From NCBI GenBank assembly GCA_011800155.1, contig CM022370.1, positions 310,001 to 374,000 of the forward strand: a stretch of 64,000 bases of DNA. Direction: 5' to 3'. Shown here one piece after another: positions 1 through 64,000 of the stretch (the stretch's first letter is position 1; each line of letters begins with the position of its first letter). The notes beneath the pieces were generated by a model. It had not been told where the DNA came from and did no database searches. It saw only the letters and a list, made by a program, of their open reading frames with translations. The stretch is from Flammulina velutipes (lineage: Eukaryota; Basidiomycota; Agaricomycetes; Agaricales; Physalacriaceae). The position numbers and the translations under genes are program-made.

Positions 1-156
1 CCACTCCGCTCACAGGCTCAAGCGCTCATCTTCGACTTTGGCTCGTCCCCCGCCGAAACTTCTCATGACGTTGGATGCGAGACTGTCTTCCAAATACCCA
101 ACATTGTACGCGTCTTCAAAATTCCGAAACGACGAAAAAAACTGACGACATTCTAG
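1..156 (+). CDS. Possible 3'-terminal exon of a gene running in from the left
   Basis: Frame 1 is open from the window edge for 51 codons and ends in TAG at 154-156. The encoded tail has a composition typical of protein (a segment IFDFGSS, then a basic end KIPKRRKKL), but no domain is recognisable and the start lies outside the window. It could equally be a chance open frame; nothing downstream in the next 850 bp continues it. Confidence 0.3.
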   Translation, partial: PLRSQAQALIFDFGSSPAETSHDVGCETVFQIPNIVRVFKIPKRRKKLTTF

Positions 157-1014
157 AGTCGTACCTCTTCCGTCCCCATGATTCAATGGACGCTGTCATC
201 GCTTTGAGGGACTGGTGATTTCGATGGCTTAGCGTTATCCTAGAAACACATGTCCAAGTTTGCGCCATATCAAACGGAGGAACGTCTTCGAACCTTTCAC
301 ATGAATGGTGACCGGATAGGCTATTGATGAAGTGCCTTTCTAGTCACTTGTTTGCGTTTTAGTCCCTCGCCCAGACGAATCGATTGGGAATTGCTCCCGT
401 GTACGCACCGCACCTCGCACTGTAGACGCTCAACGCATGTCGATGTGCCGTAGAAATGGGAACGTTTCTCACAGCGGCCCTTTGATTCCGGTGAGATTCA
501 ACGGGATTGCCCCGTCCGATTGTGCAGTCTAAACTTCTTTCCCCCCCTGTGCGACAACATTCTTCTGGTTTGGTAATTGCGCGCCTCACCGATATATGTC
601 CGTGGGACTCTCCCATGATCATTGAGCTGGTTATGAGATAGTATTGAGCTCTCTCCTTCCAAGTTACCGCCGCCACCTCTCTGACCCAGCAAGAGAGATG
701 TCCCTCCACCTGACCATTCTTGTTCTCTCTGATCCAGGATGAAGAACGGCGAATGCTTCCTCCGGGAACAATTCCCTAGCGCTTGTCAGTGACATTCGAA
801 GGAGGCCGGGCGCCTGGAACTTTACTTCTATGTTACTCTTCCTGGTCCACACAGCCTTTCAGCCTGGTCACAATCGCTCAAGAAAGCGGCGAATGCTGTA
901 CTATAAGCTGCGCCCTACTTTTTTCCCACCCACAATGTCCGCCGGTCCAAGACTTATAATCACCTAACCCTCCATCAATGTCCTTCTCCACTTCCTATCA
1001 ACCTCTCTTCTACC
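157..1014. other. Intergenic stretch, no supported gene
   Basis: Short antisense frames exist, but none has a TATA box, clean splice sites or a recognisable protein. The last 100 bp are pyrimidine-rich with a CT/AC-rich run just before the ATG at 1015, as expected of a fungal 5' leader. Confidence 0.4.
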
Positions 1015-1532
1015 ATGTCTCAAAGCTCTCAGTGCGACGCAGATGGACGGACTGAAAAGCCCCAACAGTTGATGGCGCAGAAAGAAGGCTATGACTCGCC
1101 CAAGGACCTTCAAGTGGTTGCGAGCCCGACTCATCCTTCAGGACTCCTATCTCCACCTGCTCAGGTCGATCCCATCACTGGTAAGTCTTTTTGTCTCGCA
1201 ATTCAAATGAGAGAAGCATAACTTCGCCGTTGATTTCTAGATGAAAACACTCAATCCTCCTTCGTCGGGGCAGGTGTGATGCTTGGTGGGTATATTGACA
1301 TTCGGAGCGCAGCCTTGTCCTGATGCACATCGGACACCTAGGAAATGTTCCGTCTGATCAGCAAAGCGTTTTGGAGTTTGACGTCTTGGAACTAGAAGAG
1401 TTCTTCCGTCAGTCGAATCAACACTGTACGCATGATACTAATGAAGAGTTATGATACTAATAAAGAGCTTTAGCATTCTCCCTAGTAGTAGGGGCACCTC
1501 TGCATTCTTCTGCGGACGCTACAGTTATGTAA
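1015..1532 (+). CDS. Small hypothetical protein, four exons
   Basis: Exons 1015-1180, 1241-1285, 1342-1425 and 1474-1532 join in frame to a 117-residue protein. All three introns have GTRNGT-like donors and TAG acceptors and are 48-60 bp long, the usual size in this window. The protein is hydrophilic and Ser/Gln/Pro-rich at the N-terminus and acidic in the middle (FDVLELEEFF). There is no signal peptide, membrane span or C-terminal CaaX box, so it is not a lipopeptide pheromone precursor. No family is recognised. Consistent splicing is the main support for it being a real gene. Confidence 0.5.
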
Positions 1533-2120
1533 GGCATATGACTCGAACCGATCCCGGTGCGCTGATAGTAGCATCGCCCCTCCAGGAGAGACTCGGACAC
1601 CGATAGCGGCTGCTGTCGTTCGGTGAGTTCTTCTGTGTTGCGTCTGTCTACCAGTATCAACTTCTCCTGGCAGTGTGTTGTTATGTAGAGGGTTGTGGAG
1701 CGCGTGCGCAAGCTTCCTTTGCGTATCTTCCTGTTCATCCATACATATCTCAATCTTGAAGTAACCCATCTCTTTCCTGGGCGTGTGAGTAGGAGTATCT
1801 TCAGAAATATAAATGGATTCCATTATTCTTTTCAAGCAGGATCGAATATTTATTCCACAAAGTATATGGTTCGAAATGTGGCGCTTACGGTCTGACAGGA
1901 GATAATGGATGAGTGACGCCGTAAAATGAATGCAATGAGATTATTACGGTGTTATAGATGGACTCTACTGTAGGACATTATGCGTTGAACGTTGAACATG
2001 GAACTCAATGATTTAAAATGATAGTAAATGAATCCTGTTGAAGACAAGTTGAATCGCGGAGACGTTCGGCCCGGTATTCAACCAACCTGCCATCATGGTC
2101 ATTATAACTGCATTGTAACT
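1533..2120. other. Intergenic stretch
   Basis: No frame here has coding-like composition or splice signals. Antisense frames at about 1480-1830 overlap the end of the preceding gene and look like shadows. Confidence 0.4.
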
Positions 2121-2262
2121 TGCTCGTCTCATTGCCTCTACTTCAAACCGGACTAGTCTGAACATTGTATTTCAGCTCGAGTGGCACCGTTGTTCGTCTC
2201 ATTGACCCTACTTCGAACTGGCCTAATCTGAACATTGTACAACTCGCACACCGTTGCTCGTC
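2121..2262 (+). repeat. Tandem repeat of about 64-70 bp, two and a half copies, upstream of a promoter
   Basis: Units start at 2121 and 2191 and a partial third at 2255. Each begins TGYTCGTCT, continues with a shared ATTG..CTACTTC.AAC motif and ends with CTGAACATTGTA. The first two units differ by scattered substitutions and a 6-bp length difference, so the duplication is not brand new. It lies about 110 bp upstream of the TATA box at 2371 and could be a duplicated regulatory segment. Confidence 0.6.
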
Positions 2263-2370
2263 TTTCTTCGTGGGCAGCTGGAACGTGTCAATCTGTCTCT
2301 TTTCTGGGTGATAAATTGATACAATATGCACAACGAGATTCCGCCATTGTCGACGCGACTTTGTCCTGGG

Positions 2371-2378
2371 TATATAAG
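2371..2378 (+). promoter_or_regulatory. TATA box of the gene at 2415
   Basis: TATATAAG sits 44 bp before the ATG at 2415, matching the spacing of other TATA-bearing genes here (44-45 bp at 9486 and 13227). It supports 2415 rather than the longer upstream open frames as the start. Confidence 0.6.
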
Positions 2379-2414
2379 GTGTCGAAGACGAGCCATGGCT
2401 GTTGCATCGCAATC

Positions 2415-3505
2415 ATGTACTCTTCCAGCTCGCAGGACTCCCAATTCATGGCATCGATTCGTACCACTGGCCCGGGCCATCTCTATTCGAACGGAGGGTA
2501 TGAGAATAGGGCTACGGTTACCGCGACCCAAAGCACGGCGGAGTCTCTTCAACATGAATACTTCAATCAATACCATATGCGGCAGGAGACTGGGTCTACG
2601 GCTCCGTCGCCTCCCGTGGCCAATCCGTGAGTCATTCTGGTATCGCGTTGATTATCTTCAGACGCTGACGTGCTACATGATGGTAGCCTGCCTTCGCGTG
2701 ATGCCCATGCACCGACTTGGGACCACCGCGGCGGGAACGATGGCGTTCATGGTCAGGCGAAAGAGGTCAGTAAAATGTTTACCACTTCAGCTTATCGACA
2801 AAATCTCATGTGCTTTCATATAGCCTTCAAATTCTGTAATACACTTCTCTCTTGCGAGAAAACCATATGCCAATGAGCTGCCCTCTGGATCTCGCACTGC
2901 CCGCAGGGATGATGTCGTCGAGGATGTACAGTCTCCTGCCCAAACCATCCAAGTGATGGGGCCTGGTCCTGTCGCACCGACAGATCACCTCGTTGTCCCT
3001 CAGGCAATTTTCTTTCGTGGTCCGTCGACATATCCACCCATCGAATTCATACCGAGAGGGTTCCGTAAACACGGAAACCAACCCAAGCAGAAATTATCAG
3101 CATCCCACCACAAGGTCAAGCATTCACAGGAAATGGTATTGAGCCGTCTTAGCGGAGTCTCGGAGATCATGCTCAAGATTCAGGTATGTTTTACTCATTG
3201 TCTTCTGTTATAGTTGGGGGCTGAGCGGAATGCAGTGGCCTGGATATCCGCATTTTCCATTCGAGGCTCCGATTACGACGAAAGGAGGGAATATCAATCG
3301 TGGCGAGCTAATCGATCTGGTCTGCGTTGCGGTGATGGAATTTGTGGAGACGATGAAGGCCAACTACGTGATGGTGCACAAAGAAGAGAAACAGTGGATG
3401 ATTGGGCAAGCAGGCTTCAAGATGAATAGCTTCTTTGTTGCTCGGCTGCTTCACCGGGGAGGAAATTATTTCCAACCTGAGATTTGGGTACCCATCCCAC
3501 GTTAG
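2415..3505 (+). CDS. Hypothetical protein, Agaricomycete-type, four exons
   Basis: Exons 2415-2626, 2697-2766, 2824-3183 and 3236-3505 join to 303 residues. The last intron uses the CAG at 3233-3235; the nearer TAG at 3213 would put the final exon out of frame, whereas the chosen join gives a well-formed C-terminal domain (WPGYPHFPFEAP at the start, HRGGNYFQPEIWVPIPR at the end). The first two thirds are Ser/Pro-rich and probably disordered. The last 90 residues look like a compact alpha/beta domain with a predicted helix around ELIDLVCVAVMEFVE. No signal peptide or membrane span. The family is not recognised. Confidence 0.6.
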
Positions 3506-3795
3506 AAGTGATAACGAATCATAGGGCTGTATGTATGTATGCAAATATGTAGTCAAAGGATTTCAATTATGTACTACTACTCTCCATTTTGTACATAGAC
3601 TTTTGGGTTCTCTTCTTGAGCTGCTGGATGGCAACGGAAGCTAACACATTACCACCATACACCTCATATCGACTACGATGTATCAGAGATGATGAAATGA
3701 GTCTAACGTTTGGATGAATTACATTTATCCACAGAGCGTAAAATATGTCGCGAGACAACAAAGCGACACAAAACATCTACAAGACTGGATGATGC

Positions 3796-5909
3796 CTACG
3801 GACATAACTTTTTGAGTTGGTATTCATCGTGCTCCTTCATGATGACTTGCTTCGGTCCAACACCGGGAGCCCAGTCGATTCTCCTGCTCATCGAAATATC
3901 GGCAGGGTATCGTATCCGACGGCATATCACCTTATCGCCGTCTCGAACATCATGGCACGGTCCACACCATTCAAAATCGATCAGTGAGATGCTGTCTGGC
4001 TTCGTAGCGATGACGTTGGGCCTGCGAAGGTCTCCAAAGACCAGATCGTTAGCGTGAAGCAAGTCCACCGCACGAGCGAGTGCCTGGCTTTGTCCCTTCT
4101 TCAATCCGCTAGACACATCACCCTCAACATAGGACATGACGACCACCCACATCCCGACCGTTTCCTCGAACTCGCAATGGTAGAGCGTAGGAGCTAGTCC
4201 GGCTTCGGCCAAAAGGCGATGTCCTGCTTTGCCATAGCGGTGCGTAAATTTCACTACGACGTCACAGTGCTCTTCTTTATCCCCCGACTGGAACGACACG
4301 CGTGCACGAAAGACGGTTGAGTTCATATAGTGACCGAGACGCTGGCCATACGCGAGGTGATGTTCTTTGCCTTCAGAAATGAACGTTGTCCAATGGATAA
4401 AGTGGGTCGCTATTTGATCATTAATCCTGCTCGACTCGAGATGTCGATCGAGCGAATCAGCTCCAACGGTGTAAGGAGAGGGCAGTTTGAGATCGTTATA
4501 CTGAGCTATCAAATCTCCCAGGCAGTTGTCGAGAGAGCGGATCAGTTTCGCAGTTTGTAGGATACCAAACGCGATGTCACTCTCGCGAGGCCTATCAGAG
4601 GAGTAAGAGGTAGGCGGCTGCGGACCGACATAGAGAAGAGCGAGTCGTTCGAAGAAGAATCGATCCGCAAACACTGCACCCCAGATGGAAAGGACATGTC
4701 CTGACAAGCTAATGAGAAAAGCTGGACAACAAGATACTCGTCGGACACTCGAGTACTAGCCGATGGTCAGCACGGTGATGAGGATGATGCGATGCACTCA
4801 CCTGTTCCGAAGAAACAATCTGGATGTACATAGATTGGACCTTGTCTGAGGGGTCGGAACCTCCCTCCCCACCGCCATTCGTCACCTCTCCCAAGGACGG
4901 AAATATGCGATGAGCGTTCGGTCCCACAAGTGGGAAACACCCATCCGGTAAAACAAAACTATTGTTGAGATCTACGTGTATGCTCGTCCAAAGTGGTGCG
5001 CCCTGCACGAAAAAGGTATCTCTGAGAGCGTTAAGCCGGGCATTCTTGTCAGGATACAACCACAGTGATACGTCCACAAAATGAGAAGCTTGAGTCAATT
5101 CTGACTGGCTGAATTCGATATCTTCAGAGGGAATGCCCATTTCTCTGCGAAAACGTGCGAATGCGGGGTTGTAGATGGCGAGCGGTGGCGGAGCGAGTTC
5201 CGGTGGCCTATAGTTGTACGCCGCGTCCGGGCACTCCGGGAGTTGAAAATACAAGAGCTCTGTATTCCGCGCACCAATGGATGGAGAGGGTCTGTGTTGC
5301 GCTGCGCGAGCGATGGCCTCACGGTCTGGAGATTCGTTAACATGTAGTCTGACTACAGCCAATAAAGAACAACTCACCATATACATCTTCTCCGAAGGAA
5401 TCCAAGATAGGACGTGTAGAGGGCGAAGTAGGGAGAGGCCGGATCCCTGGTTGAAAAATGAGTAGTAGGAACCGTGAGGAATCAAGCAGTACTTACGGAG
5501 AGCGACCAAAGCCAGAACCTTCGGCATTGTGTCTTCGATTTCAGCGAGATTTATAGTCTCCCGTTCAGAGTAAGACAATGCATTGTTGTTGAGGGAATTG
5601 TAATCGGGGAAGGCAGTACTGTATAGCTCTCTGCATTCTTTTGCGCTATTCACTGGTGTTGGATGATCAAGCTATGAGAATAAGACGCGTCTCGACACAG
5701 TAGAATCATGCACATACCTGGAAGAAAAACATGCGCTCTGACTCTGATGTTTTTGCACCCAGAACCATACTTCTCAACTTCTTCTCTAACGATTCCACCA
5801 CGAAGTCGGACTGCCACTGGACGGGAATTGAAGCATAATAGTGATAGGGCGACTTGATAGCATTCTCCGTGTCGAGGACCGCGACATACACCAAGTGCGG
5901 GTCGGCCAT
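3796..5909 (-). CDS. Crinkler-like protein with C-terminal kinase-like domain
   Basis: Five exons on the minus strand read from ATG 5909 to the stop at 3796, with introns near 5717-5672, 5488-5440, 5377-5330 and 4801-4755. The first 60 residues (from MADPHLVYVAV, with an FVVESLEKKL helix) look like the ubiquitin-like header of Crinkler/CRN proteins. The middle contains a conserved-looking segment around SIWGAVFADRFFFERLALLY. The C-terminal 150 residues are kinase-like: VVVKFTHRYG (ATP-lysine strand), VVVMSYVEG (hinge), VFGDLRRPNV (catalytic loop Asp-Asn) and LIDFEWCG (DFG-equivalent Asp). This order is known from fungal CR-type proteins, where a header precedes nuclease and kinase modules. 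Whether the middle is a nuclease cannot be told. No signal peptide, so it is likely intracellular. Confidence 0.65.
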
Positions 5910-5999
5910 CGATGTAGTTGAAGATCAAGAATGCGTTCATAAATTGCGATCGGCCCGAACCCGCGTCTCCCACGCCCATCTCACCTTCATCATTACCCA

Positions 6000-6374
6000 T
6001 CAGCTTCGACGACAACTTGTCAAACTATCTGCTCGCTTTATCGAGAGGCCCGGATATGTCGTTGAAAAGGCTAACAGGTCCACCAAGTCTCTCTTATATA
6101 CCGCCGCGGTAGCGCCATTATGACTCATCATGCTAACCAGTACCATATCCGACAGCACATCAACGTTCAATACCAAACCCTCCGATCCTCCCTCGCTGCG
6201 GCTCTCTTGGTCGTAATGGAACGACATCGAGCCCTTTCCTTCCTCTACTATGAGTCTTGGACTCCAAGTGCGCATGATCTCTTTTTCCGGGCCCCAAATA
6301 GCAAGGCGTTCATTACCTATTCTGGATTGATCGGACCCAGGAAAGAAGCATGTTCGAGCGATGACTTCAGCCAT
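6000..6374 (-). CDS. Hypothetical protein, possibly a gene fragment
   Basis: An open frame of 124 codons starts at ATG 6374 (MAEVIARTCFFPGSD) and ends at 6000. Its composition is protein-like, with no splice sites needed. It overlaps the TATA-like element of the downstream minus-strand gene, so it could be a relic. No family is recognised. Confidence 0.35.
   Translation of the reverse strand: MAEVIARTCFFPGSDQSRIGNERLAIWGPEKEIMRTWSPRLIVEEGKGSMSFHYDQESRSEGGSEGLVLNVDVLSDMVLVSMMSHNGATAAVYKRDLVDLLAFSTTYPGLSIKRADSLTSCRRS
6091..6100 (-). promoter_or_regulatory. TATA box for the Crinkler-like kinase gene
   Basis: On the minus strand the sequence reads TATATAAGAG, about 180 bp before the ATG at 5909. 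The long spacing leaves room for a 5' leader or an unrecognised first exon. Confidence 0.45.
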
Positions 6375-6577
6375 GTACTTACTCAGTACTGCGTACAACC
6401 AGTCATGCCTAAGCGAACGCTATGATAGATGGCATATAAAAATATATTCACATAAAGGCATAAAAGCGTAACAGGTAAGTGGCAATAGCAGTGAACGTAA
6501 GTAGAAGAGCGGAGGACATCAGAGCAAGCGATAAGTATAGCAGCGAACAGGATTGGTCAAACAACGCAAGAGACAAA

Positions 6578-8079
6578 TCAAAGATGCTTCGCGTAGTCAC
6601 GCTGAGAAAGAAAGAACTGCCCACAGCACGTACACCACCCCCCAAAGCACCTGTAATGAAAGCTGACAATGTGCTGCCTCATATCCACCCCACTCTCGCC
6701 ACATACCGTCCCGTCTTGCAGCGTATATTCGCAGCTCTTTTTACGGCAGTGCTTAGCACTCGTCAAGTGCTGACGCCCATATTTGGTGTTGAAGAGCTCG
6801 CCGCACCCAGCCCACATGCACGTCTGCATGGTTTTGCTCATGGGGAACAAACTTGGCGTGGGGGTCTGCTCGGATATTGGGAGGGCGAAATCGAGATACC
6901 TGGCTGCGACTTTTTTGGTTCTAGGATAAGGTTAGTGTGTGGATGGGAATGAGTAGAAGTGGATGGACGAACTGTCTGCGGATTCGGCAGTGGGTGTTCG
7001 GGGTAGAATCGAACGGGGGTATCACATGGGATGGGGCGGAATTGGGAAAGACAATTAACGGTAGCCCGCCGGCTGGCATGGGGTCGGGAGGCGGGGCAAA
7101 TGACGTTTGCGACAAGACCGCGGGATCAATTCCCGGAAAAGGGAACGCGACGGGCGCGGGAGGCGGGATAATCGACGACGGCACGATAATTGTGGGGGTG
7201 CTTTCCTGGGGAGTGACAGGCGAATCAAACTGGTTCATGTTTTGGTCGTAGCCGCTGTGGGATCATTGTCAGAGTCGCGCCTATTGAAATAGAAGAAGCA
7301 CTTACTAATGATGGAAATGGCTTTGCTCGTAGTAGATGGGAATGGAATGGTCGTGTTCTGGGACGTCTTCGGCCATCCCTTCGTACGAAGGGGAAGTCTC
7401 GTTGTTCGTCCAATTAGCCGGAAAGGGAGTTTCGTCGCTGAACCCATAATGCTGCTCCATGTTGCCGCTGAAGAAGGGAGCCTGAGGGTTAGCGTCAAAG
7501 AACGTGCCACCGTAGTTCATCTCGACGTCCATGGGGATATCATGATCATACTCGTAGGATCCAGCACCGCTGCCTTCATTGAATTGGACAAGAGGTGCAT
7601 GGAGGTGTAGAGGATTCTCATGGCCGTGGGTATAGCATTCAGCGACTGGCGCTGCCCAGCCGTCCGAAGGGAAACTGTAAGGAATGTCTGGATAACGCTG
7701 CTCTGAGCGTTCGAAGGAAGGAGGATAGTCATTCTCGTTACTACGGGAATCGTCAAGTTAGTTGGACGGGCATGCACGAAATATTTGGGAGCGTACACGA
7801 TGAGTGGTGTATCATCAACACAAACGCACCCCGGTGCAGCTCGACTCGGTGGCGCACAATTAAAGAAGCCACCTGGGCCTGGGAGAATAGGCTTTCCGAG
7901 AGCGCCAGCGATGGAAAATGAAGCATATGATAAAGTATAAGGCGACGGGGAGTGGATCGAGTTCGAGGAATCCAGTTCCTCGGGACGCGTAGCACGGGCT
8001 TCGTCGTTCATACTATAGAACGCGTGTCAGTTCGGTCGACCAATAGGAATGGGGGGAAGACCTACGCAATAGTAGACAT
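6578..8079 (-). CDS. C2H2-type zinc-finger protein, putative transcription factor (copy 1)
   Basis: The model starts with a 14-nt exon at 8079-8066 (MSTI), then exons separated by introns near 8065-8012, 7798-7741, 7304-7258 and 6978-6931, all in frame. The first 250 residues are Pro/Ser/Asn-rich and probably an activation region. The last 85 residues hold a finger block: CMWAGCGELF with paired His about 12 and 20 residues on, a second set around CEYTLQDGTVCGE with QHIVSFH, and the ending GGWCTCCGQFF..DYAKHL, where the chain stops before a second distal His. The same three-part block occurs in the gene at 39993-41304. No signal peptide. Targets unknown. Confidence 0.7.
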
Positions 8080-8162
8080 AGTCAGACTTGAATAAGAGAG
8101 GCAAAATAAAGTAATTCAGTGAAGCGGGCAAGTTATGGGGAAAGGTGGATGAACGGGTGCGC

Positions 8163-8170
8163 ATATATAT
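8163..8170 (-). promoter_or_regulatory. AT-rich TATA-like element before the C2H2 gene
   Basis: ATATATAT, reading as TATA on either strand, lies about 85 bp upstream of the tiny first exon starting at 8079. It supports that start. Confidence 0.4.
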
Positions 8171-9485
8171 TAATTCGATGGTCGAGCGCGCGTGTGCACG
8201 AGCTCATTGTTCAGCTCGACGCAACAATGACACGCGTCCAAAGAAACTGAGGAAACGTGATAACAAATGAAATACAAAGGAAATTCTTATCATTTCTCAC
8301 AATTGATATGATCCTCATTACTCAAACAATCATCGCGTGTGGTGATTCCTTTACCAAGGGAACGTCACACCCCTCAGAAAGAGCTAAGCTGCAGTGTTCA
8401 GTGCGCTGCTCCAGATAAGAAAAAATATACCACCTACATATGACGCCCGAACGTAGCTATAGCCGATAGACGTTAATCTCCGTTTACTTTTTCATCGAGC
8501 CACATGGGAGAGATTTAGCATGACGCGGCCAGTATACTGCGCACGAAGCAAGTTCAAGTTGTGAGCATGTGTCAGTTTTTTTCGACGTACAAGCCCATCA
8601 CTAGCAAACCTGTCGCGATACGGCGCCTAATTCCAAACATATCAAGTGCACATTGGGGGCTCCATCGGGCCGCCATGCTCGAGACGAGTCGGGCGGGTTA
8701 GAAGTCGATCAATCCGGTCAACTGGAGATCGCCCTAGACGGCGGGTGAAGCTTTGAAGGCCCATTGGGTATTTGGACCATTCCTCGGGCCCTCGAATCAC
8801 TTACCAAGGGGCCCGGGATAAAATCTCTGCACCATGGCTCAAGGATACAGCTGTTCGGCATCGGCGGGAGATTCCTTTCCTGTTGACTATAGGGCTTGGC
8901 TGGGTCCAGGGCGTAGTTGAATGTTCTTCTAGTCGTCGTAGACGTGAGTTGGAAAGGTATGTCTCTCTTAGAGTCTCACTTTGGTTCCACTGGTCGCAGA
9001 AAAGATCATCGAAGTGACACGTTTCATGTTGATCGCAACAAAAATGTGACGTATGACGTGACGTATAATGATCGGACCCAAAATTGGTAATGAACGCCTA
9101 GATTACACGGTTGCTTCGTACCGTTGACACCTGTTAATACTAGGACCGAAGCAAAAAGGGAGTGTTTATTGAGATGAAAAGTGGAAGAGACAGACATGAA
9201 AAGAACGTGCAACCCACGTACCACTGCCAGTGCCATATATTTCAAAATACCACTGCAACCTGGTGACAATGAAGAGGGAAATAAGTTTGTCATCAGTGCT
9301 CGATCACAGATCTCGAGCCGGTATACGGCGGGGGAAAACGAGGGCGTATGTCAGCGCCACATACACCTCTGAACTACCGGAGGGTTTAGCCTTCAAAGTT
9401 TATGAGGCCTTGAGTCTGGAAGTCCGTCACTATTTTCAATTTTTCTTGCGAATGGGCGCCGTGGCCCGCGGTGAGTCGTTTGTAG
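8171..9485. other. Intergenic stretch of 1.3 kb, no supported gene
   Basis: Only short frames without splice support are present on either strand. The region holds GC-rich patches (8640-8830) and a TGACGT-rich stretch at 9040-9065. It separates a minus-strand gene from a plus-strand gene and so probably contains two promoters. Confidence 0.4.
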
Positions 9486-9493
9486 TATAAATA
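9486..9493 (+). promoter_or_regulatory. TATA box of the CBM1 gene
   Basis: TATAAATA lies 45 bp before the ATG at 9531. Confidence 0.65.
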
Positions 9494-9530
9494 TATCGAG
9501 GCTTCCTGCCGTTTCATACTACATTGAACT

Positions 9531-9970
9531 ATGAACTGGAAAGCTACTATTATTCTATGCAGCGCATCGCTAGCCTTCTCCTTACCCAGCCGCACCAACC
9601 TTACCAATGCCGAAAGGTTTCGGATGGGCTTAGGTCCCAACCCTCCCCGTGCGCTCTACAATACAAAAGGTAGGTTACTATCACACCCCATGATGGCGCA
9701 GTGCACTAATAGCCTTCGATAGAACCACATGTCGCTAGGAATTCTCCAGTACCTACAGGGACCGTTGAGCACTATTACCAATGCGGTGGCTTGATGTATG
9801 TTGGCATCTATTTTCACTCCAACTTTCGCCTAACTCTTCCAAAGGTACACCGGGGCGACAGACTGTAAATCGCCATATAGCTGCGTTGTAATGAATCCTT
9901 TCGTAGGTTCCTGTTTTGGCTTGTCGCGAGCAAGAGCTGATTACCCCTCTAGTACTCTCAATGTGTCTGA
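9531..9970 (+). CDS. Small secreted protein ending in a CBM1-like carbohydrate-binding module
   Basis: Exons 9531-9669, 9723-9795, 9845-9902 and 9953-9970 join to 95 residues. Residues 1-18 form a signal peptide (MNWKATIILCSASLAFS). A short linker with MGLGPNPPRALYN follows, a motif I associate with small secreted Agaricomycete proteins. The last 33 residues match a fungal CBM1: YYQCGGLMYTG, then SPYSC and FYSQC, with the four cysteines and aromatic residues in place. CBM1 modules bind cellulose or chitin and are normally attached to a catalytic domain; here there is none. A role in wall or substrate binding is an inference. The intron that splits the CBM1 codes for nothing if retained. Confidence 0.75.
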
Positions 9971-10175
9971 GTTGAATAAGGCCTACCAAAAGTAACTACT
10001 AATAGATTATAATTCGAGCTACATCTACATACATATATCTTAATAGAACACGGAGAGGTGTTCCGCCCAGTAATCGACTCATGCGTTGGCTTCCTTTGGA
10101 TGTATTACTAGACTACGAGCTCCAATCCCTGTGCCTTAATCGGATCCCAACTGTTTGAGAATTTCCTTCGCAGTC

Positions 10176-10258
10176 GCCGGCGTGGCGTAATGGTAGCGCA
10201 TCGCTTTCCTATGTTTCAGAGCAGGCGGGGGTTGTGGGTTCGATCCCCATCATCGGTA
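10176..10258 (+). tRNA. tRNA-Arg(CCT) with an intron of about 11 nt
   Basis: A cloverleaf can be drawn: acceptor GCCGGCG with CATCGGT, D-arm GCGT-AATGGTA-GCGC, anticodon stem TCGCT with GGCGG, T-arm GTGGG-TTCGATC-CCCAT and discriminator A. The loop TTCCTA places CCT as anticodon, with an intron (about TGTTTCAGAGC) one base after it. The acceptor stem has two G-U pairs and a C-A mismatch, so the gene may be slightly degenerate. Confidence 0.6.
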
Positions 10259-10387
10259 CTTGGATTGCTATCGAGGTGCACATTTTTGTTTTCCTTCGTC
10301 TGCTTTATAACGATTTGGATTGAAGACATCTCGGACGTCAGTCGCATACAAAATATACAATGCAATAAATATGGTAGAAATTTACGG

Positions 10388-10792
10388 TTACAAATGCAAA
10401 AATACTGCCAGAGCTTGCCTATACTCCGAGAACATTTCCAAGTCCTCTGTAGGCGCATGTCCCCCATTCTCCACTAGACAGTGGCAACGGCACTGCTTCG
10501 CGTACTCGAACATCCTCTTGTCATCCTCCTCGTTCCTAACAGACTTCTTTGTTGCCATTTGTTCCCATTTCACAATATCCAGTGGTATGAACCACGGATG
10601 CGCCCTTACTTCGGGCTCCTGTGTCCTGCTCATCGGACTCAGAGACATTGAACCAAAAAGAAACGGCTCCGTAGCATCTCCCAGGCTATAGATTTGCCAC
10701 GGAGGTCCCTGTAGTCCAACTTTGCAATTCCCCTCTTCCTCATATCGAAACAGTACCACTTTCCAATCCTGCACAGGCAGAGCTCCCGTCAA
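10388..10792 (-). CDS. Hypothetical protein or gene fragment
   Basis: A minus-strand frame open for about 134 codons ends at 10388. It contains WKVVLFRYEEEGNCKVGLQG and a charged C-terminus. It has no ATG near its 5' end; the first in-frame Met is about 48 codons in (MSLSPMSRTQEPE). A CAG acceptor precedes the open part, so upstream exons may exist between 10800 and 11470, but I could not chain them. No family recognised. Confidence 0.3.
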   Translation of the reverse strand: MTGALPVQDWKVVLFRYEEEGNCKVGLQGPPWQIYSLGDATEPFLFGSMSLSPMSRTQEPEVRAHPWFIPLDIVKWEQMATKKSVRNEEDDKRMFEYAKQCRCHCLVENGGHAPTEDLEMFSEYRQALAVFLHL

Positions 10793-12216
10793 CTTGTTGG
10801 CGACCGTCCTGACTTAGATAGCCCCGTATTACAAGAAAGCAGAGGTCTCGTTCTCGTCGAGGCAGCTAAACTCTTACCGTACTACCACAACGGAGACCAG
10901 GTCGTCAAACTAAGGCTACTTGAGTCACAGGGCATCAACGAAGGAAGAGGCTGCTCACGGCATCCAGGCAATGCCCTAGATGAATAGGACGGCGTTTTGA
11001 GATCACTCGACACGATCAAGTCAATGTCATGGCAAACGAAGGTGAACGAGATAGTATTCAGGTGGCGAAGAAATCATTACTCTAGGGATAAGTGACCATC
11101 TGTTGGCTACGGATCAGTGTAAATTGCGAGCATGACATGTATCACGCACCGAAGCGTACAAAGAGACGGGGACCACCTTTCGCGAGCGGCGAGCGTGGCC
11201 CGTAGTGGGATTCGACGAGCAAAAGCTGTGCCCATCCGATGTTCGTACTCCGAGTAGTCGGTGGAGGATGTGATGGAGATTGTATCGCTTTCTGTGAAAC
11301 GTGAGGTGTTTATAGCTCGAAGAAGTAGGGTCGCTTGGTGTGGGCGTTTGACCTCTTCAAGCTTTCTTTCCAGCAGGAAGCCAGTAGAACATTCTCGGAG
11401 AATCATGGTACGTGATGAGGCTGCGTGAAAAATCTCGTAAGAGCAGGAAGCGACGAGAATTGTACGGCGCACCTGAACGGCTGTGTGGTTCGCGTCATAC
11501 GCATGTATTTGTGCAATAGGCCTCAGCCTTCATGCTTCGTCTAAACAACCTGTCTGTCAATGCGAGAAGGCGAACATCCAGGCTCCATAATTCTCCCAAA
11601 AAACGCAAAGAAATTTGATTGAGATTGCGACGACTGTCAGTCTTGATATTCGTAGACTCGGTCAGACTCGCGCTCGAAAAGAGAGAGAGGTTCGAAGTTG
11701 ATCATGGTGGTAAGTTAGAGTGGGAAGGATCGGCTTACCCCGGGCTTCCTTTCTTCCTTTCTTCCTTGCCATGCCAACAGCTTGAAAGGATATTCTGTTG
11801 ACTCTCTGACTGATAGGAGAATGCTCTATACTTGTACTTTTGAGTCGACACTTCAAGTACGTATACGTGCGTCAACTTCCGAGGCCGAAGCGTATATGAA
11901 GCCATACCTTTTGCGGAGACTCAGACCTTTCGAATGCTCTTTCTCGATATCTCAACTGTATAATCTCTGGCGTCTTTGAACTCTACTGTGTCACCACATA
12001 TATCTTTATCTGCAGTGGCAGTTTGGTATCTACGGCGCGTCGTACGACGATCATCATCCCGGTCGAATTGACCGACACCTTCGATACCTCCTAATCACCC
12101 ACTTGGAGTCATCTACGTTTCAGCGTGGTATGATATATCAAACGGCCATACCGTATACCCCAGCCGAAACCTGTGCGCCACTATCATGGCCATGATAACA
12201 ATCATCGCCGACACGA
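10793..12216. other. Intergenic stretch with weak coding traces
   Basis: On the plus strand about 60 codons are open near 10798-10986 (EAAKLLPYYHNGDQVVKL) without an ATG or matching exons. On the minus strand 11107-11472 is open but has no splice support. A CT-rich stretch lies at 11745-11770. These may be remnants of one decayed gene; none is strong enough to call. Confidence 0.3.
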
Positions 12217-12224
12217 TATAAAAG
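12217..12224 (+). promoter_or_regulatory. TATA box of the Kre9-like gene
   Basis: TATAAAAG lies 129 bp before the ATG at 12346, followed by a strongly pyrimidine-rich leader (12255-12335), a common arrangement in highly expressed fungal genes. Confidence 0.6.
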
Positions 12225-12345
12225 ACTACCTCGCTGGGCTGTACGCTTAGGGCCCCTTGCTTTTCTCACTTCTGCCCCACTCTCGATTTTCTCTTTTTCT
12301 CTTGCTGCGCGAGCTCTTGTTCTATTCTTCCTTTTCTTTGCTACC

Positions 12346-12895
12346 ATGAACTTCACGATCTTCACCCTTGCCTTTCTATCCACTATTGTCGCATCAGCAC
12401 CGATCTATCCCGAAATCCTCGCTGCGAGAGACGTTTACGTTCCGCCTATCACTTTCCCAACTGCTGGGGCTGAGTGGGTTATAGGCTCTAAACAAACTAT
12501 TACTTGGTGAGCAAAGTTTACCTCGAGTCGCCGTTGACGGTGATATTCTAAACATGTTCAAAGGGACGTCTCAAATCCCCCAACTCAGATAACAAATCCA
12601 TCCGGGAGTATCAGGTTAAGGAAGGGAGGTTTAACCACTTCTGGTGCGTGAGAGCTTTGCCTGGTCCCGGTCATGATCTAATCATGCATCTATCCAGTCG
12701 TTCTCGCCCACGGCTTCGACATTTTGGATGGCAAAGCCGAAATAACTGTCCCTTCGGTTGCTAAAGGAGACGACTACGTCGTTGTCCGTACGTAGAACAT
12801 TTCTCTAGCCACCGAATTGCGACTGACGTTGACCAGTCTTTGGCGACTCTGGCAATTTTAGCCCAGAGTTCACGATCACTGGTCGCTCGGCATGA
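12346..12895 (+). CDS. Secreted Kre9/Knh1-like N-terminal domain protein
   Basis: Exons 12346-12506, 12564-12643, 12698-12787 and 12837-12895 join to 129 residues. Residues 1-18 are a signal peptide (MNFTIFTLAFLSTIVASA). The rest follows the pattern of the yeast cell-wall synthesis protein Kre9/Knh1 N-terminal domain family: VYVPPITFPTAG, then WVIGSKQTITWDVSNPP, a leucine-rich strand, and the signature DYVVVLFGDSGNFSPEFTI. Basidiomycete members are usually longer and continue into a Ser/Thr-rich tail with a GPI signal; this one stops right after the domain, so it is probably freely secreted. The family is linked to beta-1,6-glucan and wall assembly; the role here is inferred. Confidence 0.8.
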
Positions 12896-13226
12896 TGATA
12901 TCCTACTTGACTGCAGGCCGTTCTCTAATTTATTTAAATGGACAAACTCGCTTCCAATGTAGCACCGGCATCCTGCGATGGGAGCCTAATAGTTAAGTCG
13001 TAATATCTATACCTATTAATTTGCTCTATCAGACCGTCATATCCTATCCTACTGCATCTTTCGCTTTACTGGCGAGTACAGTATGGTCAGAGCTACAACA
13101 GCTTGACATTTGCAATACCGTATAATTACCACTGACAATCAGGTGCTCTGGTTTGGCCCTGTCGATCATGCGTCATAGCCCATTGTCACTCCGTGGTCTA
13201 AACGAACAAAGGCGACGAATGCTACT
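12896..13226. other. Intergenic stretch between two plus-strand genes
   Basis: About 330 bp with AT-rich patches at 12925-13025, probably the 3' region of the Kre9-like gene, followed by the promoter of the pseudokinase gene. No gene seen. Confidence 0.5.
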
Positions 13227-13234
13227 TATAAAAG
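13227..13234 (+). promoter_or_regulatory. TATA box of the pseudokinase gene
   Basis: TATAAAAG lies 44 bp before the ATG at 13271, favouring that start. Confidence 0.6.
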
Positions 13235-13270
13235 CCTATCGCTCGTGCTCCCGATCTTGACATACAAATT

Positions 13271-14619
13271 ATGTCGAGCATTCCTCAGCCGAACGCCTCA
13301 CGCGAAGATCCTCTCGTTCATCGACGTGACATACCTTCACAGACTAGTCCGGGCGCACACATCACTTCAAGATCTCAACTTCAGACATCACCTCCACATA
13401 CCCAGAGGTATCAGAAGTCTCCTGGCGTCGATCATCCTACTTCGGTCTTCAAAGACTCCTGCGAAATCATCTACCGCACTGTGTGGGTCCATGGACTGCA
13501 CAACCTCTCTTACTTCATCCTAGAGGAAAAGATAGCAACCTCTTCATTTGGGGCAGTCTTCAAAGGTATGATCCTCGCATAAATCACACCTTTTATTTGC
13601 TGACGACGTTAATTTAGCACGAAGCACCAGACACAAGAATCCGTACGCCATCAATGTCTTGAATAAAAAGGACGTCGTTTCGAATTATTACGTTGATAAT
13701 ATCAACAGGAAAGCGTCTGTGCTTCTCCGTGGACGATCCCCTTTCCTCTGCTACGGCAACATCGCTTACCAAGATATCGACAACCTCTACATAATCATGA
13801 ACTTCGCCGGAGGCGGAGACCTTTCGCGCTTCATCCATGCCATGGAGGTGAGCCTTACTACGAAACGTCACCATAACAAAATCTAATCCTTTTCTCAGAA
13901 AATCCCTGAATCAGACGCCACCTTCTACGCCGCTGAACTGTTCCTCGCGATTTCATACTTCCACACTCTGGGTGCCGTCCACCGCACCATCACACCCGAG
14001 AACATTCTCATCACGCACAAAGGACATCTACAACTCTCTGGGTTCGGCTCCGTCGAACGTATCGACGTCAATATTCCGCCATCGCCCTTGCGTGGTAAAC
14101 CAACGGTGTACACAGCGCCCGAGGTGGCGCAACAGTTTCACTGCACCGAGACCTCCGACTACTACTCTTTGGGCGTTATAATATTTGAGCTCCTTACTGG
14201 CAGGACACCTACCGGCGCCGGACTTCACTGGGACGAAGACTCCGGCGTCTCGGATGAAGCAAAGGATCTCATCACAAAGCTCCTCTGTCCGGAACCATGG
14301 TACAGACTGGGATCCGCTGCATGTGGCGGGATTCAAGGGGTCATGAACCATCCTTGGTTCAAGTCCGTTGACTGGTACAAGGCTAGTATGCTGCAAGTTG
14401 ACGCTCCATATCAGCCAATATTAAAAGATGACCATGATACTTTCTTGTGCGTAATATTTTCGCTTACATATCTTTCCAGTCTGAACTCTTCATAGGTTTG
14501 GTAGGAATTATTATGTTCCAAACGCTGAGATGTTGATTGGTGGTGATACTGCCAGTGCGAGCGAGGATGGCTCTTTTTGTAACATATTTCCTGAATTCCA
14601 GTTCTGGAGAACTAGTTAA
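13271..14619 (+). CDS. AGC-like protein pseudokinase
   Basis: Exons run from 13271 with introns near 13566-13617, 13848-13898 and 14447-14493, ending at TAA 14617-14619. The fold is that of an AGC kinase: a glycine-loop remnant (KIATSSFGAVFKG), NLYIIMNFAGGGDLSRFIH for the hinge, an APE-like TAPE and a C-lobe ending NHPWFKSVDW, followed by an AGC-style tail. All three catalytic landmarks are changed: the ATP lysine position reads YAINVLNKK (Asn), the catalytic loop HRTITPEN (Thr for Asp) and the DFG position SGFGS (Gly for Asp). It should not phosphorylate substrates and may act as a scaffold or decoy. It resembles the active kinases at 26820, 28761 and 49323 in exon layout and in the tail. 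Confidence 0.75.
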
Positions 14620-14767
14620 TGAATCGTTGTAGCTGTGTTGTAGTGATTATACACCCAATAACGTTTGGAATGCTGAGCGCAATCAGTGGCACGTGACCGT
14701 GACCCTTCCAATTTCGAGAAAGAAGACGATCATGACAACGTATCGTAGCTAACCTCATACGCTGCAA

Positions 14768-14774
14768 TATAAAT
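14768..14774 (+). promoter_or_regulatory. TATA box that argues for a later start of the membrane protein gene
   Basis: TATAAAT lies only 33 bp before the in-frame ATG at 14801 but 129 bp before ATG 14897. Transcription would begin at or after 14801, so the later ATG, in an ACCACC context, is preferred. Confidence 0.5.
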
Positions 14775-14896
14775 TGAGCGCGTAGTGCGTGAGAAGTAGC
14801 ATGGGAAGGCTGGATGACAAGAAAGAAGATCCCGTCGGCTCCTTTGATGAGTCATCATCCATTTCGGCACCCTGGCAATGCCTACGTCTTACCACC

Positions 14897-15945
14897 ATGC
14901 TCGTCTTCAGCAACGACGAGAAAACGCCTAGATACCATGTCCTTGCCAATCTTCTCTTCTTAACGTCCTGGTCTATTCCCAGACTCGCAGATCCTCATCT
15001 CCCAAACCCATCGACAGACAAAGACTGTTACTTCTGGCCCATTCTCGCAACGATACCGCTTTACCTCGCGACTACTGCGTGGCACATCAAGCACCCGGTT
15101 CAGGTCACTCATAGCCGTTGCATGTATCGTCTCGCCCTTCCTTCTCTTCTGAGCCTAGTGCTCATCAAGGTCTGCGGACAGATATCCGATGGTGAGTCTT
15201 AACGTTCGTGCTCACCATATGAATGTTAACTCCATCCCTACAAGAACATTACACCTTGAGGCTCATCTCTGGATATTCGATGTTCTTTGCTTTTCCTCTA
15301 CTCGCCATCCTCGCCTACAGATTCCCTCCAGATCCTGTCCAACCAGAACCTTCGCCTTGGTGTCTGGTGATGACCGCTCTAACTTCTCGGATGATATGTG
15401 CTGTTCTAGAGCTAGATAGGCTGACGGATTCCGAGCTCCGAGAACGCCAGATGAGCGAAACGGTCTACTTCTTCATCTGCTTGGTCGCAGCCTTGATTTG
15501 CCTCGCCTACATTGCTACGACGTTCAGCCTTCCGACAAGCGACCGCGTCACGCACGACTTTACTGTCAGTCTCGTTTCTCCCGCGGTGTGCTGGTTCGTC
15601 ATTCTATGCTGTCGCTTCTTGCCTGATAGTACGTCTTAACGAATCAACATTTCCTGTGAACACATACTAATATACGCCAGTCTCATCCGAGCTGAGATAC
15701 CGCATCGCGAGTCGCACTTGGGACATCTCTCTTCCTATTATACTATTCCACGCATATGTTCGGCAGCGCTCGTACACGGAGATCGGAAAGAGCATTCAGG
15801 ACAACATCAAGTCGTCACCAATGTGGTGGCTTCTTGCCTCTCCAGCTGTGTGGGTACGTGATTCTCTTCCATTACGAGTTCTTGGGTCCATGAATACACT
15901 TTTCGACTCCAGGGGTTGGCCAAATTCACATATAACGCTCTTTGA
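14897..15945 (+). CDS. Multi-pass membrane protein, hypothetical
   Basis: Exons start at 14897 (or 14801) and are separated by introns near 15191-15241, 15630-15680 and 15855-15912; the stop is at 15943-15945. The protein has about seven to eight hydrophobic segments, among them ANLLFLTSWSI, FWPILATIPLYLATTAW, MFFAFPLLAILAY, VYFFICLVAALICLAY and SLVSPAVCWFVILC. The C-terminal part is amphipathic and ends with a last helix around MWWLLASPAVWGLAKF. No transporter signature is recognisable. It is presumably an integral membrane protein of unknown function. Confidence 0.6.
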
Positions 15946-16658
15946 TTGAACTACCTCTTCGTTTGTACGTTTGGACCCCTGCCACCTTCTAGCTTTGACT
16001 CTTCTTGTACGCCACGCTCTCTGTGAACCTGTGTGTATTCTGTTGTCGCTTTCTATGAGAACGAACCTGTGCGATATGCTATGGCTTTCGAATCATCTGT
16101 CGTTACAAGTTGCTTCGATACATACAACACGGACGGACGCATTTGGCAAGACGGTTTGGTTACAGTTTAGATCAACTGATCGCCTCTGTCCGACGTTTCC
16201 AATGTATAGCTGAGGCTTGAATTATTGAAATCTCCATACCAGTGTCTTCGTCGACTTCACTTCTCCATGTGCCGGCATAGCGGTCAATATAATAATTCTT
16301 TGAATGATTTCTCCGATAGGACATTATGTACCCCTTGGCATGTTCACCTCACCATGTCTTCGAGAGCATATCATAGCCACTCTACAGCTCTTCGCTTGAC
16401 AGTTCATTGCGCCCTGGACCCTGTACCTTGCAGTTTTCCTCACGCACCGCCACTTGCCCTGGTATACCTAGAGGCTAGCATAGCCTTTCCGAGTCGTCCG
16501 AAAGGGTATGACACGTCGATCCATGCTGTGCACTCAGTAGAACGAGGCGCTGATGCGCATGACAGTTGACTCTTTCTAAGTACCATATAGAACTGCCGGC
16601 TGCGCCGGAAGTAAGAAGTCGTACACGTCGCACAGCAACTCATGTATCCACCATCCGC
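15946..16658. other. Intergenic stretch of 0.7 kb
   Basis: No spliced or long coding frame is supported. A minus-strand frame at 16440-17069 runs antisense across the bZIP gene and is read as a shadow. Confidence 0.4.
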
Positions 16659-16667
16659 TTTTAAATA
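16659..16667 (+). promoter_or_regulatory. TATA-like box of the bZIP gene
   Basis: TTTTAAATA lies about 80 bp before the ATG at 16739. Confidence 0.45.
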
Positions 16668-16738
16668 CTCTGCCATTCGTTCGTTGCAAAACCTATCACC
16701 ACCCCCTTCTCTCGAGCTCGTAAACTTACCACTGCCCG

Positions 16739-17008
16739 ATGCCGCACCACGATACCGCCGCATCCTTGGCATCAACGCCACACAACGTCGATATGAACGA
16801 GCTGCTCGATCGACGACGCAGAAATCGTATCGCGGCGCAGAATTCACGGAAGAGAAAGGAGGGACAATTACGGTCTCTGGAATCGCAGATTGAGGAGTTG
16901 AGGAAGGAGGTGGAGAGGTGGAAGACGATGACAGAGGTGCTGGAGGGGATGATGAAGGGGACGCCGCTTGTGGGTCCGGGGTCAGCAATGGCGGAGCGTT
17001 CACTATGA
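16739..17008 (+). CDS. Very short bZIP protein
   Basis: A single exon encodes 89 residues. Residues 25-45 form a bZIP basic region with the signature NRIAAQNSRKRK (N-x2-AA-x2-S-R), followed by a leucine-zipper-like helix LRSLESQIEELRKEVERW with heptad spacing. Only about 20 residues follow. Fungal bZIP factors usually carry long regulatory regions; here there is none, so this may be a dimerisation partner or inhibitor (microProtein-like). A further exon downstream is possible but no good donor was found before the stop. Confidence 0.7.
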   Translation: MPHHDTAASLASTPHNVDMNELLDRRRRNRIAAQNSRKRKEGQLRSLESQIEELRKEVERWKTMTEVLEGMMKGTPLVGPGSAMAERSL

Positions 17009-17410
17009 AGGAAGTGGACCTATTCTGGAACTTCCAACGTGGACGCCACACCACGATCATGAAATTCAACGGCGGTCGGAGGGAAGGTACTTTTGCGAGC
17101 GGGAATCTTGGATGAAATTTTTTTCGTATTCGAAGGACATGAGATGATGAGAGGGAAAGCCTACGATGATTGGATCCCTAGATATGTGGCGCAGGCGACG
17201 GACTTTTATACCACGATACCCTATACCCCAACTGTAGCATACGAACTGAATCCATGGACACAACTGAAGGCAGGAGAAAGCATCTGTTTATTGTTAAATA
17301 TCCCATAATGATTATCAAGTTGTAATCATTGACAAGAAAACGAACCACATAAGTAATTGCAAGGAGGTTATAAACTGAAGATCACGAGGTCGACTGCATT
17401 GTTCTCGCCT
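17009..17410. other. Intergenic stretch between convergent genes
   Basis: About 400 bp. The only notable frame (17093-17305) has no start context or splice support. AT-rich 17280-17360 is suitable for 3' ends of the flanking convergent genes. Confidence 0.4.
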
Positions 17411-19414
17411 TTACCAAGTCTCCCGGGTGAAGTCAGCGTGGGGATAGACCTCCTTGATCCATTCGAGGAGACGCCAGGCGGGGGTCGCATAGGTAATATA
17501 GGTGCCCGTCAAATCCATCTGGTTCTTTCGCATGCCAGAGTGAAGGAGTCCGACCATATCCCCTCTGCCGTTGACGATGAGGGAACCCGAGTCCCCCTTG
17601 AGTGAAAAAGGTTTACTTTCCTTGTCGTAGTTATAGACCGCAAGTTCGACAGATTGGACACCTTTCTCGTCACATAAGAACGACTCCAGTCCAGCATAGC
17701 GGCCGAGGGTGAGATTAGAGGCGTATCCGTCCTTGAGGACGAAGAGGCATGGCTCGCCGTTGAGGTCGAGTGATTTCGGATTGGCCAATTGCTCTTTAGT
17801 GACGAAGCCCCCGATTCTCAAGAGGCCTTCTGGAGGGTATTCGACCACTGGTTTAGAGTCAGCTCGGGGATCCATGAGCCTCTGAAAACGGACGTCGTCT
17901 AGTTTACCTGGAAAGGTTGTTTTCTATGGAAAAATATCGCTTGAGGGAAGTGATTCGAAACGCACCGAGGTCAATGATGTTGCCCATGAAGTTGGGCTTG
18001 AACCTGTACCCCTGGAGTCGGATGGTTGCCCAATCTTGAGTGTAGCTTTCATTGTCGACGTCGACAGAAATGGGAGGGGAGTATTCAAGGGCGCCGATAC
18101 CACGACAGCCGAAGTCAATCCAACTGGGGCCTACAAGATTATAGAACTTCTCCAGTTCGATGATGGCCTCTCGATGCTCGTCTATTTCCTGAAGGGCTTG
18201 CCTGATGGACTCGGTGGTATGCTTATCCCCGCCCCCTTTCGCCAGCTCGGCCTTGAGATGCGCAATCTCAATGGCGCGTGCACTGGCCATTCTACCATGG
18301 CGAACGACCTCGACCCTAATCTCGTCATAAACCTCTTGGAAGCGAAATAATCCACAGACCCGGATGATCCGGTGAAGTGACTTGGAAGTCCTGAAGTCGT
18401 ATTTCCTGTGATCCTGCTTGCAGACAACGTGGCGATTCGTGACGAGGAGGACCTTCTCGCTGGGATCACCGTTCTGGTCAAGGTTCTCGTGGAAATAGAA
18501 ACCGCCGGTGCCTTGGTCGCCGATGTAATCCTTCGCCATAGCATCAGCGGCAATGGGAATTGAGAGCGCGGTCGTGAGGTGGTGGCGGGGAAGAGCAGTG
18601 GGGTCGCGCTTACCGACGGCAGGGAGGAGTGGGGCAAAGAGCCTCGATGTGATGCCTTCGCACCACTCAACTTCAACCCCGGAGACATTATTGTCAGCCA
18701 GAAGCTGGAGGATGTCCTGGGAGACCTCGTGTGCGATGTTGACAGAGGTCGAACCAGGATAGACGGATATCCAGATGACGACAGGACCGAAACTCCCATC
18801 CTCTCCATACAGTCCAGAAGCGGGCGGTATTGATAGAGTAGTTCCTCTTTACAGCAGTGTTGACCAGCTCATCAATTTCAGGCCCAAGAATGTGCCAAAC
18901 CCGGTTGAGCGTCGTGTTATGCACTGGGCGGGCGAACTTGGTAGGCGGATGCGCAATGGAACTGCTGGACGGCGTCCACCAGGGACCGTTCTCCCAGCTC
19001 GTGCGGTAAAGTAGCTCGGGGTGCTCAGTGTTATGTGCGATGCCATAGTAATACCAGGCTCGCTCCAGCTCCGAGACTGTGTAAGCGGGGCCTATCGTCC
19101 TATCACTGTCCTGGGAGTCTGTAGATTCTGAATCGCTCAGGTCTGGGGGATCTTGTGATGCTGTGTCCGCCTCTCCTTCAGATTCATATTTCATATTCTG
19201 GATAACAAAAGGCAACACATCTAGATCGAATGTGATGAGTGTGGGAGACACGAAAGAAACCAAGCCACTCGCCCTGGAACTCTGGATGATTGGCCATGTC
19301 CTTCACGAATTGTTTGGCAAAATCTGGAGTGTCTACAAGGATGGCGCTGAGGGTCGTAGAAACAAGGGGAAAGACAACGGAATTACCATAATCCATGATT
19401 GAAAGAGTGTCCAT
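17411..19414 (-). CDS. PA-clan (trypsin-fold) serine protease-like protein
   Basis: Minus-strand gene from ATG 19414 to the stop at 17411. An intron of about 41-54 bp lies near 19200-19255 (its exact ends are uncertain) and another near 17908-17965. The N-terminal half carries motifs typical of a large basidiomycete family: LLYRTSW.., a central domain with GPVVIWISVYPGS, and IPIAADAMAKD. The protease half has all triad positions: LLVTNRHVV (His), YTQDWATIRL (Asp) and KGDSGSLIVNG (Ser in GDSGS). A helical insertion sits between His and Asp. There is no signal peptide, so the enzyme is probably cytoplasmic or nuclear. Substrate unknown. Confidence 0.75.
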
Positions 19415-19616
19415 GAGTAATTGAGTTCGTGGTAAGAAACAAAAGATGGAGTTGACTCAGTTGAGTGAAGGAGGACAAATAGCCCCTGTCTAATTTCGCT
19501 CTAAATTGGGTCTTGATCTAGGACGCGAGACCCAGCAAGCTAAGCCTTGGGAGACTCTTTGGGACTTGTGCAGCGTACAAAAGGCGTTACATAGCACGTT
19601 CATTAAAGACCAGTCA

Positions 19617-22408
19617 TCATTTCTCTACAGGGTCAGCTCCAATCCTCAAAGCCTCATCCAAAATATTTTCACGATTTAGATACTTATGCGCCTTCACTTG
19701 CCTGAACCCAAACCTCGTCTTCCAATTCCAATGCGTCATCTACACAATCCATCCGAATCAGTCCCCCTCCCGCCAAAGAAAGAAAAACCACTCACATGCC
19801 CAATCAGATCAAGCAACAGACCAGTCTCCTTCGTCCAACACCCATCATTCATCTTCCCCACCTTCGACTGAACCTTCAACATAATCTTGGGCAGGTCAAA
19901 ATGCTTATCGCCTTCCAACTTTGGCGCCTTTCGTCCAATCAGCAACATTAACCAAAAGGAAGAGGCGAACACACCTCTGCGTCCCTAGCCATAGTCATCG
20001 GAACTTCCAACGTCACACATAGAGTTGCTAGGATCGAGATACCCAACGCGAAAATATCAGTCTTCGTTCCAGAGAATACGCCTTTGTCCCAGTCATCAGA
20101 CTCTGTGATTTCCGGAGGAACGAACCCTTCCGTGCCCGACCAACCAGAAATATAGATATCCTTAGGATTCTCTTCGTCGACCACGGTAGACAGCCCAAAG
20201 TCAATGATTCGAAGGCGGGGACACCCTCCTGGACCGGATTCGCACGTCTGCATGAAATTCGACGGCTTGATGTCACGGTGCACGATCCCATTTTTGTGCA
20301 GACTTTCAACTCCAAGGACCTGGAGAATCAAAGTGTCATCAGTTTCTCGCAAGGACGCTTCATCCCAGGAAACACGAACCGCCTGTGCAACAACCCTCCT
20401 AATCCAAAGCCAGCCGCCTTTTATTTCGGGAGGATAGATCTGCTCGTAGAATGGCTAACGAGAGGCATAAGAAAACAGCGAAACTTAGACGAGAATAGGG
20501 ACTGACCATAGCCATATAGATGTAGTTGCCATCCTGAACGACATCAAGAAAGCCCCCGGCGAAATCTGAAGAGGTATCCCGGATCCTCTTCAACGCCTTC
20601 AGCTCTGCCCTCAAACTCGTCAAAGTCGTCATCTCCTTCCCTTCATGCTTGTACTTTTGAGGGTGTAGCGTTCTCGCCCACGTCCGCGCGTCCTCCTCAT
20701 TGCGAAACACTATCCTCGGTTTCCGACAGTCATCGTCGACATATGTCTTCAAATATCGAATTTCCTTCTTGTTGATGACCTTCACCGCAATCGTCTCGCC
20801 CTCCTCATCCCGGGGCTTGCCGTAGTACAGGGATCCAAACGCGCTGTCGGTGGCATCCTGATGGGGGAAAAGATCGTAGGTGGCGCCAGTCGTTGGGAGT
20901 TTTAATTCGACGGCGGAAGGGATTCCGTAGTTCGATGAATGAGATCTACGAGTGCCCACAGGCGAAACGGGGTCAGATGTGACGAGGTCATCATCGCCAA
21001 TAGGATCGTCCCCTTCCACGGCGCTAAAGCTTTCATGCATACGTGGATACGGCGTCTGGGGCATAGCTGCTGCCGATCCCAAAGAGTCTCCCAATGTCAC
21101 ACTTGGAATTTCTTCCCTGTACGAATAGACACTCGGGGAATCGGTGGCATCGGCGGGGACATATATGGCTTGAGAAGATGTCGCGCCTTCTGTAGAGTTC
21201 TTGAAATGCACCGAGAGGGTGGGTAGCTTTCTGGGCTCAACTTGCGCTTCGGTATCCTCCATTTCTGCAGAGTGACGACTTGAAGATGAGACTGAGAAAT
21301 TGTACACGTGGATAATCCTGGTAGGATATCGAGCGAAGACATCGGTAGAAGGATCCTCATCCTCCGGAGACGTTCGGGCGGCGTCTGATGCTTCCCCTTC
21401 AATATCCTCGAGTACTAAGGGGTAGTCTCGGAAGGGAGGGGTATCGAGGACAGCAGCCATAGTAGGGGATTCTTCGACGTCTGGTGTAGCAGTACGATCC
21501 TCATCCTCGACCTGTAGAAAGTCCCAATTTACATCCGACGCTTTCCCTTTAACATCGGGGTTTCCGGCGGGGCCATGGATGGGAGGAGATGAATGGAAGT
21601 TACGTCCGGTAAAAGATTGGCCATTGACGTTGGATACAGGAGGAGGAAGATCATCGTCGTCCTGCTGGGTACAAGCCTCTGCTTTGGGTTCCAACTCGCA
21701 AAAGAACGGAAGAAGACGTAGAGAGGATAAATCACAGATTGAGGCTCCGTCTGGTGAAGATGTAACCGTCGAAGTGGCGGGAGGCGGTTCATCCGAAGTA
21801 GTAGGCACATCTGGAAAAAGTGGCGCGTCCTGCTTTTCCTCGACGGACGCTTCTACCAGGGGAGAAGTGGGAGGAGGGACACGCATCGCAGACGAGGTTC
21901 CACCATCCACGAGCGCCTAAGAACAAACGTTCAGAAACACAGAATACGGGAGACTGGATAGAAAACAAACCTTGCTCTCCCGAACCTGGCGGGCTTTCCC
22001 CTTCTTCCTGCCAAAAAGTCGTCGAATCTTCGTAATGAGCTTCATCAGGATCGTGTGTCGTTACAATCCCCAAGGGAAGGAAGATGTCTGGTTCATATAG
22101 GATTGGGAGAACAAGGCAATGATGAACAAGGTTCATTTGACAATAGAGGGCATCCTTGTATTGTTTAGCTAGAACAAGGTATCTTCGTCGTCCTAGAGAC
22201 GAGAACAAATGAGCATCAGTATCATCAAGTCGCAGAAGGGGTTGTGGAAAGAACGCACCAGTCAAGCATATTGGACAACCTTGGCCTGTATCCTTATCCG
22301 TCCTCTATTCATCCACACAAGGCGTTATCCACGAACAATTCTTCTGAGCCTCCGTACATTCATATGTTTGAGATAGGCAGAACGAGATGAGACGCGTAGG
22401 TTGACCAT
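19617..22408 (-). CDS. Ser/Thr protein kinase with long disordered N-terminus
   Basis: Spliced minus-strand gene ending at TGA 19619-19617. The large central exon (about 21910-20511) encodes a Ser/Pro/Glu-rich region followed by the N-lobe with IAVKVINKKE. Later exons give the C-lobe: GIVHRDIKPSNF (catalytic Asp), LRIIDFGLS (DFG), a PPE motif, and KTDIFALGISILATL. An insertion of about 25 residues lies between the ATP lysine strand and helix C. The C-terminal exons contain MTHWNWKTRFGFRQV. Upstream exons reach at least 22265; the start near 22408 is tentative because the first intron is weakly defined. Catalytic residues are intact; the pathway is unknown. Confidence 0.7.
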
Positions 22409-22597
22409 GGTGGTGAGCGGAAGAGGCGAGCCGGCAATATCCGCCACACCAATCGGGCTACTCACAGCAAAATATCGTTTCCCTTCGCTTTCGTTCCGGT
22501 ATTGAATGGATATATAGGTATATAGTAAATGTCTACCATGGCCAATGGTGCCCAAAAGAAAATAGGAATCTGCCAAAATTCAGGTATGTAGGTTGTA

Positions 22598-24112
22598 TCA
22601 GCACCTCGTCCTAGGTCTGAACCAAAACTTCTCCCTCCAATACACATCGTAAATCCCATATCCAGGCTCTTGTCCATCCGCATAAATATGCGCGAACCAT
22701 CCAACACCCCCGCCCGCTACGGTCTTGAAGAACTCGCATTTAGAGTCAAGTAGGTTGAAATAATCCTGTACACCCATTAGAATTTGGATGAACACATAAG
22801 GGAACGAATAACTCACCGCTTCGTTACCAACGTTAGCTACAGCATTAGGACTGTTCGGTTGGACGCCTGGAGACGTGACAGAAGGCCAACCGTTCTATGG
22901 ACGTGGTCAGGAAACGCACTGGGTTGGGAGAAGACCAGAGACGAACCTCCGACATGTATATCTTCTTGCCTTTCCCGTGTTGGATAAACCTAGTATATCT
23001 GTTAGTTATGGTGAGGGCGACATTGGCCGGAGAACGTACCAATTGAGATCGTTTAAGACCAGCCCCCAAGAATTCCGAGCTGGCGTACCATGAGCAACAG
23101 ATCAACGTAGATGCGGCAGAAACTGACCAGTCGACGCCTGCTGGGCGAAGAACGGAAGCATGTGGATGTCAAAGACGTCTACGGCGTCAAGGATAGGCTG
23201 AGCTCCTCCATTTTTCTATACCAGAGACATTAGATCTGCGTGACATCAACCCAGCAAAGGACCATACCTGGTATCCCCACCTGCGATGAATGTCAGTACC
23301 ATGTTATGGTGAACTGTCGGAACGAAACTCACGCCATTTCCGAAATCGTCACTGGGATCCCCAGATTCTGGAGGTTCGCCTTTGCCGCCCATACTTGACT
23401 CGCGAGCGTACCCACGTCCAACACATCGTCATAGAGTGGCTCGGAGCCAAATTGAACCAGGCGGGTAACGAATTTGGCCTTGGGGTTCGTGTGCAACGTC
23501 AGGAAGAGCTGGTTTCGCCTTGTCTGCCAGATTGGAGAGTTATCAAAGCCGAACTAGGGACATCGTTAATTAGTAGGTGTACTGGTGATAACGGGAAAGG
23601 TCGTACCCAGATGAGAGCGTGGACGCCAACGGCTGCCTCCCACGCAGCATCGATAACGTCGTCACTAGTAAAGACGTCAGATACGCGGGTAAGCAAGAAA
23701 TGGGAAAGTACATACTAAAATCCCGCCCTATCGCAGGCGCCGTACAAGCGGACATATCGCCCGCTAAATTTGTTTCGAATATCCTTGAACTCGCGCTTGA
23801 GGGTCTCTTTGCTCTGACCTGGTGGTGATAATCAGCGAGCGTCCGAGTAGTACGAACGCGACACGAACATTCCGTCACTTCGTAGCTGAACCCGACAAAG
23901 GCGTATTCCGTACTAGGATCGCACCACCATCCGTTGGTCGAGGAGGGAACCCAGGTGGGCATGGAGAATCCAAGGGCGGGGAAACAACTCGAAGCGCTAT
24001 TGGCGAGACTGATGTTGGTAGAGCCTATGATAGGAATGTCGATGATAGGAATGGCGCTTCCGGATACAGCAAGCAGCAGGAGGTAGGCGAGAGAAAGATG
24101 GTGGGAAGCCAT
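22598..24112 (-). CDS. Secreted glycoside hydrolase family 17-like glucanase
   Basis: Many short exons on the minus strand run from ATG 24112 to the stop at 22598. A signal peptide is clear (MASHHLSLAYLLLLAVSGSA). The catalytic region shows FVTRLVQFGSEPLYDD (acid/base Glu of the xGSE motif) and KKIYMSE joined across an intron to NGWPS (nucleophile Glu of the SExGWP motif). The C-terminus GGGVGWFAHIYADGQEPGYG fits fungal GH17-like beta-1,3-glucanases and transglucosylases of the Scw/Bgl2 type. It probably acts in the wall or outside the cell on beta-1,3-glucan. No GPI signal is seen. Confidence 0.8.
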
Positions 24113-25223
24113 TGGGCTACTCCAACCAGGCAGGCTTTGTTTTTAACGAGCTGCTAGATCTGGTCAGAAGTTCTCCAGCGGGCGAGATAAAGATACACAC
24201 CTTCTTAAAGCGCAACCGCAGAGTTACTGTTCGTGTCTTGGGACTCGCAGGTGGCGGTCATAAGAACAAGGTGTCAAGAACACGATCGCGTGCAAGTTTC
24301 CGGCGGCTTCGCTATCCGAGGGCTCATATCTCGACGCTAGAACCAGAAATGCATCCAATGTTGAGCCAACCAGTACGCGAAGAAAGGGTTCTCGTTTACT
24401 AAACGCCGTGTTCGACGCGAAAATGGTGCAATCTTTCAGATCTATGAGTAGGAGGGGGGAAATCGCTGCTGGTGGTCCAAAGGAAGTGTAAAGCCGGTAT
24501 AACGAGTTCTTCAGGCGGATTAGAAGCGCACAGAGACTCCGATTTGAAGACGCACCTTCTCAAAGTGCAAGCTTCGTTGGTTACCACTCTTTCTTCGGAA
24601 TGGACAATAGCCATAATAGTCCAACGAGATCCGTCCTGTCCAAAGACTAGAGCTGCGAGTTCGAAGAGGAATCCCATTAACGATTTCTGGACTGATGATG
24701 GCAGGAGGGAAGGTCGTGATCCCACATTTCCGGCCTGTTCTGTTACCACCATCACGACTTCTCTATCTCAGCCGCAGAATCTAGCTTTTACACTACGACG
24801 TTCTGCCATGGGATGGCACTGAATGTGCCGGATATTGCATTTTGACCTTCGACTATTTTATTATTACTAGCTATCTTCGAGCACGAGTATCACCTTATCT
24901 CAGTGGTCTTACATTCAGCTTTCCTTCTGGGCAACATCCTTCGACCTTCTGTGTGTCATTGTATGGAACTCCCAGTCGCTGCCTGTCGCTGCCGATCCCT
25001 TATTGTCCTCCGCTCCCGGATGTCGCTTACAGCATCTCCACTGGTTCCATATACCTTCGGGTGATGCACAGTATCGCTGCGCTCTTTGGCATTGTCCATT
25101 GAGGCGCCGGCCTCAATCGTCTTTGTACACAAGTGCTAAGCAGATTCCCATCGTTTCCAGTGTCATCCACGTGATGGTGACATTGTCCTCATTGACAATG
25201 GCCTGAACAATGAGTCCCACATA
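24113..25223. other. Intergenic stretch of 1.1 kb
   Basis: It holds the promoter of the GH17 gene and of the gene at 25273. Frames on both strands are short and unspliced, with no recognisable protein. Confidence 0.4.
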
Positions 25224-25272
25224 ACATATTTAAGACATCGGGTAGGCCTCTTGACATGCTACTACTACAACC

Positions 25273-25949
25273 ATGGCATACTTTCCCCCACGGTATGACT
25301 TTCCAAGTTGCGCCACATTCAAGGGACTGACATTGCACAGACCAGACAACTACAAGTATTTCCACGAGGATCCCGACACGGACTGTGAAATTCCATCCGT
25401 GTCGAGCACACCCGAGGAAAGGCGGCTGCAGAGTATTCAACGCGCCCAGCAGCCTCTCCCACCCCGTGTGGCAGCGGTGACGCCCATATGGGTGCGTACG
25501 CACGAGCTCTTTGCGCCTTTCTACAAGTCGGGGAATGATTATGACGAGGATGATCAAGAACAAATGATCACCTTTGTCGTCAGACTCATGCAGCACGAGC
25601 ACGCTGTGAGTACTATTCCCATTGACTTGATCACCTCGAGACTAACCAACTCACAGAAGATGAACCAAACGAGAGGGAATGGGTACAGAGTCAAGTACAA
25701 AATCACTCCGTTCTTGGATGGGCAGAGTCCTAGTCTGGTAGGCATCTTCCCCGCTGATAGTTGTCATTCCCACTAATTATCTTCTTTATGTAGCACGGTT
25801 TGCCACTGCTTGTAGATGTGGACGCCGTGAACCATCTCACCAAGACAGAGCTGCAACGGTATTGCGAGGGTTATGGAATCGCTCCCGTCCCTCGAGATGT
25901 GGAGAAGCGGCGCATGGCGGTGAAGCGGCACATAGGATGTGTGATCTAA
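25273..25949 (+). CDS. Hypothetical protein, three exons
   Basis: Exons join across introns near 25606-25656 and 25738-25793; the stop is TAA 25947-25949. A TATA-like ATATTTAAG at about 25224 lies 49 bp before the ATG. The protein has about 190 residues, is hydrophilic, and starts MAYFPPRYDFPSC. Its last 45 residues (HLTKTELQRYCEGYGI followed by a basic helix) resemble a small helical DNA- or protein-binding hairpin such as SAP, but this is only a resemblance. No signal peptide. Confidence 0.6.
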
Positions 25950-26104
25950 TGTTGTGTATTGCTGTCGAATTATGTATATTGTTAAGTTAGGTTGCCAGTA
26001 TATGGAACAACGAATCTAGTTCCCTGGATATTGTCCGTCTTCTATACCCTCCAGTCCATATGTCGCCTCCAACAAAGCATGCAATAGCCCACGGAATCGA
26101 AGGC

Positions 26105-26529
26105 TTACAGCGCCGCGTGCGAACCAACCGTGGGATCGATCCCCACACCCCATTTCTCGGTACCAGAATCAGAATCAGTTGTGGCGTTGAACACTACCAA
26201 AGGTCAGATTTCAAGAATTAACCAACCAAGAGTTAAAGACTCACGAACAACCATCCAATCATCCTCATCAACCCATGGGTCCTTCAAAAGATCTAGAATA
26301 TTATCCGCCTCAGGCGGGGACTCGGCGGAATCAGTCTTCTCCTTATCCTTGTTCGTATCCCTTTGTCAACCGAGTCCTTCAGCCCATTGTACCAATCCCA
26401 TACAATGAAGGGTACTCACCAAATAATGGTCTGACCGGACCATCCCCTCCCAGCATCAAGAGGGCTTATCGGCGCTGCCGACACAGACATGGCAGCGAGA
26501 AACACAAACAACGTAGACGTCAAATGCAT
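26105..26529 (-). CDS. Small secreted protein, three exons
   Basis: From ATG 26529 the first exon encodes a signal peptide (MHLTSTLFVFLAAMSVSAAP). Introns near 26420-26362 and 26247-26194 join in frame and the stop is TAA 26107-26105. The mature part of about 75 residues is acidic and has no cysteine pairs (EADNILDLLKDPWVDEDDW). No family is recognised; it fits the class of small secreted proteins common in Agaricomycetes. Confidence 0.6.
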
Positions 26530-26561
26530 ATCGGATGTGTCGACCTCAAGTTTCACTCAAG

Positions 26562-26569
26562 CCTTTATA
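26562..26569 (-). promoter_or_regulatory. TATA box of the small secreted protein gene
   Basis: On the minus strand TATAAAGG lies 33-40 bp before the ATG at 26529. The short distance implies a very short 5' leader. Confidence 0.5.
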
Positions 26570-26819
26570 TCACCCCATCTGAGGTGATGGTGATGGTGGG
26601 TACAACAAAGTTGTTCTCAGTCGCTCCGTCGGCCTAGTACATACATAGCCTCATGATGGCGGGAGGATTTAAGATATCTACTGTACAGGTAATATCAACC
26701 GGTTTCCAAAATACTTGCTCGAATAGTCAGCGTCATGGTATTATTGAAAACAATCACTGCAAGTCTGGGGTACATGATACATAATGCGCCACATATGGCA
26801 ACGAATACAAATAATTAGG

Positions 26820-28175
26820 TTACGAACGCGTAGTGTTGGGAATAACATCATAACAGCAGTATGATATCATGTAATCTGGAAACAAGGCAGAATACTGGCC
26901 TCCCAACGAATCATGCTCATGAAGCCGCACATTCCCAGTTGGCACTGCGAACCTATACAGCCAAGTAAATCAGCATAGAGAAAACATTCCAGATTTCAGA
27001 TATCCACATTTTCGTGTCATGACAATTCCGGAGGGCCGGGATAAAAGGAGGATACATCTTCTGCTGCATAGCACGCTCCCAATCTACGCCTCTGAACCAA
27101 GTATGCACCATGACATCCCGGGCGCCACCACGGTGCCTACTCCCCAGTCGAGTCCCCGGGTCCGTCAATAACAAGGACCAGATCATGTCCATCGCGTTAC
27201 CATTCATGACGCCCCGAGGCCACTGTATAGCACTTGGCCCCTCCAGTAAAACCCGTTGGCACAGCTCAGTCTTCCGTACGTACGGCTGGAGACCTGTGAG
27301 CATCACGAACATTAGTATCCCGAAGGAGTACCAGTCGATAGATGTAGTGTATTCCGGGATACGTCCGAAGAGCTCGGGCGCCATGTACTCTATGGTGCCA
27401 CCGAGGTGGCAAGACACGCCGTGCTGTGTGGCGAGACCGAAGTCTGATAGTTTTATATGCCCGTTGGCGGCAATGATGATATTGGAAGGCTTGATGTCGC
27501 GGTGGAGGATACCTTCAGAGTGGATGTATGATAGCGCGAGGACGATCTCAATGGCGTAGAAACGGGCAGTGATTTCGAAGATACGCTGTAATTTCGTCAG
27601 TACTGGGTTCCAATCGGAGGAGTGTGTGAAGGCCAACCTTGTTCATGCTGATTAGTGTACCTAGGTCACCGCCTGGGATAAACTCCAGCACGATGTAAAG
27701 ATTCTCCACGTCTTGGAACGCGCCGAATGTCTTGGACACGAACGGCGATCGCATCTTCTTCAGTAGGTGTAATTCAGTATTGACATTACCTGTTTGATTC
27801 TCGGCAACGAGTGTTCGTTTCTTCATAACCTTAATCGCGAATGGCTGACCCGTTCGACGAGATCTCGCTATAGAGATGTTGGTTATTGCGGTACGATGTG
27901 AAGAAGGTGGATCGACCTTTGAATACGATGGCAAAACCTCCCTTCCCAATTACCCTCTCGAAGGTGATGACGCATCGGCATAACCAGAGTGGGACTTCTA
28001 TCTTGCACGTCTGTAATGACCTCTGGAAATCAGAGAGAACAACATGAAGGGGTTTATATGATGGAGGGAGTGTTACTTCACCGACAGGTCCATATGTGTA
28101 CGCGGCAGCAGGGCGTAGTTGTTGATGTGGCGCGGCTACGTTGTATGTCTGCAGCATGTGTTGAATGTGGTTCAT
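26820..28175 (-). CDS. AGC-like Ser/Thr protein kinase (kinase 1)
   Basis: Minus-strand gene with ATG 28175, introns near 27918-27868, 27638-27585 and 27010-26951, and TAA at 26822-26820. Motifs are intact: GKGGFAIVFKG (glycine loop), FAIKVMKKR (ATP lysine), GILHRDIKPSN (catalytic Asp), LSDFGLA (DFG) and EYMAPE. The C-lobe ends with TWFRGVDW, as in AGC kinases, and the last exon adds a tail of about 40 residues. It lacks PH, C1 or other regulatory domains. It is related to, but less similar than, the pair at 28761 and 49323. Confidence 0.8.
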
Positions 28176-28494
28176 GGTCCGTAAAACTCCGTTGTCGCTG
28201 CTGGTGGGCTGATAAAAACATATGAGTGATAGGCTTTTATAGACTCACGGTACGGTGGGCGTGGTCTTTGTACTTCAAACACCGATTGGACGTTCTTCTC
28301 TTCCCTTTTTGGCGCGATTTTCAGGGAAAGCTGTGCGCTTTTGCCTGCTGGTCAAACTTGAAAGAAAACCCATTGGTATCGAGAAGACAACGATGCCTTA
28401 CCTCATTTTGCAAGAACCTTTCGAGGCCGGCGGGTCCATCTGGGAGGTAGAATTCAATGATGACATGGAAAGTGATGTTGTTCGGGACTGGAAG

Positions 28495-28611
28495 TTCAAG
28501 TTCGTAATCTATCGTTCCATCGCCCCCTTAAGGCGAAGAGATCAGAGCCACCGAATGATTGACACCGAAAGGATAGCTAATGTTTGTGTCAGTGTTGGGT
28601 GGACGAAACAG
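28495..28611 (-). pseudogene. Relic of the 5' end of an OTT_1508-type deaminase gene
   Basis: Read on the minus strand, this stretch aligns with the first 35-40 codons of the deaminase gene at 50834, both following a kinase gene at a similar distance. The initiator codon is CTG instead of ATG, the frame is interrupted by TAA at 28530-28528, and similarity fades around 28500. Shared elements include FRPP versus FCPP, and VALIS in both. No catalytic part of the deaminase survives. Confidence 0.6.
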
Positions 28612-28760
28612 GACGGTAACATGCCACGACTTGTTGCTTGATCGGACCAGTAGCAGGCTACCACAGTGAGTACAAAAAATGCATTCATGCGAGAAGAGTA
28701 CGAGGAAATTAACGGGAACGGGATACTAGTACAGAATGGGAATGGCATGGCAGAAGTGAT

Positions 28761-30133
28761 CTAATAAGGCTTTGCGTCAGGAATAGAAGAAGCACAACAC
28801 TCTGCTTGTCGAAAGACCGGGAACAAGTGATAATACTGGTCGTGGAGTTCCCCAGTGGTATGAAGGTTGACACTAGGAGCTCCGGCGAACCTAAAGAAGA
28901 ATCTAAATCAGCACCAAGCAGATATTCGAAGATTGTGAGCACCTACATTCGAGTATCATGCTCATCTTCCAGTCGAGGGATGAATGGAGGTGTCACTTCC
29001 AAGCGCGCAACACTCTGCCAGTGCACATCTCTGAACCAGGGATGTGACATGACATCCCAAGCGCCACGACGGCTCTTGCTTCCCATCCGCGCCTCTTTGT
29101 CTGTCCACAACAATCCCGAGATCAAGTTTACCAAGGTGTTACTGAATGTGCGCTCCGGCCATTGAATGGCTATAGGGCCCAGCTCCATGACGCGTCTCCA
29201 CATTTCAGTGCCCCCGATGTACGGCGCCTCACCCGTGAGCATGTTGTATATCACTATACCTAGGGCATACCAATCGACGGTTTGGGTGACCCTAACATGA
29301 CGCTTGAACTGTTCGGGTGCCATGTACTCTGGTGTGCCAGCTTGGTATGGCGAAGTGTCGTTTAGCCTGGCGAGACCAAAGTCGGAGAGTTTGATGTGCC
29401 CGTCGCGCGTAATGAGGATGTTGGCTGGCTTGATATCATGGTGGGTGATACCTTGTGAGTGGATGTACGATATAGCGAGGATGATCTCGGAGGCGTAGAA
29501 ACGGGTTGTGCTCTCTGAGAACCCCTGTAATTCGGTCAGTGATCGGTCTTGACTGGGTTAGAACGAGAAAGCATACTGTGTTCAACGCGATGAGAGTCTC
29601 TAAGTCGCCGCCTGAGAGAAATTCCATCGCAATGTAGAGATTCTCTATGTCTTGGAATGCGTCAGATGCTTTGCATACGAAAGGTGAGCGCATGTTCAAT
29701 AGCAGTCGTGCTTCGCGGTCGATATTCTCTACCTGTCGCCGGGCAACCGCCATCGATTTCTTCATGATCTTCACCGCATATGACTGCCCCGTTTGAATGG
29801 ACCGTGCTATAAAGAAGGTTAGCGAAAGGCAGTATAGAGAATAACATGCACACCTTTGACGACGACTCCGAATCCCCCACGCCCAATCATCGGTCCGAAG
29901 CCAACGAGGCATCGACACAACCCATCCCTAGCAGATGGATAAGTTGACAGGTAGCGGCTGCATTGCGACGGCGACGACCGTTTCAGTCCCGGAGGAGCAA
30001 CGGGAGGATCCAGGTATTCCGGAGGAGGAAATAGTCCGAGAGAGTGATCCTCGATATGAGCAACGATGGGGACCTGGAGATGGAATGAGGCGTGGTATTT
30101 AAGGTTGTGCATAACCCGGTTCAAGTCAGCCAT
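28761..30133 (-). CDS. AGC-like Ser/Thr protein kinase (kinase 2)
   Basis: Start ATG 30133 in an ACCACCATGG context; the same context and promoter precede the paralogue at 49323, which decides the start. Introns lie near 29853-29809, 29580-29525 and 28943-28890; the stop TAG is at 28763-28761. Motifs: GRGGFGVVVKG, YAVKIMKKS (lysine), ITHHDIKPAN (HHD variant with catalytic Asp kept), LSDFGLA and EYMAPEQF. The last exon has a conserved tail ending FRQAECCASS..KPY. No extra domains. Probably active; substrates unknown. Confidence 0.8.
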
Positions 30134-31368
30134 GGTGGTCGACATCGCTTGTGGCAGATACAGATGCTCAGCTATAGCTTTTAAAAGACCTGTACTATGT
30201 ACGGGGGTAGCATTGTTGAGCAATAAACGCGTGAAGGACAATGAGAGGCCACAAGGATGGTAATTATCCGTTTCCTTTCGGCGAGATTTCCAGACAATGG
30301 CGTTGGCCCAGGACCGTGGCCAGGATCTGGATTTACTTTTAGATTACCCGCTAGCTGTGCGTGTCATGATGGTATATCTGGTGTAGGTGAATGAACGTCA
30401 GCCTATCGACAACAACAAGTGCAAAAGCACGAACGAGGAATTGGAGCGATAACTTGAAGGAGAGCATGCGACTGACTCCAGCTACATGTTTTCTGGTTCG
30501 ATTTACGACCTCAGCGACCAGGACCCCGCGCCCAAGATGAGACAGTAACATCTCTAAGACTTGACTGCTCGTAAATCGATGACAGTGGTCCAATGCTAGT
30601 CGTAGTCGTATTGTGTAAGGTGAGTTATCGGGAATCGGTCCCCTAGTACTTACAGGGTTAGAAAAGACACCAACTAAAGCTTGTGACGAATCTGGTTGAG
30701 ACGGAATGGAACAGAGACCATTCTAGCGTCCGGACTACAACGGTAGCCGTAGCAGTCGTTGACGAAGATCAAAGAAGTGCGGCATCGACCATCCAAGAGG
30801 TTATCGTTCAGAGTGGAGGAGAAGCACGTCGAACGGGTTAGAGGGTACCGACTGAGTATGGCTAGTAGGCTGATAGGATTCCCTGGGTATCCACGGCCCC
30901 CCTGAAGCGTAGAGTGCAATGGGCATTGAACATAGGTCCGGGATTTCCAGACGATTTGAAGCTATCTTCCCACTTGTATCGCCGTGATGTAAATTCCGTA
31001 GGGTATGTAACGGAGGCACCCGTCCTCGTAAGTGGGTCGCTCGTCGTTGTTGGAGGTCGGCTGAATGGTGAGCAGAACGTTAGTGATGGTCAAGAGGAAA
31101 ATGGGAAACGTGACCTGATATGTCTTGATTTTCGACCATCAACTTTCAAATTCTCTGCCAACACTCGTATTTCTGAGCGGCTGGATATATTTCTTCTCAC
31201 AGGACACGGCCCTATGGAAAAGTCGAAAATTTCGATGTCGGACATACAACGTATGCCTTTTAGTCTTCCCAAACAGAAGGGCAAACATACAGTGACAATA
31301 ATGGGCCAGCATCTAAACGAAGTTCGCGCAAGCTATTAGACGATAGAATCAGCCCTCTGGAGACAATC
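30134..31368. other. Mostly non-coding stretch with one open frame of uncertain status
   Basis: The first 110 bp contain the promoter of kinase 2. From about 30914 to 31339 a plus-strand frame is open for 141 codons (containing DLICLDFRPSTFKFSANTR), but it begins without an ATG and has no convincing donor at its end. It may be an exon of the gene that follows at 31369 or a relic. Confidence 0.35.
30178..30187 (-). promoter_or_regulatory. TATA-like element shared by kinases 2 and 3
   Basis: CTTTTAAAAG on the minus strand, about 45-55 bp before the ATG of kinase 2. The surrounding 100 bp match the promoter of kinase 3 (TTTTAAA at 49270). Confidence 0.6.
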
Positions 31369-32175
31369 ATGCCTGGTGTGGAAGAAGAGGTGCGTCCTCC
31401 ATGGATGCAACTACATCGAAAGCTAACCTCGGATTAGGCGGACGACGGCGAATCAATCCTCGACGATCAGTACATTATGGAGGCAGACAATCTCATATTT
31501 ATCTGTGACGACGTGGAAACGCGTTCCCAGGCTGCAGCTTTGCTCGGACAGAATCATTTCATGTCTTCGTACAACCCGCTCAACGTGCTCGCGAATCTGC
31601 TGAAGACGGTGTGTAACTAGTGAACCGTCTTGACGCCTAAACTCACATAGTCCTCGTCAGTCTACTGCACGCACCTGAGTCGACGTCTACCCCCGCCGTG
31701 TTTCAGCAATGCTATCATCGCCCAATTGTATGCTCCTCAACGTGGCTACGACCGCTTCCGCACCATCGAATTCGAACACTGCTTCCAGTGGTTGCATCCA
31801 GTACCCAGCCGCTCTTACCACCAACGGAGATATGGGTACGCCTTCGCCCATTACACAGATTTAAACTGACGATGTTGGCAAAAGCCTTTGAGAACCGCAT
31901 AACAAGCGAACTGCTGTCATTCAAGGTCGATACTTGGAATCTATGTATATGACGAATGGTCAAACTCCGTTTCTTGACCACTCTTCAGAAGTGGTTATGC
32001 AGCTTTTCCGTCTGCGAAGAGACTCCTGTACGACGTTCCCTTGTCTTTTCTAATCTTCCGCGACTGAACAGGCGAACAGAAAGCGCCTACCGCACGGTGT
32101 ATCGCCGAATGGCTTCCAATGTGTATTCATTATTGTCTACCTGAACGCCAATGGCGTCGGAGGTCCAGCTCCTAG
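31369..32175 (+). CDS. Hypothetical protein, spliced, with a frame conflict
   Basis: ATG 31369 (MPGVEEEADDGESILDD) leads through introns near 31391-31437 and 31611-31650 into a clearly protein-like exon (QYIMEADNLIFICDD, then QLYAPQRGYDRFRTIEF). That frame ends at 31870. Downstream exons (GRYLESMYMTNGQTPFLDH, then a Cys/Trp-containing end at TAG 32173-32175) are also protein-like but in another frame, and no intron of normal length links them. Either an intron was missed or the gene carries a frameshift. Function unknown. Confidence 0.4.
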
Positions 32176-33002
32176 ATACGCAGTCAAAGATGCACGTTGA
32201 TGGGCCCGGGCCAGACACAGTCTCTGGGATTCTAATGTACTGGGGTCAGTGTCTTCTAAAACATCGGTACCCCCTCTCATCGATATTATTTCAGCTCGAG
32301 TATAGCTACGAAGAGGTCACGGACGACGAATGGTTTAACTAGCTTTAGGAACACGAGTAGTCAGGATGCCAAGACGTGTGCGAAACTGTCACAATTGTGA
32401 ACCGAAATACATAGGCATGGGCGGCCTTGTCCTGGCTCTTGGACTGTGTTATCTCTAAGGATATCTCCTTCCTTTCTGATGGACATCGATAGTCGAGCAA
32501 CCCAACCTGGATCTTTGTGAGTCCACACAAACCATTCGGGACATCCAATTGTCTTGTAGGTTGACATCAATTCGTTTCTATGTGGTTCTAGTGCGAGGCG
32601 TGTCGAAATGGAAGCTGTTGTTCTCTGTCAATTGTCACTCTTGAAGTTGATGTGGAAACAACCCTTGCGGCGGTCAGTGATCTCCAGCGAGGTTGAGCCG
32701 GTGAGCTGGGCATCTTACCTCTCCTTACTGCGTGTCTTGCATTCGGATTTCACTTCAAATCGTTGCAAGAGTGACATACCAAATCTAATGGTTTCTTCAG
32801 CGCTGAACGCGAGTTGGTAGATGCAACGCCACAAACCAGCTATCAGGGTCACATCTCCAAGGTGTGGTTGAGCGAGCTGTCTGCCGAGAGTAATCTGCGC
32901 TATATTCGTTCTCCGTTCAGTGGCGCCGTTCTCGTGATGAAGAGACAAGGGGCTATCTCCGAATGGATGAACAGCAAGCGTGGGTAACCGCCACAATTTG
33001 AG
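32176..33002. other. Low-coding stretch
   Basis: A short plus-strand exon pair near 32151-32342 (ending LEYSYEEVTDDEWFN) has good splice sites but no partner exons. The rest has nothing supported. Confidence 0.35.
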
Positions 33003-34829
33003 GTTATATAAGGCCTTGCACTGGCGCCTTTTTTTCCTCAGAGCCACTACCACCATCCCGCCTCGAGCTTCATCGCTTCTTGGTCAACGTGATGCCTGCA
33101 TGGCATGGGATGTGTCTGGCTTGAGGTAGCGCTGCTCATCGTGAGTAGTTCGTTCTTCGTCGTTTGCTGCTCTCATCGCTCAGTGTACCATCAGATCTTC
33201 GCAACGAGGATGGTCCGATCCGTGAGGAAGCAACCAGTACTCACATCCATGTGGTCGACTCCGCGACTACATCGACCCGAACCTTCATGCCCCTCGACTG
33301 ACCTCGCAACCCCACCCCCAGGCGCCCTTCAAGGCTCGAGCAGCCTTGGGCATCAAGGGCGCATCGGTCGGTTAACCGACTGGTACTACCAGGACCCCCA
33401 TTACTCCTCTCGCTCTACATCTCAGCGCCGTAAGTGAGCGACATCTGGGGCAATCGGTAGCTGGCGATTGTGCAAGCTGAGCCATCGGTCTTGGGGCATC
33501 GAGGCGCTCGTCTACAAGAGCCAAATCGAGGCTAGGTTTTCGCTCCTGTACCGTGAACAGGTGGCGGGGATCAACGATCCATATCCCTCTAATTATGGAT
33601 CACTAAGAAAGGTGCGTCATTCTTCCTCGACTGTTCCGTTTGTCACTCACTGACTTCTCTGCAGAGTTCATTCGACCACCCTGCAACATTGGTGGCTGTC
33701 CCCGTTGATGCTGTATTGTTTCAACGGGGACTTTCAAGATACAGTACGTTGTCATAATCTACCACCCTCCATCTCTCTATTACTGACATTACTTGCCCAG
33801 AACATACTGTGTGATTTCCCGAGATGGAAGACTGCAACAACGTATGCCCCATTTCCGCCCCCTTCCATCTCTCCATGCTGACCTTGTTTATCTTTAGGTC
33901 TCTTATATATGTGTCAAATATCAAACCAGGCGCGTATTCCCGGAAAAGGGCACCAAACGTGTCCTCGCGCCCCCTTGTCGTGGGTTCCGGGCTTAAGGCC
34001 TTTCGGCTACCAAGTGCGCGTTAATCATCCACATTTCTCGTTCTATTTCATCTCCTCAACACCATGCCGTTCGTCAAACTTTCTCTTCACTTCTGCCAAT
34101 CTTCTAAATGTCTCAAAACAGGTCTCCCGCCTAGCCGCATCGAAGCCACCTCGACGCCCAGCTACCATTGGCCACTGACGTCTCGAGCAACACTCGCAGG
34201 CGAACGGGTCAGCCTACCATTGCATCGAGGTTGGTCTCACCACCATCCATACATCAATGATTGGCAGGCGGGAGTGGCAAACCACATTCATTCCATTCGT
34301 CTCTTTCCCTTCAGAGTCGACGTTGTCTTCTCCTCCTACGAACTCATCGTCAATCAAAACCATGAGAGCTGGTAAGTCTCTTACACCGGCCCTCAGTACA
34401 ACCATGGACCGAGCAGCTCGTCGTGCGTCTGAATCCAATTCCTCCTCAATCTCCAAACTACTGATCTTGAAGTCCAGACCATAAGATCGCTGGCTCGGTC
34501 CAGTGTGGATTGCGTGACTTCAAGAACCAAGAAACCGCTAGTCTGGGAGTTCGAGGATAACAGTACGTCTTCCCTCCCTCGCGTTCATCCCTCGCACTAA
34601 CCTTTCTCCCGGCAGTACCCCAAGATACCCTCATTCCCAGCTCCGAGACAAAGAGCGGTTACCATTCTGCCTGAAATTTTTCATTTGAGTGCCTCAACGT
34701 TCCATGCCGCTTGCCTGGGATATTGATTCGGGCAGTACGTTCGTCTCTTCTATATCACAACTAATAGTCCATTGACGCCACTCTCAGATGTGACTTCCCG
34801 TAATCCCAGCTATCATCCGTAGTTTGTAG
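33003..34829 (+). other. Cluster of small spliced coding traces with an internal duplication
   Basis: A TATATAAGG at about 33006 could serve a plus-strand gene. Protein-like exons with good splice borders include 33468-33600 (GIEALVYKSQIEARFSLLYR), joined at 33665 to FDHPATLVAVPVDAVLFQRG. A second set at about 34404-34674 contains LLILK, then KPLVWEFEDN across a 52-bp intron, ending SSETKSGYHSA. A third small pair near 34704-34829 reads WDIDSG before its intron. Several introns end just before a shared TGTGAYTTCCCG. No complete gene could be assembled and no family is recognised. It is probably a set of duplicated, partly decayed small genes. Confidence 0.35.
33970..34000 (+). repeat. Duplicated 30-bp element, copy A
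   Basis: Matches 34849-34878 with the core CCTTGTCGTGGG and CCGGGCTTRAGGC. Each copy lies 3' of the intron-plus-TGTGAYTTCCCG motif. Confidence 0.55.
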
Positions 34830-34848
34830 TTCCCGGGGAATGTCGTGC

Positions 34849-34878
34849 TCCCTTGTCGTGGGCCCCGGGCTTGAGGCT
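34849..34878 (+). repeat. Duplicated 30-bp element, copy B
   Basis: Second copy of the element at 33970, spaced about 880 bp away in direct orientation. Confidence 0.55.
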
Positions 34879-34983
34879 GTAGGCCGACTAAATGCACACA
34901 CCTATTGTATCACTTGTATTGTATTCAACCCGTCTGACCAAAATTTCATCCTCCTGAAATCATGTATACAACCTTGAGTAGCT

Positions 34984-35617
34984 TCACTGCCGTATACGCA
35001 TCAGTAAAATCTCAATATAGAAGTGCTAGAAGACATACAACAATCTCAATATCCATCGTCCAATCCTCCTGCTCGAGATTCTCCGCATTCGTCCCAAAGT
35101 CCAAATACCACTTCGGCTCCCTCCCAAACCCCTCAAAAATCTCCCTCATCTTCCTCATCGGCTCATGTAGAGAATCTCCTTCACGGACGGTATAATTGCT
35201 CACGAAAGCATACGCAAAAGTCCCATCGGGCGTCGTATAACAAGTGTACAACTCAACCGAATGCCCACAAGCCTCCGAGAGGTATACGCGGAGAGGGGTC
35301 CACATCCTCACCCTGTCATCACGTTTATCGTTCCTGTCCTTATCCAACAAGTCTTTGCGTTTCGCAAAGTCGAGCCATTGGTCTAGCTCAAAGGCAACTC
35401 CCAATACAAAAACGGGTGGGAAGAGACCCAATTCAGGAGTGGGCAAGTAATGATCAGGAAAATCGTTCGGTTTCCAAGGATTGTTGGCTTTCATGTAGGT
35501 CATATTGAGAGTCTGGCGATAGTTAATGTAGTTGAGATCACCACAAATGGCCCAGGACTGACTAACCTTATTACATTCTTTAATCCAACGTTCATTTTTG
35601 GAAAGCTGTAATTCCAT
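34984..35617 (-). CDS. Lineage-specific hypothetical protein (35/48 family, copy 1)
   Basis: ATG 35617, intron 35566-35514 (donor GTTAGT), long exon to 35039, intron 35038-34987, and then a TGA at 34986-34984 that forms the whole last exon. The product has 175 residues: QTLNMTYMKAN-like sequence is followed by NPWKPNDFPDHYLP, LYLSEACGHSVELYTC and GREPKWYLDFGTNAEN. If the last intron is retained the protein gains eight residues. The gene at 48022-48749 is a clear paralogue with the same exon structure, including the stop-only exon. No domain recognised; no signal peptide. Confidence 0.65.
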
Positions 35618-35693
35618 GATACACAGGATGGTGGTGGTAAGTTGTAATTCCAATTATTCGCAACGTGTGCGCCACACTTCAATCACGCGATAT

Positions 35694-35766
35694 GCCCCCG
35701 TTGTCTAATGGTTATGACGTCAGCCTTCTAAGCTGGAGGTTGCGGGTTCGAACCCCGCCGGGGGTT
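35694..35766 (+). tRNA. tRNA-Arg(TCT)
   Basis: Intronless 73-nt cloverleaf: acceptor GCCCCCG with CGGGGGT, D-arm with TAATGGTTAT loop, anticodon stem TCAGC with GCTGG around loop CTTCTAA (anticodon TCT), T-arm GCGGG-TTCGAAC-CCCGC. Followed by a T-rich run at 35782, a normal Pol III terminator. Confidence 0.9.
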
Positions 35767-35782
35767 GTACGATCCCACAAAG

Positions 35783-35792
35783 TTTTTTTTTT
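35783..35792 (+). terminator. Pol III terminator of tRNA-Arg(TCT)
   Basis: A run of about ten T residues 16 bp after the tRNA end. Confidence 0.6.
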
Positions 35793-35849
35793 CGTTTGGT
35801 TTTGTACAGATATTTACGTGACTATCCAGTATGTATTGGCTTAGGTTAG

Positions 35850-37097
35850 TCACTTGGGTCCTGGAGATGCCCAAGGGGCCGTAGTGGCTCTCTGAGGAGG
35901 TGCAGTAGCCCAGGGAGCCTGAGTCCGAGGTACAGCCCATGGTGCTGGAGTACTAGTCCACGGTGCCGCCATCGACGGAGCCTGCATAGGCAACGTTGCC
36001 TCCGTATTTTCCCCCTTGACATCCCACTCTAAAAGCCCTCCCAACGGGATATGCTGGACAACGACCCGCTTGCCCAAGACCTCAGCCTGAAGTAGTCAAC
36101 GTCAGATACCGTAAAGCGACGACATGGTCTGTACTCACCTCGTACATCTTGAAGAGTCCTGTATTGACTTTACCCCAATTCGGCACGCCAACCGCGATGG
36201 AATGCAGCTGTGATGAATGCTCGTGGAAGGGACCTGTCTTCACTTGCCGGATCCTCGAGATGGCCATGAAATAGAGATTATCATCGTGTAGAGGCGTCTT
36301 GAGGACGGCTGATACTGGGATCTCTGTTTGGTTGCGCAGCTGCCCGCTCCCGAATATGTATGGGAGAAAGCACGAGTCGTCCAAACCCCAGACGCCGTGG
36401 CTGCCCGCTGGTTCGAGCTGATACGTGTCCTGGAGACGCCAGCACAGGCGGAGGTAGCGTACGAAAACTACAAGGACGATCTGGCGCTCTTCGTCTGGGT
36501 TGGGCTGGAGGAAACGGAGGAGGGTCAGACACATGAGGAAGATGGCGAAGGACGCTTCGTGGCCGGTTCCATAGTCCATTCGGAGGAACGATCCAAAGGA
36601 GGTGAGGAAGTATGGCCGGATGAAAGGTATGGCTGGCGCGAGCTCGTTCGAGAGGTGAGCACGGAGGAGATTGTCGGTTTCCTAGCGTGAAAGTCAGATC
36701 GATTGAGTAAGGAGACAAGAGCCGACATACATCTTCGAGGCGCTTCCCCCATGTTCGGAATGCCAAATTTCCAAAGCGTTGTGGGGTTTCCTGGGGCGGG
36801 ATTTGGTCGATCCAGCTGTCCAAAGCATCGAGCAGCGATATCAGACTAGAGATCGCCTGAAGACCATGAGATTATGCCACGGGTCTCTAGGGCACTCACC
36901 TGGCTGTTAGTCGCAGTCTCGAAATGGCCGACCACTGCTTCGTTCAGGCGGCGCAGGAAAAGGGCATAATCTGCATAGCCTTTGGTGGACTTCCAGGCGT
37001 CCACGTCGTAGTCTGAACGTATTTTCTGTGAGGGAGTCGGGAGCAAAGACAGCTCATCGATAGAGATCCTGCGAAGCTCGAGTAAATGGCGGTCCAT
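35850..37097 (-). CDS. RRD1: Phosphotyrosyl phosphatase activator (PTPA), PP2A activator and peptidyl-prolyl isomerase
   Basis: ATG 37097 leads through several short introns (near 36898-36850, 36730-36680 and 36138-36090) to the stop at 35850. Family motifs are clear: DAWKSTKGYADYALFLRRLN near the N-terminus, MDYGTGHEASF, GVWGLDDSCFLPYIFGSGQL, and a C-terminal VVVQHIPLGGLLEW. PTPA proteins load and activate the catalytic subunit of PP2A-type phosphatases using ATP. The C-terminal 50 residues carry repeated APW motifs (PAPWAV, QAPWAT, TAPWAS), which in my recollection are typical of fungal Rrd1-type rather than Rrd2-type proteins; the symbol is given on that basis. It shares a 118-bp divergent promoter with the gene at 37216. 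Confidence 0.85.
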
Positions 37098-37215
37098 AGT
37101 TCATGGTGGTACGAAAGAGCGCACGGGAGTTGCGGGCCGGACGTGCTTGGTCTCCTTTCCTCTTCGATGGCATATATGCATGGCTTCATCTGACAGGCTC
37201 TCGTGAGCTGCAAGA

Positions 37216-38106
37216 ATGACGACAATAACCAGGAATCTTCCTTGGTTTATCAAAGATCTCGGCGTCTCCGTTATTGGCGAGGTGTGTCTCATTCCCTTCG
37301 CTACCAACGTTGCTCATAGCTATGCCAGGAATGCTACTTGTCTCTCGTCGAGAATCTTGCACTAGGCGACGTTGAATGCCTGAAATACTCTCTTTCCAAA
37401 TGCCTCGGCATAGGAATCGTCGTAGGCGGGTCCATAATGAAGGTTCCTCAGTTGATCATAAGTGAGCCTCCTCAACGCCTCCCATTCCGCCGTCTTCCAA
37501 CCCATTTCTGCAGTTCTCCGCGCCCGTTCAGCTCGCGGCCTCTCTCTCACCGCGTTCTCCTTTGAAACCCTCGCATACGCCATCAACCTCTTCTACGCCT
37601 TCCGGAACCTCTTCCCCTTCTCCACCTACGGCGAGAACCTCTTCTTGACCATACAAAACGCGCTCATTACCTACCTTATCGTCTTTTATTCTCCTCGCCC
37701 CCGTAGTAATCTCCTCGGCTGCGCACTAGCTATCCTGCTCACAGCATTCCTGCTTAACGCAATCCCGAGCAATGTCCTCTCCTTCCTTCAGCTCTGCACC
37801 CTCCCTATCTCCGTCGCCTCCAAGCTGCCCCAAATACGGCAGAACCACAGAGCGCGCTCAACGGGCCAGCTGTCGGCCTTTGCGGTGGGCTCGCAGTTCG
37901 TCGGGTGTCTTGCTCGGCTCTTCACGACGGTGCAGGAGGTCGGGGATATTCTACTCCTGGCGAGCTTTTTGCTGGCTCTGGGGCTGAATGGCGTCTTGGC
38001 TGTTCAGCTCTGGAAGTATTGGGATGCGGATGCAAGGAAGGAAGAGACGGAGATGGGCCGACTTCCCATGCCTTCCGCGACGAGGAAACGGATTCGTATC
38101 ACTTAG
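37216..38106 (+). CDS. PQ-loop membrane protein, MPDU1 (mannose-P-dolichol utilisation defect 1) homologue
   Basis: The start is fixed by an N-terminal exon at 37216-37281 (MTTITRNLPWFIKDLGV) that joins in phase, across a GTGTGT..CAG intron of about 47 bp, to ECYLSLVENLALGDVECLKY. The next intron ends near 37514. Typical family motifs follow: LSKCLGIGIVVGGSIMKVPQ (first PQ loop), LSLTAFSFETLAYAINLFY, PFSTYGENLFLTIQN, and SVASKLPQIRQN (second PQ loop). Seven membrane spans are expected. MPDU1/Lec35 proteins are needed in the ER for use of dolichol-phosphate mannose and glucose. The C-terminal tail is basic. Confidence 0.9.
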
Positions 38107-38447
38107 ACGATCGTTTCGCATAATCAATCATCTTTCCATCGTCGCACTAACGTCTCGTTTGTGCTGGCCAGCCACTCTCCACAATGGGGAATGTCAGCAC
38201 ACTCGCAGTGGATCCGTACGAATGCGACAGTGACAGCTCTTCAAGAGCTCAAGGTTTGTCCATAGCATTGGCCTGTCGAGAGGAACGTGCCATCCCGCCG
38301 AATACCCTGTCAATTGTGGCACCTTGATTCATGCCTCCCCTTCATCTTCGAACGTTCGCAAATATCAGAGTTTCTCATCCTTGATTGGGTTCTATAACGA
38401 CACGCACGAAAAAATTTGTGAGAATGCATGTCACATTTACTTCAAGT
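38107..38447. other. Intergenic stretch before the tRNA-Lys pair
   Basis: About 340 bp; no coding frame or structured RNA recognised. Confidence 0.5.
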
Positions 38448-38545
38448 AGCCCACCGCGAGGGTCGAACTCGCAGCCTTCAGATCACTTTTGCACTGCTAT
38501 GTACTCGTAAGAGTCTGACGCTCTATCCGATTGAGCTAGGCAGGC
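38448..38545 (-). tRNA. tRNA-Lys(CTT) with a 24-nt intron
   Basis: Read on the minus strand: acceptor GCCTGCC with GGTGGGC, D-arm TAGCTCAATCGGATAGAGCG, anticodon stem TCAGA with TCTGA, loop starting CTCTTA (anticodon CTT), T-arm GCGAG-TTCGACC-CTCGC. The intron begins one base after the anticodon. Confidence 0.88.
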
Positions 38546-38653
38546 ATTCTTTGTGTTCCGTACGCCACATTAGGAGCTATCCTTCACGAATCGCGGAGGA
38601 GAGCAATGTGAAGGTACTGAGCAACAAAAGTGTGACATTCGAGGGGCATAAGT

Positions 38654-38736
38654 AACCCACCGCGAGGGTCGAACTCGCAACCTTCAGATCACTACCCGTA
38701 AGAGTCTGACGCTCTATCCGATTGAGCTAGGCAGGC
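38654..38736 (-). tRNA. tRNA-Lys(CTT) with a 9-nt intron
   Basis: Nearly identical in the exon parts to the gene at 38448 (differences at the 3' acceptor and beside the T-arm) and in the same orientation, 108 bp away. Its intron is only CGGGTAGTG. Confidence 0.88.
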
Positions 38737-38860
38737 GTACCGACTGTCACTGCGCCACACTCACGCGGACCATGCCTTTGATAAGAGAGCGATATAAATA
38801 ATGGAATGGTAATGGTAGGGCGCCTCGTTTATATCAATGATAAAGTATGTACATAGTATA

Positions 38861-39109
38861 TCAAAGCAATACCAATGGCTTCGCCGTCTCTCTCTCAGGC
38901 CTTCGTCGAGGGAACAAAGACCGAATTCCCCTCTTCTCCGTAATGCTCGCCCTCTCCTCTAACATGATTAAGAAACGTCCGGAACGGTGGGGGCTCACGT
39001 CAATGAGGCCTCCTCGTAGGGAAAGGACTTGGACGGAGAAGGGGTCGGGGTGTGATTTACTTGCAATGTCCCGTGATGATATGGGTTCGGGGGATGTAGA
39101 GAAGAACAT
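38861..39109 (-). CDS. Small hypothetical protein
   Basis: One exon encodes 82 residues from ATG 39109. A TATA box (TTATAAAAG on the minus strand near 39183-39191) lies about 75-80 bp upstream, followed by a CCACCACCACC-rich leader, which supports transcription. The protein is basic in its second half (RSLFPRRRPERETAK) with a hydrophobic segment RFLIMLEE. No family recognised. Confidence 0.45.
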   Translation of the reverse strand: MFFSTSPEPISSRDIASKSHPDPFSVQVLSLRGGLIDVSPHRSGRFLIMLEERASITEKRGIRSLFPRRRPERETAKPLVLL

Positions 39110-39191
39110 CTTTGCGGTGACGGTGGTGGTGGTGGGTTGATGGTAAGGCTTGAGCGGGAGGATGTCTGAGATCAGTCCAGCTTTTATAACA

Positions 39192-39992
39192 TGGCCCCTT
39201 TCATAAATGACCCCTTGCGAGAGGAGTTTCATACGAGAGAGATTGTTACACTAATACAGGATAATATGGTGGTGGTGGGCCGTAGCAAGAAACAGAGCAG
39301 AGGAGAATCACATGACCTGCACATGTTGTTGACCAACTTCCATCTTCCTCGTTTAACGTTCAGCGCTCAGTTCCGTATTCTATAAGTTCGTTTCGATATC
39401 TTCTGCTGCTATAGTCATCATGGTGACTGCAAAGACTAATCCGCGGCTTCGGCGACTCGAATACGGCCTCCTACGTATGAGACGAGAAGATATGCTGACA
39501 TACTCGACGCCGCTCTATCCTCTTGGTTGCATGACTCGTCTACTCTGGAAGGCGGCCCCCCGAACACGATACACTGCTCATTGGACTAGTACACCTCCAT
39601 TGTCTCCCACTCGACTTTCCTCCAGGCTATTAGGAGTGGCCAAAGGCTCCGAGAAATGACCAGTATCCCCCACCACCAAGTTCTTTCGGGTCGATGAACT
39701 CCTTTCATACGGTGAAAGCGATATTACTAAAGTGTTAGTACTCACACATGTGCGTGCGATTGTTCCATTAATGCAATGTGCTTGAACAAACAAACGCGCT
39801 TGTATATACGCCCTCATTGTCGTATAACGTGATCAGATCTCAACTACCGCGACCTTGCTGTTCGTTTTTCCCTCTTCCTGTCACGACTAACATCTTGAAC
39901 GACAGTGTCTACGTACCACCGAAACTTCGAATCTTGAACGCCTCCAAGTCCACAATCAACTGTTCTCTATTCCAGACTCTCCAGACGTCTCA
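39192..39992. other. Intergenic stretch with a possible short gene
   Basis: A plus-strand frame of 79 codons at 39420-39659 begins about 37 bp after a TATAAG at 39382, but its Arg/Thr-rich translation has no family and no splice partner. A TATATA at about 39801 may serve the C2H2 gene at 39993. Confidence 0.35.
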
Positions 39993-41304
39993 ATGGATTT
40001 ACCTCCAGCCGCGTATGTCAACTAACTTGTCCATCACCCTTTAATTAACCCTTCCTCAGTCCCAATGCCAACCGCCACACCGACCACTCAGAGACGCATC
40101 ATGCTTCGGCTCCTCTAGTGGCTCCTCCTCTCCCTCCCCACGTGATGAAACAAAGACTCGCCGAGATAATACAATACGAAAGGAGCACCTTCAGCGTTAA
40201 TGCTCCCAGCGATATCGTTGCATTCTACAACAGGATAGATAAGGATCCTCGGCCCTTTGAACCGGTCGAGGTGGACGAGGATATATTGGCCGATTGCAAT
40301 GATGGAGAGGTGTCTATCCCACACGACGACACGGAAGATACTGTTTATGCGAATAACGATGCTACTCGCGGTTCCCCTTACGCTCAGAAGGGCACGTTGG
40401 ACGCTGGTGTGTTTCCCGACTCGGAGTCGCATATGGTCCAACCCCAACCTTTCGAAACGGACACGATTTCCCTTCACAATGGTAATGAACTGCTCAGCAA
40501 AAAAGCGGATGTTGGTCACCATGCGGCGTTCAACTACCACTTCAACACTATGCAAGGACCCGCGCAACCGGATCCTCGATTTATAAGGGCTACTCCGAAG
40601 CCCTTGCCGACACCTCTTGACGATCCCGCTCATGAAGATCTGCGTAAAGCGCCATCCTTCGAGCAGCATCTGTACGCGTTTATCAACGCACACATACTAT
40701 TCGGAAATTCTAATCTCACTCACAGAGTCGAAAATACGAACGTGATGGCTAAAAGCAGCAATGTACCCAACATCGAGTTGAATCCCCCACCACCACCATC
40801 GGGACCATCAGTGACTACGCCTTCCTCTACCAGTGGTGATCCAGAGTCGACGAGGGACGGTAAAAGGCAAACATGTATCCTCAAGAACCGCTGGAAGTAC
40901 GTCCTACTCTCTACTCTGCTAATCGACTCCCTCGCTAACCTTCCACCAGAGTGAGTTACCTGGATAATGAATTTCTGGCATTCACAACCCGGACACTTTC
41001 CCCGCAGTGGCTACCAAAGGCTGATACGATCCAGATATGCCATTGGCGTGGCTGCGGCCAGAGCTTCCTTACTTGGGAAGGTTTTGAACACCACAAGGAA
41101 GCTGGCCACTATCATCGTCAGTGGCGCAAGGAAGGCTGTCTGTGGATGATGAACGGTGTCCGGTGTGGGGAGGGATTTGTAGAGTCGCTTCAACAACACC
41201 TTAATCTCGTCCACTACAGGCGGAATGGTGGTTGGTGTACCTGCTGTGGCCAGTTTTTCCGCGGGGTGGGGGATTATGACGCGCATTTGAGGGTGTTGCC
41301 TTGA
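39993..41304 (+). CDS. C2H2-type zinc-finger protein, putative transcription factor (copy 2)
   Basis: Exon 1 is 39993-40012 (MDLPPA), exon 2 starts at 40060, and exon 3 follows an intron ending near 40949; all join in frame. The N-terminal 290 residues are acidic and Pro-rich. The C-terminus carries the same block as the gene at 6578-8079: CHWRGCGQSFLTWEGFEHH, a middle set GVRCGEGFVESLQQHLNLVH, and the signature GGWCTCCGQFFRGVGDYDAH, after which the chain ends five residues on. The terminal CTCC finger therefore has only one His in the usual position in both paralogues. A nuclear DNA-binding role is inferred from the fingers. Confidence 0.7.
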
Positions 41305-42194
41305 TTATTCCTGTTGTACATCTCGTATTTTCCTTGGGGTAATTATTTGTCGTATTTGAATGAATATCAGTCTTGAATACAAGGCTTATGCCATTAACTA
41401 ATATATCTCTTTCATATACAAATAATACTGTAGCCCATTTTGTAACATCCCAGACAAGAGGAGACACTGATAAATGACTACAAAGGTTCAACCGTATTCT
41501 GCGTGATGATGGCGAATGATCCTTGAGAATACCTAGAGATTGCACAAATAGCAAGTATTTAAAACACCTTCTGTGGCGGTCTTGAACGACGTCCTACGTA
41601 GCACATTTACACGGCGTTACCTTAGTCTTTTGAGGGAAAGAAGCGATGGCATTTTGATAAATATGATGCCCTCATAAAATCACGTGATGTGGCACAGGAG
41701 AAATTATAACTCGACGATTGACTCTCGATTGACTTGGCTCTTATTGGAACAGAAGTAACGTAGCTCAATATCAGAGGTCTTTCAACGCAGGAGGACCTGG
41801 TTGATAATATATAGTGGAAACGTGCGTTGGCGGCAAGAAGGTAGCCCAGGTAATGCCGGAAGGCGCTAAACACCGTAGTCGTAGTATTACCTATGTAGTA
41901 CCTCCGGTTCCTTCGCATGGCCACTGAATGGTGACAGGAAGGTATGCACGATGATGGCATACAGGCCCTTACGATGTCTATTCAAACCGCGTTGAGTGAT
42001 GATGACATTCATCTGGTCCCTGTGGCTGAGGGTGCAGGGCGTTCACATTCACCGGCTTGAGGATCATCAGGATCCGACACGGACACGGGATATAGTCATC
42101 GGTGTAGTAAGTACATGGCCAAGAGTAAGGAATCGCAAGAGAAAAATTATCCAAGGGTAGCTATAGAGTGGTGATATCGTTCCGAAGACTTGGA
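41305..42194. other. Intergenic stretch of 0.9 kb
   Basis: No spliced gene found. A minus-strand frame at 41622-41960 has Ser/Cys-rich translation without start context. The last 100 bp are 3' of the peptide-precursor gene on the minus strand. Confidence 0.4.
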
Positions 42195-42794
42195 CTACCA
42201 GGATTGGCCACCAGGCTGGAGGAGAAGGATGAGATATGGCGATGGACCAAACGAGACGGAATTGACTGACCCCTGCAGCTTCGGCCTCGCGCTTCCAGGA
42301 TTGGCCCGGAGGTCCACGCGCATCAAGCTAAAACCACATTTGAGCACCATCGCCGATACGAAAAGTATCATCACGTACGTTATCTTCGCGCTTCCATGAT
42401 TGACCACCACCACGTGCCGAGACCTACGAGGGACGATTAGAGTCAGTTTGGAGAGAAGCCGAGTGTACCAACTTCATTCGATTCGCGAGCCTACAGACGA
42501 GGGACGAGGGTCAGTGCCGGGAGATAAGGGCCCGAAGGTTCATGTCAGGCGTACATTAAGCTCTTCCCGCTTCCATGACTGGCCACCGCCAGCAGTCTTA
42601 ATGAAATGTTTAGAAGTTGTTTCCATAGACGGTCCGGAAGAAGAACCCACCGGTTCTCGTACTTGTACAGGCTGAGAAAGGGTCCAAGTCAGATCAAGTC
42701 AGTCCCGAGGAGAATAGAAGCCACGCACGATGACCGCAGCAGCGGTAAGTGTGAACGCGGCGGAAGCCAGAGTGACGAGTATTCCAAAGCGCAT
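42195..42794 (-). CDS. Secreted repeat-peptide precursor with Kex2-type sites, alpha-factor-like architecture
   Basis: Six exons on the minus strand join in frame, all introns in phase 0: 42794-42729, 42671-42555, 42490-42473, 42423-42379, 42327-42271 and 42215-42195. The 107-residue product begins with a signal peptide (MRFGILVTLASAAFTLTAAA). A pro-region of about 30 residues is followed by four copies of a short peptide: AGGGQSW-KREE, ARGGGQSW-KRED, ARGPPGQSW-KREAEAA and GPGGQSW at the very C-terminus. Lys-Arg after each of the first three Trp residues is a Kex2 site; the third is followed by Glu-Ala-Glu-Ala, the classical substrate of Ste13-type dipeptidyl aminopeptidase. The Arg before the GGG/GPP copies could set their N-termini. 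Predicted mature peptides end in GQSW. The layout is that of KEX2-processed repeat proteins and of ascomycete alpha-factor precursors; receptor and function are unknown. Confidence 0.75.
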
Positions 42795-45093
42795 TGTGCT
42801 GTAGGTTGAGGGTGGGGGGTGGAGGGCAAGGGTATTTCAATTTGTAGTTGCGACCGGTGGTCCTTTTCTATGAAAACTGGTTCCGTCGTGTACCTGTGCC
42901 GCCGGCAGATCTAAGCTCTCGCCAGGTACGAGGCAGGTACGAGTCCGTTAGTGGATACCATCATCATATTGTTTTGCGTTTGGGGCTTGATTTCCTGTCC
43001 GGTAGATAGATGGACGGAGTGTATAACGGTGAGTCAAAGTATACGTTTCGTTACTGACTACTAAAAGGTGGTATGCTTCGCTCTTAGCCTCTGGCAGAGC
43101 GCGTTTAGCCGACGACGTCACGAAGTGGCTTCGTGACGTGGAGATTCTATGATTCAGAACCTCTATGGTAAGTGCATTCCCCAGAGGTAGCTTCCCCCAG
43201 GAACTAGACATTCTTTGTGTTGCCTCGTGCTTCAGGTCGAATCTACTGCTTCTCTGATACAGTTAAGTACGTTGGGAAGATCCACTCTGACCCAATCATC
43301 CACGAAACCCGAAAGGATCATCATCGGCGTAGTTATCCTCTATCGGTAGCTTGGCCATCCTCCCACCTTCCCCGGATCCTAGTTCTACTTCGTATTCGTG
43401 ACCTCCGAGATAACATCTATTCCTTGATTATCAGCCGGTCGCCCCTTGGGACTGAAAAACGTTAACAAAGTCGTACGGTCGAAGAAGGCTTTACTCGGAC
43501 TATGCTTGGGGAGTACGGCCTCTGCTTCGACTCGGATCTGTGTAAAATATTACTATGGACAGCGGAATGCGGCCGTCGACGCTGGACCTGCTCTAATCTT
43601 CGTGAACGGAGCATCCATCTAGCAAATCTTGGCAGAAATCGCACGATTCTATTCTTGTATGGCACCTTGAATCTGTTGCGATGTGGATATGCGATACGTC
43701 GTGGATACTCGTACACCTATCTGCTTCTAAACCTACGGTAATATTATACGTGTCACCGCAACCAGCTACTCGATTATCGTGGATTCATTCATTTATCTAG
43801 GAACAACACACTCCGGCGAAGGTTACCAACAGGCATAGCATCCAAACCTTAGCTGATCCAGCCAAGAACACGGTTGAGCTACCGATTGAGCTCCGCTGGT
43901 TTTCTGACTAGAAGAACCTTTGGGCCAATAGGTGAGTAGGCTTTGCCCTAGGCCAGGAGGTACCACATTTACTTGATTGTTCACGTTATGATAGTCCTGA
44001 ACACGGGGGGATAGTCGCCTGGCCTAGACTGTATCGCCACAGCCCCCCAAAATTCCAGGGACCTATGGTGTGGCGCGTGGCGTAGCGCCGCCCATCTGAT
44101 CTCAGAGGATAAGATCTTGATTAGGCAGTCATGTTAACATAGATACCATGCAGCTCGTGCACACGCCGCACTCTATTGGCATCATCCTTGTGTCATTGTA
44201 CCATGCGCGAGCAGATTCGAGGAAATATCGTGGCCTACCCGACTTGAATCTGCTGGCTCCGCCGAATGCGCGTGCGACAAGAAGCTCCAGAATTCACACT
44301 GTCTCTCATGTTTTCATCGTTGATTGTTTTACCTGGTATGATTTTCGGGCATCGTGTTCTTGAGGGCGAACTTTAGATCTGTTTGAAGTTCAACTTTAAA
44401 CACTCGTGGCGGCAGTGTAGTCGCTGATGGGGTCGTACATTCAAGGCCTCCCCATTGGACTGACGAAGGCAAATTCCGTCTACATAATTTAATTTGAATT
44501 TCCTAGGCTCGTTCCCTGGAAATAACGTGCATCAATTAATGCACTGAACTGGAAGGGAGTGGCGTCGATAGATCCCGCATGAAGTAGAGTCAGAACCTGA
44601 ATTCCATTCCACACACCGGCTGAGTTGCTTCTCTTGGTTCGCCTATTTACATTTTATAACGGTACCATGTACTTACTTATTTCTTCTCGGTTGACCCAAG
44701 TCTAAAATATTTGCGGAGAAAGTTCTAAGACGAAACCATGATCTGTATCTCTCTATATATGATACTTGTAGCCAAAGTGATAAATTGAGCCTCAAATGAT
44801 GGTTCCGAAATAGGTGCGCCACATTGTGTGATTGGGTTAGGTTGAACTGCAGTTTTGATCTCTGTGATTTACGTTAATGAGAGCCTGTAGCTATCAAGCT
44901 CGTTTATCTGTGGAGCCGTGCCAACAGGGCTTTCGATACAACCTGAGCTTGCCACACTCTCGGATATTCGCTTAGTAGACTGCTTACGAAGTCGCACGTG
45001 CTGCGGCCAACGATGCGTCATCCGGAGACGGGCGCGCGGCATCGGTATGACTGTGCTGTAACATGGCTTGTTTCCGACGTCCATCCCTCTATT
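42795..45093. other. Long gene-poor stretch of 2.3 kb
   Basis: Several frames of 70-90 codons occur on both strands between 42950 and 43740, in changing phases and without splice borders, which would fit a decayed gene. AT-rich stretches occur at 44480-44520 and 44640-44790. A weak TATA-like CATAGAAAAGG on the minus strand at 42861-42871 may serve the peptide-precursor gene. Confidence 0.35.
43115..43139. repeat. Perfect short inverted repeat, 11-bp arms with 3-nt spacer
   Basis: ACGTCACGAAG, then TGG, then CTTCGTGACGT. Each arm contains TGACGT/ACGTCA, the half of a CRE-type bZIP site. Confidence 0.6.
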
Positions 45094-47841
45094 ATGTCTT
45101 CGCCGTCAAACGATGGCCAGCTGTCCGTTAAGCAGACGCGTTTGTCGGGATCGTGTGACTTTTGTCGTAAAAGAAAGAGTACGTGAACGCCGTGTTGCCA
45201 CCATGCTATGCTCATTAGAAAATAGTCAAATGTACGATACAGTGAAATCTGAGAATATCGAGCTCAACAGTGGAAATAGGCAACAGCGCGACGATGCCCA
45301 ACAATGAATGCACAACATGCCTGACAAGCAACAAAGTTTGCACACATGACACCCCGTTAAAGGTAGCCACATTCTTCTCTCTTTTCTTTTCATAACTCAA
45401 GCGTATCCAGAAACGCGGTATAAAGAACTAGTTGGTGCTTCTGTTGATTGTCGTCGTCTTTCTTACCCTTTCTCCAGTGCAAGACAAGTCCAACAGCTGG
45501 AGCAAAAGGTTCGCGAGTTGGAAGCAACTTTGCAAGCTCGGTGCGTCATTCAGATGTCTTACTTGCTTCCCTTTGTCAAACCGTCTTTAGAAATTCTTCC
45601 CCTCCGATAACAGCATCGCCAGATACTGCAGGATCATCAGTGCCAGACAACGAAGACCCCGACCTCGACGAAGAGTACATCGAAATGCTTGACAACTTCA
45701 AGCGTTTCTCGCTCAACCAAAACGCTCGCTACTTTGGCCCCTCCAGCAACATCTACTTCATGTGCAAGATGATGGACTCCGCACCTAGCATGAATGGCGC
45801 AGTGAGCAGAAGCGGAAATGGGAAAAAGTGGACCATGCATCCCGTACGTTGCCGATGCATCGCGCTTCTTGCACACTGACCCTGGTAATACAGTGGGAAA
45901 CCGATGCTATCAAGCGGCCACACTTCATCTTTCCGGAATCCGATCTTCTTCATCATCTCATGGACGTTTATTTTACCTGTAGGGCGTCATGCATACCCGT
46001 TTTGCATCAGCCATCGTTCCGCAAGGATATAGCCGCCGGTCTTCACTTTACTGATGCCAGCTTCGGCTCAGTCGTTCTCCTCATGTGCGCTGTTGCTTCA
46101 CGTTACACCGACGATCCTCGAGTCCTCTTGGACGGCGCCTCTACCCATTCTGCCGGCTGGAAATATTTTCAGCAGACAACTTCCATGCCACGGGCGTTGT
46201 TCAGCTGTCCTACCCTTCACGACGTCCAGTTCTGTACTGTGAGTTGTCGATTATCGTTTAAAACAGCTGTGTAACACCCATCTCCAGCTTTATTGTGAAT
46301 ATATGATGGGCACTTCGGCACCCCAATCCAACTGGTCCATCCTCGGGCTTGGGATTCGATATTCACTGGAACTGGGATATCACAGGCGGTATCACGGTCC
46401 ACCAACTCTCCAGAACGAATTGCAGAAAAGAATCTTCTGGTCTCTGGTTTTCCTCGATCGACATATCAGTCTGTATTTCGGTCGCCCGTTCGCCATACGT
46501 GACGAAGAGTACGTTCCTTTCCTCTTTGTTCCTTTCTATGGCTGACCTCTGCTGCATAGTTTTGACTTGGATTTCCCTCTTGATTGCGATGATGATTACA
46601 TCGGTACAGGCGATCCATCGACAGATTTCATTCAACCTCCTGGCCAGCCTACTCGCATATCAGCGTTTCTTCATCATCTTCGACTGATCAACATCATGTC
46701 CGCAGCCGCGAAGACGATATACGGGACGAAGAAGTCGAGACAAGCCTCAGGATGCTTCGGCAATTCTGACGATACCACTCTCGCCTTGATCGACTCCATG
46801 CTCAACTCATGGTTCAATGCCATCCCAGATCATCGTGAGTCCCGTCCACCACTCAAGCCCACCAATACTTACCTTCTTCAGTACGATGGGACCACGTACA
46901 GACAACGCCGTGGTCATATGAATCAGGACTCCTCTATCTCACCTACTATGACCTCCAGATTTTGGTTCATCGACCGTACGTGTACAAGAAAAGTGAACAA
47001 GCCTTACCGTCGCTCGCTATCTGCACAAATGCAGCCAGGTCGTTGAGCCGCCTGATGGAAACAATGCGACAACGTCACGATAGGCCGTTCTTCGTTCTGG
47101 ACGTAAGACCCGCCATTGACGTCCAGAGAATTTACTCACTCCTTTCCTAGATGGCTGCATTCTCTGCGGGAATGATTCTCATAATGAACATCAGGAATCG
47201 TCGAAATCTCAACCCTCAGCATGAGCCCAGTGGCCAAAACCTTGAAGATCTCTATAGGTGCATGCGCGTCCTGGGCCATTCGGAGAAGAAGTACACTCGT
47301 TCCTTGCTATCATCTTCGATCATGCACTCAACATCTCACAGATATAGCATATCTGGACGATTGATGTGTGTTCTCTCTTCTGAACGACTGACTGCACTAA
47401 AGCTCTTTTCTAGACAATCTCTTCTCGATCTCGCAGACCTGTCGTCGTCGGATACGTACCAGGCGCCCCAACCTACGACTTCCGACTTCACGTTAATGCC
47501 TGGGTACATGATGCAACAAAACCCTCCGGAATCAACTAACAGATTGGACATTTCGCTGCTTGATCCGACGCTTTTTGGACTGCTCCCGCCAACGGACAAA
47601 GTCTGGCCAAGTTATGCGCAGGCGGATGTATCACTATTTGGTACGGAGTCTGATTTCACGAACTGGCTGGACGCTGCCGTTACGATGCCTAGTTGGATTC
47701 AGGAACCGATGTGAGCGTAGTTTCAGCTTCGTGGACTCAGGACTGAGCTGACGTTTCTTGCGTAGTGGAGTTTTGCTCAATGATACCCAGCTGGGGGAGA
47801 GCGGTGCTGGATACTCAGATACTATGTTGACTAGCTGGTAG
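45094..47841 (+). CDS. Zn2Cys6 (fungal-specific) transcription factor
   Basis: At least ten exons. The DNA-binding domain is assembled over three exons: SCDFCRKRKIKC, ten residues, then CTTCLTSNKVC, giving C-x2-C-x6-C-x10-C-x2-C-x6-C exactly. A coiled-coil linker follows (YARQVQQLEQKVRELEATLQ), then an acidic stretch and the fungal_trans middle-homology region (VYFTCRASCIPVLHQPSF, WSILGLGIRYSLELGYHR, RIFWSLVFLDRHISLYFGRP). Further exons contain VHRPYVYKKSEQALPSLAIC. The protein ends LNDTQLGESGAGYSDTMLTSW at TAG 47839-47841, though a further terminal exon near 47909 cannot be excluded. It resembles XlnR-type regulators in layout, but no target can be inferred. Confidence 0.85.
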
Positions 47842-48021
47842 AATTGTTATAGAGCTTTCTTTACTCAGGCTTTGTGTATGTTATATGTTGTCATGACTGA
47901 TTTCTAGAATGGATAACGCAAAGAAGGTCAAATCAAGTTCAGATCCAAAACCTAAGGATGGCTACCTTCTCGAGGAGGACTCTGAGGGATCAGCCACCGT
48001 GGCATGACACTGGCCTAACCT

Positions 48022-48749
48022 ATGCCGTCGGCTAGTTCCTCTTTGAGACGACGATCATCCATGGGCTCAGATATCATGAACGCTGCTCACCCCCACGATA
48101 TTTCTTCTCTCTCGAACGAAGTTGGCGAGCTCAATCTTTCTAAGAATGCAGCAAAGATCAAAGAATTCAACAAGGCCAGTCCTTGTTTCAAGTTGTTTAT
48201 AGCGAGCTCAACTTGCGCCAGACTCTCAATATGACTTCCATGAAAGCCAACGGACCTTGGAAACCAAACGACTTTCCTAGTCATTACCTGCCTTGCCCCG
48301 AAATAGGACTCCTGCCGCCTGTCTTCGTACTGGGAGTTGTACTCGACTACGAACAGTGGCTACAATTTGCAGAGCAGAAACAGTTGATAAAGAACGACCG
48401 ACAACGAAGCAACTCAGTCGACATCATGTATTCTATCAATCTTTACTTGTCGGAGGCTTGTGGGCACTCCGTTCGGCTTTACACATGCCACCCGACGGAT
48501 GATGGAATGTTCGCCTTCACTTTCGAGTCCAATTATACACTGACTGAAGACGGTCCTCCACTCCAAGAGCCGCTCGCGAAAATGAGAAAGATTTTCGCGG
48601 AATATGGGAGAGAGCCCAAGTGGTACTTGGACTTTGGGACGAATGCGGAGAATTTCGACCGGGAGGACTGGACCATTGATATCGAAATAATCGTATGTGG
48701 CACTTTTTATGTCGGGTCTTTTGAAAGTTGACGCCTCTGTGTTTAGTGA
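48022..48749 (+). CDS. Lineage-specific hypothetical protein (35/48 family, copy 2)
   Basis: Exons 48022-48174, 48222-48692 and a stop-only exon 48747-48749 give 208 residues. Compared with the copy at 34984-35617, the same segments are present: NLSKN..IKEFNK before the first intron, then QTLNMTSMKANGPWKPNDF-like sequence, LYLSEACGHSVRLYTC and GREPKWYLDFGTNAEN. The intron between AAG and ACT begins with GCCAGT instead of GTTAGT, so it is either a GC-AG intron or a damaged donor. Met 48061 is an alternative start. No signal peptide, no known domain. Confidence 0.6.
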
Positions 48750-49269
48750 GGCTAGTCACCATCCTCATTTAATACTCTCAATCCACGTTAGACGTCACCT
48801 GCCACGTCGACCTTTTTATTGCGGACGCTCGAACGGCTACTGTACTGTCCTGCATCTCAAGCAGCTCAGGTCAGACACCGGAGTCAGTGTATTTTCTTGG
48901 CCTTGTGCGATGACACAACTTACGCGCAAACCGGATACCTCGACTTGCACGCAATCAAGCCTTGAGAATGGTTTTGCTCTTGATCTCATCTTGGGGCGCA
49001 ATATTCTGGTCGCCGGAGTCTTAAATCAAGCTAGAAATCACGGAGATAGTCTGGCGCCTCGCTGGTACTTCTCGCTGCCGATAAGCCGATGCTCATCTGC
49101 AGCAGGCATTCTCCTTGGATATGCACCGCGGGCAGATGATTTTCGACACAATGGGCCAGCGGCATTGTCTGGAAGTCCGAATCAGGAAACAGAAGAAAGG
49201 AATTCCCACCCCCATTGTCGTTGACGCGTCTATTCGACGAACAATAGCGCGCTCGTACATGGCCAGGTC

Positions 49270-49276
49270 TTTTAAA
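49270..49276 (+). promoter_or_regulatory. TATA-like element of kinase 3
   Basis: TTTTAAA lies about 50 bp before ATG 49323 within a 110-bp segment conserved with the kinase 2 promoter. Confidence 0.6.
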
Positions 49277-49322
49277 CGCTACACCTGGGCATCAGTATCT
49301 TCCACAAGCGACCTCGACCACC

Positions 49323-50677
49323 ATGGATGACATACTAGCAAGATACAACGGACCATTTGATCTCTGGCTCTCCGATGATACTCAAGATGAGGAGCCCCGT
49401 GTCGAACTACTTCCTTCTCCACGATACGAGGCTCCTCCTCTCACTCCTCCTGGTCCGAAGCGTTCGTTATTGCTGCCGTACAGTGGCAGCCTTGCAACTG
49501 CACCTCCTGATAGGATGGAGTTATGTCGATGCCTCATTGAATTTGGACCGATAATTGGTCGTGGGGCTTTTGGGTTTGTCGTCAAAGGTGTGTGGTTTAT
49601 TCTCTCCAAATTTTCTCTCTGCTAAACACTTCTATAGCGCGGTCAGGGTGGGGAGGTCAAGCTTTCGCCATGAAGATCATGAAGAAAAAGAGGGTGGTTG
49701 CTCAGCAACAGATAGATAACATCGATCGCGAAGCACGACTGCTTATGAACATGCAGTCACCTTTTGTGTGCAAGGCATTTGACGCGTTCCAAGACATAGA
49801 GAATATCTATATCGCCATGGAATTTCTCCCAGGCGGCGACCTAAGCGCTCTCATCAAAGTATTTCAGGTGGGTCCGCTGTTTTTTTACCCCGATGAAAAC
49901 CAATTACTGACCAGACAACAGAGGCTCTCAGAGATAGAAACCCGCTTCTACGCAGTCGAGCTCATCGTCGCTATATCGTACATCCACTCGCTAGGTATCA
50001 CTCACCACGATATCAAGCCTGCCAACATCCTCCTGACGCGCGACGGCCACATCAAGCTATCCGACTTTGGTCTCGCCAGGATAAACGACATTTCGCCATT
50101 GCGATGTGGCACAACACCGTTTATGGCGCCCGAGCAATTCAAATGCAATGCTCCGGTCACCATGTCCGCCGATTGGTACGCCCTCGGTGTAGTGATGTAT
50201 AATATGCTCGCTGGTGATGTGCCCTACACCGGGGGCACTGATATGTGGAGTGGCGCCATGCAACAGGGCCCGATAGCCACAGACATCCAATGGCCGGCGC
50301 ACATATTCTTGAATGCCACCTTGGTGAACTTGATCACGGCATTATTGTGGACAGACCCAGACACGCGATTGGGAAGCCGCGGGGGTTGGGATGTCATGTC
50401 ACATTCTTGGTTCGCCGATATACAATGGGAGAGTGTTGATCGACTGGACATGACACCTCCATTCATTCCTCGGGTATTCGATGATCATGATACTGGGATG
50501 TGAGTGTTTACAACTGTTTGAATATTTGCTCGAGGCTAATGGAGATTCTTCTTTAGGTTCGCCGGAGCTCATGCTGTTAAGTTCCATGCGCCTGAGGCAC
50601 TATACGACCAATATTATCGATTCTTCCCGGCCTTTCGACAAGCAGAGTGCAGTGCTTCTTTCCTAGTGCCTTATTAG
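49323..50677 (+). CDS. AGC-like Ser/Thr protein kinase (kinase 3)
   Basis: ATG 49323 in an ACCACCATGG context. Introns lie near 49588-49638, 49867-49921 and 50502-50555; the stop TAG is at 50675-50677. Motifs: GRGAFGFVVKG, FAMKIMKKKR (lysine), ITHHDIKPAN (HHD variant), LSDFGLA, FMAPEQF and SWFADIQW. The last exon encodes MFAGAHAVKFHAPEALYDQY and FRQAECSASF. It is the closest paralogue of kinase 2: gene body, promoter and 3' flank all align. It stands directly upstream of the deaminase gene on the same strand, 156 bp apart, which suggests an ancestral kinase-deaminase unit. Confidence 0.8.
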
Positions 50678-50833
50678 CTAAATCATTGTGTACTCGGACT
50701 ATCCCTTACTCCTCGATTCTTGTATTCTTCTGGCATGAATGCAGTTTTTGTATACGTCGGTGCTTGTGGTAGTCTGTAGGTCCGACTAGGTCCGATCGAG
50801 AAGTGACAGAAAAAGTCACAGTATGTTACCGTC

Positions 50834-52578
50834 ATGTTTTGTCCACCCACCACGAAGTCTGCTTTCGATGCAAATAATCCTGACCATCTGGTAGCTCTGA
50901 TATCTGTGCTTGAGGGGGAGGATAGAAAAACGGAATACGAAGTACCGCAAGATCCCAAGTCCTCGGACAAAAGTGGTGCGATTCTTGATAGTTTGGCACA
51001 TCTTGCTATCTGTCGCGAGTCCGGTCAAACTATTTCCGTTGGTGTGGTTCAAGTTGGAAAGACACTCGAGCTTGTTGTTGCGGAAAACGGGCCTGTCGAC
51101 CCGGACGTCATCTCATTCTTAGTGGCCTTCACCACATCGCTCTCCGACATTCGTCGACGATTGGCATCTCCCATCGTCAAAGGATCTATATCCGCTCTAT
51201 CAGAAGGCTCTCCTCCCTCTTCAACTTCTGACTCTACCTCAACCGACAACCAACAACTTGCTAAAGAGCTACACGCACTGAAGAGCATAGCATTGCTGCA
51301 TAACCTCCCCCAAATACGCAAACGCTTCCTCAAAAACTATCCTCATTTCCAATCCTTCTTCGACCACTTCGAACAGAACGCCCATCATGATCAGATGGAG
51401 GGCATGTCCGATATGCTCAACTCGCTCGAGGAATTACTAAGGATTCTGGGAATGGCATTGAACAGGCTTACTTTAACCGAAGGCGACGCCGGTGCACTGC
51501 GAATGGTCCTATTAATCATCCAATCAATCGACCAGCACTGTGAGAATGATTCAAATATGCTCTATCATTGCACCAAGTATATCAAAGGTTCGTCTTCCCT
51601 GGACCCAGGATCACATTAATATCTTATCCAGACACGCCGTCGTTGCAGCACAAATTCAACGTTACGCATTGGTTGAAGAAGTTGACTAGTAACCACATTC
51701 ATCTTATCCGTATCGCGCACCTGGCCACTTCAAGGTATATGACGGATTTTCTGGTGTCTCCACCGAGTATCAGGCCCTTGGACAACGAGATGATATCGAG
51801 TTCTTTCTCTATCACTCGCAAAGCTTTTGTCGAGCTCTTGAAGAACATACCGTGGACTCCTCACGAGGACAAAGGCTTGAGCGAGGACGAGATCTTCGAC
51901 ACAATGAGCGCCAACTTCAAGCAGACACATCCCCCAAGCGTCAACGAGAAACTTGCCAAAAGAGGAACGCGTATACATTGTAAGTCAAACTTCGTTCGTC
52001 AATGATCCTTCTCATATTTCCTAGGCTCGGATGATGAAATACAGTTCGACGTCAAGACAGCCATTCACGCCGAATGCGTAGTGCTTGAACACCTGAAAAT
52101 CCGACAAGCTGCTATGCCTCTTATTGGAGTCTCAAAGCTGTCGTGTACCGCTTGCCACCTCTATCACAACCTCCTCCCCTTTCCTTTCCGCACTACAGGC
52201 ACCCACTCACTATTCCCATCCACCTGGACATGCCCGACAGACGTCCAGGAAACGCGTCTAGACCTGTGTAAGCTGCTACTAGCAAAGCTGGAGGAACGGG
52301 CTCGGCGTTTGGAAACGAAAATACTGCGAGAGCGGTATGAACAAACTCCGGAATATGCTAGTGAACGTACGTCCTTTTTTCCTGTCGTACAGTGTGAGTT
52401 TTACTCATGAGCCCGCAAAGAGGCGGAGTCACGCGCTAGGAATGAGATTATCATGCGGTGGGCGTTGCACGCTAAGATCGAGGCGGCAGAGGCAGAAGCA
52501 AATCGTCGACGAGAGGAGATAGAGCAAACGGCATCCGCGCCACCGATCTTGCAAGATTCGTCGAACGAACCCATCTGA
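50834..52578 (+). CDS. OTT_1508-type nucleic-acid deaminase-like protein
   Basis: Exons 50834-51587, 51632-51979, 52025-52366 and 52421-52578 join in frame to about 533 residues. The N-terminal 350 residues are mostly helical without a known domain. The C-terminal part has the deaminase zinc site: IHAECVVLEHL (HAE: zinc His and catalytic Glu) and GVSKLSCTACHLYHN (C-x2-C zinc cysteines), spaced and worded as in the fungal OTT_1508-like family, followed by SLFPSTWTCP. A coiled, acidic helix ends the protein. The family is related to bacterial deaminase toxins and is expanded in some fungi; the substrate (DNA, RNA or free nucleotide) is unknown. No signal peptide. Confidence 0.8.
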
Positions 52579-54067
52579 GTTCAGAGCAACGAAAGTCATG
52601 CGTCGATGCGCGCTTGAATGTCGCAGTCCGACTCCAAAGAATACCGAGAAGCTCAGCAGGATAGAAGGGAGAAGTGTATATTCAAGTCGAATAGGTTACA
52701 TGAGGATAAAGATAATTGAAGGGTAAGTACGGCAAGGTCATATATGACACGGAAGGCACACTTTCGTGCAATAACCACGCAGATCCTGGCCGTAGTAGTT
52801 CTCACGAGGAGAGAGTATGGTACATATGTATCCTGATTGAGCCTGCATTTTTTCAACGTCCTCGAAAGGAAAGCCGTCATCTTCGATGCCTTCTCCTTCG
52901 GCAGCCCTCACAGGTTCCCCTAGGGGTGACCAAGTGCTCCTCCTTCCACCTGAGGCATCCCGAGTGGAGCGTATTCGCAACGATCCTTGTCATGAGCGTT
53001 GTGTTGATTATTGGTTCTGACGTAGAACGAATGCACGGCTCTCTGAAGGACTCATCAACAAATAAATAGGCCAGTAGTATCAAGACACTCACTTCAGACA
53101 GAATGATATCCTAGAAGAAGCTGACGAGCTCACCGTCGCCAGTCGTGAGAGCTACGTCTCCTCGTTTTTCCAATGTAAATCTTTCTCGTCGCACGCCGAC
53201 TCTTCTGAAGCTATTCTTGAGCGTTCTGGCGAGGTCCCAAGCATGGTGTTAATTTCTTTAGTGCCCAAGGAGGATTCGAAAGGTGGCCAATAGACGGCTA
53301 GATCTACGTAGGGGTCGGCTCAAGGCAATGGAAAAGGTGGGTTCGCTCTTCGTCGACGGTGTGACCGTCCATCATCGCGTTGAGAAGGGCCATATGCATT
53401 GACAGTGATACGAGAAGATGTCGATCGCAAAGATGTGGAGGTTTGTTTAGGATTACGGACGAGAGTCACTAGACCGACGAGGGCTCCGAGACACATCGAT
53501 TCTAGGTATGGCCTTTTGCGAAGCAAAGTGGTGCACGAATGACTCCCCAGGTCGTATAGAAGTTCACCACGCCCGACGTCTGTCGCCTAGAAAGGTGAGA
53601 TTTAAAGGACGACCATTCACGTAGAGGACGTACATTTATCTCCTTTTCCCTTTCCTGTGAGACATTCGCATTGTTACGGCCTTCCTATGCCTCGGCTGAG
53701 GTAGTCGTCGCGACGAGAAACTGATGATGGTGGTCAAAAGACAAGGCGTGATGATCTCAAACTTATTGACAGACTTTCTTCATTTCAGGCAGCGGCTACA
53801 TCTCGGACACATAGGAAGCTACCTACAATTATCGTACTCACCTGTTCGAGCGTAAGAGCTCCGATGGCGGCGATGGGCGACGCGATCCTGACGTCAGCTC
53901 CTACATGTCGTACCGACTCCATACCCAAGCTCCTAAAGTCTCCGTTCGTATTTATGATCAGCTCAACTCACCTTCCTACCTCCATGACCAGTCCTTCCAC
54001 AAAACAGTCAGTCCCCTCCCCAATTTCCGCACGCCACACTTCTCAATCAACCCGCTAGTCCGCAAAC
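52579..54067. other. Gene-poor stretch of 1.5 kb
   Basis: Minus-strand frames at 52738-53092 could be joined over a GTCACC..AAG gap but lack a start and any family. Nothing else is supported. The last 150 bp are CT-rich, suitable as a leader of the phosphatase gene. Confidence 0.35.
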
Positions 54068-54677
54068 ATGATCCGATTCGACAGCAGCATCTCGCTAGCG
54101 GTTCAAATGTCCCTCTGCACACCCATGAACCGCATCCTCTCTCCCGAACCCGTCTCGAGTAACCCCACAAAGCTCTCCGGTTCCCTCTACATAGGCTCCC
54201 TATCTGCCGTCAACGAGAAGGACCTCCTGGTGGAAAGCGGCGTAACACACTTGGTGCAGGTCTTGGACGTACCCTGGCTCCCGCAATCCGAGAAGGACGG
54301 CTTCAACTGCTATCGGATAGATATTCTGGACAAGAGTTCCGTCGACTTGCTGCCGCACCTGGAAGATGTCTGCGCACACATAGACGAATGCCTGAAGAAT
54401 GGGAAGAATGTCCTGGTGCATTGTCAACAGGTAAGCCTCCTCACCTGGTCATCCGTCGTCTCATCCTCACGCATTGACGCTAAAGGGAATCTCGAGAAGC
54501 GCAGCCATCGTTATAGCCTACCTCATCCGCAGCCGACGAATGTCGTACGAGAGCGCCTACGAACTAGTCAAGCACGAACGTCCATGCATAGATCCAAACT
54601 CGGGATTCGTCGACGCCCTCAAGGATTGGGAACGGCAATGGCATCGACCAGGAATGGGCAGACGTTTCACGTCTTAA
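54068..54677 (+). CDS. Dual-specificity protein phosphatase
   Basis: Two exons joined across an intron near 54431-54485. The product has about 185 residues and consists of little more than a DSP domain: LYIGSLSAVNE, VTHLVQVLDVP, CYRIDILDK (general acid Asp) and the catalytic loop VLVHCQQ joined to GISRSAAIVIAYL (HC-x5-R signature split by the intron). It ends with YELVKHERPCIDPNSGF, a common DSP C-terminal motif. All catalytic residues are present. Likely a small atypical DSP acting on phosphoproteins; start 54068 (MIRFD) or 54107 (MSLCTP). Confidence 0.85.
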
Positions 54678-54739
54678 TGGCTTCATTATCAATTGTACCT
54701 ATACACGCATTCCTCCGAATTATATCAGTGAAGTCTCCA

Positions 54740-56514
54740 TCATGTCGAGAATGAACCACTTGTCATCAAGGTCATCATGCACCTCCATGTCTCCAAGTAC
54801 TCCTGCACGACTCCGGGTTCTACGATGTTGGCATTGAAATCTGCGCTGAGCTCCATACATCCTTTCCAGGTCGAAATACGAAAGAATCTAAGGTCATTCA
54901 ATTACTAGCAGTAGAACACCGGTGACGAAGGTGACATACGGGCCAGGATCGACGCGGTTTAGCGATGTGAAGAATTTGTTGATGCTCAAATGCAGGCTGC
55001 CATCGCTGGCAGCATATGCTGGAGGGAGATAACGCTCACCTATTCCGTCGCTAGAGAGCATGTAACATTGGTTTGGCGACGTCCTAAGAACAATCAATCA
55101 TCAAAAGTCGTTTGACGAAGACAAAGTCTTACCCATGCCGAGCGAACGATTTCCTCATTTGCGAAGCTTGGATCTCGGCAAACTGGGCCATAGTACTCAA
55201 AGGGGCGGGTATCGAGGCCTGCGCGATATAGAGATCACGTACAAGCCGCATCACTTGTTCAAGCATATTCGCGTCCAATGCACAAATCTCTTGAGAAGGA
55301 GAGAAGAAGATCTCTAATGGTATCCGGAAGATCGAGGTTCCAAGGCAGTAGCCGGTGTATATGTCGTTGTACGGATCCTGGAGACGGGACCGACAGTTGG
55401 TGATGCCAAAATTATTCAAAAATGCTGAGCGAAGCGAAGAGGGGGGCGGATGGTGGTGGACTACCACCATGGCGAGAGCTGCATGTGCTAGAGAACATGT
55501 CAGACATTGAACGGGGGTTGATAATAGAACTAACCGAGATGCGTAACCGTATATGTTTGCCCCTCAGGCAAGGACTTCAAGGACGTCAGTATTCCATTAG
55601 TCTCAGCGAGGGATAGAGTGAGAGCTTGACGACGACAGTACGGCTGTCCGGTATCTTCTGGTTGAGGGAAGAACCCGTATACAGGATGCTAATCATATCA
55701 TGAGAAAAGGATTTAGAGGATGGATCTGACTTACAGAGAATGACTGCACCATCGTTTCGTTAACGGAACGCAACGATGAGTAATATGCATGGTTCAAGGA
55801 CGGCTCCTGTCTCGACCACGGAGGAATGGGAATCGGTTCGTCAGAAGATAGGACACTGCAGACTGGTGGCTCCAGATTCTCGACCTCGTCGCCCCACGCA
55901 AGATTATCATGCTGCCCAGAGGGTTGGGTCAAAGATTCTACAAGACGAGTTAGAAACCTAGAGATGATCCGTTTCACCCCCGTCCCATCGAACGGTGCGT
56001 GATGACTATGAAAAACAATGCCACAGCGCGACACGCTCTCTTCGCGTGTGCATACGAAATGGAGCCAGGTCTGGTCCCCGCACGACGATGGAATGGGAGA
56101 AGTCGATAGTTCCGCTCTGAGTGCATCCAGGTCGAGTGTCTCTTGTCTGTGGATCATGAACGTCCGATTAGCCCATGCTCCGGCGTCTTTGGCGTAGTAT
56201 CGCAGGTGCCCTTGGTCGTTGGCGTCCACGTATATCTGGCAAGCGATGGTTGGGACGACGTAGCGAAGCCAGAGCCACGTATCTCTAGCCGTGGATGTGA
56301 GGCGCTCGATGGGTACGGGTGGGGATAGGTCTATGTCCAAGGCGAAGAATAGTGTCTGGTCGCCTTTCATGTAGCGGTGCATGATATCGTGGATGGTTTC
56401 CCCGCCGACGAGAAGGCGTGTGCGAGCGGCTGTACCATCCTGAGTAGGAAGTACGGTCCATTTGAACTTGTCTTGGTCGTATTTCTGGAGCAGCTCGTCG
56501 TGGTTGGTCGTCAT
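54740..56514 (-). CDS. CoA-dependent acyltransferase-like protein (HHxxxDG)
   Basis: Minus-strand gene from ATG 56514 (MTTNHDELLQKYDQDKFKW), with introns near 55730, 55600-55480, 55130-55085 and 54935-54900, ending at TGA 54742-54740. The active-site motif HHAPFDGTG fits the HHxxxDG of condensation-domain and alcohol acetyltransferase-type enzymes, with TWLHFVCTREES before it. The second half carries IYTGYCLGTSIFRIPLE and, in the last exon, FRISTWKGCMELSADFN where the family usually has its DFGWG-region. No signal peptide. The acceptor could be an alcohol or a secondary metabolite, but no biosynthetic cluster is visible nearby. Confidence 0.7.
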
Positions 56515-56682
56515 CAAGGATCCATCGGCTAGATAGTGCGTTTTGTATGCTCGAAGAGGCTACGGCGATCCAGAATTGCGAAGAAAGTAATCACGCGTAG
56601 TTTGTCATGGTGGTCAGAAAACAACTTCCGTATGTGGCTAAGCCAAACTTTAAGATTTCCGAACGACAGAGATTCAATGGGT

Positions 56683-57813
56683 TTATTCAACTTCAGCGGC
56701 TTTTCTAGCTGTCCATAGCTCCGCTTTATATATCCACTGCATCATCGCGTTGCGGTCAGATGTATACTCACACTCGACTGTCCTCGGACCGTCTACGAAC
56801 TCGAACCCTATCTCTCTTGCGGCCTGAACTACTTCCTCCAAGCTCAATTCAACCTTTGCCGTACCGCCTGACGTCCACAAAAGGGGCCCCAAATTGATCC
56901 ACGTCCCCCCATCGGCCAACAAATCATGTATTCGCTCCAAGGTAGCAAAAACGTTCACAGATGTGTCGATAAAGAAGAGGGTGACAATATAGTCGTATTT
57001 CTTCGTTACAGGAAGTTTGAAAAAGTCTCCTTCGACGAGATTGAAGTTTGGTCCGAGACGGGGTAGGACATCGGGGAAGGTTACGCTCCGGAAAAGTGAC
57101 TCGTTCGTTCGTTGGTGAGAGAACCAGTGTGCATATGGATGGACAGTGTAGGCGTTTGTTCGAGAGGACTGGAGGACGAGCCGGAGTGCGAATGTCATGT
57201 ACGATGAAAACTCCACTGCGGTGGTAGCAAATCCCAGTTGAGATATCTCCCATCCAAGCCTTCCCAATCCAGAGCCAGGTAGGAGCACAGAGCCGGATGG
57301 GCATTGTCGTAGGATGTCCAGGACGGGGGAGAACATCCTTGAACGCTCCTCTGCGCCCTCCGTACTCCAATCACGCACAAAGTGGCGGAGAGCTTCTCGA
57401 ACGCGCGCGAGGTCGGCGGACCCGACGTTGATGAGGCGCGCGGGCCATTCCTCGAGTTCGTTCTGTGACGCCGCTAGACGCGCAATGGCATCGGTAACCT
57501 GGGCATTAGCTTCCGTGACCTCTTGCAGTTGATTTAGTTTCGAAGGATAGCCTATAGTGTACCCGATGCGTTTATGGGCGCGTCCCAACGTGCCATAGGA
57601 TGCACGCATTTGCGCCAGTTCTTTGCCAGCCAGGCTGCGGTACCGCCTATAGGAATGGTACGCGTTTTGTGAGGAATACATTCCTGTTGTGTCTTTGGGA
57701 AACGGGGAGAAGAGGAATGTGATGTCGGACCATTTGAGGCTGGGGAAGACGCGAAATGCCATGAAGAAGATCAAGAGAGGTATGAATAGGGCGAGAAAGA
57801 CATCTAGAGACAT
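56683..57813 (-). CDS. N2227-like methyltransferase (carnosine N-methyltransferase type)
   Basis: Single exon of 376 residues. The N-terminus is a hydrophobic anchor (FLALFIPLLIFFMAFRVFP). The SAM-binding region reads GSVLLPGSGLGRLGWEISQLG, as in N2227/CARNMT1-type enzymes; VEGDFFKLPVTKKYDYIVTL and WINLGPLLWTSGG (the NLGPLLYH-like motif) follow. Family members methylate carnosine or related His-containing substrates with SAM; the substrate in fungi is not established. It lies head-to-head with the F-BAR gene, 281 bp apart. Confidence 0.85.
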   Translation of the reverse strand: MSLDVFLALFIPLLIFFMAFRVFPSLKWSDITFLFSPFPKDTTGMYSSQNAYHSYRRYRSLAGKELAQMRASYGTLGRAHKRIGYTIGYPSKLNQLQEVTEANAQVTDAIARLAASQNELEEWPARLINVGSADLARVREALRHFVRDWSTEGAEERSRMFSPVLDILRQCPSGSVLLPGSGLGRLGWEISQLGFATTAVEFSSYMTFALRLVLQSSRTNAYTVHPYAHWFSHQRTNESLFRSVTFPDVLPRLGPNFNLVEGDFFKLPVTKKYDYIVTLFFIDTSVNVFATLERIHDLLADGGTWINLGPLLWTSGGTAKVELSLEEVVQAAREIGFEFVDGPRTVECEYTSDRNAMMQWIYKAELWTARKAAEVE

Positions 57814-58094
57814 GGAGTAGCACGCCTGAGGTTACGGGATTCGCGCCAGAATAGCACCCGGGACAGTGTACTGGTATCAGCTACAATTCCTTGATTAGTA
57901 TACAATCCGAGTGTGGCGCAGAAAGTGAATGAACTCAACCAATCTGGCTGTCCCGCGAAGAGTTTGCGAACATGCAAGAAGTCAAGAAAGCAGAAGAAAG
58001 CCAGCGAAGATCACGGACCCTGAGATCACCACGTGCATCATCTTGCTGTAATCACAGCGAGTGCTGCGTTTATCATCTTTCAACTTGAACCACC

Positions 58095-61000
58095 ATGTCG
58101 CGTCCGCCATCTCGACAGCCGTCGACGACATCGCTGGGAAGATATCTGCGCAGTGTTTCGCCGCTGGCCCATGGCGAACGGTCGTCAGACTTTTGTAATG
58201 CGTTCTGGGGACCACAAGATGTCGGCGTAAGCGTGCTCTTCGCACGCATGCGCGGCGCGACGAGGACGATGGAAGAGCTCAAGAACTTTTGGAAAGAACG
58301 GTACGCATACATCCCGCGGAACCTGTTTGACTTGGTTAATCGGGCTCCGTAGTGCATCCATCGAAGAGGACTACGCCAAACGACTAGCCAAGTTGGCTAA
58401 ATACCCTCTCGGTCGAGATGAGATCGGGTGCGTAGCTTGATAGAGAGATAAACCGACCCTAATGCTACTTGTAGAGATGTACGAAACTGCCTCGACATCG
58501 TCGTCCTCGAAACCCAAAACATGTCCAAGTTCCACAGCCGGCTGGCATATACCGTCTCCAAGGAGCTCGAAGTCAAAGCTACCCAGTTCTTAGCCGATCA
58601 ACATATGCACAAGAAGCAGTGGCAGAATCCTATCGAGAAGGACTTCAAGGCGAAGCAAACGCAAGAATCGTACGTCAACAAGGCGCGGGAAAAATACGAG
58701 CAGGACTGCATGCGCATCAACTCCTACACGGCCCAATCTACCCTCGTCCAAGGAAAGGATCTTGACAAAATCACACTAAAGCTGGAGCGGGCCCAACAGA
58801 CTGTCCATACCAACGAGCGGGACTATTTCAATTTCTCAAAAACGTATGCCGATACGGCGGCGAAATGGGAACAGGCCTGGAAGGGATTCTGCGATAGTTG
58901 TCAGGATCTGGAGGAAGAACGTCTGGACTTTGTCAAAGATAGTTTATGGGCCTTCGCCAACGTCGTTTCCTCGGTTTGCGTCTTCGATGATAACGTGCGT
59001 CTTCAACATTGCTGCTAAGTCATTGCTAATGACCGTACAGTCTTGCGAGAAACTACGAGTCGCACTCGAGGAAACAGAGGTTGAGCGGGATATGGAGAAC
59101 TTTGTCCGTGATTATGGCACAGGCAACATGATACCTGATCCTCCAGGAGCTACAGATTACAATTCTCCCGATGCTATCCCCGCATCTTCCTCCGACCTTA
59201 CCTACCATCACGCAGACTTTGGCCGTGTCACTCGCCCACACAAGAAGCGACCCGTAGCAGACAAGCTCACCGATGAAGATCCTCCCAAATCGAAACGCGA
59301 TCATGACATACAACCCAGTCGACATTCCTCACCGTCTCCTTCACCAATTCGACCCCCCATCCCGCTTGAAGAAGAAGAACCTCTAGTGAACATGGCTGGT
59401 TTAGGCGCCGGGACCGCAAAAGCGCTTACAGAAGACCCGCCCGTGCCCGTTACCAACGGCAATTCGAACGTCTCTCGCAAGGCCACTTCTGTCTCCCGCA
59501 AGGCGGTTGTGGACCCCAACACGGGCGAGACTATTGCTCACAATGCGGAGACGTTCATGAAGATCGGAGACAGCGCTTATAAAGTCGACCTTTCGAACGA
59601 CCCGCAGACGGCCAGCAGCGCACATTCGTCCATCGCTAGCCCTCGGGCGCAGACGCCGGCGGGATCGATTGACCCTCTGGCTAAAACATTGGAGGAACTT
59701 ACGAGGGAGGTATCAACAACGGGCAGTATCAGGAGGAACGGTACCTATAGACAATCGCAGCCGCCTCCGCCTCCTCCACCTCACGTTGGCAGCAGCTCCT
59801 ACCAGAGGAATGGACCTTCCCCATCCCCTGCTCCATCCCGGAAACAAACATTAGATGCTCCCAGCAGTCAGCCTGTTCGATCAGCGTCGCCATCTCGTGA
59901 CTACCGCAATTCAGCAGAAATGGTCGTTGGTGTCCATCCCTCAGTCTCACGGTCGACGTCTCCCAATGTGGCGAGCGCGCCAGCCGGTCCAACTGCAGCT
60001 TTCATGCAACCCCGGAACTCAATGGGACAAGGACCTTCAGAATCGGATATTCAAGGCATGCTGGCCGATTACCAGCAGTCGTTACCTGGTGAAAGGAAGT
60101 CTATCGGACAATCTGCGAGTCGGCGGGCGAGCTTTAGTGCCGCTTCGCCATCGAACGAGAATGTCGCTCATCATGCGCATACCCATAGCCAGAGCTTGGC
60201 AAGACCTCCGAGTGGGATGGGTCATGCCGGGGTTGGGGCACACGGAGGGTCGAGGAGCGCTAGTCCACAACCAATGTCGCGGGGGCCGAGCCCTGCGCCG
60301 GGATACATCGTACCGCCTCCTGCACCGTCACCGTCTCTCCAGAGAGCAAAGAGCCCGAATGACATAGGGATTGCGCTGGATGCGTCTGGGAGGGTGATGC
60401 ACGATGAAATGGCATTGAGGTATCAGCAACAGCAACAACAACAACCGCCACGTCACGCTCCACCTCCCCAACAGCAAGCCCCGCCGCCACCTCACCAGCA
60501 GCCGATGTATCAACCTCCACCGCCGCCTCAGCAGCAGCAGCCTATGCAGAGGCAGCCAACATACATCCCACCTCCGCCCCCTCCGGTCCAAGCAATACCG
60601 ATCCAACAACCATCTTATGCTTCTCCAGCCGCGTCTGGGTATCGTAATCCGCCGTACTCTGCGCCTCCGCCTCAGACGCAGTATCCGCCAGCCCCATCAT
60701 ACCCGGCCTATTCACCGCCTAATAGCGCTGGTGTGCAGCGGGGCCCTTCGACTGGTGGCGGGTATTATGGGAATGGACCGCCGGCTCCTGCTGCTGTAAG
60801 ACAGATGTCGGCGCATGTGCAGAGCGCGTCTGGTGGGTATCAGCCCGGGTCGTATGGGAGACATACGACACCTTCGCCTCAGCCTCCTCCGCCATCGCAG
60901 CCTCCTGCCCAGGATGATCCTGTTTTGTTCTATGGTGCGGTCGGTATTTCATCGATCTGATCTCCGCTGATTTGTTTGTTTAGTGAAAGCGCTATATGAT

Positions 61001-61162
61001 TACAATGCGACGATTGATGAGGAGTTTGACTTCCAAGCTGGGGATATCATCGCTGTTACCTCAACTCCGGAAGATGGGTGGTGGACTGGACATTTATTGG
61101 ATGAACAGAGAATCATTCCAGGAAAGAACGTGTTCCCTAGTAACTTTGTGTGTCTGTTCTGA
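58095..61162 (+). CDS. F-BAR and SH3 domain protein, Cdc15/Imp2/Hof1-type cytokinesis factor
   Basis: Exons from ATG 58095 with introns near 58301-58352, 58429-58474, 58994-59040 and 60938-60983. Residues 1-290 form an F-BAR domain (FCNAFWGPQDVGVSVLFARM, EELKNFWKERASIEEDYAKR, LEVKATQFLADQHMHKKQW), a membrane-bending dimer. About 600 residues of low-complexity linker follow, rich in Pro, Ser and Gln with CAG/CAA runs (60425-60560). The last exon is an SH3 domain: VKALYDYNATIDEEFDFQAG, GWWTGHLLDE, VFPSNFV. The layout equals Cdc15/Imp2 of fission yeast and Hof1 of budding yeast, which organise the contractile ring and septum. The symbol is not fixed because the two fission-yeast paralogues cannot be told apart. 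Confidence 0.85.
60425..60560 (+). repeat. Polyglutamine/polyproline low-complexity coding tract
   Basis: CAG/CAA runs alternating with CCT/CCG codons inside the F-BAR/SH3 gene; in-frame length polymorphism is likely. Confidence 0.7.
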
Positions 61163-61753
61163 TGTATGTGTTTTTGGATACGTGTGTGTGTTGTACATAT
61201 GTTGCTAATCTAGTTTGTTTTCTCTTCATCTCGCGTAAGTATATGGCAGGGTTCGGATGAGTTACATACAGATGGAGAAGGGGGGTTCGGCGCGTTGGTG
61301 GAACCTGACGTTTTACAGCGTCCTGATTTACGGCAAGATACTGCCCGCAAGTTTTCACCGAGCTATTCAACACGGCCGCGCGAGGTGATCGGGTATAGTG
61401 CAGCGATGAATAGGCGAAAGCGAAAGGTTCACCTCTTTTCGGAACATGCGTGCGAGTTTGTTTCCGAAAGCTGGACGCCAGGAGGAAGAGACATGTCTCT
61501 CGCTCCTGCGGATCACAGGACCTCTCGGAAGTTCGGCTTGACCTTGGCAAGGGACATCAGTCGTATAAAAGCCCGATGTATAAAAACATGAGTCTTGTCT
61601 CACCGTCCATGACCGCCACGAACAATAACGCCTTGAACAATTAGGAATCGGAGATATTATTTGCGCTGCTATAAAGAGCGTTCCCCTGATCCTCGACATC
61701 CTATACACATCGTCCACCCACACGTCGCTTCCCCTCACACATATCTGCCTATC
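61163..61753. other. Intergenic stretch
   Basis: Contains a GT-rich run at 61163-61205 after the SH3 exon and a possible TATA (GTCGTATAAAAG, 61559-61570) far from any good ATG. No gene supported. Confidence 0.45.
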
Positions 61754-62044
61754 ATGATGCGCGCTGCCATTGGGATCTACGAACACCCCGACAACATCTC
61801 CTCATCCGACGTCTGGTCCAAGGGGGATTCCATCCAAGCCTCATCCGAATCATCCGTGGGGAGCGTGATGGTGAAAGCCCTCGGCGGATTATCGCTCGCT
61901 GCAGCCGCATCGACGTTGGTCGTGCTCCGCTACACCACCCTAGGTGATATCCTACGCGAGAGGTACGCATCGTGGTCTTGTCGTGTTTCCTAGCCGCATT
62001 CTGACACAGACAATAGCACCGTGGGCAAGCAGTTGGGCTGGTAG
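61754..62044 (+). CDS. Small single-pass membrane protein
   Basis: Two exons joined over an intron near 61963-62015 encode about 78 residues from MMRAAIGIYEHPDN. A hydrophobic segment VKALGGLSLAAAASTLVVLRY probably spans a membrane, and the protein ends STVGKQLGW at TAG 62042-62044. Short, acidic N-terminus. The family is not recognised. Confidence 0.5.
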
Positions 62045-62282
62045 AAGTCTATCGCCCCTGCTCCAATCAATGTACTGTACGCTATCCCGTCCCTCTCGTC
62101 TTCCCGTCATACTTGTACTTGTAATATCACCATCGCTGTTCGTTCCATGTCCTCCTCCTCGTGTCGCTGTACATACGTGTTGTATTCTTCGATGTGTAAT
62201 CACATGTTGAGATTCTTACCCCATGGCACGGACCTTTTTCTGTAGGCCAAATTAGACTGCTCGCTACGATTCGGCGTATGTG

Positions 62283-62356
62283 GGCCGACTAGCTCAGCTG
62301 GTTAGAGCGTCGTGCTAATAACGCGAAGGTCTTGGGTTCGATCCCCACGTTGGCCA
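62283..62356 (+). tRNA. tRNA-Ile(AAT)
   Basis: Intronless cloverleaf: acceptor GGCCGAC with GTTGGCC plus A, D-arm TAGCTCAGCTGGTTAGAGCG, anticodon loop CTAATAA (anticodon AAT) between TCGTG and CGCGA, T-arm with GGGTTCGATCCCC. Confidence 0.92.
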
Positions 62357-62556
62357 CTAGGACTAGCTAGGTCTTGAAACTCACTGCAAGTCTTTTGGTG
62401 CATCTTTTACAATGCGCCACATCTGAGTCTTATTGAACCATTCGAATTACAACTCTAGAGGTGTCCAGTGGATCCTCCACTATTGCTTGAAGATTGTTTT
62501 TCTCGCTTTGACCTTGTATTGTATTTAGAACAATAGCAAACGACCATCACGTCTAG

Positions 62557-62564
62557 TATAAAAG
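62557..62564 (+). promoter_or_regulatory. TATA box of the gene at 62605
   Basis: TATAAAAG lies 48 bp before the ATG. Confidence 0.65.
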
Positions 62565-62604
62565 GTCCCCCAACAGACTGAGATTCAAGACTACACATCA
62601 CAAC

Positions 62605-62914
62605 ATGACTTCCATCGCCTCTGCCAATCAATCCCCGGCGATCACCATCCGCCTTCCACCACTCGCGTCGGTACAGAGTTCGATGGCCACCGATGCGAAC
62701 GACGAGGACGCTGAGTGGGACGATAAGCTAGGCCGCTGGATCGCAGGTTCCAAAAGGGTCGCCAGAGCGTTAAACTCAAAGGACAAAGACAAGGTGCGGG
62801 ATTCTTCGAATGTCTATCTCTTTGATTCTGATGTCAAGTGTGGAAAAGAAGAGTAGCAACGGCGGTAGCGTGATGGCTGGAAGCGATGAGGACATTATGA
62901 TGGGAGGCACATGA
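62605..62914 (+). CDS. Small acidic hypothetical protein
   Basis: Exon 62605-62793 joins over intron 62794-62848 to an exon ending at TGA 62912-62914, giving about 84 residues. An AAG acceptor further upstream (62838) would give a five-residue end instead. The sequence has DANDEDAEWDDKLGRWIAGS, a basic helix and an acidic Met-rich end (SDEDIMMGGT). No signal peptide or known domain. TATA box and splice sites support a real gene. Confidence 0.5.
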
Positions 62915-63398
62915 TAGCGAACGAAGCGGATTATTTTTACCGCCACATCATTGAGATTTGGATGTATACTAGCCAGAGGACGTGCGATGTTGGACCAAGT
63001 ACCAATGCCACTAATGTGTATGACACCAATACCCATTCACGAACAGTTTGAGAGTTTCGGACATTATGGTGATCGGCGGACGTGGTCCGTGCGCATCAAA
63101 AGTGTGAGAACTCCGACAGGAGGGAAATGGAACTCTAGTTTTCTGTGAGAGGCAGATCTTTGAACTCGAACGATTCGTTTCGTTTGAAAAGCTTCATTTT
63201 GCCCCGTTTCTGCCTTTCGTTCGTCGACGTTTGGTCGTCTTTTGCATGTGCTAGAACAGATATTTTATTCGCACTTTTTCCCTTCTTCTTGTGCGTGTCT
63301 TTCTTCACATACAGTCGCTCCTTTGCCATACACTCCTTCCGCCTTTTTCTAACTACCCGCCTTTCCTTTCGTACCCTACTCTTGCCATTATTCGCGTC
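62915..63398 (+). other. Long pyrimidine-rich leader or promoter of the last gene
   Basis: From about 63160 to 63398 the plus strand is dominated by C and T (CTTTTTCCCTTCTTCTT-like runs), typical of a promoter or 5' UTR of a well-expressed basidiomycete gene. A 5' UTR intron is possible. No protein is supported. Confidence 0.4.
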
Positions 63399-64000
63399 AT
63401 GGATGGCCAACAGACTACTTTTGATTCGCAGTACGCACCGTACGGGTTTGAAATCGACATGATGAAGGTGAGTATCTGTTCTTTGCTGCCATCATCCGCA
63501 TTGAATCTGAGTGCAGCGTTCCATGGAGACCGTCGGCGGTCCTGATGCCAAAAAAGCGCGGTGGTCCCCTACGTTTCCGCAGGCAGCGTCGCCCACTGCG
63601 ACTGATGCCTTTTCGAACTATGGCTATGGGCCCAACGCGAGCATCAACCAGCCTGGCCTGCACAACGGGGGCAACCAGCAGCTGTACTCGACGCCGTCGC
63701 TGTCCATCAACACGAACACTGGCGGAATGAACGGCAACCAGCAGCTGAGCCCGAATGCCGCAGCGGGCGGATTCCACCAGCAACAGCACAGCCCCAGCGC
63801 TGGCTCTCCCTACGCGAACTTTGGCGCTTACAACATGCTTGGACTCGGCCTTCCCGGGATGAACATGCTCGGGTTTCCATACAACGCCCAGATGGGACCT
63901 TTTGGCCAGGTTCGTTATCTTTTTTTGGGGCGCATATGTCTTTTAATAACCCAATCCGCACAGAACTACAACCAGCAGCAGCAACGCCTGCCGTCGTTGA
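63399..64000 (+). CDS. 5' part of a Gln/Asn/Gly-rich protein, possibly RNA-binding (partial)
   Basis: Exons 63399-63467, 63517-63909 and 63964 to the window edge. The open protein begins MDGQQTTFDSQYAPYGFEI, continues with METVGGPDAKKARWSPTFPQ and then a low-complexity region rich in Asn, Gly, Gln, Met and Pro (LGLGLPGMNMLGF, NYNQQQQ). Such N-termini are common in fungal RNA-binding and transcription regulators, with the folded domain further on. The gene continues beyond the window, so the family cannot be named. Confidence 0.6.

Follow-up and report, generated by a model that had tools for sequence, protein, structure and literature searches.

A putative KEX2-processed repeat protein gene with peptides ending in GQSW, and its 13-copy sister gene, in a basidiomycete genome

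In yeast, alpha-factor arises from a secreted multi-copy precursor that is cut into short peptides, and the ascomycete alpha-pheromone precursors combine a signal, Lys-Arg sites, EAEA spacers and repeated cores. Le Marquer 2019 described basidiomycete KEX2-processed repeat proteins (KEPs) with a clear Ste13 signature and proposed hormone or pheromone roles for them (PMC6339444), and Umemura 2020 gave a figure of 5.30 KEPs per basidiomycete strain (PMC7329392). In the portions of Vogt 2022 that concern such peptides, Trp-ending products of KEPs were detected in Coprinopsis, Lentinula and Pleurotus, BLAST yielded many more basidiomycete KEPs with Ste13 motifs and a C-terminal Trp, and three kex2 genes were reported in Coprinopsis (PMC9769878). 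According to the same portions, GPPAPSW and SGVAADW were both found in the mushrooms themselves, the former stemming from a Coprinopsis KEP, in whose non-repeated end it lies, and the latter from a Pleurotus KEP that carries Ste13 motifs; QYKAPSW was seen upon expression of a KEP in Pichia (PMC9769878). A precursor plan with a Trp-ending core is already published for basidiomycetes, on the strength of the parts of these papers cited here and with mass spectrometry as evidence for some of the peptides, and the novelty of a further case is limited (PMC6339444, PMC9769878).

We analysed a window of 64,000 nucleotides (C3:310001-374000) and searched the whole genome to which it belongs (38,124,235 bases, or 38.1 Mb, in 23 contigs). 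A gene on the minus strand of 42195-42794 in the window, with its ATG at 42794 and a TAG stop at 42195-42197, is very probably a KEP, whose product would be processed to short peptides sharing the end GQSW. The best splice model that preserves the cores has six exons (66, 117, 18, 45, 57 and 21 nt) and encodes 107 amino acids in the order MRFGILVTLASAAFTLTAAAVI, pro-region, TAGGGQSW-KR, EELNARESNEVSARGGGQSW-KR, EDNLDARGPPGQSW-KR and EAEAAGPGGQSW-stop. The lengths of all six exons are multiples of 3, and every intron is in phase 0. In the frame of this model, three GQSW copies are followed by Lys-Arg, one of them then by Glu-Ala-Glu-Ala, and the fourth stands directly at the stop, which is what the preliminary description of this DNA had read from its letters.

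All features of the gene lie on the minus strand. Exon 1 (42729..42794) contains the start codon and a hydrophobic segment resembling a signal peptide, with a mean Kyte-Doolittle value of up to 2.1 over 11 residues. Intron 1 (42672..42728; 57 nt, GTGCGT...CTCAG, phase 0) falls at the end of this segment, and exon 2 (42555..42671) encodes the pro-region and copy 1 (GGGQSW-KR-EELN), with GQSWKR at 42568..42584 (C3:352568-352584). After intron 2 (42491..42554; 64 nt, GTACGC...TGTAG) comes exon 3 (42473..42490), an 18-nt segment encoding ARESNE that is the least certain exon of the model and whose omission leaves the reading frame intact. It is followed by intron 3 (42424..42472; 49 nt, GTTGGT...CGTAG) and by exon 4 (42379..42423), which encodes copy 2 (VSARGGGQSW-KR-EDN) with GQSWKR at 42389..42405 (C3:352389-352405). 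Beyond intron 4 (42328..42378; 51 nt, GTACGT...TTTAG), exon 5 (42271..42327) encodes copy 3 (LDARGPPGQSW-KR-EAEA-AG); here GQSWKR lies at 42290..42306 (C3:352290-352306) and the Ste13-type EAEA spacer at 42277..42288. The spacers after copies 1 and 2 begin with EELN and EDNL and contain no X-Ala/X-Pro run. Intron 5 (42216..42270; 55 nt, GTCAGT...TCCAG) precedes exon 6 (42195..42215), which encodes copy 4 as PGGQSW-stop, so placed that a C-terminal cut is not required. Two donors in the gene are weak, namely GTTGGT at exon 3 and GTCAGT in the last intron.

The gene model was compared with all in-frame GT-AG paths having introns of 42-139 nt and at most two introns per segment, ranked by ad hoc scores untrained on the species. 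Between copies 1 and 2 the six-exon path ranked first of five, and between copies 3 and 4 it was the sole path. Between copies 2 and 3 it ranked second of two, and the top path destroys the core of copy 3. From the ATG to copy 1 it ranked seventh among 33 paths. Of the six with higher scores, four disrupt or skip the core of copy 1 by splicing, and two leave it intact but lose most of the pro-region to a second intron. Because of these ranks, the repeats are well supported as being in frame in the predicted gene, while the exact pro-region and spacers are less so. The six-exon structure with introns all in phase 0, proposed from the sequence in the preliminary description, is borne out in that it gives an in-frame model of 107 amino acids whose repeat segments are backed by the enumeration.

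In the window, a 17-base degenerate pattern for GQSWKR matched three sites on the minus strand and none on the plus strand, and 200 dinucleotide shuffles gave 0.0 matches on average. Throughout the genome it gave 13 matches at two loci only, three in the window gene and 10 on C2 within 420 bases, and the reversed control pattern gave no match in the whole genome. The C2 locus holds a sister gene on the plus strand (C2:1503799-1504351), with two exons encoding 167 amino acids and 13 QSW copies, and it is situated upstream of a gene with MCM domains. Its first exon is 54 nt long and signal-like, and the start of both precursors is hydrophobic; the sole intron of the sister gene (49 nt) is in phase 0 where the signal segment ends, a position and phase that it has in common with intron 1 of the window gene. 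All 13 QSW copies lie on its second exon, separated by spacers of 0 to 8 residues (EAEA, DAEA, EPEA, EAEAEA, EPEAEAEA or none). A dibasic site and an X-Ala/X-Pro spacer precede 11 of the 13 copies; copy 13 is preceded by RR with no spacer, and copy 1 by Val-Pro near the end of the signal. Compared with this gene, the window gene has no Ste13 dipeptides in two of its three spacers and carries its repeats on separate exons.

Three exact-pattern searches of the whole genome for Trp-[KR]R-[DE][AP] units revealed no further repeat locus, these patterns being blind to copies split by introns or followed by other spacers. The single-unit pattern had 13 matches, 11 on C2, one in the window gene and one at C7:2138287, which is isolated with a stop on either side and was taken as a chance match. 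Two spaced double patterns also gave 13 matches each, in both cases with 11 on C2, and both miss the window gene because its copies lie on separate exons. Their stray matches on C7 and C13 (one pattern) and on C6 (the other) were rejected since the second Trp codon is out of frame, and that on C1 since a stop intervenes; the reversed controls yielded two matches for the pattern with the C7 and C13 strays and none for the pattern with the C6 and C1 strays. A weak match (E 2.6) at C5:1414631 was likewise rejected as a further locus, as it has no repeat in any frame.

Selective constraint on the core was evaluated from the 16 GQSWKR codon blocks that are complete in the two genes; copy 4 of the window gene, which ends at the stop, was excluded. 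Over the 120 pairs there were 338 silent and 53 replacement differences (pS 0.751, pN 0.031), figures that are descriptive only, since the pairs share history and are not independent. The same caution applies to the comparison between the two loci (pS 0.716 and pN 0.020 over 39 pairs). The three complete copies of the window gene differ by 8 silent and 0 replacement changes summed over their three pairs, and the C-terminal Trp of the core is present in all 17 copies across the two genes. This wide silent divergence beside a nearly constant peptide points, at the sequence level, to strong selection on the GQSW core of both genes.

A protein search with the sister protein, with scoring confined to the 7,993 candidates that had most words in common with it, gave nine matches with E no higher than 1, of which three exceed 0.1. 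One NCBI protein, P0003 (139 aa, E 1.9e-9), contains five GQSWKR, and its predicted products are AGQSW once and GNGQSW four times. It apparently comes from another genome and is not a copy from the present assembly, because the genome-wide GQSWKR search shows no third locus. The preliminary description had made conservation of the GQSW-KR pattern in relatives a test of its reading, and the pattern is kept both in the 13-copy sister gene and in P0003. At least one Trp-preceded dibasic site was found in all nine matches and at least three in eight of them, in a search whose query, being rich in Trp-Lys-Arg, favours such proteins. The named matches are from Termitomyces, Amanita thiersii and Zasmidium, the last an ascomycete, and have Trp-ending cores other than GQSW. 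The full-length window precursor gave 58 candidates in the protein collection, none with E up to 10.

The plan of both genes resembles that of the Trp-ending agaricomycete KEPs (Coprinopsis cinerea 490115 and 447393, Pleurotus 1091723), which, as described in the relevant portions of Vogt 2022, are secreted and have dibasic cuts and Trp ends; the X-Ala/X-Pro motifs of the genes studied here are found in Coprinopsis 490115 and the Pleurotus KEP as well (PMC9769878). Copy 3, read as GPPGQSW, shares five of seven residues with GPPAPSW of Coprinopsis (PMC9769878). As far as those portions extend, our genes differ from the Trp-ending agaricomycete KEPs in the GQSW core, in the five-residue product of the sister gene and in the placement of the window repeats on separate exons. 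The KEPs discussed in the body of Le Marquer 2019 have the same plan as here, canonical for alpha-pheromones except for the peptide, and they come from other species and have other cores; a GQSW case may stand in figure 7 or the supplement of that paper (PMC6339444). In a word search of the literature, GQSW occurred in four papers and AGQSW in five, none of them fungal by title, and GGQSW in no paper, though the supplements of KEP papers may still list GQSW. Alpha-factor-like processing in a basidiomycete, which the preliminary description had put forward as something new, therefore holds for the Kex2 signals and, at one of three sites, for the Ste13 signal, whereas its novelty does not survive comparison with the KEPs in the parts of the two papers considered (PMC6339444, PMC9769878).

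We infer expression, secretion, cleavage and use of the GQSW peptides from the sequence. The precursor would enter the secretory pathway through its N-terminal signal, a Kex2-type protease in the Golgi would cut after Lys-Arg, and a Kex1-type carboxypeptidase would take off the basic residues to leave a free C-terminal Trp. Where X-Ala/X-Pro dipeptides are present after the cut, a Ste13-type dipeptidyl aminopeptidase would trim them. When these steps were imitated in silico on the sister protein (cuts after KR/RR, N-terminal X-Ala/X-Pro trimming and an assumed signal cut after residue 20), all 13 QSW-ending fragments came down to exactly five residues, with five GGQSW, six AGQSW, one RGQSW and one GSQSW as the predicted pentapeptides. 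The sister gene would accordingly supply GGQSW and AGQSW in bulk. The window gene would give AGPGGQSW once EAEA is removed, together with longer fragments from copies 1 to 3; under the strict trimming rule its last copy alone reaches a short peptide, two of the three inner spacers having no Ste13 dipeptides. GGGQSW (copy 2) and GPPGQSW (copy 3) would arise only with an extra cut after the single Arg that precedes them, and products ending at a single Arg were noted upon expression of KEPs in Pichia, in the part of Vogt 2022 that deals with this system (PMC9769878). Genome searches gave 29 pieces with the P_proprotein domain (proprotein convertase P domain), 15 of them on C5, and one DPPIV_N locus in two pieces. 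The number of P_proprotein pieces looks high beside the three kex2 genes given for Coprinopsis in the portion of the paper cited, pieces not being equal to genes (PMC9769878).

Both proteins have the repeat pattern by which KEPs are recognised, with near-identical cores between dibasic sites (three flanked by KR plus one at the stop in the window protein, and 13 in the sister) and a Ste13 signature that is present in the sister gene and, at one of three KR sites, in part in the window gene. The same architecture is common to the precursors of dikaritins such as ustiloxin and phomopsin, and at least 11 pieces of UstYa (DUF3328), the type of oxidase that would cyclise the cores, were listed in the genome. 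Dikaritin cores usually contain Tyr, which the core here does not, and the EAEA spacers favour a linear product. None of the UstYa pieces listed lies on C2 or beside either precursor gene, and the nearest of them, at 3.33 Mb of C3, is some 3 Mb away from the window gene, whereas a mean distance of 3.09 genes between precursor and DUF3328 is given in the part of Umemura 2020 used here (PMC7329392). The same source does place a DUF3328 gene close to 17 of the 76 KEPs that resemble putative basidiomycete pheromones, so linearity is no rule of the group (PMC7329392). We regard a dikaritin-type precursor as improbable, and because no UstYa match lies near either gene, linear, secreted GQSW peptides are the most likely products on present sequence. 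Some ascomycete pheromones end in Gln-x-Cys-Trp, which the GQSW end resembles, and the signal, KR sites and EAEA spacers would suit a true mating pheromone of the ascomycete alpha type, acquired by descent or transfer. The core nevertheless has no Cys, and neither protein matched an alpha-mating-factor family of Pfam at E up to 1 (MF_alpha, MF_alpha_N, as named in PMC7329392). A profile search of the genome for the STE2 family found no match, a weak negative given that the control genomes likewise gave none, against 25 STE3 pieces, 23 of them above the Pfam cut-off. This explanation is the least credible of those considered. The CaaX box of basidiomycete mating pheromones is also absent, the window protein ending in GQSW-stop and the sister protein in QHQT-stop.

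The repeats might instead be structural, as in a surface protein of the repellent or fibril kind, of which Ustilago Rep1 is an example, or in a protein built of Trp-Gly repeats, and the sister protein does score above the cut-off of the Pfam model RDM3_C (52.4 bits against 35; residues 24-159, C2:1503902-1504348). We take this model to represent a Trp-repeat protein of plants. The match spans the repeated GQSW units and ignores the KR sites and the signal, and it was set aside as probably false and driven by repeat composition; in NCBIfam the window protein had no match and the sister protein one, far below the cut-off. Pentapeptides would be too short as a scaffold, and Rep1 has no Ste13 signature according to the section of Le Marquer 2019 that treats it (PMC6339444), so that a structural role seems very improbable. 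Somewhat less improbable, though still unlikely, is that the window gene, a relative of the one on C2, is in decay and yields no product. It has fewer copies, two spacers from which EAEA is missing and two weak donors, but its three complete cores show only silent differences (8 against 0), all six exons are in frame, and the last copy ends exactly before the stop. As to the use of the peptides from these putative KEPs, a signalling role, raised in the preliminary description, is plausible, and our first, tentative guess, held at somewhat short of even chances, is that they serve the fungus itself as an autocrine or paracrine signal. Second to it, and possible but rather unlikely, is that the targets of the peptides are not the producer but other organisms, such as competitors, bacteria or animals. 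Six kep knockouts of Coprinopsis had no phenotype in axenic growth and the authors favoured this view, while the synthetic peptides assayed showed no antibacterial activity, as reported in the portions of that study used here (PMC9769878). That the sister gene repeats a very short core 13 times is as expected for a bulk product, yet the near constancy of the core over 16 copies suits a specific binding partner no less well. A more elaborate version of signalling, and a doubtful one, is a two-gene autocrine system of physalacriaceous mushrooms, in which the sister gene would provide AGQSW and GGQSW in bulk, the window gene would provide variants extended at the N-terminus, exon skipping possibly setting how many and which of them are made, and the receptor would lie outside the STE2 and STE3 families.

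Several other observations were made in the window and the genome. Two diverged, inverted duplications have their copies on opposite sides of the peptide gene, 28592-30310 with 49152-50853 (72% identity) and 35033-35524 with 48210-48698 (70% identity), and a third pairs 27072-27758 with 29011-29697 (67% identity). Matches to a protein-kinase domain fell at 26956-27642 and at 49541-50500, and the frame at 35015-35653 had no match in Pfam. A carnosine N-methyltransferase exon in the window is 96% identical to an ENA protein, followed, among the best 120 of 860 matches, by proteins of Armillaria, Guyanagaster and Cylindrobasidium at 60-62%, genera that we take to be Physalacriaceae. The Fve-family gene in the genome shows 13 differences over 110 aligned residues and one gap relative to the FIP-Fve chain 1osy, presumably a Flammulina protein. 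Together these similarities suggest a mushroom of the Physalacriaceae, perhaps close to Flammulina. STE3-type receptor pieces are located on C8, C13, C5 and C1, with two C13 loci about 6 kb apart and several along C8. UstYa genes lie at C5:413779-429284, C5:698749-699347, C1:3436231-3437652, C1:4241965-4242377 and C3:3326891-3327278; at some of these loci neighbouring pieces are on opposite strands and may mark dikaritin-type clusters with other precursors.

Basidiomycetes mate by other chemistry, and what use they make of peptides of the alpha-factor type is called open in the parts of Le Marquer 2019 and Vogt 2022 that address it (PMC6339444, PMC9769878). For this question the present genome is a tidy test case, with GQSWKR at two loci only, one core shared between them, and exact pentapeptides predicted that can be synthesised.
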